A DNA stretch of 32,297 nucleotides, taken from Verrucomicrobiota bacterium (GTDB taxonomy: Bacteria > Verrucomicrobiota > Verrucomicrobiia > Opitutales > Opitutaceae). Below, one piece after another: positions 1 to 32,297 of the stretch. Location: positions 1 to 32,297 of the forward strand of contig JAQGON010000173.1 of the NCBI GenBank assembly GCA_028293565.1, given 5' to 3'. Position 1 is the stretch's first letter, and each line of letters begins with the position of its first letter. Under the pieces are notes generated by a model. The model was not told where the DNA came from. It saw nothing but the letters and a program-made list of their open reading frames with translations, and made no database searches. A program made the translations under genes and the position numbers.

Positions 1-21
1 TCAACGCGTACTGAATCATTT

Positions 22-99
22 TTACCGCAAAGGGCGCGAAGGTCGATCACTCGCCTGTATCGGTTTGATCTTCGCGCCCATCGCGCCCTTTGCGGTTAA
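22..99. repeat. Inverted repeat at the 3' end of the first membrane-protein gene
   Basis: Fifteen bases at 24-38 (accgcaaagggcgcg) are exactly complementary to 82-96, and the match extends loosely on both sides, leaving a spacer of about 40 bases. The minus-strand reading of the right arm starts with TTAACCGCAAAGG, and its TAA is the stop codon of the gene at 96-1532. Elements containing accgcaaagg-type words are common intergenic repeats in several bacterial phyla. It could fold as a hairpin after the gene and act as a terminator or mRNA stabiliser, but there is no U-tract, so this is inference. Confidence 0.6.
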
Positions 100-1532
100 T
101 TCCTTCCGAGCAGCCAGCGCACGGCGCGCGAAAGAGGGCCCATCGGTTCGCCGGGCTGGAACGAGGGCGGCAAACGCCCCCGCAGCCGCGGGTCATCCAG
201 CACCGCGGCGACCGTCCCGAGATTCCTCTCGGGGATATAAAGCAGGGGCTTCCCGTTGAACACCGCCGCATCGCGTTTCTCCTGAAACCTCACGGCCAGC
301 ACCACCGGCGCATCCCGGTCCCGCGCCCGCGGCAGGACCAGCCGATGCATCACCTCGATCGAAAGCCCCGCCCAGCCAACAAGGAGAAACACCGCCCAGC
401 CTGCGGCGGCCCACCTGCCCGCCGGCCGCCAGCGTTCGCCCGCCTGACGCGCCAGCGCGATCGCGCACCACGCGTTCGCGATGGCCAGCAACACCAGGAA
501 ATCCGCGTAGCGCGACGGCACGCCGCCCTCGAATTCTCCGCCGCCCCCGCGCGTCCATGCCATCGCGCCGGCCATCGCCATGCCCCACCCGCCGAGCAGC
601 AGGACAAAATCCTCGCCCGCAACACCCCGCCGACGCCGCGCCAGCCGAAGCAGCACCGCCAGGATAATCGGGAAATTCATTCCCCACGCCGCGACCGCCG
701 TCCACACATGCGGCCAAGCGGCAGCCTGTCCCAGCGCGCGGAGGAATTCCCTCGCGGAATGCGGCCGCAACCCGGCGTGCCCCGCGACTTCCGTACGCAA
801 CGCCAATGCCAGCACGACCAGCGCCAGCAACGGCCAGGCGCGCGCCACGTCGCTCCAAGTGACGCGACCTCGCTCAATCCCCCGCAGCACCAAACCCGCC
901 GCCAGCACCCAGGGGACAAGGAGGCCTGCGCCCATTGCGAACATCGCGGCGGTCCCGCAGACGATTCCGGCAAACTGCCGACGGATGGAAGCCCCTTCTC
1001 CACCGAGCAACGCGAACGTCGCGATCGAAAACAGCAGCGCGAAATAAACCGACGACTGAAATCCCCAGAGCACGTTCTGCCAGGCGAGGTGCGGAAGGAA
1101 GGCGGCCACCATCCCGATCGCCACGATCATTCGCCCGCGGCCGGCAAAATTTTCCGCCAGCCGCCACGCGAGCGTCGCCGCCACCAGTGCGCGCAGCACC
1201 GCGATGGCCGCCAGCTGTACCAGAGGATCCCACTGGCCATTGGCGGCGAACAACCCGAGGTCCAGCGCACGCGTCCACGCGATCCGATGTTCGTTGTGCG
1301 GCTGCAGCAAATCCACCGCGCGCCAGCCGCCGTCGACCCAGGCCGGATATAGCTGGCGGCCTTCCGCCGACCACTGGTCCTGATAGGGTATGTCCGTTCC
1401 CGCCCCCGCCACGAGGGCGAGCTGCACGATCAGGACGATGATTCCGGCCGCCATCGCCGGTCCAAGGCGCGACGCGAAGCTGGGATGAGCCGGCGCCGAT
1501 GCGATGTGCGCAGCCGAGAATCGCGCGGTCAT
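96..1532 (-). CDS. Polytopic membrane protein, possible GT-C-type glycosyltransferase
   Basis: The 478-residue protein has roughly ten hydrophobic segments from about residue 28 to 394 and a short hydrophilic C-terminus. The first extracytoplasmic loop carries the acidic word YQDQWSAEG (D52, E57) followed by HNEHRI (79-84). A later loop has SRYADFL (340-346). Acidic residues in the first loop are typical of GT-C glycosyltransferases, which transfer sugars from polyprenyl-phosphate donors outside the cytoplasm, but a Wzy-like polymerase cannot be excluded. The ATG at 1532 was chosen because it overlaps the stop of the upstream GT2 gene as ATGA; the open frame extends further upstream only as a shadow of that gene. 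The two genes are probably co-translated. The stop codon lies in an inverted repeat. I do not recognise a precise family. Confidence 0.75.
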   Translation of the reverse strand: MTARFSAAHIASAPAHPSFASRLGPAMAAGIIVLIVQLALVAGAGTDIPYQDQWSAEGRQLYPAWVDGGWRAVDLLQPHNEHRIAWTRALDLGLFAANGQWDPLVQLAAIAVLRALVAATLAWRLAENFAGRGRMIVAIGMVAAFLPHLAWQNVLWGFQSSVYFALLFSIATFALLGGEGASIRRQFAGIVCGTAAMFAMGAGLLVPWVLAAGLVLRGIERGRVTWSDVARAWPLLALVVLALALRTEVAGHAGLRPHSAREFLRALGQAAAWPHVWTAVAAWGMNFPIILAVLLRLARRRRGVAGEDFVLLLGGWGMAMAGAMAWTRGGGGEFEGGVPSRYADFLVLLAIANAWCAIALARQAGERWRPAGRWAAAGWAVFLLVGWAGLSIEVMHRLVLPRARDRDAPVVLAVRFQEKRDAAVFNGKPLLYIPERNLGTVAAVLDDPRLRGRLPPSFQPGEPMGPLSRAVRWLLGRN

Positions 1533-2440
1533 GGCGGCCGCACCTCGTGGCGGCCCTGCAGCGCCGCGCGGCCTCGTGCCAGGATTTTCCAGGCGCCAAA
1601 GGCCGCCCGGTATTTCCACCGCACCACCGCCGAGCGGCGCGGATTGAAATGTTTGAGGTAAACGTCGCGGTTCGCGTCGAAGATCGCCGCCGACATCGCC
1701 GCGTGGTCCTTCGCCACGCTCACTCCCTTGAGGTGGACGATGCTCACGCTGCCGTCGTAAACAATCTTCCACCCCGCCCGGGCGACGCGGATGCACAGGT
1801 CGAGATCGTCGCCATACATGAAAAAATCGGGGTCAAACACCGCGCCGTCCGGCGCGACCTCCTCCAGCATGCGCCGCGGCGCCAGCATGAACGCGCCGTT
1901 GATCGCCCCCACTTCGTAGCTGCCGTCGACCGGCCGGTGCGTGAGATTGTAGCCGGCGAAGAGCGCCCGCCCCGGAAACGCCGCCGCCAGCCCACTCGCG
2001 CGGCAAAAACCGTCCCACGGCGTGGGGATGCCGCGCCGGCAGGCCAGGTCCATCGAGCCGTCGGCGCGGACCAGTCGCGGCGAGATCAATCCGATGCGCG
2101 GGTCCGCCCGCAGGCGCGCGAGGCAGTGGGACAACGCCGCGCCGTTGCTCACGGTGTCCGGGTTGAGAAACAAGACCGCCTCCCCGCGCGTGCGCGCATA
2201 GCCGAGATTGTTGGCCCGTCCGAAACCGAGGTTCTCGCCGACGGCGACATACTCCACCTCGGGGAACCGGCCGCGCACGATGCGGCCGGTGCCGTCCGCC
2301 GGGAAATTATCCACCACGACAATCTCCACCTCCCGCCCTTCCAGCGAACGCGGCAGCGACGCCAGACAGGCCGCGATCTCGTCCTCGGATTTGTAGGCGA
2401 CGACGACGACGGAGAGCAGCGGCGTGTTCGACGTGGACAC
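1529..2440 (-). CDS. GT2-family glycosyltransferase, rhamnosyltransferase (WbbL)-like
   Basis: The 303-residue soluble protein transfers a sugar from a nucleotide donor to a glycan acceptor at the cytoplasmic face. It has the GT-A signature of the WbbL/RfbN branch: a strand at residues 8-15 ending VVVVAY, VVVDN (41-45), GENLGFGRANN (68-78), the metal-binding equivalent LNPD (92-95), and FFMYGDDLDLCIR (206-218) with the conserved acidic cluster. The open frame begins upstream at 2683, but that extension overlaps the divergent GT2 gene and lacks domain signal. I therefore place the start at the GTG at 2440, ten residues before the first strand. No clear ribosome-binding site is seen. The stop overlaps the start of the membrane-protein gene downstream (ATGA). 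The sugar specificity cannot be read from sequence. Confidence 0.87.
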   Translation of the reverse strand: MSTSNTPLLSVVVVAYKSEDEIAACLASLPRSLEGREVEIVVVDNFPADGTGRIVRGRFPEVEYVAVGENLGFGRANNLGYARTRGEAVLFLNPDTVSNGAALSHCLARLRADPRIGLISPRLVRADGSMDLACRRGIPTPWDGFCRASGLAAAFPGRALFAGYNLTHRPVDGSYEVGAINGAFMLAPRRMLEEVAPDGAVFDPDFFMYGDDLDLCIRVARAGWKIVYDGSVSIVHLKGVSVAKDHAAMSAAIFDANRDVYLKHFNPRRSAVVRWKYRAAFGAWKILARGRAALQGRHEVRPP

Positions 2441-2474
2441 TTTGCGACGCTGTGCGATGCTGCGCGTGAACGCA

Positions 2475-3221
2475 ATGCCTCCCGATTCGCCGCCGCTCAT
2501 CAGCGTCATTGTCGTCTGCAAGAACCCCGGCACGCGGCTCCACTCGGCACTCGCCAGCGTCTGGAACCAGCGCGGCGTCCAGCCTGAACTCATCGTCGTC
2601 GACGGCGCGTCGACCGATGGCACGGTTCCCTGGCTCGAGTCCCGCCGCGCGCAAATCGCCACGCTGATTTCCGAGCCCGACAACGGGGTCTATGCCGCCA
2701 TGAACAAGGGCCTCGCCGCCGCGCGGGGCGAGTGGGTGCTGTTCCTCGGCTCGGATGACGAGCTCGGCGGCGAAATCGCGCTGAGCGAAATGCTCGCCTT
2801 CCTTCGCAGCACGGGCAGCGGCGTGGTCGTCGGCGAAACCGGGTACCGCGACGGCCGCGTCTACCGGCTTGCGGCCGCACCCCGGCCCATCGCCCGGAAT
2901 TTCGTGCACCACCAGGGTGCGTTTTACCGCCGCACGCTTTTTCTCGAAAACGGCGGCTTCGATGGCTCGCTCGCGATCATGGCCGATTACGATTTCAATC
3001 TCCGGCTCTGGAAAAATCACGTGCGCTTCAAGCCCGCCAGCCTGCGCATCGCGACGTGTTCGCCGGGGGGCCTGAGCGACGCGGGACGCTGGCGGGGCTA
3101 TCGCGAGGAAATCGGGGTGCGTCACCGGCACTTTGCCGCCTGGCGCTGCGTCGCGTGGGATGCGCTCACCGTGATCCGCTACCTGCGCAAAAAAATTCTC
3201 CGCAGCCTGGCCAGCGACTGA
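2475..3221 (+). CDS. GT2-family glycosyltransferase, WcaA/WcaE-like
   Basis: The predicted protein has 248 residues and is a cytoplasmic GT-A enzyme. It shows ISVIVVCKN (9-17), VVDGASTDGT (41-50), the subfamily hallmark SEPDNGVYAAMNKG (66-79), the metal-binding region LGSDDE (91-96), HHQGAFYRR (145-153) and MADYDFNLRL (169-178). This branch is common in colanic-acid and other exopolysaccharide clusters. ATG alternatives at 2424 and 2457 exist, but the ATG at 2475 best fits the domain start. The gene is the only plus-strand gene among the first twelve. Its start lies 34 bases from the divergent GT2 start, and its 3' end overlaps the convergent GT8-like gene by 43 bases, so it may have been inserted or inverted. 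Confidence 0.88.
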   Translation: MPPDSPPLISVIVVCKNPGTRLHSALASVWNQRGVQPELIVVDGASTDGTVPWLESRRAQIATLISEPDNGVYAAMNKGLAAARGEWVLFLGSDDELGGEIALSEMLAFLRSTGSGVVVGETGYRDGRVYRLAAAPRPIARNFVHHQGAFYRRTLFLENGGFDGSLAIMADYDFNLRLWKNHVRFKPASLRIATCSPGGLSDAGRWRGYREEIGVRHRHFAAWRCVAWDALTVIRYLRKKILRSLASD

Positions 3222-4240
3222 CCCGACCAGCGGCCGAGTCCAAGGCGCCCGGCCCAAAAACCGTCGCCGACCCGCAGCCAGTCGCTGCCCCAAAATGCCC
3301 GCAACGCCAGGCCGCGCCAGAATTCACGGCCGAGCCGGGCGGGCCGTCGCGGGAAATCGAAATCGGGATGGAGCGACCGGATTTCTTCGCGCGCCGACCG
3401 CAGGGCTCGCCAGTAAGGGCCGTAGATCGCCGAACGCAGGCGCCGCGGCATGACGCCGTAGTCGAGCTGGCCGGATTGCCACCAGGCATCGCCCCAGATC
3501 GGGCGAAAGCGCGCAAAATGAAACAGGACGAGCCGGGAGCCGTCGGCCGTCACCACCCCTTCGCGGGAAACGTCCAGCCGATGTCGGCGCCAGTTCCAGG
3601 GCGCCAGGTTCACCCCCGGATCGTCCAGCACGAGCAGCGCGGCGCCCCATTGTAGCGGCCAGGCGTCGAGATATTTCTGGTCCGCGTAACGTCCTTCCTC
3701 CAGGCGGTCGTGACACCACTCGAGGCACCGTCGCCGCCAGTCGTCCAGACACGCCGTGCCCATCGCATCGTTACGAAACGACTCCACACCGACATTGAAA
3801 ACGCCGTGCTGCTCGTAGTGTTTCAGCCATTCGGGAAAACGGTGCGCCGTGATGAGAATGCTCGCGCTGGCCCGGTCCATGGCCTCGAAGATCGCCGCCG
3901 GGCTGGAAAAGAAAAACGTGTCCGCGTCGACGTACGTGATCCGCCCGATCTCCGGATGGGTCCGGAGCAGCCAGCGCGGCCAGCACGGCGAGAGCGTGAA
4001 GAAATACTCGACGCGTGAGCGATTCGCTTTCGCGGCGATCAATTCCGGATCGTCCGCCTCCAGGGCATCCAGCGCAACGACCCGAATCCCGCTGCCCATT
4101 TTGCGCAGGACGTCCGCGGCGGATTCATCGAGCGCGAGCACCCAAAGCACCGCCCCGGGATCGTGCACGGCCAGCGAGCGAGCCAGCGCGAGGCCCTGGA
4201 TCAGGAACCCGCGGTCGAAATAGGTGCAGTAATGATTCAT
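3179..4240 (-). CDS. GT8-like glycosyltransferase
   Basis: This 353-residue soluble protein resembles nucleotide-sugar-dependent GT-A enzymes of the GT8 type. It begins directly with the first strand (NHYCTYFDRGFL), which argues for the ATG at 4240. YVDADTFFF (103-111) contains the DXD metal and donor site. FNVGVESFRND (148-158) and YADQKYLD (185-192) match the acceptor-side N-x-G and DQ-x-x-L elements seen in GT8 relatives. The C-terminal 100 residues are basic and Trp/Arg-rich (for example FWRGLALRAFWGS), perhaps for peripheral membrane contact. It is the last gene of the long minus-strand block, 13 bases downstream of a methyltransferase gene, and overlaps the convergent GT2 gene tail-to-tail. 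Sugar and linkage are unknown. Confidence 0.82.
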   Translation of the reverse strand: MNHYCTYFDRGFLIQGLALARSLAVHDPGAVLWVLALDESAADVLRKMGSGIRVVALDALEADDPELIAAKANRSRVEYFFTLSPCWPRWLLRTHPEIGRITYVDADTFFFSSPAAIFEAMDRASASILITAHRFPEWLKHYEQHGVFNVGVESFRNDAMGTACLDDWRRRCLEWCHDRLEEGRYADQKYLDAWPLQWGAALLVLDDPGVNLAPWNWRRHRLDVSREGVVTADGSRLVLFHFARFRPIWGDAWWQSGQLDYGVMPRRLRSAIYGPYWRALRSAREEIRSLHPDFDFPRRPARLGREFWRGLALRAFWGSDWLRVGDGFWAGRLGLGRWSGQSLARLRRIFLRR

Positions 4241-4253
4241 CCGCCCTGATTCC

Positions 4254-4994
4254 TCACCGGGCCGCCCCGTCCGCGCGTTTTTTCGCCCAGACCACGTTGT
4301 CGAGGTAAAAGTCCTCGTTCCCCGGAAGAACGGCGCCGAGGACCGCGCCCGCGACGTTCACCGGCGCGATGAGGGCCAGCTGGGTGGCCAGGTTCACCCA
4401 TCGGTTGCGGGTCACCACGACCTTGTAGAGCCACGCCGAGGCGAGCTGCGCCACCGCGCGCGCGTCCGCCATGCTCTTCCGTTGGACGATCACCTCAAAT
4501 CCGGCGCGCTCCAACAACGCCCGCAGTCCAAACGAGGTATACCGCCCATAATCGTGGGGCTGCTCGTGCTCGTCCCACATAGCGGGAACGGTCAGCAGCA
4601 GGCTTCCGCCCGGACGAAGCACCCGGCGGATCTCCGCCAGGAAAGCCTCCGGCGCGAACACGTGCTCGAGCACCTGGGAGCACAGCACGCCGTCGAACCG
4701 GCCATCGGGCAGCGGAAAAAATTTCCCGTCGTAGAACACGTCGGCGGCCCCGAGGGATCGGGTCAGCGCGTTGTCCACATCCAGCCCGACGTACTGGGTC
4801 GCCGGGATGTGCGCCCGGTAAGGCTTGCTTCCGCAGCCCACGTCAAGGACCTCGCCGGTCAGCTCCCGGAACAGCGGCCGCAGCGTCTCGATCAGCCCGT
4901 GCCGCGCAAAATAAAACGGATTGACCAGCAGGCCGAGGAGGCCCGGCTCGAATTGTTCGCGGCGCCAGCGGGCGCGGAGAGGCGTCGTTGTCAC
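4254..4994 (-). CDS. Class I SAM-dependent methyltransferase (Methyltransf_11 type)
   Basis: The 246-residue protein has the Rossmann SAM-binding core: motif I VLDVGCGSKPYR (49-60), the acidic motif II region YVGLDVDN (68-75), FDGVLCSQVLEHV (100-112) and LRPGGSLLLTVP (126-137). Hydrophobic segments near the C-terminus may anchor it to the membrane. The GTG at 4994 was chosen because it overlaps the stop of the upstream glycosyltransferase gene (GTGA); the longer open frame upstream is its shadow. In this context it probably methylates a sugar hydroxyl or carboxyl of the nascent glycan or lipid-linked intermediate, which is inference. The GT8-like gene follows 13 bases later. Confidence 0.87.
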   Translation of the reverse strand: MTTTPLRARWRREQFEPGLLGLLVNPFYFARHGLIETLRPLFRELTGEVLDVGCGSKPYRAHIPATQYVGLDVDNALTRSLGAADVFYDGKFFPLPDGRFDGVLCSQVLEHVFAPEAFLAEIRRVLRPGGSLLLTVPAMWDEHEQPHDYGRYTSFGLRALLERAGFEVIVQRKSMADARAVAQLASAWLYKVVVTRNRWVNLATQLALIAPVNVAGAVLGAVLPGNEDFYLDNVVWAKKRADGAAR

Positions 4995-5890
4995 GGGGCG
5001 GTTCGGCTCTCCCAGCTGCGACGCAGCCGGCGAAGGATTTTTCGCGCGAGCCTGAACCGCACCGGCGGATTGGCCGCCCGCCACAATTCGCGGCACTGCG
5101 GATTTTCCCGCGGCTCGGGCCAGGCCGCCGGGGGCGCGGGGCGCACGACGGGGTTCGCCCAGGCTCCGGCCAGCGCGGCGTTCGTCGCCGTCGCGTCGAA
5201 TCCGCAGTGGTCCACCATCGACCAGGGCGGTCGCAGGCAAAGCCCGCGGTGCTGGAGGTGATGATAAATCCACCGCACGGCCCACGTGTTCTTGCGCTCC
5301 GCCTCCGCCGCCATCACCGGCAAATCCGCGCCATAGGCATCGGCGCTCACTCCGCCCTGCTCGGCCGCGGCCAGTTTTTCGCGGGCGGTCTGGTCCGTCA
5401 TCCCGCGCCAGGACCGCGGCCACGTCCCCCACACCCAGCACTCGGCGCGTCCGTCAAAATACGGCTCCTCGCCGATCCCCGACGGCGTCACGCGCGGGTG
5501 GGTCCAGGCCGTGATGCTCATCACCCGCGGATCGGACGCGTACCGGCGCAGGGCCGCACACGTCCACGCATAGGTTCCCGGCGCGGCGACGAGATCGTCC
5601 TCCCAGACAATGAAGGCGTCATGTTTCGCCGCGATCTCGCCCACTCCGCCGAGGATATTGCGCCCCAGGCCCAGATTCGCGGAGCGCTCCACGATTTTGA
5701 CCTCGGCCCAGTCGATCGCCCGCAGCTGCTCCCGCACCGCCGCGACGCCAGCCGCATCGGCCGGCCCTTTCGATCCGTCGGCGTAGGCATGGATCAGCGG
5801 CACTCCATTTTCGCGAAGGCACTCCAGGGTGCGCCGCAGGTGGTCGGGCCGCGCGTAGGCGAAGAGCACCACTGGAATCACGCTGCTCAT
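4991..5890 (-). CDS. HlpA-like glycosyltransferase (GT-A, GNT-I-like fold)
   Basis: The 299-residue protein opens with VIPVVLFAYARPDHLRRTL (4-22), the N-terminal signature of the bacterial family often labelled hemolytic protein HlpA-like, which is related to GT13/GNT-I. ERSANLGLGRNI (68-79) and IVWEDDL (94-100) follow, the EDD being the expected metal and donor-binding acidic cluster. The Trp-rich centre (AECWVWGTWPRSW, starting near 148) is also typical. It is predicted to act in the cytoplasm on a lipid-linked glycan. The ATG at 5890 overlaps the flippase stop (ATGA), and its own stop overlaps the methyltransferase GTG, so three genes are translationally coupled. Donor sugar unknown. Confidence 0.82.
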   Translation of the reverse strand: MSSVIPVVLFAYARPDHLRRTLECLRENGVPLIHAYADGSKGPADAAGVAAVREQLRAIDWAEVKIVERSANLGLGRNILGGVGEIAAKHDAFIVWEDDLVAAPGTYAWTCAALRRYASDPRVMSITAWTHPRVTPSGIGEEPYFDGRAECWVWGTWPRSWRGMTDQTAREKLAAAEQGGVSADAYGADLPVMAAEAERKNTWAVRWIYHHLQHRGLCLRPPWSMVDHCGFDATATNAALAGAWANPVVRPAPPAAWPEPRENPQCRELWRAANPPVRFRLARKILRRLRRSWESRTAP

Positions 5891-7206
5891 GTCCGGCGCA
5901 GGTATCTCCAGCCGAGCAGGGGAACGAGCAGCGCCCTCGTCTGCATCCGCGCCGTGGAGCGGGTGGCGGCGGAGAAATAGGACGACAGCCACGACGCGAA
6001 GGCCTGGGACACCACCGTCGCCGCCGCGGCGCCCAAGCCTCCCCAGCGGGGAATGACCATGACATTGAGCACGATGTTGATCACCGCGCCCGTGAGGGTC
6101 GCATAGAGATAGAATTGCTGCAGTCCTTCATTCACGAGCCACTGGCTGCGAGCGACGCCGATGAAGACAAAGACACTCGACCAGATGTGCACCACCACAA
6201 TCGGCGCCGATGCCGCGAAGGTCGGCCCGTATGCGACGCGGATCACCCACGGCGCGGCCAACGCCATGGGAACCGAAAGCGCATAGGCCACCGTGGCGTT
6301 CACGTCGTAGTAATGCTGCAGCCGTTCGCCGTAGGCCTGGTCGCCGCGTTCGCGCGCGCGCATCAACGCCGGCAGCAGGCTGGCGCCGAGGGCGATCGGA
6401 AAAAAATACCAGATCTCGGTCAGCCGCGTCGCCGCCGAATAGATTCCCACCGCACCGGGCCCGGCGAGATGACGCAGCATGACTTCGTCGATCTTCATAT
6501 ACAGCGTGATCGCGAGACCCGCGAACATCAGCGGCCACGACTCCAGAAAGAGCCGCCGCATCGTCGCCGCCTTCGCCGCCTTCCAGCTGAACTGCAGCCC
6601 CGCCCGGCGGGCGAGCCACGTGATTCCGACCGCGGCCAGCGCGGACTCCATCACGACCGCCAGTCCGAATGCCGCCAGCGGGGCGTCTTGGACGACGAGG
6701 AGCAGGCGCACGCCGGCCGCCGCCGCCAGTGCCGCCGTCTGGGCCATCACCGCGAACTTCGCCCGCAGATGCGCCTGGAGCCACAAATCCGACACCAGCC
6801 AGGCCGGCTGGAACAACGTCACCGCCAGGATCATGAGCAGCCGCCGCTCCTCCGCGGTGGGCGACCACGTCGTGAGCACGATCAGGCCCAGCACCGTCAC
6901 CAAGCCCGCCATCAGCCGGAGCGCCGCCGCGCTCGCGAGCAAGCCAGCCTCGCTGCCCGAGGACTTCAGCAGGTCCCGTTTCACCACCGCCTCCAGCCCG
7001 AGTCCCGCCACGCCGCTGAGGAGCGTGACCACCGCGATGCAGTAACTCAGCACCCCGAGACGCTCGGGTCCCAGATGCCGGGCGACGACAAAGCCGACAA
7101 CCACGCTCAGGACAAAACGCACCGCCCGCTCGCCAATCAGCCAGCCGAGGTTGACCGCCGCCCTTTGAAAACCGGATTTGGCGAAGACATCGGCCAGTGG
7201 CAGCAT
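5887..7206 (-). CDS. Wzx-like polysaccharide flippase (MOP superfamily)
   Basis: The 439-residue protein is almost entirely hydrophobic, with about twelve membrane segments. The N-terminal VVARHLGPERLGVLSY (41-56) is the family's entry signature, and the central YMKIDEVMLRHLAGPGAVG (236-254) with following YSAATRL matches the seventh-helix region of polysaccharide transporters. It would flip undecaprenyl-pyrophosphate-linked repeat units from the cytoplasmic to the outer leaflet. The ATG at 7206 gives the usual family length; the longer open frame runs into a repeat element (7293-7421) and is rejected. It is followed by three coupled genes for assembly enzymes and preceded by the aminotransferase gene across a 271-base gap, so it may have its own promoter. 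No Wzy polymerase is assigned beside it. Confidence 0.9.
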   Translation of the reverse strand: MLPLADVFAKSGFQRAAVNLGWLIGERAVRFVLSVVVGFVVARHLGPERLGVLSYCIAVVTLLSGVAGLGLEAVVKRDLLKSSGSEAGLLASAAALRLMAGLVTVLGLIVLTTWSPTAEERRLLMILAVTLFQPAWLVSDLWLQAHLRAKFAVMAQTAALAAAAGVRLLLVVQDAPLAAFGLAVVMESALAAVGITWLARRAGLQFSWKAAKAATMRRLFLESWPLMFAGLAITLYMKIDEVMLRHLAGPGAVGIYSAATRLTEIWYFFPIALGASLLPALMRARERGDQAYGERLQHYYDVNATVAYALSVPMALAAPWVIRVAYGPTFAASAPIVVVHIWSSVFVFIGVARSQWLVNEGLQQFYLYATLTGAVINIVLNVMVIPRWGGLGAAAATVVSQAFASWLSSYFSAATRSTARMQTRALLVPLLGWRYLRRT

Positions 7207-7292
7207 TCGCGCGACGATGAATTCGGCCTTCCGCTCCGTCAAGGGCAGCGCCGCGCCCGTAATGATACGGTGCAGACTTCCGCGGGTGGAAT

Positions 7293-7421
7293 GCGTTGTC
7301 GCAGACCCTGAGCTTGTCGAACGGGCCCTAAACGCGTTGGAGGCTCCGTCGACCACCAAGGTCCGCTCGCGCCAACAGCGCATTGAGGCCCGTTCGACAA
7401 GCCCAGGGTCTGCGACAATGC
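7293..7421. repeat. REP/BIME-like inverted repeat with 35-base arms
   Basis: The left arm (7293-7327) and the reverse complement of the right arm (7387-7421) agree at 33 of 35 positions. Both contain cgcagaccctg and cttgtcgaacgggcc, a word related to the widespread bacterial intergenic palindrome ccttcgacaagctcaggg. The 59-base centre also shows partial complementarity (gcgttgg near the left, ccaacagcgc near the right). The element sits between the aminotransferase stop and the flippase start, both on the minus strand. A hairpin here could attenuate transcription or protect the upstream mRNA. No transposase is present. Confidence 0.8.
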
Positions 7422-7477
7422 GCTCGAGCCGAGGCAAACTGGACCGCCACCGCCGCGACGCGTCGCCCGCCCTGCGG

Positions 7478-8611
7478 CTACGCGCCGTAAAACTCCCGCA
7501 CCTGGGCGATCACGAAATCCTGCTCCTCGGCGCCGAGCACGTTGAAGAACGGCAGCCGCACGAGACGGTCGCTGATGTCTTCCGTCACCGGACACTGGCC
7601 GGCGCGTCCCCCCAGGCGCCGGCCCATCGCCGAGGCGTGCAGCGGGACGTAGTGAAACACCGCGTGGATGCCGCGCGCCTTCAGGTGCGCGATGAGACGC
7701 GTGCGCTCGGCCGCCGTGCGCGTCAGGAGATAAAAGAGGTGGTACGCCTGCCCGCATTCCGCCGGCACCGTGGGCAGGCTGACGCCCGCGCTTTCCCTCA
7801 AGCCCAAAAGTCCGGAGTGGTAGCGCTCCCAGCGCGCGCGCCGCCGCGACTGGATGCTTTCGAATTCCTCGAGCTGCGCGAAGAGGAACGCCGCGAGGAT
7901 GTCGCCCATCACGTAGCTCGAGCCCACGTCGACCCAGGAATATTTGTCGACCTCGCCGCGGTTGAACCGGCTGCGGTCCGTGCCTTTCTCGCGGATGATC
8001 TCGGCCCGCGCCAGCAGTTCCGGCTGGTTGACGATCAGCGCTCCGCCCTCGCCGCAGCTCAGGTTCTTGGTCTCATGAAAGCTCAGGGTGCCGAGGCAGC
8101 CAAGGGTGCCCAGCGGACGCCCCCGGTAACGCGCGCCGAAACCGTGCGCGTTGTCCTCGACCAGCGCGACGCCGCGGCGGCTCGCGATCTCGCCGATCGT
8201 GTCCATCTCGCACGAGATCCCCGCATAGTGCATCACGACTGCCGCGCGCGTCCGCGGGGTGATCAGCGCCTCGAACTGCCGCTCGTCGAAGTTCAGCGTG
8301 TCGGGCCGCACGTCGATGAACACCGGCTTGGCTCCGCGCAGCACGAACGCGTTCACCGTCGAGACAAACGTGAACGACGGCACGATCACTTCGTCGCCCG
8401 GCTTGATCTCCAGCAGCAGCGCGGCCATCTCGAGCGCGTGCGTGCAGGAGGGGGTCAGCAGCGCGCGGCGGCAGCCAAGCAGTTCCTCGATGGCCTTGGA
8501 GCTGCTTCGCGTGAAGGGCCCGTCGCCGGCGAACTGGAGGTTCGCGAACGCCTGCTGCAGGTAGGCCGTCTCGCGGCCGGTGAGGTACGGTTTGTTAAAG
8601 GGGATCTGCAT
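7478..8611 (-). CDS. rffA: dTDP-4-amino-4,6-dideoxygalactose transaminase (WecE/RffA type)
   Basis: The 377-residue protein belongs to the DegT/DnrJ/EryC1/StrS PLP-dependent sugar aminotransferases and closely resembles WecE (RffA). That enzyme transfers an amino group from glutamate to dTDP-4-keto-6-deoxyglucose, giving dTDP-4-amino-4,6-dideoxygalactose (Fuc4N). Recognisable stretches are IPFNKPYLTGRE (3-14), the GDGPFT loop (29-34), LTPSCTHALEMAALLL (52-67), VEDNAHGFGA (151-160) whose D153 should contact the pyridine nitrogen, and SFHETKNLSCGEGG (177-190) with K182 as the Schiff-base lysine. Length and N-terminus match the family, supporting the ATG at 8611. It lies three bases after the WbqC-like gene and near a NeuD-like acyltransferase, suggesting an N-acylated product. 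Dehydratase and thymidylyltransferase genes must be elsewhere. Confidence 0.93.
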   Translation of the reverse strand: MQIPFNKPYLTGRETAYLQQAFANLQFAGDGPFTRSSSKAIEELLGCRRALLTPSCTHALEMAALLLEIKPGDEVIVPSFTFVSTVNAFVLRGAKPVFIDVRPDTLNFDERQFEALITPRTRAAVVMHYAGISCEMDTIGEIASRRGVALVEDNAHGFGARYRGRPLGTLGCLGTLSFHETKNLSCGEGGALIVNQPELLARAEIIREKGTDRSRFNRGEVDKYSWVDVGSSYVMGDILAAFLFAQLEEFESIQSRRRARWERYHSGLLGLRESAGVSLPTVPAECGQAYHLFYLLTRTAAERTRLIAHLKARGIHAVFHYVPLHASAMGRRLGGRAGQCPVTEDISDRLVRLPFFNVLGAEEQDFVIAQVREFYGA

Positions 8612-8614
8612 GGG

Positions 8615-9319
8615 TCAGGATTTTTCCGGAACGGCGGTCATCATCCGCCGGCAGTCCGCCAGCGGCACGTTGGCGAGCAGGTCGATCACGGAGACGCCAT
8701 GCTCGAACGGCTCCGACAGCTGCGGATACTCCGGATAGCCGCCGTAGCTCTTGAAACGGAGGTCGATCCCCGCCTGCGCAAAAAGGTGCTCCTGCCCCGC
8801 GAGATACTCGCGCGCGCTCGGGCCGCTGAGATATTCGGTCGCGCCCAGCTGCCGCAGCAGCGAGACGAGCCGCTCGACGCGGTCGCCCTCGAGGTCGAAC
8901 TCCTTCGCGTGCCGGAACCGGGTCTGCAGTCCGAGCAGGCGCGCGATCGTCTCGGTGCAGTGGTAGTTCAATTCGCCCAGCCGCCTCCACTCGCGCGACT
9001 CGTAGAAATCCGCCAGCAGGGGTTCGATCTGCGCGAAATGCTTCGCGGGCCGGTAGGTGTGGGCGAGGGTCTTGCGATGCTCGGCCTGCCAGCGGGGATC
9101 CGGCAGCCGGACGTCGCTGATCTTCTGCTTCACCGCCTCCCTCCCGACCGGGATCGTCAGCCAGTGACAGCCGTTCTTCGAGCAGATCCGGTTCCGGTTG
9201 CGCCAGTCGTTCTTCGTGTACTGCACCTCGTCGTAATACACAAAGACGTCCGCCTCCTGGATCAGGTCGAAATAACCTTTCCACGGCAGATAGTTCGACT
9301 GCAGGACCACCGCGCGCAT
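8615..9319 (-). CDS. WbqC-like family protein
   Basis: The 234-residue soluble protein is a clear WbqC family member (PF08889). The N-terminus has QSNYLPWKGYFDLI (7-20) and YYDEVQYTKNDWRNRNRI (28-45), and the following WLTIPVG (53-59) is also conserved. WbqC-like genes are recurrent in O-antigen and capsule clusters, frequently next to 4-amino-sugar aminotransferases and acyltransferases. Its reaction is not settled to my knowledge; a part in acylating or otherwise modifying amino sugars is inferred from context. It is packed between the acyltransferase gene (2-base gap) and the aminotransferase gene (3-base gap), so the three almost certainly share one transcript. Confidence 0.92.
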   Translation of the reverse strand: MRAVVLQSNYLPWKGYFDLIQEADVFVYYDEVQYTKNDWRNRNRICSKNGCHWLTIPVGREAVKQKISDVRLPDPRWQAEHRKTLAHTYRPAKHFAQIEPLLADFYESREWRRLGELNYHCTETIARLLGLQTRFRHAKEFDLEGDRVERLVSLLRQLGATEYLSGPSAREYLAGQEHLFAQAGIDLRFKSYGGYPEYPQLSEPFEHGVSVIDLLANVPLADCRRMMTAVPEKS

Positions 9320-9321
9320 CG

Positions 9322-9957
9322 TCAGCCGAGCGAGAGCGGCCGGTCGAGCAGCCGCTGCGGATTCCCGACCACGGACGCGTCGTCCGGGACGTCCTGCGTG
9401 ATCACGGTGCCGATGCCGGCGATCGCGCGCGCGCCGACCCGGCGGTGGTCCGCCACCAGGGTGCCGGCGCCGAGGAACGCCGCCGTCCCGATCGTGACGT
9501 ACCCGGCCACGACGACTCCCGGCGACAAACAGGCCGCCGCCCCGATTTTCGAGTCATGGGAGATCACCACCGAGTTGTTCAGCATCACCCCCGCCTCCAG
9601 CTCGACCTGGTGATCGAGGTTGCACAGCGGGTAAACGAGCGATCCGGCGCCGATCCGCGCGCTGGGCGCGACGTGGCAGGACGGATGCACCAGCGCCGGC
9701 ACCCGGCGGCCCGCCGCGAGCAGCGCGCGGATGATCTCGGCGCGGAGCGGCAGGTGCCGATACCCGAGCCCCACATAAAAATCGGCATCGGCGAAGCGCG
9801 GTTCGAGATAGGCCTCGAACGGAAACGCGTCCGGCTCGCCCTTCGCGCTCCGGGGATCGTCGAAGCGGAACACTTTTCCCGGAGGATGGACCGCGCCGAG
9901 CTGGGCGAGAATCTGCCGGCCGAGCTCGCCGCAGCCGATGATTCCCACCGCCTTCAT
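9322..9957 (-). CDS. Sugar O/N-acyltransferase, NeuD/PglD-like, left-handed beta-helix
   Basis: The 211-residue protein has the two-part layout of NeuD/PglD. An N-terminal Rossmann-like nucleotide-sugar-binding part begins GIIGCGELGRQI (5-16), and a hexapeptide-repeat beta-helix runs from about residue 88 to 205. LVHPSCHVAPSARIG (88-102) and NNSVVISHDSKIG (126-138) are characteristic; H133 aligns with the catalytic base of PglD. The expected reaction is transfer of an acetyl (or other acyl) group from acyl-CoA to the amino group of a dTDP or UDP sugar. With the WecE-like aminotransferase two genes downstream, dTDP-Fuc4N is the natural candidate acceptor, which is inference. The ATG overlaps the methyltransferase stop (ATGA). 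Confidence 0.9.
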   Translation of the reverse strand: MKAVGIIGCGELGRQILAQLGAVHPPGKVFRFDDPRSAKGEPDAFPFEAYLEPRFADADFYVGLGYRHLPLRAEIIRALLAAGRRVPALVHPSCHVAPSARIGAGSLVYPLCNLDHQVELEAGVMLNNSVVISHDSKIGAAACLSPGVVVAGYVTIGTAAFLGAGTLVADHRRVGARAIAGIGTVITQDVPDDASVVGNPQRLLDRPLSLG

Positions 9958-10805
9958 TTGGTGGCGACGAACCCGAGATACTTGAACATCGCCCGCGACA
10001 CCGGCAGCGCCTTCGCGAGCGCCTCGCTCACCGTCCGCGCCTGCCGCAGCAGCTCTTCGCGCGGCGCCGCGCCGCTGTTGATCAGCGCGCCCTCGCCGAG
10101 AAACCAGTGATAGTGAAACTCCACGCGGGAAAAGCCGGCGCCGAGCAGCTGGCTCCGCAGCGCATTCTCCTCGAAGCCGCCGGCGATGTCCTTGCCGTAC
10201 TCCGCGTGGTTGAACGTCTCGCGCGGCACGCCGAACTTCGCCTCGATCTCCTCGTCCTTGAACGTCACGGCCTCGATTTCCCGGGCGACGATCGGGTCGT
10301 GGCCGCCGTCGCGTTTCAGGCGGCGGATCTCATCCCAGAAATAAAAATTGGGATCCAGGTCGGCGTAAAACTTTCCCCCGGGCGCGAGCGCGCGGTGCGC
10401 GGTGCGGAAGGTGGGCCCGACCTCGGCGAGATGATGCAGGAACGAATAGGCCGTCACCACCTGGTAGGCCCCCGGGGCGGCCGGGTAGGTGCCGGTGTCG
10501 TGATTCACCAGTTCGATCTTCGCCGGACCCGAGCGATCGACCCGCTCGAGCATCGCCGGCGTCACGTCGACGCCCGTGATGCGCCGCAGGTGCGGCTTGG
10601 CGATCGCGATCATGAAACCCGTCCCGCAGCCGAGATCGAGCAGGCTCTCGGCCCGGGTCTCCGCGACCAGCGCCGCCAGCCGCTGCTCGACCTTCGCGAC
10701 GTTCTCGGGGCGGAAATGCGGCTCGCAGGACTGGTACTGCGCCGCGAGCCGGGTGTGCACGGCGACGTTGGCGTCGATGACTTTTTGATTGATGGAGGAC
10801 GGCAC
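9954..10805 (-). CDS. Class I SAM-dependent methyltransferase
   Basis: The 283-residue protein carries motif I SLLDLGCGTGF (54-64), the acidic ITGVDVTPAMLERV (76-89), a YSFLHHLAEVG segment and LAPGGKFYADLDPNFYF, a complete class I SAM-binding fold. The C-terminal half, with FNHAEYGKDIAGG and FHYHWFLGEGA, is specific and not one I recognise. The GTG at 10805 was chosen because it follows the dioxygenase stop by one base; no ATG near the domain start is available. The stop overlaps the NeuD-like start. Within this block it may methylate a sugar or an acyl substituent, or a small molecule destined for the glycan. Substrate unknown. Confidence 0.83.
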   Translation of the reverse strand: MPSSINQKVIDANVAVHTRLAAQYQSCEPHFRPENVAKVEQRLAALVAETRAESLLDLGCGTGFMIAIAKPHLRRITGVDVTPAMLERVDRSGPAKIELVNHDTGTYPAAPGAYQVVTAYSFLHHLAEVGPTFRTAHRALAPGGKFYADLDPNFYFWDEIRRLKRDGGHDPIVAREIEAVTFKDEEIEAKFGVPRETFNHAEYGKDIAGGFEENALRSQLLGAGFSRVEFHYHWFLGEGALINSGAAPREELLRQARTVSEALAKALPVSRAMFKYLGFVATK

Positions 10806-10806
10806 G

Positions 10807-11580
10807 TTATTCCGCACGCTGCTTGAATTTTCGGAGTTCCGGCGGCGCATAATATTCCGCGTAGCTCGCCGGGACCTGGGCATCGAAGCCCAGTTTCTGG
10901 CGGGCGGCCGGGGAGAGCGCCGACAGGTCAAGGTGCGCCATCGCCCGGGGGATGTCGATGCGCTGCTTCATCCAGGGCCGCGCCATGTTGATCGTCAGCG
11001 CATGACGCCACCGGGCGGAGCGGTTCTGGCCGCCGGCGTGCCAGGTGCGCGCGTTGAAAAACCAGACGGAGCCCGCCGGAGCCAGCACACGCCGCGCCTG
11101 GGCCCGGAAGGTTTTTTCGTCGGGCGCTTCCGCCAGGCCCTGCGACGCCGGCAGGTGCCAGGTCGCCCCGTTTTCCTCCGTGAAGTCATCGAGCAGGATC
11201 GTCGCGCCCATGTTCGTGACGTAACCCGGGATCAGCCGCGGACTGTCGACGTGCAGCCGCCCGGAATAATTCCCCGAGTTCGGCGGCATCGAGGACGACG
11301 TGTAGGCGTAGACGATGCAGCCGTCGCCGAGGACGGCGTTGAAGGGATCCGTCAACCCGGGATTGTCGAAGAGCCTCCAGAACGCGCCGCCGTACAACGA
11401 GCACAGCAGGACCATCCCGTAATCGCGGTAGTCGCGGGTTCCATGGTAGCTCACCTCGGCCTCGATCGCGGCCTCGAGCTCCTTTTTCACGGTCGCGACA
11501 AACGCCGGGTCGAGCACGCCCGGGACCAGGACGCTGCCGCCGGCCTGAAACTCCCGGACGAACGCCTCGCGCTCAAGCAT
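10807..11580 (-). CDS. Phytanoyl-CoA dioxygenase (PhyH) family protein
   Basis: The 257-residue protein is a predicted Fe(II)/2-oxoglutarate-dependent hydroxylase. The double-stranded beta-helix metal triad is visible: H110-V-D112 in GRLHVDSPR and H181 in ARTWHAGGQNRS, with R190 or R192 as the 2-oxoglutarate-binding arginine. GSVWFFNARTWH (170-181) is the usual strand before the distal histidine. PhyH members hydroxylate fatty acyl groups, amino acids and small metabolites, and they occur sporadically in glycan and lipid clusters. Here it could hydroxylate an acyl decoration or a sugar precursor, which is inference. The ATG at 11580 overlaps the end of the upstream GT2 by eight bases; an in-frame start at 11601 would add seven residues. 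Confidence 0.88.
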   Translation of the reverse strand: MLEREAFVREFQAGGSVLVPGVLDPAFVATVKKELEAAIEAEVSYHGTRDYRDYGMVLLCSLYGGAFWRLFDNPGLTDPFNAVLGDGCIVYAYTSSSMPPNSGNYSGRLHVDSPRLIPGYVTNMGATILLDDFTEENGATWHLPASQGLAEAPDEKTFRAQARRVLAPAGSVWFFNARTWHAGGQNRSARWRHALTINMARPWMKQRIDIPRAMAHLDLSALSPAARQKLGFDAQVPASYAEYYAPPELRKFKQRAE

Positions 11581-12553
11581 GACCGGCCTCCGCTTCGACA
11601 TTCACCGTGCTGCGGATCACGTAGAGCGGCCGGCGCTGCACCTCGCGCAGCACCCGGCCGAGGTAAAGACTCGCGAGGCCGGTCACGCTCAGCTGCGCGC
11701 CGCCGAGAAACACGATGAGACAGACGGTCGACGTGTACCCGAGGAGGATGTCACGGAAGAACAGTTTCTGGACCATCAGCACGCCCGCGAGCACGGCGCT
11801 CACGGCCACCACCGCGAAGCCGAAGAGCACGGTGATTTTCAGCGGCAGGTCCGAAAACGAGATCACCGCGTCCGTGGCCATGAACAGGCGCCGGGAAAAG
11901 TTGTAGCTGGAACGCCCGCGGCTCCGCTCCTGGTGAACGACGTCCACGTAGGCGCGCCTGAACCCCAGCCAGCTCTCCAGGCCCGGCAGGTAGCGGCTGC
12001 TTTCGCTGAGCGAGTTGTAGGCGTCGACAAAGCGCCGGTTCATCACGCGGACCGTCGCCACGTTCAGCGGCACCTCGTAGCCCGTGAGCTTGTTGAGGAA
12101 AATCCCGAACAGGCGCGAGGTGAGGTTGTCGCCCGCGGGACCGGCCCGGCGCTGCCGCAGGCCGAACACGATGTCGCAGTCGTCCGACTCGATTTTCCGC
12201 AGGAGCAGCGGAATCTGGTCCGGGTGCTCCTGGAGATCCACGTTCAGCATCCCGACATATTTCCCGGCCGCGTGACGGTACCCGCAGGAAAGCGCGATGT
12301 GCTGCCCGAAGTTGCGGCTGAGATTGATGACGCGCACGAAGGCATGCTGCGAGGCCGCCTGCGCGAGGACGGCGGCCGAGCGCTCGTCGGGGCTGCCATC
12401 GTTGACGAAGATCAGCTCGACCTGCGGGGCAATGTCGCCGGCTCCGAGGAATTCCTGAAACACCCGCCGGTATTCCCGGCAGAAATCCTCCGCCAGATCG
12501 GCGTCGTTGTAGATCGGGACGACGAAGGAATATGTCGGCAGTGGCTGGGCCAT
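11573..12553 (-). CDS. GtrB/ArnC-like polyprenyl-phosphate glycosyltransferase with two membrane helices
   Basis: The 326-residue protein has an N-terminal GT2 domain: SFVVPIYND (9-17), FVNDGSPDE (49-57), LSRNFGQHIALSCGY (78-92), and MLNVDLQEHPDQIP (102-114) containing the metal-binding acid. Two hydrophobic hairpin helices follow at roughly 232-300. This is the layout of GtrB, ArnC and CsbB-like enzymes, which make undecaprenyl-phosphate-linked sugars for GT-C transferases on the outer face. The ATG at 12553 precedes the domain by eight residues; the upstream in-frame start adds six. It heads the ten-gene minus-strand block and diverges from a GT-C-like gene 135 bases away, a natural donor-consumer pair. 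Confidence 0.9.
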   Translation of the reverse strand: MAQPLPTYSFVVPIYNDADLAEDFCREYRRVFQEFLGAGDIAPQVELIFVNDGSPDERSAAVLAQAASQHAFVRVINLSRNFGQHIALSCGYRHAAGKYVGMLNVDLQEHPDQIPLLLRKIESDDCDIVFGLRQRRAGPAGDNLTSRLFGIFLNKLTGYEVPLNVATVRVMNRRFVDAYNSLSESSRYLPGLESWLGFRRAYVDVVHQERSRGRSSYNFSRRLFMATDAVISFSDLPLKITVLFGFAVVAVSAVLAGVLMVQKLFFRDILLGYTSTVCLIVFLGGAQLSVTGLASLYLGRVLREVQRRPLYVIRSTVNVEAEAGHA

Positions 12554-12688
12554 CGGCACGACAGCAAGCAAAGCCCACCTCGCGCGGCAAGACGAGCGGC
12601 ATTTTGCCGGCCCTCCGTTTGAAAGCCCGCCATGGCGCGCGCATTTGCATCGCCCTGCCTTCGGCGTCGCGCCCTAATCCGGCATTTC
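12554..12688. promoter_or_regulatory. Divergent intergenic region, presumed promoters for two large blocks
   Basis: These 135 bases separate the first gene of the minus block (start 12553) from the first gene of the plus block (start 12689), so promoters in both directions are expected. I see no convincing sigma-70 hexamer pair, operator palindrome or Shine-Dalgarno sequence. The role is inferred only from gene orientation. Confidence 0.35.
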
Positions 12689-14440
12689 ATGCGTCAACGG
12701 AGACTCTTCGTCGCCTCCACAGTCGCGTTCGCCCTGCTCTATCTGGCCTATGGCCTGAAGCGGTTCAGCCTGGGTGTCGATTTCACCGACGAAGGCGCAT
12801 ACGCGGCGTGGCCGCTGCGGATGCTCTTCGGCGAACGGCTTTTTTCCGCGGAACTCGGGACGCTGCTGCGGCCGCTCGCCGCGCACCTTTTCGTCATCTT
12901 CAGGATCGCCCCGGGCACCACGCTCTTCGAATTCCGCCTGATCGGCTGGACGATTCATCTCGGGGCGTTTGTCCTCCTCGCGCTCTGCGGCTTCCGGATC
13001 GGGGGCGGCCCGTTGCGCAGCCCGCTGATCGCGAGCATCCCGTTCTTCGTCTGTCACCTGTTCGGCCTCGCGTCTCCCTCGTACAACAATCTTTCCAGCG
13101 ATTTTTTCAGCATGGCGCTGAGCCTTCGACTGCTCGCGGAACTCGGCGGCGCGCGCCGGCCGGCGGCGCTGCAGAGCGCGGCCGGCGGGGCGCTTTTTCT
13201 GGCCACGCTGGCTCATCCGGTTCTCGGCGTCGCCGCGGCGGCGATCGTCGGCTACGAACTTTTCCGCCGCGGGCTCGCCGGCAATCTCCTGCGCTGGCGT
13301 CTCAGCCCGTCAAACCTCGGAGTGCTCGTCTTCATCGGCGCGTGGATCCTGTTTGCGCTCTACCTCGTGCTCAGCGGCGCGGCCGGGCTCTGGCTCACGC
13401 GCGTCCGCCTGTTTCAATCCTTCACCGCTTCCTCGATCGAAGCGCACCCCCGGTCAATGTGGTTCCTGGTGATGGCGTATCCTTTCGCCATGAACCGGTA
13501 TGGGATCGCGGCCGGTCTGTTGACCCTGGGCTCCTGGTGCTGGCTGCGTTTTTCCGGCCCGGCCAGTCACCACCGGTTCGGATCGCTGGTGAGCGCCGCG
13601 ACCGGGTTGCTGCTGCTGTTCCTCGTGCTGTACGGATTCAGTTATCACGCGGATTACCTTCCGCTTTATTTCTCCTGCGCGGCCCTTTGCGCCATCGGGA
13701 TCGCGGGCTTTTCGCGGAAGAATGCGGACGCACCCCGCGATCCCGCTCCTTTCTTGCTCGGGATCTCGGCGTTCGCCGCGGTTCTCTATGCAACGGTCAC
13801 GTATTACTTTTCCCCGCTGCGGTCGTGGTCTTCGGGCATGCTGGCGCTTCCGTTCGGGTTCACGGTCGGGATCGCCCTGCTGCTCCGCGTGCAGCTGCCG
13901 CGGCATCATGCGGCGTTTCGCCTCGTCGCCGGAGCGGCGCTCGCGCTCCTGACGGCCGGAGTGGCCTGGGATCATTTCCGGACGATCTACCGCGACGGCC
14001 CTCCCCCGCAGCTGACCGCGGCGTTTCGCGCTCCGAAACTCGCGCGCATCCGCACCACGCCGCAGCGCGAGCAGTCGGTCGATGCGCTCTACGATTACCT
14101 TCATCCCAAGCTCGCGCGCGGCGAGCCGTTGCTCGTGTATGACGACTGTCCGCTGCTCTACTTCCTGTTCGATGCCAAACCCGCCTACGGGCTCGCCTGG
14201 GCGGCACGCTACACGCAGGGCGCGGCCGCGCTCGCGGAACTCGACCGGGAGTTTCGCTCCGCCCCCCTGCCGCGCTATGCGATCCGGCTGGTCGTCGACC
14301 CCTCGGACGTCGACTGGGAAAAGGCGCCGCGGGCCGATTACGGGGATTACCCCCTCAACGCCACCGTCACCGCGCGCTACCAGCTCGAGCGCACGATCTT
14401 TCCCTTCGAGATCTGGCGGCTGAAGCCCGCCGGCGGCTGA
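12689..14440 (+). CDS. Polytopic membrane protein, probable GT-C (GT39/ArnT-like) glycosyltransferase
   Basis: The 583-residue protein has about ten to twelve membrane segments up to residue 430 and a soluble tail of about 150 residues. The first extracytoplasmic loop begins with [13 protein letters not shown] (29-41), whose D31/D34/E35 cluster fits the catalytic acidic motif of PMT/ArnT-type GT-C enzymes. The tail contains [19 protein letters not shown], a Rossmann-like word often found at the end of such proteins. It would transfer a sugar from a polyprenyl-phosphate donor to an acceptor outside the cytoplasm. The ATG at 12689 sits just before the first helix; an in-frame ATG at 12632 would add a 19-residue basic stretch. 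Acceptor and donor unknown. Confidence 0.8.
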
Positions 14441-14495
14441 GCGCGGGGAAAAGTCTTTCGTCCCGCGCCCGCCACGCTACGTTTTCCCGGCCCGC

Positions 14496-15185
14496 ATGAA
14501 ACTTTCCATCGTGATCCCGTGCTACAACGAGGCCAAGACCATCCGCAGCATCGTGGAGCGCGTGCGGGCGGCGCCGGTGGAGGACAAGGAGATCATCGTC
14601 GTCGACGACTGCTCGCGCGACGGCACGCGCGACCTGCTGCGCACGCAGATCGCGCCGCTGGTCGACCGGATCCTCTATCACGAAATCAACCTCGGGAAGG
14701 GCGCGGCCCTGCGCACCGGGTTCGCCGCCGCCACGGGGGAGATCGTCATCGTCCAGGACGCCGACCTCGAATACGACCCGCAGGAATATCCGCGCCTTCT
14801 CAAGCCGATCATTGACGGCAAGGCCGACGTGGTCTTCGGCTCGCGGTTCATGGGCGCCGAGGCGCACCGCGTGGTTTATTTCTGGCACATGGTGGGCAAC
14901 AAATTCCTGACGCTGCTCTCGAACATGTTCACGGGAATCAACCTCACCGACATGGAAACCTGCTACAAGGTCTTCCGCCGCGACGTGCTGCAGAAGATCG
15001 TGATCGAGGAGAACCGCTTCGGGTTCGAGCCCGAGATCACCGCAAAGGTCGCGAAGCTCAACTGCGTGATCTACGAGGTGGGCATCAGCTACTACGGCCG
15101 CACCTACGCCGAGGGGAAAAAAATCGGCTGGCGCGACGGGTTTCGCGCCCTGTGGGCAATTCTGAAGTACAACGTGTTCAGCTGA
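14496..15185 (+). CDS. DPM1-like polyprenyl-phosphate sugar synthase (GT2)
   Basis: The 229-residue protein is a compact GT2 enzyme without membrane helices, like dolichyl-phosphate-mannose synthase and its bacterial homologues. Motifs in order are [15 protein letters not shown] (2-16), [10 protein letters not shown] (35-44), [13 protein letters not shown] (64-76), [13 protein letters not shown] (87-99) with the DXD, FGSRFMG and the downstream [14 protein letters not shown] typical of this branch. It should load a sugar from GDP or UDP onto undecaprenyl phosphate on the cytoplasmic side for use by GT-C enzymes. It lies between two GT-C-like genes on the same strand (55 bases after one, 104 before the next). 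No Shine-Dalgarno sequence is visible. Confidence 0.92.
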
Positions 15186-15289
15186 GCGTTTCCGGCCGCC
15201 ACCTCCACCCGCCCGGAGAGCCGGCAACCCTCGCGCGCCCCGGTGTTTTTCCAAAAGAAATCCTGGGCCGCGTCACCAGGCTCCTGCTC

Positions 15290-16897
15290 ATGACCAACCG
15301 GGTGTTTCATCGAATTCCTTCGCCCGGCTGGATCCTCATCGTCGCGGTGTGCCTCGGCTTCGCGGGATTCACCGGCCACATGTGGGAGGATTATTTCATC
15401 ACGTTTCGCGCGAGCCTGAATCTGGCCACCGGGCACGGCCTGGTGTTTCAGCCGGGCGAGCACGTGCACACGTTCACCTCCCCGCTCGGCACGCTGCTGC
15501 CCGCGCTGTTGGCGCTGGGCGACGGCGCCGAGGTCGCGGTGCGGGCGCTCTGGTTGTTCCGGATCGTCAGCGCCGTCGCGCTCGCCTCCGCCATCGCGCT
15601 CGCCGCGCGAACGATGACGCGGTCCGGCCTTGCGCCATTTGCCCTCGTCGCCGCCTGCGCGGCGTGGAGCCTCGATCCCAAGACCGTCGATTTCTCGATC
15701 AACGGCATGGAGACCGCGCTGCTCGTCCTTTTCATCGTTGCCGCCTGGCGCGCGCTGGCGGACGGCGCGCGCCTGCTTCCCACGGCGGTCGCGTTCGCCG
15801 GGCTGCAGTGGACGCGTCCCGATGGCTGCGTGTTTTTCGCCGCGCTCGCGGCGGGGTGGCTGGTTTTCGGCGCGACCGAAAACGGTCCCGGGCGCGCCGA
15901 GCGGCTGGGACGGCTCGTGCGCGGCGTGGCGCTCGGCGGCGTCGCGTACCTCCCGTGGGTGGCTTTCGCGTGGTGGTATTACGGCTCCCCGCTGCCGCAT
16001 ACGATCATGGCGAAGGTTTCGCACCATGGGCCGGGAGAACTCGGGCCGGCACTGCTGCTTTATCCCTGGCGCCTGTTGTTCGGACACACCGCGCTCCATG
16101 ATGTCTTCATGCCGGCCTATTCGTTCTTCGGCGGCTGGCCTCCGGCCCTGGCCTGGTATTCGCGCGTCGTCGTGGTGATCGCCGCGGGTGGCTGGCTCGT
16201 TCCCGCGATGCGTCCAGCCGGACGCATGGCGTCGCTGGCCTTTTTCCTCGGGGGCTTCTACGTCGAATACATCCCGCGTTCGCCATGGTACTATCCGGGC
16301 TGGCAGGCGCTGGCGCTCGTGGCCTCGGCGTTCCTGCTCGATGCCGCGCTGCGGACCGATTTGAAACCGCGCGCGCAAGGGTTCGTCCGCCTCGCCCGCG
16401 GCGCGGGAATCATCTTCGTCACCGTCCAAGCCGCCCTGCTGGCGAGCGTCGCCTGGCAAATGCGCGAACAACAATCAATCATCGAGAACGGCCACCGCCG
16501 GGAAATCGGCCTCTGGCTTCGCGCGCACGCGGCGAAGGGCGACCGGGTGTATCTGGAGCCCCTTGGCTACGTCGGCTATTTTTCAGGGCTGAAAATGCTC
16601 GATTATCCCGGCCTGTCCTCGCCCGAAGTCGTCGCCGCGCGGCGCGCCGGCCATCGCCCCCATGCCGATCTCATCGCCGTCCTGCAGCCGGAGTGGCTCG
16701 TGCTGCGGCCGGACCAGGCGCGCGGCATCGCGGCCGACCGGCCGGAGCTCCTGACGAAGGACTATCGTCTCGAGCACGGGTTCGACGTGCGGGCGCAAGT
16801 GGATTCGATCCGTTTCCTTCCCGGTCGGGGCTATCTCGATTTCGACGCCGTGTACCTCGTCTTCCAACGCACCGCCCAAGCCGCGGCGCCGCGATGA
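15290..16897 (+). CDS. Polytopic membrane protein, probable GT-C glycosyltransferase (WEDYFITFR type)
   Basis: The 535-residue protein carries MWEDYFITFR (31-40), then NLATGHGLVFQPGEHVH (44-60) and TFTSPLG (61-67). This block recurs in a large group of bacterial GT-C-like proteins (usually DDAYITFRY, GHGLVFNPGE, TSPLW), where the paired acids lie in the first periplasmic loop. About nine or ten further helices reach residue 391, followed by a soluble tail of about 144 residues. The ATG at 15290 was chosen because it lies just before the first helix; the frame opens earlier inside the GT2 gene. The stop overlaps the next membrane-protein gene (ATGA). Sugar and acceptor are unknown. Confidence 0.82.
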   Translation: MTNRVFHRIPSPGWILIVAVCLGFAGFTGHMWEDYFITFRASLNLATGHGLVFQPGEHVHTFTSPLGTLLPALLALGDGAEVAVRALWLFRIVSAVALASAIALAARTMTRSGLAPFALVAACAAWSLDPKTVDFSINGMETALLVLFIVAAWRALADGARLLPTAVAFAGLQWTRPDGCVFFAALAAGWLVFGATENGPGRAERLGRLVRGVALGGVAYLPWVAFAWWYYGSPLPHTIMAKVSHHGPGELGPALLLYPWRLLFGHTALHDVFMPAYSFFGGWPPALAWYSRVVVVIAAGGWLVPAMRPAGRMASLAFFLGGFYVEYIPRSPWYYPGWQALALVASAFLLDAALRTDLKPRAQGFVRLARGAGIIFVTVQAALLASVAWQMREQQSIIENGHRREIGLWLRAHAAKGDRVYLEPLGYVGYFSGLKMLDYPGLSSPEVVAARRAGHRPHADLIAVLQPEWLVLRPDQARGIAADRPELLTKDYRLEHGFDVRAQVDSIRFLPGRGYLDFDAVYLVFQRTAQAAAPR

Positions 16898-18687
16898 GCC
16901 TCGTGGATCTTCTCGTCGGCGCCGCCGCCGTCGCCGTGCTGCTGGCGCCCGGCTGGATGCTCGCGCGCGCCGCGCGGATTCCGTACGCGCCGCTGGCCGG
17001 ATTCATCGCGAGCGTGGCGGGATTGGTGATGGTGGTGCTGTTGCTGGACGCGCTCGCGGTGCCGCTGACCCTCGCGTCATGCGGAGCGGTCTGGCTTCTG
17101 CTCACGGCCGCGATCGGGTGGTTCGGGCGGAAGACGATTTTTCGCGGGGCGGCCCTTCCGGCTTCCGCGCCGTTTGCGTGGCGGGAACACTGGCCCCTTT
17201 TCCTCGCGCTGATTCCGGCGGGCATGGTTGTCCTCTATCGGGCGACGGCCCAGCCGCTGTTCGGAATCGACACGGTTTTCCGCTGGAATTTTCTGGCGCT
17301 GCAGATGGTGGCGCGCGGCGCGCTGGGATTTTATCCGCCGGTGACCGCGGCCGACTATGAAATCTACGCCTGGCCCGACGGCATCGCGCCGGCGGTCTCG
17401 GTGATTTATTTCTGGGTTTACACGGTCGCGCATGCGACGCGTCCGATCCTGACGGCGCCGGCCGTGATCCTCCAATACGCCCTGCTCCTCGCCGGAGCCT
17501 TCGCGCTCGCGCGGCGTTTTTTTTCCGATCGCGCGGCGGCCTTCGCCCTCGCTTTCGTGGCCTGCTCGCCGGTGGTGGCATGGGCGACCGCGATGGGCCA
17601 GGAAAGCGGGCTGGTCGCGCTCTCGCTCGTCGCGCTGCTGCTGTACCTTCCGCGGGAGCGCGCGGACGAGACCCTCGGCGGCGCCGCGTTCGCCGGCCTC
17701 GCCGCGGGGCTGGGAGCGCTCGCCCGCGAATACGGACTCGCGTTGATCCTGCTCGGATTGGCGCTCGCGCTGGCGCGGCGGCTCTCGTGGCGCTCGCTGG
17801 TCTGCTTCGCCGCGGCCGCCGCGCTCGCCGCGTTTCCCTGGTATCTCCGCAACTGGATTCACACCGGAAATCCGCTGTTCAACCTCGGGCTGGGCGGCTG
17901 GTTTCCGATCAACCGGACGCACGCCTGGCTGATCCAGAGTTACCAGGAGGAGTTTGGCTGGACCCGCGTTTCGGCCGCCGCGCTGCGGTTCCTCTTCGTC
18001 AACTGCGCGGTCGTGCTGGCGGCGGGGCTGGCGGGCGCAGCCGTCGCTTTCCGCCGCGCGCGCTCATTGCTGGTGGCGGCTGCGCTGATCGTCGCCCTTT
18101 GGGCGGCATCGCTCGGCTACACGGCGGCGGGCTTCACGACCGCCATCCGCGTGCTGAGTCCCGCGCTCGTGATTCTGGCCGTGCTGGGCGGGGCGGCGGG
18201 CGCGCGATGGATCCCGGGCGAACGCCGCCTCGGGGTCGTCGGCCTCGGGCTCATGCTGGTCGCGACCGACGCCGCGCTGAGGGCGCTGACGCTGCCGGGC
18301 ACGGTCTACCAGATCCCGCGCGCCGACTGGCTCGCCGCGGGAAATGCGGTGCATGAGTATCACTCCCGGCCGGTTTACCGGGAGATCGCGCGCTTTGCCG
18401 GAGCCGAGCGAATCCTCGTGCTCGGACCCAACGCCCTGCTCACGCTCAACGGCGCGCGGACGGTTCCGCCCTGGAGCCCGGAGGTGGCGTTCCTCTTTGA
18501 CGACCGCCTCCCGGCCGCCGAAGTGGCGCGACGGCTGCGGGCGGCGAACATCGGATTCATGCTGCTGAACCAGGGGCCCGCCAACGAACGGTTCCTCGCG
18601 CACAGCGCTTATTTTCGCGAACCCGGCGGCACGCTGAAGGCAATGCGGTTCGACGATCAGATTCTGCTGAAGGTCGTGAGCCCGTGA
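16894..18687 (+). CDS. Polytopic membrane protein, GT-C-like with N-terminal helical extension
   Basis: The 597-residue protein starts with three or four hydrophobic segments (roughly residues 5-110) before a putative acidic loop PLFGIDTVFRWNFLALQM (121-138, D126), followed by YEIYAWPDGIAP (155-166). Membrane segments continue to about residue 462, and a soluble tail of 135 residues follows. The overall layout suggests a GT-C fold preceded by extra helices, similar to the protein at 18879-20600. The start overlaps the upstream stop (ATGA), implying translational coupling; the open frame upstream of 16894 is a shadow. A repeat element follows the stop. Family assignment is tentative, and a transport or polymerase role is possible. 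Confidence 0.75.
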   Translation: MSLVDLLVGAAAVAVLLAPGWMLARAARIPYAPLAGFIASVAGLVMVVLLLDALAVPLTLASCGAVWLLLTAAIGWFGRKTIFRGAALPASAPFAWREHWPLFLALIPAGMVVLYRATAQPLFGIDTVFRWNFLALQMVARGALGFYPPVTAADYEIYAWPDGIAPAVSVIYFWVYTVAHATRPILTAPAVILQYALLLAGAFALARRFFSDRAAAFALAFVACSPVVAWATAMGQESGLVALSLVALLLYLPRERADETLGGAAFAGLAAGLGALAREYGLALILLGLALALARRLSWRSLVCFAAAAALAAFPWYLRNWIHTGNPLFNLGLGGWFPINRTHAWLIQSYQEEFGWTRVSAAALRFLFVNCAVVLAAGLAGAAVAFRRARSLLVAAALIVALWAASLGYTAAGFTTAIRVLSPALVILAVLGGAAGARWIPGERRLGVVGLGLMLVATDAALRALTLPGTVYQIPRADWLAAGNAVHEYHSRPVYREIARFAGAERILVLGPNALLTLNGARTVPPWSPEVAFLFDDRLPAAEVARRLRAANIGFMLLNQGPANERFLAHSAYFREPGGTLKAMRFDDQILLKVVSP

Positions 18688-18700
18688 GGGACGCGAGCCG

Positions 18701-18809
18701 CGTGTAGCACGGGTCTCCGACCCGTGTGGGCGGACGCTGCTCAGGGAAACGTCGAGCACACCCGTTTAGCTCGAGTCCATCTTCACGGGTCGGAGACCCG
18801 TACTACACG
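18701..18809. repeat. REP-pair (BIME-like) inverted repeat, copy 1
   Basis: The 26-base arms at 18701-18726 and 18784-18809 are complementary at 25 of 26 positions. Each arm itself holds a hairpin, acgggtc-tcc-gacccgt. The centre contains gtcgagcacacccgtttagc, with a small CGAGC/GCTCG stem (18753-18757 with 18769-18773). The same element occurs at 28632-28737 in the same orientation with a nearly identical centre. It begins 14 bases after a stop codon and ends 69 bases before the next start on the same strand. Elements with tagcacgggtctccgacccgtg are, from memory, frequent in some Verrucomicrobiota genomes. Effect on transcript ends or stability is inferred. Confidence 0.85.
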
Positions 18810-18878
18810 CTCCAAGGCGGCTGGCCGTCGTTAAAATTCCGTGTCTTTGGCGCCGTTCGCGGCCATAAGAGTTCATCC

Positions 18879-20600
18879 ATGCTTCCGGATCCGGTGCGAT
18901 GCCTCCTGCTGTTTCCCGTGGTCACGCTCGGTCTCGCCTGGCCGGTGGCGGCGAAGCTGAAGCTCGAGCCGGCGGAAAAACTCTGCGCCACAGCGGTGCT
19001 GTCGCTGCTCGGAGTCTACCTGCTCGCCTTTGCGTCCTACATTCTCGGCCTGCCGAACTCGGCCTTGTGGGCCGTCCCGTTGCTCGCGCTCGCGGGCCTG
19101 CTGGCGGGCGGGCGCGCCTTCCGCGAAATGCTGGGCGATCCCGATGCCCGGGCGCTGGGCGTCGGCCAGCTGCTGGTCTCCGCGTGGTGCGCGGGCTGGC
19201 TCGCGCTCGTGGCCTCGTATTCCGGCGGAGGATGGGCCGGCGACTGGTTCGAGCATTGGGAACGCGCACGCTTCTTCCTCGAACGCTGGCCGCGCGAAGT
19301 AAAATTTCTCGGGCGATACCTGCTGCCCGCCCGGCCGCCGCTGGCGAATCTGGTCACGGGCGCCTTCCTGGTTCCGGCCGGAACTACGTTCGCGAGCTAC
19401 CAGGTGATCATGACGCTGCTCAACGGCATGGCTTTCCTTCCCGCCGCCCTGCTGGCGCGCCGCTTTTACCTGAGCCCGGGATTTTCCCCGGGGATTTCGC
19501 CGGCCGGCGGCCGCGCGGTTGTCGCGGCGCTCGCCGTGCTGGTGATGGTGAATCCGTCGTTTGTCGAAAATGCGACCTTCGCGTGGACGAAGCTCATCTC
19601 GGCATTTTTCGTCCTCGCGGGACTGTATTTCTTCCTGCGCGCCAACGATGCGGACGCACCCGCCGCCGCGCTTCCGCTGTCCGCGGCGAGCCTCGGTGGC
19701 GGAATCCTCGCGCACTACTCCGCCGGGCCCTACGTCCTCCTCCTCGCCGCGGCGTGGGTGGCGCTGAATTTCCACCGGCGCGGCGAAGCCGTCTTCCGGC
19801 GGCGCACCGCGCAGGCGGCGGGGATTGGCGCAGCCGTGCTGGCGACGTGGTTCGCCTGGGCGATCGCGAACTACGGGATCGCCACCACGCTGGCTTCGAA
19901 CACCAGCGCCACCGTGCAACCGGAGTGGCGGGATCACCAGTTCCTCAAGATCATGCTCAACCTGCGGGACACGCTCGTCCCGCATTTCCTGCGCAACGTC
20001 GATCCGGCCCTGATCGAGCAGCGCAGCGCGTGGGGCTATCTGCGCGACTGGTTTTTCCAGATCTACCAGGTGAACCTGCTCTTCATTTTCGGCAGCGTGG
20101 CGTGGCTGATCCTGCCCGTGATTCTCGTGCGCGAAGGGAGGCGCAGCCCGGCGCGCTCCCTCCGGTTCTGGAGCGGGTTTGTCGGCGGAGCCATTCTCCT
20201 CGGCGTGATCGTGCACGGGGCCCGGGATCACTGGGGGCTCGCGCACATCTGCCTGCTTGCCGTCGTCCTGCTGGGCCTGGCGTATCTCGCCGCCCGCTGG
20301 CCCGGCCTCGGGCGGAAGTGGAAGATCGCGCTGGCCGCCGGCGCGGTCGTCGATCTCGCGCTTGGGATTGCGCTCCAGTTCGCCGTGCAGAGCCAGGCGC
20401 TCGACCGCTGGCTGACGCCGGACGATCCGCCGATGGAGCAGATCAGGAGTTACACGGAATCGACCATGATCAACTTCGGCGCGAAGCTGGTCCATCATCT
20501 GGAATTTTTCAGCGACGTGCGATCGGTTCCCGGCGCGGCGGTCGCGGGATTCCTCGCGGTGATTCTGCTGCTCGCCGTGGTCCGCGCGTCCCGCCCGTGA
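18879..20600 (+). CDS. Polytopic membrane protein, GT-C-like with N-terminal helical extension
   Basis: The 573-residue protein has about three N-terminal hydrophobic segments (residues 5-75), another near 97-113, then the loop GDWFEHWERARFFL (121-134; D122, E125, E128), RPPLANLV (152-159), and many further helices, ending with a hydrophobic segment at 554-570. The late position of the acidic loop matches the protein at 16894-18687 and suggests a shared subfamily. Unlike most neighbours it has no long soluble tail after the last helix. The ATG at 18879 is set by the first helix; the frame upstream runs through the repeat element and is not coding. Function as a polyprenyl-sugar-dependent transferase is likely but unproven. 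Confidence 0.75.
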   Translation: MLPDPVRCLLLFPVVTLGLAWPVAAKLKLEPAEKLCATAVLSLLGVYLLAFASYILGLPNSALWAVPLLALAGLLAGGRAFREMLGDPDARALGVGQLLVSAWCAGWLALVASYSGGGWAGDWFEHWERARFFLERWPREVKFLGRYLLPARPPLANLVTGAFLVPAGTTFASYQVIMTLLNGMAFLPAALLARRFYLSPGFSPGISPAGGRAVVAALAVLVMVNPSFVENATFAWTKLISAFFVLAGLYFFLRANDADAPAAALPLSAASLGGGILAHYSAGPYVLLLAAAWVALNFHRRGEAVFRRRTAQAAGIGAAVLATWFAWAIANYGIATTLASNTSATVQPEWRDHQFLKIMLNLRDTLVPHFLRNVDPALIEQRSAWGYLRDWFFQIYQVNLLFIFGSVAWLILPVILVREGRRSPARSLRFWSGFVGGAILLGVIVHGARDHWGLAHICLLAVVLLGLAYLAARWPGLGRKWKIALAAGAVVDLALGIALQFAVQSQALDRWLTPDDPPMEQIRSYTESTMINFGAKLVHHLEFFSDVRSVPGAAVAGFLAVILLLAVVRASRP

Positions 20601-20771
20601 AACGAAAGGGCCCGGGCTCCTGACCGTCGCGGAGCCGGTCCTGGTCGGATCCCTGGCGGACTTCCTGGCGCGGCCGGAGCCGAACCAGGGCCGGGCCGCA
20701 TCGGATCGCGGGCCAAGAGACTCGCGCCACTTTTGCTTCGCCCATTCAAACCGCTTCGCCTTGATGGGGAG
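20601..20771. other. Intergenic region with imperfect short repeats
   Basis: The 171 bases between a membrane-protein stop and a GT2 start contain an imperfect inverted repeat (20635-20645 with 20684-20694, 10 of 11 pairs) and a direct repeat of cggagccg (20630-20637 and 20675-20682). It may be a decayed repeat element or a transcript-end hairpin. No U-tract and no clear promoter were seen. Confidence 0.3.
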
Positions 20772-21755
20772 ATGCCCGCCGGACCGAACCCTGCCATCGC
20801 CATCGTGATCCCGGTCTTCAACGAGGAGGCCGTGCTCCCGGAGCTCCTCGCGCGGTTGTCCGCGCTGTTCGCCGCGCATCCGGGCCCGGCGTGGAGCGTC
20901 GTGATCGTCGACGATGGCAGCCGAGACCGCTCGGCGGAACTGATCCGGGCGCAGGCGCTGCGGGATCCGCGCTTCCGCCTGGTCGAGTTCTCGCGCAATT
21001 TCGGCTTCCAAAGCGCGCTGTCCGCGGGCGTGGCCCGCGCGGGCGACGTGGATGCGGTGGTGACGATGGACGCCGACCTGCAGGATCCTCCGGAGGTGAT
21101 CCCGGACCTGCTGGAGGCGTGGCGCCATGGTGCGGACGTGGTCCGCGCCACGCGCCGTTCGCGCCGCGAGACGGGCCTGCGCCGCGTCGGGTTCGATCTC
21201 TTTCACGCGCTGTACGGACGGCTGACCGATTATCCGATCGAGCCGAATACCGGCACCTTCGGGCTGCTCGGCCGCCCGGCCGTCGAGGCGTTCAACGGCC
21301 TGCCGGAGCGCCACCGGTTCTTCCCCGGGTTGCGCGCGTGGATTGGCTTCAAGACCGCCGACGTGCACTACGACCGGCAGGAGCGCGCGGCGGGGAAGAC
21401 GCAGCAGAGTTTCCGCCGGCTGGCGCGCTACGCGATGGACGGGTTGTTCAGCTTTTCCTATCTCCCGCTGCGCCTCCTCACCTACTGCGGGCTGTTCGTC
21501 GCGGGGATGGGTTTCGCCGTCGGCGTCTTTTTCGCGGTGCGCCGGATCGTCGGGATCGAGACCGCCGCGACCGGATTCACCACCCTGGTCACGCTGGTGC
21601 TGTTTCTCGGCGGCATCCAGCTGATCGGCATCGGCGTGCTCGGCGAGTATTTGGGCCGGATCTACGACGAGGTGAAGCACCGGCCGCAGTACATCGTGAA
21701 GCGGGACCGCGAACTGAAAGAGAATCAGCCGGCAGCAGGACGTTCCGATCCATGA
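20772..21755 (+). CDS. GtrB/DPM-like polyprenyl-phosphate glycosyltransferase with two membrane helices
   Basis: The 327-residue protein has a GT2 domain with AIVIPVFNEEAVLPELL (10-26), VIVDDGSRD (44-52), FSRNFGFQSALSAG (73-86) and TMDADLQDPPEVIPDLLEA (98-116) containing DAD. A C-terminal pair of helices follows around residues 232-300 and then the conserved LGEYLGRIYDEVKHRPQYIV. This is the GtrB/YfdH-type architecture for synthesis of undecaprenyl-phosphate hexose. The ATG at 20772 is preceded by an ggggag run only two bases away, too close to be an effective Shine-Dalgarno; a TTG at 20733 would add 13 residues. The stop overlaps the start of the 759-residue GT-C-like gene (ATGA), a direct donor-consumer pairing. 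Confidence 0.92.
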   Translation: MPAGPNPAIAIVIPVFNEEAVLPELLARLSALFAAHPGPAWSVVIVDDGSRDRSAELIRAQALRDPRFRLVEFSRNFGFQSALSAGVARAGDVDAVVTMDADLQDPPEVIPDLLEAWRHGADVVRATRRSRRETGLRRVGFDLFHALYGRLTDYPIEPNTGTFGLLGRPAVEAFNGLPERHRFFPGLRAWIGFKTADVHYDRQERAAGKTQQSFRRLARYAMDGLFSFSYLPLRLLTYCGLFVAGMGFAVGVFFAVRRIVGIETAATGFTTLVTLVLFLGGIQLIGIGVLGEYLGRIYDEVKHRPQYIVKRDRELKENQPAAGRSDP

Positions 21756-24031
21756 GGAAGATCCAGCTGCCGGTGCTGCTTCTCATCCTGGGAGCCGCGG
21801 CCCTGGCGAGTGCGGCGGGCATGATGCTCTTCAGTTCGTTCATGCTCTATGACGACGAAGGCTATGTGCTGCTGTCGCTGCGGAATTTCGCCGAGCACGG
21901 TGGGCTCTACCGCGAGGTCTATACGCAGTACGGGCCGTTCTCGTATGTGCTGTATTATTTCCTGCACGCGCTGGGCATGCCGTTCACGCATGACGCCGGG
22001 CGCGTGCTGACCCTTGCGGCGTGGACCGGGACGGCGACGCTTTCCGCCTGGACCGTGTGGTGCGTGACGCGACACAGCGCCTGCATGCTCGCGACCCTTT
22101 CGGCGGTGTTTGTGTACCTCTGGATCATGATCAGCGAACCGAACCACCCCGGCGGTTTGGTCGCGCTGACGACGGCGATCATGGGACTGGCCGGCTATCG
22201 CGCGCTGGAAAACGGACGGTGGCGGACCTGGTCGGCGCTGGCCGGCGCCGGTTGCGCCGTCCTGGTGCTGACGAAGATCAACGTCGGCGCGTTCGCCGTG
22301 TTGTCATCCGCCGCCGTGCTTCTTCTCCACAGCCGTCAGGCCGCGGTCAGGCGCGCGATGCCGTGGATTCTCGGTGCGGGACTGTTGCTGTTGCCGTTCG
22401 CCCTCATGCGTCCGCTGCTCGGCGCACCCTGGGTGCAGACCTATGCCCTGCTGTTCGCATTCGCCGCGATTCCGGTCGCCGGATCGTTCGCCCTCGGTTT
22501 CGCCGCTGATCCCGACCCCCGGGCGAAAGCAGAGCCTCAATCCAGATCCGGCGCCGGAGCCGCGGAATGGGGCATGACGCTGGCGGCGGGATGCGCCGTC
22601 GCCTGTATCGTGCTCGGCGTGATCTTTGTCCGCGGGACAAAATTTTCCGATCTCGTCCAAGGCGTGCTGCTCGGGCCGCTGCATCATCCCGGTCACTTCA
22701 GCCTCGTGTTTCCATGGCCGCCGGCGGTGCGGCAGGTGGGCGCAGTTTCATGCGCGGCATTCCTGCTGGCGCTCGGCGGACTCCGTCTCGGACGGCCGCG
22801 CCGCGCGACCCTCGACACCGTCATCGCCCTCCTCCGGCTGGCGGCCGCCGGAGGCCTCGTGGTGGCCATGGCCCAATTTCCGCGGATCAGCCCCGACAAC
22901 CTGGTCTTTGCCTACTCGATTTCCAGCCTGTGGCTGTTCGTCTGGCCGCTGTCCGGGGAATCGGCGTCCACCGTCACCGCCCGCGGGTGGCTCGCGCTCC
23001 TGTTTCTCGGGCAATGGCTACATCCCTATCCGGTTCCGGGAAGCCAGATCGCGTGGGGAACCTTCCTGTACATTCCCCTCGTGGTCCTCGGCAGCTGGCA
23101 GGCGGCCCGGTGGCTTTCCGGGAGATGGAGTCCGGTTCTGACGCGGATGCGGCCGGCCGCGCTCGACATGCTTTTCACCCTGGGCCTGGCGGCGATGGCC
23201 ATCCTGATGGGCAATCGGCTCGCCCAGATCGGCAGCCGGTATCTCGAGAGCCGTTCGCTCGATCTGCCCGGCGCCGGGGCGCTGCGCCTGCCGGACAGCA
23301 CGTCGGCACTCTACCGGCTGCTGGTGGAAAATGCGAAGGTCCACGGCGACGTGCTCTTTTCGCTGCCGGGGATGTTCAGTTTCAACCTGTGGTCGGGACT
23401 GCCTCCGCCGACGCTGACGAATGTCACGCATTGGTTCTCGCTCCTCGACGACGAACAGCAGCACGCGATCATCCGCTCGCTGCAGAGCCATCCCAGGGCG
23501 TGCGTGATCGTCCAGGCGCCCCATCTCGATTTTCTCCGGCAGCGCGATCTCACGCCGGGCGGGCCGCTGTACGATTACATCATGGCGGAGTTTGAAACGG
23601 CGTTCGCGCTCGACGGGTTCGAGTTCCGTGTCCACCGGGGCCGCCGCATCGTGCCGCTGCTGACGGCGGAAATTTTCCAGGCAAAGCCCGCCGGCAATCC
23701 CGATCCCGCCATCCTGAACACGCTGATCAAGGTGCAGCTGATGCCGTCGCGGCCGGTCGCGAGCATCGAGATCGCGCAGATGGACGACCGTCGCAGCGCG
23801 CCCTTCGTGCTCAACGGCTCCAACACCCGGGTGGAGGTGGCGCCGATCAACCTGGATGGCAGCCCCCGCGCGCCTTCGGCGCCCCGGGCCTTCCCCTTCG
23901 CGTTGGACGGCGCCGCCGAAGTCGCGCTCTATTTCGACCGCAACCGGCAGGTTTTTTCGGCGGCCCAAAATTTTCTGGTGCTGCGCGACGCCGCGGGCGA
24001 CGAGATCGCCCTCGTCCGATTGCGACCCTAG
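21752..24031 (+). CDS. Large GT-C-like membrane protein with 270-residue soluble C-terminal region
   Basis: This 759-residue protein is the largest in the window. YDDEGYVLLSLRNF (33-46) and YREVYTQYGPFSY (53-65) give the acidic first-loop motif of PMT/GT39-like GT-C enzymes. Helices continue to about residue 487. The C-terminal 270 residues are soluble and appear to have two parts: a Rossmann-like segment (LVENAKVHGDVLFSLPG onward, ending FEFRVHRGRRIV) and a probably beta-rich end beyond about residue 650 (for example VEVAPINLDGSP, EVALYFDRNRQVF). The second part is unusual and unrecognised. An agcagga stretch about 10 bases upstream may aid initiation, and the ATG overlaps the GtrB-like stop. 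The TAG stop abuts a nested inverted-repeat element. Confidence 0.82.
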   Translation: MRKIQLPVLLLILGAAALASAAGMMLFSSFMLYDDEGYVLLSLRNFAEHGGLYREVYTQYGPFSYVLYYFLHALGMPFTHDAGRVLTLAAWTGTATLSAWTVWCVTRHSACMLATLSAVFVYLWIMISEPNHPGGLVALTTAIMGLAGYRALENGRWRTWSALAGAGCAVLVLTKINVGAFAVLSSAAVLLLHSRQAAVRRAMPWILGAGLLLLPFALMRPLLGAPWVQTYALLFAFAAIPVAGSFALGFAADPDPRAKAEPQSRSGAGAAEWGMTLAAGCAVACIVLGVIFVRGTKFSDLVQGVLLGPLHHPGHFSLVFPWPPAVRQVGAVSCAAFLLALGGLRLGRPRRATLDTVIALLRLAAAGGLVVAMAQFPRISPDNLVFAYSISSLWLFVWPLSGESASTVTARGWLALLFLGQWLHPYPVPGSQIAWGTFLYIPLVVLGSWQAARWLSGRWSPVLTRMRPAALDMLFTLGLAAMAILMGNRLAQIGSRYLESRSLDLPGAGALRLPDSTSALYRLLVENAKVHGDVLFSLPGMFSFNLWSGLPPPTLTNVTHWFSLLDDEQQHAIIRSLQSHPRACVIVQAPHLDFLRQRDLTPGGPLYDYIMAEFETAFALDGFEFRVHRGRRIVPLLTAEIFQAKPAGNPDPAILNTLIKVQLMPSRPVASIEIAQMDDRRSAPFVLNGSNTRVEVAPINLDGSPRAPSAPRAFPFALDGAAEVALYFDRNRQVFSAAQNFLVLRDAAGDEIALVRLRP

Positions 24032-24273
24032 GGCATTTTCAATAAAAGTGTGCCCGCCAGGAAGCCGGGACCAAATCCGGGATCGGAAGGAGTCGCCGCA
24101 AAAATGCGCAAGGGCTCCGGGACTCCGAATTGAATCCCGCGTGCGCCTATAGGCGCGATGGCAGCTCCTACGCAACCCCGGAGCCCTTGCGCATTTTTAC
24201 GGCCAACCTCCGCGCCGGAATTCGCGCCAACCGCGCGTATCGGCAACGCGGTTACGGTTCTATTGAAAATGCC
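24032..24273. repeat. MITE-like element with nested inverted repeats
   Basis: Terminal 16-base arms (24032-24047 and 24258-24273) are complementary at 15 of 16 positions. Internal 26-base arms (24096-24121 and 24177-24202; ccgcaaaaatgcgcaagg and complement) match at 25 of 26. A perfect 14-base palindrome, gcgcctataggcgc, lies at 24143-24156. The element fills the space between two convergent genes (stops at 24031 and 24288) and contains no credible coding sequence. Size and terminal repeats resemble a non-autonomous MITE, or a bidirectional terminator-like structure. No target duplication is obvious. Confidence 0.8.
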
Positions 24274-24287
24274 TTGGTCCGGCCGTT

Positions 24288-25730
24288 CTACTCGGGCTGG
24301 ACATATCTCAAGGCAAAGCGGCTTTGGACCTGCTCCGCATAAAGGACGGTGGCGCCCGCGGGAATCGCGGCCTGGACCGCTGCGCGCGGAGGCTCCAGGC
24401 CCGCGCGCCACAGGCAGAGCAGGGCGTCGTCGAAGGGATAAACCCGGCGATCGGAAATGATCGTGATCAGCGGATTCCACGGGAGATAGATCCCGCCCGG
24501 GCTCCGGCGCGCGAGATCGAGCAGTTCCTGCTGTCCGCGATAGGGCGTCCAAATCACGCCTCGCTGCATCGCCTGGAAATAACCTGCGCCCAGGCAGCCG
24601 AACGAGGCCGCCGCGAAAACGAGGGCCGCGCTCCGCCACGCCTTTGGCCGCTCCGCGAGCCGCGCCTGCACGAGCCAATCGGCACCCGCGACGAGCGCGG
24701 CAACGGCTCCATAGCTGAGGGCGTGAAGCGAGTTGAGTCCGCCGCCGATCTTCAGCGAGGCCGCGAGGCCCATGGGAATCTGCCAAGCCGCGGCCCACGC
24801 CAGCAGTCCAACCAGGGAGCGCGCGTTCGCCGAGAGCGGCACGGGCGTCGCCTTCCGGACGGCGAGGCCTGCCGCGAGGGCGATCCACCAGAGCCAGCCG
24901 GCGGCCACAAGCTCGGCCATGCGCGACCCCAGCAGTCCCAGCCCTCCCGCGGAAGGGCTGCGGATATGAAACATCCAGAGATTGAACAGCAACTCCTCGG
25001 GGCCAAACACCTTGAACACCACGATGCTCACCACGCCGCCGTAGGCCGCCAGACACCAGAGCCACCGCGCCACCAGCGCTTTCGAACCGCTGGTCGCGAG
25101 CCAGCAGAGTGTCGCCGGGACCAGCATGATCGCCGTCTGCTTCGTCCAGATCGCGAGGATCACCGCGATCGCCGCCAGGTGAAACCCCGGCGTCCACCCG
25201 CGCCGCGTCGCAGCCTGCAATCCGACACAGCCCGCGAGCCCGAACGCGATGCACAGCCCGTCCACATGCAGCATGAAGAACGCGGCGTTCGTGATCGGAT
25301 TGGCCAGCAGGAGCAGCGCGCCGAAGAGTGTCGTCAGCGTCACCACGCCCGCGCGCGCGCCGGCCGCCGCCCGCACGGCCAGCCCGATGGGGGCCAGCAG
25401 GGTCGCGGCGTTCCACAGGCCGGCGAGCATGAAGGCGGCGGTGAGGTTCGGGACCATGGTCACCGGCAGGAAGAACACCGGAAAAACCGGGCCGTAGATC
25501 CACCCGAGGTGCGCCCCGGAGGCGCGGACCGCATAGATCGGGAGGCCGTGCGCGAGCGCGAACGACGGCGCCAGCCGCGGCGCATTCCAGAGGATGCCTC
25601 CCATCGAGCACGCCGCAGCCCAGCCCAGGCCGGCGACGCCGATCGCGATGATGCCGAGAAAGACGCGGAATGCCGCCCGCGCCGCGCCGCTCTCGCGCGG
25701 GAGCAAGGACGGGCGGATGGCGGGGATCAT
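24288..25730 (-). CDS. Polytopic membrane protein, possible GT-C glycosyltransferase
   Basis: The 480-residue protein has about ten membrane helices between residues 23 and 378 and a tail of roughly 100 soluble residues containing YLPWNPLITIISDRRVYPFD and ATVLYAEQVQ. The region after the first helix (FALAHGLPIYAVR, then GWIYGPVFPVFFLP, about 57-89) resembles the loop of GT87/DUF2029-like and related polyprenyl-phosphate-sugar-dependent transferases. The strongly acidic DE pair seen in other proteins here is missing, so catalytic assignment is weak. The ATG at 25730 overlaps the methyltransferase stop (ATGA) inside an A8 run on the coding strand. It converges on the 759-residue protein's gene across the MITE-like element. 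Confidence 0.75.
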   Translation of the reverse strand: MIPAIRPSLLPRESGAARAAFRVFLGIIAIGVAGLGWAAACSMGGILWNAPRLAPSFALAHGLPIYAVRASGAHLGWIYGPVFPVFFLPVTMVPNLTAAFMLAGLWNAATLLAPIGLAVRAAAGARAGVVTLTTLFGALLLLANPITNAAFFMLHVDGLCIAFGLAGCVGLQAATRRGWTPGFHLAAIAVILAIWTKQTAIMLVPATLCWLATSGSKALVARWLWCLAAYGGVVSIVVFKVFGPEELLFNLWMFHIRSPSAGGLGLLGSRMAELVAAGWLWWIALAAGLAVRKATPVPLSANARSLVGLLAWAAAWQIPMGLAASLKIGGGLNSLHALSYGAVAALVAGADWLVQARLAERPKAWRSAALVFAAASFGCLGAGYFQAMQRGVIWTPYRGQQELLDLARRSPGGIYLPWNPLITIISDRRVYPFDDALLCLWRAGLEPPRAAVQAAIPAGATVLYAEQVQSRFALRYVQPE

Positions 25731-26470
25731 TTTTTTTGCGCGACCAGGAGCAGGCTCACGCCGAACGGAAACGGCAGGCGCCAGCGGGCCATGTTGACGA
25801 AGACGGACCGCAGGGACGCGTTGACGAATGCCGGAGGAAGCCTGTCCTCCGTGCGCGCCGCGGTCCCGGGCCGGCCGATTTTTCGCCGGAGCTTCCGCCA
25901 GTGTCGCACTGCCCAGACGGCCGGATACACGACGACGTTGGTGTAGTTGACGTGGAGAATCTCCCACGAGGCCGCGGGGAACAGCGCCCGCAGCTGGTCG
26001 CGGTCATAGCGCCGGAAATGGTGCAGCGCGACATCCCAGTCGCTCCAGAGCGCCATGCCGGCGGGAACGGTGACTGCCGCGATGCCGCCCGGCTTGAGGA
26101 GCCGGTGGAACCCGCGCACGACGGCCGCATCGTCGGGCACGTGCTCGAGCACGTCGAGCGCGGTGACGTATTCCAGCGACGCGTCCGGCAGCGGAACGGT
26201 GTCGCCCGAGAGGCTGAGAATCTGGTCGGCCCGGAAACGCCGGCGGAGAAGCTTCAAGGCCTCCTCGTGATCGTCGAGGACCATGACGCGGCAGAACGGC
26301 TCCATCTCCTGTCCGAACCGGCCCGTGCCGGCCCCGCAATCCAGCAGGAGATCCTCCCGCTTCGGCGGACGCACGCGCAGCAGCCAGTCCCGCACAAACC
26401 GGCGCTTGCCCGAGTAATACCAATGCTCCGCTTCGATCGCCTCGAGGTTTTCGTATTCGGCGGGATTCAT
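25727..26470 (-). CDS. Class I SAM-dependent methyltransferase
   Basis: The 247-residue protein begins MNPAEYENLEAIEAEHWYYS, an N-terminal helix with the HWYY word common in methyltransferases of glycan and lipid clusters. Motif I is LLLDCGAGTGRFG, then VMVLDDHEEAL, YVTALDVLEHVPDD and LKPGGIAAVTVPAG, a full class I fold. The C-terminal third is basic and hydrophobic, suggesting membrane association. The ATG at 26470 was chosen by the family N-terminus; the longer frame reaches into the divergent intergenic DNA. The gene ends CAA-AAA-AAA-TGA, overlapping the next start. A plausible promoter lies directly upstream. Substrate unknown, presumably a lipid-linked or surface glycan. Confidence 0.87.
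   Translation of the reverse strand: MNPAEYENLEAIEAEHWYYSGKRRFVRDWLLRVRPPKREDLLLDCGAGTGRFGQEMEPFCRVMVLDDHEEALKLLRRRFRADQILSLSGDTVPLPDASLEYVTALDVLEHVPDDAAVVRGFHRLLKPGGIAAVTVPAGMALWSDWDVALHHFRRYDRDQLRALFPAASWEILHVNYTNVVVYPAVWAVRHWRKLRRKIGRPGTAARTEDRLPPAFVNASLRSVFVNMARWRLPFPFGVSLLLVAQKK
25730..25736 (-). other. Candidate -1 slippery heptamer at a gene overlap
   Basis: On the minus strand the methyltransferase ends with codons CAA AAA AAA TGA. The bases at 25736-25730 form A-AAA-AAA in the zero frame, directly before the stop. Slipping back one base would read ATG next, in frame with the membrane-protein gene. This could produce a methyltransferase/membrane-protein fusion by ribosomal or transcriptional slippage, or it may simply be a lysine-rich end plus an ATGA overlap. 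No downstream stimulatory hairpin was worked out. Confidence 0.3.
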
Positions 26471-26488
26471 CGGTTCAAAAGCAGTCGC

Positions 26489-26516
26489 ATTATTTTCGGG
26501 CCATGACGGCGGTAAA
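26489..26516 (-). promoter_or_regulatory. Candidate sigma-70-like promoter for the methyltransferase/membrane-protein pair
   Basis: Reading the minus strand, TTTACC (26516-26511) is followed after 16 bases by AATAAT (26494-26489). These match the -35 and -10 consensus at four and five of six positions. The implied start would leave a leader of only about 12 bases before the ATG at 26470. It lies in a 158-base divergent gap. An imperfect palindrome (acccggatttcaaaccgggt, 26592-26611) nearer the plus-strand gene could be an operator. Confidence 0.3.
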
Positions 26517-26628
26517 GCGCCAAGATGCGGGGTGGAAACACGAATTTCCAACTTCCAAATCTCCATGCACCCCAAATCGCCGAAGGCTTTTACCCGGATT
26601 TCAAACCGGGTCGTCCGCATTTCCTGAA

Positions 26629-28632
26629 ATGCCCCGCCGCTCGATCTGGCTCATTCCCGCCGTCGCCCTGCTGCTGGCGGTGCACTGGGTGCTCGCGGTC
26701 GGGAGCAAGCAGGCCGAGAGCGTGACCGCCGACGAGCTGGCGCACCTCACGGGCGGCTTCACGTACTGGAAATTCAACGACTACCGCGTCCAGCCGGAGA
26801 ACGGCAACCTGCCCCAGCGCTGGGCGGCGCTCCCGACGTGGCTCGGGGGGGCGACGTTTCCCGACCTGGCCGGCAACGGGTATTGGCGGACGTCGGACGC
26901 CTGGGTGCTCGGGCACCAGTTCTTCTATGAAACCGGCGAGGATCATTTTCCGCGGCTGATGGCCGGGCGCGCGATGATCGCGCTCTTCAGCGTGGCCACG
27001 GGCCTGCTGATCTTTGCGTGGTCCCGGCGGCTTTTCGGCGCTGTCGGCGGATTCGTGTCGCTCGGGTTCTTTGTCTTCTGCCCCAATTTTCTGGCGCACG
27101 GGGCGCTGGTGACGTCCGACGCGTGCATGGTGTTTTTCTTTCTCGCCGCCGTCGGTGCCTACTGGCGTCACCTGCACGATCCCGGGAAACGGTGGTGGTG
27201 GCTCAGCGCGGCCGTGTTCGGCCTGGCGTGCGTCGCGAAATTTTCAGCGGTGCTGCTGCTGCCCATGATGGGGTTGATGGCCATCGTGCGCGCGCTGGCC
27301 GACGAACCGCTGCAGCTGGCGGGCCGCACGTGGTTTCGCTGGCCGGGAAAGCTGGGCGCGATCGCCGTTTCAACCCTGGGGCACGGGGTCGTCGCGGTCG
27401 CCGTCATCTGGGCCTTCTTCGGCTTTCGCTACTCCGCCTTCAATCCGGCCCTGCCGGGCGCGGATCATTTCATTCGTCCATGGAGCGTGACGCTCGGCCA
27501 TATCGGCCTGCAGGAGCCGCTGGTGCGCGCGCTGATGGCCGGGCAGATCCTGCCGGAGGGATTTCTCTACGGATATTCCTTCGTGGTGGAGATGTCGCAG
27601 TTCCGCTCGGCGTTCCTCGACGGAGATTTCAGCTACGTCGGCTGGGTGCGTTTCTTTCCGCTGGCGTTTCTCTACAAGACGACGCTGCCGGTCTTGGCCG
27701 TGTGCGGCGCGATCGCCGGCGTCGCGATCCGCCGCGGCCGGCGCTCGGGCTGGCTCGGGGCGTTTTCCCGCCTCTACCCGTTCACTCCCCTCCTGGTTCT
27801 CTTTGCGGTCTACTGGCTCGTGTCGCTCATCATCAAATTGAACATCGGCCACCGGCATATTCTTCCGACCTATCCGGTGATCTTCATCCTCGCCGGCGCG
27901 CTCGGCGCCTGGTTCACCGCGCGGCGCCCCCTCGGGATCCTCGTGATCGCCGGCCTGCTCGTCTGGCAGGCGGCGGAGGCGGTGCGGATCTACCCGCACT
28001 ATCTCGCCTACTTCAATCCGCTCGCCGGCGGACCCGCCAACGGACACCGGCATCTCGTCGACAGTTCGCTGGACTGGGGGCAGGATCTTCCGGGCCTGAA
28101 GGCGTGGCTTGAGGAAAATGTCCACGGCGAACCGGTCTTCCTTTCCTACGCGGGAAACGGCGAGCCGGAATATTACGGGATTCGCGCGCACCGGCTTCCT
28201 TTCGTCAACGGCTTCAAGATCCAGCAGTCATGGGTGCCGCTCGCGCCCGGCGTGTACTGCATCGGCGCGACGATGCTTGAGCACGTCTACAGCCCCATCC
28301 AGGGGCCATGGACTCCCGCGCTGGAGAAGGAATACCAGTTCATGCGCACGTTTGAGCCCGCGTTCCGGATTTACTTCGCCGACGGCGCGCGCCGCGTCCA
28401 GATGGACCGCGAGGCGAGTCCGGACAAATGGAAGAAGGCCTGGTCCCGTCACGACGTGTTGCGCTTCGCCCGTCTCTGTCACTACCTCCGGGCAAGAAAG
28501 CCCGACGCGGACGCGGGCCACTCGATCCTGATTTATCGCTTGAGCGCTGAAGAAATCGCCGCGGCGACCGAGGGAACGATCGACGAATGGCGGGCGGCGA
28601 TCAGACATCTCGGCGGCGATCCGGATCGGTAG
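26629..28632 (+). CDS. GT39-like (PMT_2-type) polytopic membrane glycosyltransferase
   Basis: The 667-residue protein shows TADELAHLTGGFTYWKFNDY (33-52) followed by QPENGNLPQRWAALP (55-69). This is a recurrent signature of dolichyl-phosphate-mannose-protein-mannosyltransferase-like proteins in several environmental phyla; D35 and E36 are the expected catalytic-loop acids. Helices continue to about residue 465, including NIGHRHILPTYPVIFILAG (405-423). A soluble tail carries DSSLDWGQDLPGLKAWL (478-494), also diagnostic of the group. It should transfer a sugar from a polyprenyl-phosphate donor on the outer membrane face, to protein or glycan. The ATG at 26629 precedes the first helix. The stop codon's last base begins a repeat element. 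Confidence 0.87.
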   Translation: MPRRSIWLIPAVALLLAVHWVLAVGSKQAESVTADELAHLTGGFTYWKFNDYRVQPENGNLPQRWAALPTWLGGATFPDLAGNGYWRTSDAWVLGHQFFYETGEDHFPRLMAGRAMIALFSVATGLLIFAWSRRLFGAVGGFVSLGFFVFCPNFLAHGALVTSDACMVFFFLAAVGAYWRHLHDPGKRWWWLSAAVFGLACVAKFSAVLLLPMMGLMAIVRALADEPLQLAGRTWFRWPGKLGAIAVSTLGHGVVAVAVIWAFFGFRYSAFNPALPGADHFIRPWSVTLGHIGLQEPLVRALMAGQILPEGFLYGYSFVVEMSQFRSAFLDGDFSYVGWVRFFPLAFLYKTTLPVLAVCGAIAGVAIRRGRRSGWLGAFSRLYPFTPLLVLFAVYWLVSLIIKLNIGHRHILPTYPVIFILAGALGAWFTARRPLGILVIAGLLVWQAAEAVRIYPHYLAYFNPLAGGPANGHRHLVDSSLDWGQDLPGLKAWLEENVHGEPVFLSYAGNGEPEYYGIRAHRLPFVNGFKIQQSWVPLAPGVYCIGATMLEHVYSPIQGPWTPALEKEYQFMRTFEPAFRIYFADGARRVQMDREASPDKWKKAWSRHDVLRFARLCHYLRARKPDADAGHSILIYRLSAEEIAAATEGTIDEWRAAIRHLGGDPDR

Positions 28633-28737
28633 GTAGCACGGGTCTCCGACCCGTGTGGGCGGACTCTGCCAACGGAGAACGTCGAGCACACCCGTTTAGC
28701 TCGAGTCCACCTTCACGGGTCGGAGACCCGTGCTACC
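28632..28737. repeat. REP-pair (BIME-like) inverted repeat, copy 2
   Basis: The 24-base arms at 28632-28655 and 28714-28737 are perfectly complementary, and each contains the acgggtc-tcc-gacccgt hairpin. The centre shares gtcgagcacacccgtttagc and following bases with copy 1 at 18701-18809, in the same orientation. The first base of the left arm is the G of the upstream TAG stop. It separates convergent genes and could act as a transcript-end structure in both directions. Confidence 0.87.
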
Positions 28738-28770
28738 CGCGGCGGATGGGCAGAGCGGTTCCGCAGCGCA

Positions 28771-30042
28771 CTAGCCAAGGACAAAGCGGGTGCGCTCGCG
28801 CGCGAATTGCGCGAGGAAAACGATCAGCGCCAGAAAAAATGCCCAGACGAAGGGCTGCTCCGCGAGGATGCACGCCTGCGACAGCTGCCGGAGCGCCGGC
28901 CCGGGCACGATGGGGGCCAGCCGGTTGTAGATGAAGCACCAGACCGGATCCCACCAAAGCGCCAGCAGGAGAAGCCGAGCCGTCCATCGCGCCCAGCGCC
29001 GGACCACGGCCGGCGTGGCGGGATCGCGCGGCAGCGTCCACAAAAGCGGCGCGAGCCAGAGGGCGAAAATCCAGCGATACCCGAAATTCACGCTGGTGAA
29101 AAAGCAGCCGGCGAGAAGGACGGAGCCGAGAATGAAATAGAGCCAGTCGCCCTCCTGCGCCGGGGTCGGCTGCCAGATCCCGAGCCATCGCCGGCGCCAC
29201 GCGAGCGCCGCCACCGCGCCCGCCACCAGCAGCGCCACCGATTTCGGCAGCCAGCCGAACCAGCCCAATTCGTGAAAAACGGTCACCGCCCCAAAGCTCA
29301 GCAAACCCGACGGCTTCGGGGCCAGGGAACCAAACCCCTTCAGATCGGGCGCGACGCTGAATCCCACGAGCACGAGCATCGCGCCTGCGAGCAGCATCCG
29401 CTCCCGGGTTTCCTTCCGGTCCGCTCCCGCGAGCAGCAGCAGCGCGGCGGCGGCGGGATAATATTTCAGCCCCGCCGCCAGCGCCACGAGGAGCGGCCCC
29501 ACGAACAGCCGGATCAGCCGGTGATTCGAGCGCAAAACCGGTACCAGCCCGGCGAGGATCACAAAGATCGCGAGGTCATTGTTGGCCCGGTCAACCGCGA
29601 GCAGGACCGGCGCGCAGCCGACGATCACCGCGTACCACGCCAGCTGCCCGAGGCTTCGCGGACGCAGGCGGAGCAACGCCGTCGCGAGAAAGACGATCAC
29701 TACAGCCAGCCCAAGCCACAGGTCGGCCGCGCGCGTCAATCCGAGATGCCGCAGCTGCAGCCACCAGTGCGAATAGACGTGAGGCCGATGAAAATAATCG
29801 AGCGGATTGGGCAGCGACGGGTCCAGCCCGCGCGCCACGGCGTCGTTCGACGCGAGGAGCGCGAACGTGTCGAGAAACCAGCGTTCATAGTGGTTGACGC
29901 CGACGAGGAGAAAGAGTCCCGGGTAGGCCGCGAAGGCCGAAAAATAAACGGCCACCAGCAGCGTCAGGAGAAGCCAAAGGCGCCCGGAGGAATCCGGGAC
30001 GGGTCGAGGCGTCAGTTCGGGCCTCGCGGAAACGCCCGTCAT
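28771..30042 (-). CDS. GT87/DUF2029-like polytopic membrane protein
   Basis: The 423-residue protein has roughly ten to eleven helices and almost no soluble domain. NHYERWFLDTFALLAS (50-65), an acid-containing first loop with LDYFHRPHVYSHWW (81-94), VDRANNDLAIFVILAG (150-165) and AAGLKYYPAAAALLLL (189-204) resemble GT87-like alpha-mannosyltransferase relatives (GLK-x-YP motif). These transfer polyprenyl-phosphate-linked sugars outside the cytoplasm. The ATG at 30042 overlaps the upstream stop (ATGA). It is the last gene of the right-hand minus unit, 33 bases from repeat copy 2. Exact sugar and acceptor cannot be inferred. Confidence 0.83.
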   Translation of the reverse strand: MTGVSARPELTPRPVPDSSGRLWLLLTLLVAVYFSAFAAYPGLFLLVGVNHYERWFLDTFALLASNDAVARGLDPSLPNPLDYFHRPHVYSHWWLQLRHLGLTRAADLWLGLAVVIVFLATALLRLRPRSLGQLAWYAVIVGCAPVLLAVDRANNDLAIFVILAGLVPVLRSNHRLIRLFVGPLLVALAAGLKYYPAAAALLLLAGADRKETRERMLLAGAMLVLVGFSVAPDLKGFGSLAPKPSGLLSFGAVTVFHELGWFGWLPKSVALLVAGAVAALAWRRRWLGIWQPTPAQEGDWLYFILGSVLLAGCFFTSVNFGYRWIFALWLAPLLWTLPRDPATPAVVRRWARWTARLLLLALWWDPVWCFIYNRLAPIVPGPALRQLSQACILAEQPFVWAFFLALIVFLAQFARERTRFVLG

Positions 30043-31862
30043 GAGGATGGCGCCGAGGGTGCCGGCTGGTCCGGGGGCTTCGCGTCCGCCTCCGGCGCCG
30101 GATCGACGGACACGAGCCGGCTGAGTCGATCCATGCGCCCGCCAAAACGTTTCTCGGCGAGGGTTTCCAGGTGAAAATTGGCCGGCATCAAATCATCGGG
30201 ATCCACCCCGAATTCCCCCTCGACGGTCGTGGGCCTCAGCGCCTGCATGACGATGATCTCGCAAAAAGTGCCCTGCGAAAGATGATAGCGCAGCTGTTCC
30301 CCGCGCTGGCGCGCCACTCCGCCGATCAGCGCGGGCGTCTGCCAGAGCACCCACGGGATCGAGGACTTGTTGGAAATGATGAGCCGGGTCCCGGGCGGGC
30401 GGGCGAGGACGAATTCCCGCTCCCAGTCGATCTCCTTCATCACGAGATTTTCCGTCGTGTACAGCCGGTAGGCAATCGCCGGAAGTCCCGAGACCAGCAG
30501 GAATGCGCCGACTCCCGCGAAGGCAATCCGCCACACCGGGGCGCCCCAGCGCCGGCTCAGGCTCGTGACCCAAGTTGCTCCCGCCAGCGCGAGCATGAGC
30601 GTCGCGGGCAGCGCGAAGCGCGAGGTCACGGTGTCATCGAGCCGCGCCCAATAATAAAACTGCACCATCACGAAATTTCCCGCCACGCCGGCGCCCATGA
30701 TCAACGCCACTTTCGCCGCCGGGTCGACGACCCAGCGATGTTGAAACCAGCGAAAGCCGCGCACCGCCACCCAGGCCAGGCCGCAGAGGCCGAGCACCGA
30801 AAGGTACCAGGAGTTGGCGAGCCGGTTGCCCGTGTTGAAGAAAAAGTGGATGGCGCCGGCCAGATTCGTCGCCAGGTACCCCGTGCTGAAGCGCTCCGTC
30901 TGCCCCGCTCCGAGCTGCCAGAGGAGCGGCGTCGCGGACAGGATCCGGTTGTGCCAGGCGTAGGGAATGAGCAGCAGCGGCGTGGCGATCGCGATCCCGG
31001 GAAGAAGCATCCGCCCGGCGCGATGCCAGCCGGCGACGACGATCGCGGCGACCGGCGCCACGTAGATGGCGGACTCGTAGCGGCTCTGCGCGAGCAGCAC
31101 CGTTCCGAGGCAGAGGAGCGCCAGCCGGTCGGTGTCCGGCGCGCGCACGTACAGCAGCGCGAGGCACATCACGAGGACGAGCATCGTGAGGTTGTGCATT
31201 TCCATTCCCGCGCTCGTCGCATTCTGGCCCAGCAGGGGCATCGTCGCGAGCAGCGCCACCGCAAGCAGGGCGCCCAGCCGGCCCGTGAGCTGGCGCGCGA
31301 ACCAATAGGTCAGGCTGAGAAAAACGCCGGCGAAAACGGAGTTGAGGATGAAGGCGTTGATCAGACGGTAGCCCGTCAGGTCATGCATCAGGGAAAGCAG
31401 GAACGTGAAAAAATAGGGTCGCTTGTCGAGAAACGTGTCGATCGGCAGCCACGTTCCATTCAGCTCGTACGCCCGGATCATCGCGCCGACTTCCTTGGTC
31501 GCGTGCATGTGAAACGCGGTCGCCTGCAGGACATATTCGTCGAAGAGGATCTTGTGCTGGTAGGTGTCCGCCCACAGCGCGAAGAGCGTCGCGCCGAGGA
31601 GGGCGAGCGCGGTCCAGCCGGGACGCCGCAGCCAGGCCGACCACACCTCCCGGCGCGACCGCGCCACGCGCAGCCCGAAAAACACGAAGGCGGAAAACAG
31701 CGCGAGCATGTAGTAATACCCGCCCTGCGCGATCATCTCCGCGGCCAGTTTCGGGGACACGAGGATGAAGCCGACGGCGAGCGCCACCGTTCCGCTCAGG
31801 AGAAAAAGCAGCACGCGCTGGCGCGCGGCGGCGTCGGGAACCAATCGGGTGAGGGGACTCAT
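30039..31862 (-). CDS. GT39-like polytopic membrane protein with soluble C-terminal tail
   Basis: The 607-residue protein has two or three N-terminal helices before the loop KILFDEYVLQATAFHMHATK (104-123; D108, E109). NGTWLPIDTFLDKRPYFFTF (135-154) and LSLMHDLTGYR (156-166) follow, matching the acidic first loop and the K-x-P region of PMT/ArnT-type GT-C enzymes. Helices extend to about residue 465. The tail of about 140 residues contains SIPWVLWQTPALIGG and NFHLETLAEKRF, and aligns with the C-terminus of the partial gene upstream. The extreme end is Pro/Ala/Asp-rich. The stop overlaps the GT87-like start. Likely an outer-face glycosyltransferase; acceptor unknown. Confidence 0.83.
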   Translation of the reverse strand: MSPLTRLVPDAAARQRVLLFLLSGTVALAVGFILVSPKLAAEMIAQGGYYYMLALFSAFVFFGLRVARSRREVWSAWLRRPGWTALALLGATLFALWADTYQHKILFDEYVLQATAFHMHATKEVGAMIRAYELNGTWLPIDTFLDKRPYFFTFLLSLMHDLTGYRLINAFILNSVFAGVFLSLTYWFARQLTGRLGALLAVALLATMPLLGQNATSAGMEMHNLTMLVLVMCLALLYVRAPDTDRLALLCLGTVLLAQSRYESAIYVAPVAAIVVAGWHRAGRMLLPGIAIATPLLLIPYAWHNRILSATPLLWQLGAGQTERFSTGYLATNLAGAIHFFFNTGNRLANSWYLSVLGLCGLAWVAVRGFRWFQHRWVVDPAAKVALIMGAGVAGNFVMVQFYYWARLDDTVTSRFALPATLMLALAGATWVTSLSRRWGAPVWRIAFAGVGAFLLVSGLPAIAYRLYTTENLVMKEIDWEREFVLARPPGTRLIISNKSSIPWVLWQTPALIGGVARQRGEQLRYHLSQGTFCEIIVMQALRPTTVEGEFGVDPDDLMPANFHLETLAEKRFGGRMDRLSRLVSVDPAPEADAKPPDQPAPSAPSS

Positions 31863-31887
31863 CGGGCGGCCGGGGGCGTCACCTTCG

Positions 31888-32297
31888 TCACGGCAGCTGC
31901 TTGATGAAATTCTCGAGATAGGCCTTCCGGAGTTTCTCGATTTCGGCGCGGTCCTTCGAAACGACGGGCCCGTTTCCCGCCGGTCGCGCCGTCAGCGACG
32001 CCTTGCCCTGCCGGACCTCGACCACCCGGCTGATGCGCGTCAGCGCGAGGAACTGCAGCCGCTCCTCCCGCACCGTCTCGAGCACGTAATCCGGACCGGG
32101 GTCGTCGCCCTCGCGCAGCGTCATGGCGCCCGTGGCCGGATTGATGTTGTAGCGCTGGAAAACATAGACGGCCGAGAAGGTCCGGTTCCGGAGGTGGAAC
32201 GCGATCGCATCCCGGCGCCGCGTCGCCTGCATCATCGACGTGGCGGACACCTGGTGGGTGATCCAAAGGATGGAGTCGTTGTCGAGCACCAGATAGT
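31888..32297 (-). CDS. C-terminal fragment of a GT39-like membrane protein (cut by window edge)
   Basis: The frame is open to the right edge of the window and ends at 31888; about 136 residues are visible, all soluble in character. I could not recognise it alone, but it aligns by eye with the last part of the neighbouring 607-residue protein. SI-LWITHQVSATSM corresponds to SIPWVLWQTPALIGG, AFHLRNRTFSAVYVFQ to RYHLSQGTFCEIIVMQ, and YVLETVREERL to FHLETLAEKRF, in the same order and spacing. It is therefore most likely the tail of a paralogous polytopic membrane protein whose helices lie outside the window. A GTG at 32289 is in frame but is not believed to be the true start. The next gene follows 25 bases later. 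Confidence 0.72.
   Translation of the reverse strand, partial: YLVLDNDSILWITHQVSATSMMQATRRRDAIAFHLRNRTFSAVYVFQRYNINPATGAMTLREGDDPGPDYVLETVREERLQFLALTRISRVVEVRQGKASLTARPAGNGPVVSKDRAEIEKLRKAYLENFIKQLP

What the first reader, a model, noticed from the sequence alone, without database searches (positions are those of the whole stretch)
7478..9957. Tight aminotransferase / WbqC-like / NeuD-like cassette
The three genes are separated by 2 and 3 bases. WecE-type chemistry gives dTDP-Fuc4N, and the beta-helix acyltransferase with H133 is a good candidate to acylate it. The WbqC-like protein, whose reaction is not settled, sits between them. The conserved order would argue that WbqC acts on the amino sugar or its acyl group.
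Basis: partly seen in the sequence, partly recalled or inferred. Interest (0 to 1): 0.5.

Follow-up and report, generated by a model that had tools for sequence, protein, structure and literature searches.

The report
Likely amino-acid-to-sugar ligase gene cassette
Three touching bacterial genes probably make an unusual surface sugar, and the middle one, whose job was not known, most likely fastens an amino acid onto the sugar's amino group before it is capped.

Summary
In detail: NeuD-like (9322-9957), WbqC (8615-9319) and WecE-class (7478-8611) genes lie head to tail on the minus strand, 2 and 3 bases apart; a methyltransferase overlaps NeuD by 4 bases. WbqC and DegT-type aminotransferases co-occur far beyond a polysaccharide-gene control (64/80 and 19/27 WbqC loci against 3/30 flippase loci within 7 kb); NeuD is a frequent but optional partner (29/80 against 0/30). 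Gene order is not conserved.

Best explanation: WbqC joins an amino acid to the amine that the aminotransferase has just made, and an acyltransferase then caps it. Two lines support this. AlphaFold models of two divergent WbqC proteins both match one solved structure best, BshC, the putative cysteine-to-glucosamine ligase of bacillithiol (Z 14.0 and 12.4; next best 8.8 and 7.9). And in E. coli the two WbqC-bearing cluster types found, O121 and O123/O186, belong to O antigens whose Qui4N carries N-acetylglycyl and N-(3-hydroxybutanoyl)-D-alanyl, while O7 and O116 (VioA, no WbqC seen) carry plain acetyl. The window would then make dTDP-Fuc4N bearing an acylated amino acid.

Not shown: any activity, the amino acid used, or the energy source. 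No sequence homology to BshC is detectable.

The parts
7478..8611 (-). DegT-family aminotransferase of the WecE class (predicted dTDP-4-keto-6-deoxyglucose 4-transaminase, product dTDP-Fuc4N)
   Evidence: NF008687 552.4 bits over cut-off 375; TIGR02379 500 over 434.85; the two closest solved chains (6blg, 4piw) carry the name dTDP-4-amino-4,6-dideoxygalactose transaminase; lysine K182 in SFHETKN (its role as the PLP lysine is recalled)
8615..9319 (-). WbqC-like protein; predicted amino-acid:amino-sugar ligase of HUP/BshC-like fold
   Evidence: PF08889 242.5 bits; AlphaFold pLDDT 94.7; best structural match BshC 4wbd Z 14.0, 223 of 234 residues, rmsd 3.5
9322..9957 (-). NeuD-like left-handed beta-helix acyltransferase; predicted to cap the amino acid (or, in the rival view, the sugar amine)
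   Evidence: PF00132 hexapeptide 42.8 bits; TIGR03570 137.5 bits, below cut-off 160.8; aligns over 4-202 with the pilin glycosylation protein 4m98 and over 71-203 with perosamine N-acetyltransferase 4ea7, H134 opposite the His of its DHD
9954..10931 (-). SAM-dependent methyltransferase, stop overlapping the NeuD start by 4 bases; true start probably nearer 10850 (my reading of the ORF); acceptor unknown
   Evidence: PF08241 61.6 bits; overlap from coordinates
10807..11601 (-). PhyH-type 2-oxoglutarate dioxygenase, possible member of the same transcription unit
   Evidence: PF05721 76.8 bits; hits to it in 4 of 80 genome loci and 10 of 38 viral loci of WbqC
11573..12571 (-). GT2 glycosyltransferase of the ArnC/PgfS (undecaprenyl-phosphate sugar transferase) type
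   Evidence: PF00535 80.7 bits; PgfS 175.8 and ArnC PRK10714 137.9 bits, both far below their cut-offs of 500 and 529; a GT2 scoring 300 bits or more on the profile of its neighbour cluster is in 62 of 80 WbqC genome loci
5887..7437 (-). Wzx-like flippase downstream (real start probably near 7206, my reading), beyond an inverted repeat
   Evidence: PF01943 84.1 bits; repeat

Best explanation
The cassette makes an aminoacylated nucleotide sugar. Step 1 (inferred from family): RmlA and RmlB, encoded elsewhere in the genome, supply dTDP-4-keto-6-deoxyglucose. Step 2 (inferred from family): WecE-class 7478-8611 transaminates it to dTDP-Fuc4N. Step 3 (the new claim, inferred): WbqC 8615-9319 forms an amide between the carboxyl of an amino acid and the 4-amine. 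By fold it is a HUP-domain enzyme like BshC, so activation by ATP is the likeliest route, but this is the weakest step. Step 4 (inferred): the NeuD-like acyltransferase caps the amino group of that amino acid, giving dTDP-Fuc4N-(N-acyl-aminoacyl); the overlapping methyltransferase may alter it further. Step 5 (inferred): the ArnC-like GT2 and membrane enzymes nearby place the sugar on a lipid carrier and a surface glycan. The general rule proposed: DegT makes the amine, WbqC adds the amino acid, and an exchangeable acyltransferase (NeuD, GNAT or none) caps it.
For: (1) E. coli comparison. WbqC sits directly behind a DegT gene and next to or near a GNAT gene in the O121 cluster and the O123/O186 cluster. 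A review says Qui4N occurs as N-acetylglycyl, citing the E. coli O121 structure (PMC3210612, passages); another lists N-acetyl-glycyl-Qui4N for S. dysenteriae D7 and N-[(S)-3-hydroxybutyryl]-D-alanyl-Qui4N for E. coli O123 (PMC10609480, passages). O123/O186 also carries MaoC, fitting a 3-hydroxybutyryl donor. Loci with a VioA-like gene and no WbqC within about 5 kb: O7 with VioB, O39, two with the O116 flippase, O49, JCC-EE 7; O116 is acetyl (ref 146) and O7 makes dTDP-Qui4NAc (title of Wang 2007 in a reference list). So 4 of 4 cluster types with a substituent at hand agree. (2) Fold. Models of the window WbqC and of a viral WbqC 32% identical to it have pLDDT 94.7 and 92.1; both match BshC 4wbd first: Z 14.0 over 223 of 234 residues, next 8.8; Z 12.4 over 203 of 218, next 7.9. 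BshC is the putative ligase that adds Cys to the amine of GlcN-malate (PMC5372718, PMC4360819, passages). (3) Neighbourhoods. DegT within 7 kb in 64 of 80 genome loci, 19 of 27 same-phylum, 16 of 38 viral and 8 of 10 plasmid-collection loci (the 10 picked by me from the hits), against 3 of 30 flippase loci (Fisher 1.6e-11 and 2.8e-6 for the first two). Of 30 genomes searched, 27 hold exactly one WecE over cut-off, and 23 of those 27 have a WecE-class gene in the WbqC locus. (4) A Vibrio phage has WbqC directly behind a PIG-L deacetylase, as BshC follows BshB in its pathway. (5) Precedent for the product: D-aspartyl on Fuc4N in Treponema medium.
Against: No activity was measured. Profile-profile comparison finds no homology to BshC (probability 1.0% and 0.2%), and Foldseek alone gave no PDB match under E 0.001 and did not show 4wbd among its 50 rows; the match comes from the second-look aligner. 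BshC's own activity had not been shown in vitro by 2015. E. coli O114 carries N-acetyl-L-seryl-Qui3N, yet the passages on its cluster that I read name no WbqC (PMC2905691), so other enzymes may do this job. NeuD relatives acetylate sugar amines directly (recalled for PglD and PerB), which would leave no free amine for WbqC; and in the 80 genome loci NeuD adjoins WbqC as often (19) as DegT does (17). The E. coli agreement rests on four cluster types and on DNA-level searches that miss divergent genes; one of the 13 records with the O121 wbqC bears the name O103 and was not examined. Across 288 genomes of the window's phylum WecE (46) and WbqC (25) share only 6, about 4 expected.
Confidence: 0.66

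Rival explanations
1. NeuD acetylates the 4-amine of dTDP-Fuc4N directly to give dTDP-Fuc4NAc, and WbqC does something later or elsewhere, such as adding an amino acid or acyl group to another sugar of the same glycan or to a lipid-linked intermediate.
For: The solved relatives of the NeuD-like protein include acetyltransferases of 4-amino nucleotide sugars: perosamine N-acetyltransferase, the bacillosamine enzyme, VioB. NeuD adjoins WbqC in 19 of 80 genome loci, DegT in 17. WbqC has no NeuD within 7 kb in 51 of 80, so the two need not share a substrate.
Against: In O121 and O123 the sugar amine that would be acetylated carries the amino acid instead, and WbqC is the gene beside the aminotransferase. 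In the same-phylum loci WbqC adjoins DegT in 13 of 27 and NeuD in 0 of 27.
Confidence: 0.17
2. WbqC is an acyltransferase or hydrolase that handles the acyl donor or trims a blocking group, like ArnD in the Arn pathway, and not a ligase.
For: The window cassette resembles the Arn set: DegT and an ArnC-like GT2, with weak PMT_2 membrane proteins elsewhere in the window. HUP folds also occur in enzymes with other chemistry (recalled).
Against: The listed fold matches are a putative ligase, tRNA synthetases, CoaD-type nucleotidyltransferases and pantothenate synthetases, no acyl hydrolase among the rows shown; amino acids are on the sugar in the two E. coli cluster types with WbqC.
Confidence: 0.1
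3. The WbqC-DegT link is only shared residence in polysaccharide clusters, carried along by horizontal transfer of whole clusters.
For: Loci were chosen by similarity to each other, so some share descent; many of them look like glycan clusters.
Against: Flippase loci, which are glycan loci too, have DegT within 7 kb in 3 of 30. The record titles of the 80 loci span many phyla, gene orders differ, and viral contigs show it as well (16 of 38).
Confidence: 0.05

Closest known systems
E. coli O121 Qui4N(N-acetylglycyl) locus: RfbB-RfbA-DegT-WbqC-GNAT (S. dysenteriae type 7 has the same substituent; its cluster was not examined)
   Same: Aminotransferase, WbqC and an acyltransferase side by side, on a dTDP-6-deoxy-4-amino sugar
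   Different: VioA-like instead of WecE-class aminotransferase, so Qui4N instead of Fuc4N (O121 DegT scores 186 bits on NF008687, below its cut-off 375); GNAT instead of NeuD; WbqC only 23% identical to the window's over 169 aligned residues
Bacillithiol synthase BshC (with BshA, BshB)
   Same: Best fold match over nearly the whole WbqC chain; proposed chemistry is amino acid onto a sugar amine
   Different: No detectable sequence relation; BshC chain of 540 residues with a coiled-coil domain; substrates GlcN-malate and cysteine. 17 of 19 genomes tested that carry a WbqC also carry a BshC, so WbqC does not stand in for it
VioA-VioB and WecE-WecD (RffC) cassettes
   Same: DegT aminotransferase beside an N-acetyltransferase for the dTDP-4-amino sugar
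   Different: No WbqC; products are plain N-acetyl sugars (recalled for WecD; for O7)
Arn (L-Ara4N) pathway
   Same: DegT aminotransferase with an ArnC-like GT2
   Different: Formyl protection and deprotection instead of WbqC and NeuD, and a UDP sugar (recalled); the GT2 is far below the ArnC cut-off

Membership tests
WbqC-like family (PF08889) | Pfam profile over its curated cut-off | tested here: met
   242.5 bits against 21.3
WbqC-like family (PF08889) | Family-wide conserved residues | tested here: met
   Q7 119/119, R42 118/119, P12, G15 and Y89 117/119 in an alignment of 119 members, the window's included
WecE (dTDP-4-amino-4,6-dideoxygalactose transaminase) | NF008687 and TIGR02379 over cut-off | tested here: met
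   552.4 against 375; 500 against 434.85
WecE (dTDP-4-amino-4,6-dideoxygalactose transaminase) | Substrate supply: RmlA and RmlB in the genome | tested here: met
   both over cut-off
NeuD/PglB/VioB acetyltransferases (TIGR03570) | Profile over its curated cut-off | tested here: not met
   137.5 bits against 160.8, matched over 5-202
NeuD/PglB/VioB acetyltransferases (TIGR03570) | Hexapeptide beta-helix and the conserved His of the HD motif | tested here: met
   PF00132; H134 opposite the His of 4ea7; catalytic role recalled
BshC (bacillithiol cysteine ligase, PF10079) | Sequence profile match | tested here: not met
   Pfam scan of the window protein returns PF08889 only at E 0.001; hhalign probability 1.0% and 0.2%
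BshC (bacillithiol cysteine ligase, PF10079) | Same fold | tested here: met
   Predicted models: Z 14.0 rmsd 3.5 over 223 residues; Z 12.4 rmsd 3.1 over 203 for a second WbqC
BshC (bacillithiol cysteine ligase, PF10079) | Amino acid ligation to a sugar amine | not testable with these tools
   Needs purified protein

The most novel reading that the evidence does not exclude
WbqC is a widespread, uncharacterised family of stand-alone amino-acid:amino-sugar ligases with a BshC-like HUP fold. Coupled with any sugar aminotransferase (or, in phages, a sugar deacetylase) and an exchangeable capping enzyme, it writes amino acids onto surface glycans across many bacterial phyla. The window would be a Fuc4N version.
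Probability: 0.58. Interest if true: 0.82.

Novelty: new variant of a known kind. Interest (0 to 1): 0.68.

Why it matters
Glycans with amino acids on amino sugars are well documented, but I met no named enzyme for that step in what I read. 'WbqC' occurs in 12 library papers and its family identifiers and names in 4; the two of these whose passages I read say only that it may be, or might be, involved in O-antigen production. If WbqC is the ligase, a family of unknown function gains a testable reaction, O-antigen and capsule chemistry becomes readable from gene clusters, and BshC, whose in vitro activity was still undemonstrated according to the 2015 review passages read here, gains small relatives by fold that may be easier to assay.

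Tried and rejected
Sequence homology of WbqC to BshC: not detected. Solved relatives of WbqC by sequence profile: none at E 10. Conserved order as an argument: rejected. WecE-WbqC pairing across the window's phylum: 6 shared genomes of 288 with about 4 expected, although in 4 of those 6 the two genes lie within 20 kb. DegT in viral loci: a first count of 31 of 38 (lax phmmer, whole locus) fell to 16 of 38 with a stricter profile and 7 kb; I use the latter. PIG-L as a general partner: 3 loci in the set scanned (L065, L056, L040), so the phage case is an illustration. GNAT of the O121 type: 3 loci (L207, L223, L035), so GNAT is not shown to be a general partner either. A shared extra protein between O123 and the Rhizobium or Azospirillum clusters: no similarity. 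A PanC alignment was built as a yardstick but not compared. Pantothenate synthetase, TyrRS, GluRS and CoaD folds appear lower in the same lists: I take them as the general HUP fold. The membrane ORFs at 16285-18687 and 26503-28632 gave only weak family hits and were not pursued.

Rows dropped: of 38 flippase places 30 were used; left out were 2 of the window's own genome, 3 of G004, one each of G029 and G047 near contig ends, and a second flippase in a G051 locus already taken. One of the 30 controls (L237) itself holds a WbqC. The genome set is the best 80 of 519 confirmed stretches, itself a capped list; the control is from the window's phylum only, so it matches the 27 same-phylum loci better than the 80. 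Loci cut by contig ends were kept. L031 (same-phylum set) and L094 (genome set) look like the same locus (same map). Of the 80 genome loci, 30 were chosen for the WecE search. A4 used 57 of 80 genome and 27 of 38 viral WbqC sequences plus the window. Of the WecE copies not in a WbqC locus, L094's is about 10 kb off and L073's about 86 kb; for L075 and L082 the contig was not identified.
Full report
WHAT IS THERE. On the minus strand of the window lie, in transcription order, a GT2 glycosyltransferase (12571-11573), a PhyH-type dioxygenase (11601-10807), a SAM methyltransferase (10931-9954), the NeuD-like beta-helix protein (9957-9322), WbqC (9319-8615), the WecE-class aminotransferase (8611-7478) and a Wzx-like flippase (7437-5887). 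The three genes of the finding are separated by 2 and 3 bases as stated; the methyltransferase overlaps NeuD by 4. The WecE assignment is strong (552.4 bits, cut-off 375), the WbqC one too (242.5, cut-off 21.3); the NeuD one is to the superfamily only (137.5, cut-off 160.8). The genome has RmlA and RmlB over cut-off, so the WecE substrate can be made, and a single WbqC.

CO-OCCURRENCE. I collected WbqC loci in four sets: 80 genome loci with up to 8 kb on each side (best of 519), 38 viral contigs, 27 loci from 24 other genomes of the window's phylum (25 of 288 genomes carry a WbqC, the window's own included; wider stretches) and 10 plasmid-collection loci that I picked from the hits. As a control I took 30 of 38 flippase places (PF01943) of the same phylum with similar flanks. 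A DegT gene lies within 7 kb of WbqC in 64/80, 16/38, 19/27 and 8/10, against 3/30 for the flippase; adjacent on the same strand in 17/80, 3/38, 13/27 and 3/10, against 0/30. A NeuD-like gene lies within 7 kb in 29/80, 11/38, 3/27 and 4/10, against 0/30; adjacent in 19/80, 7/38, 0/27 and 0/10, against 0/30. A GT2 of the ArnC/PgfS-like cluster is in 62/80. Of 30 genomes of the set searched with the WecE model, 27 hold exactly one copy over cut-off, and 23 of these have a WecE-class gene within the WbqC locus; of the other four, one copy is about 10 kb away, one about 86 kb, and for two the contig was not identified. Against this, in the phylum survey WecE (46/288) and WbqC (25/288) share only 6 genomes, about 4 expected; in 4 of the 6 the genes lie within 20 kb. 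I read this as: pairing with WecE is a trait of the window's WbqC subfamily, pairing with DegT enzymes a trait of the family. The order of the genes varies widely.

FOLD. WbqC has no relative of known structure by sequence. AlphaFold with 85 sequences gives a confident model (pLDDT 94.7). Foldseek alone finds nothing convincing in the PDB, but VIA-align on its candidates puts BshC of B. subtilis (4wbd) first with Z 14.0 over 223 of 234 residues, rmsd 3.5; the next entries, class I aminoacyl-tRNA synthetases and CoaD, have Z 8.8 or less. A second model, of a viral WbqC 32% identical to the window's, repeats this: BshC Z 12.4 over 203 of 218, next 7.9. Sequence profiles of the two families do not match. 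BshC is described as the putative ligase that adds cysteine to GlcN-malate, with a Rossmann core and bound ADP, its activity not shown in vitro at the time (PMC5372718 and PMC4360819, passages read). So the fold suggests, and does not prove, ligation of an amino acid to a sugar amine. WbqC does not replace BshC: 17 of 19 genomes tested that carry WbqC also carry a BshC.

THE E. COLI COMPARISON. This was the decisive step. The name WbqC made me think (from memory) of the E. coli O121 cluster. In strain 2014C-3599, O121 by its wzx and wzy annotation, the order is rfbB-rfbA-DegT-WbqC-GNAT-wzx; the O121 wbqC is present in 13 of 5426 E. coli genomes, each time with DegT and GNAT annotated at its edges (one of the 13 records bears the name O103 and was not examined). 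Reviews in the library give the O121 / S. dysenteriae 7 substituent as N-acetylglycyl on Qui4N (PMC3210612 and PMC10609480, passages). Glycine plus acetyl on the amine is what DegT, WbqC and an acetyltransferase would make if WbqC adds glycine. Looking then at other E. coli loci with a VioA-like gene (171 of 5426 genomes; 8 loci read in annotation), two more carried WbqC, both O123/O186 by their flippase: DegT-WbqC-hypothetical-GNAT-MaoC (this wbqC is in 10 of 5426 genomes). The O123 substituent is N-[(S)-3-hydroxybutanoyl]-D-alanyl on Qui4N (PMC10609480, table and reference title): an amino acid again, with the hydroxybutyryl group that MaoC would explain. The other six loci show no WbqC within about 5 kb: O7 with VioB, O39, two with the O116 flippase, O49, and a cluster with an ABC transporter. 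O116 has acetyl on Qui4N (ref 146) and O7 makes dTDP-Qui4NAc (title of a 2007 paper seen in a reference list; the paper itself is not held). A survey of E. coli clusters also names VioA and VioB, hence dTDP-VioNAc, for O39, O49 and O116 (PMC4732683, passages). Thus 4 of 4 cluster types with a known substituent (O121, O123, O116, O7) fit the rule that WbqC means an amino acid on the amine. The O123 case was met after the hypothesis had been noted (before). A warning: E. coli O114 has N-acetyl-L-seryl on Qui3N, and the passages on its cluster that I read name no WbqC (PMC2905691).

MOST LIKELY MECHANISM FOR THE WINDOW. dTDP-4-keto-6-deoxyglucose to dTDP-Fuc4N by WecE; aminoacylation of the 4-amine by WbqC; capping of the amino acid by the NeuD-like protein, taking the place of the GNAT of O121 and O123; possible methylation; transfer by the ArnC-like GT2. 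Aminoacyl-Fuc4N has a precedent, D-aspartyl-Fuc4N in Treponema medium. Shown: gene identities, co-occurrence, similarity of predicted fold, genotype-structure agreement in four E. coli cluster types. Inferred: every catalytic step. Open: the amino acid, the energy source, and whether NeuD acts before or after WbqC. If NeuD acts on the free 4-amine, the rival reading applies. Candidate active-site residues, invariant or nearly so in 119 members: Q7, P12, G15, R42, P57, Y89.

NOVELTY. The cassette is a variant of the known aminotransferase-acyltransferase cassettes, with one extra step. 'WbqC' occurs in 12 library papers, several of them unrelated by title, and its family identifiers and names in 4; of these I read the passages in PMC5507510 and PMC7848895, which say only that it may be, or might be, involved in O-antigen production, and of the others the search listing alone. 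I found no reaction assigned to WbqC in these searches; most subscription papers, including the structural papers on O121 and O123, were not read, so an earlier gene assignment there cannot be excluded.

Noticed in passing
window 7280-7434: A 48-nt inverted repeat (85% complementary) with the core CCTGAGCTTGTCGAACG lies between WecE and the flippase; the 17-mer occurs 34 times in the genome, the reversed control 0: an interspersed palindromic repeat.
   Followed up: partly
L065 5324-9072 (Vibrio phage VH2_2019): A phage region with recA, ruvC and ParB-type genes holds a PIG-L deacetylase directly followed by one WbqC, then a methyltransferase-like gene, a second WbqC-like gene and a glycosyltransferase: possibly a sugar-based modification pathway with aminoacylation.
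   Followed up: partly
L146-L183: 38 viral contigs encode WbqC relatives, 16 with a DegT gene within 7 kb; their role in phages is unknown.
   Followed up: no
L264 6806-7780: In the E. coli O123/O186 cluster a 324-aa protein without Pfam match sits between WbqC and the GNAT gene; it is not similar to the extra proteins of the Rhizobium and Azospirillum clusters compared. It may concern the supply of D-alanine (a guess).
   Followed up: partly
L268 4280-6471 (E. coli O49 cluster): VioA, a NeuD/VioB-type acyltransferase and MaoC without WbqC; next to O123 (with WbqC and MaoC) this suggests MaoC marks a hydroxyacyl donor and WbqC the amino acid.
   Followed up: no
L064 2118-9536 (Streptomyces vietnamensis plasmid): WbqC between a UDP-galactopyranose mutase and a DegT gene, with a radical SAM and a SPASM protein and an NTP transferase: looks like a natural-product cluster.
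   Followed up: no
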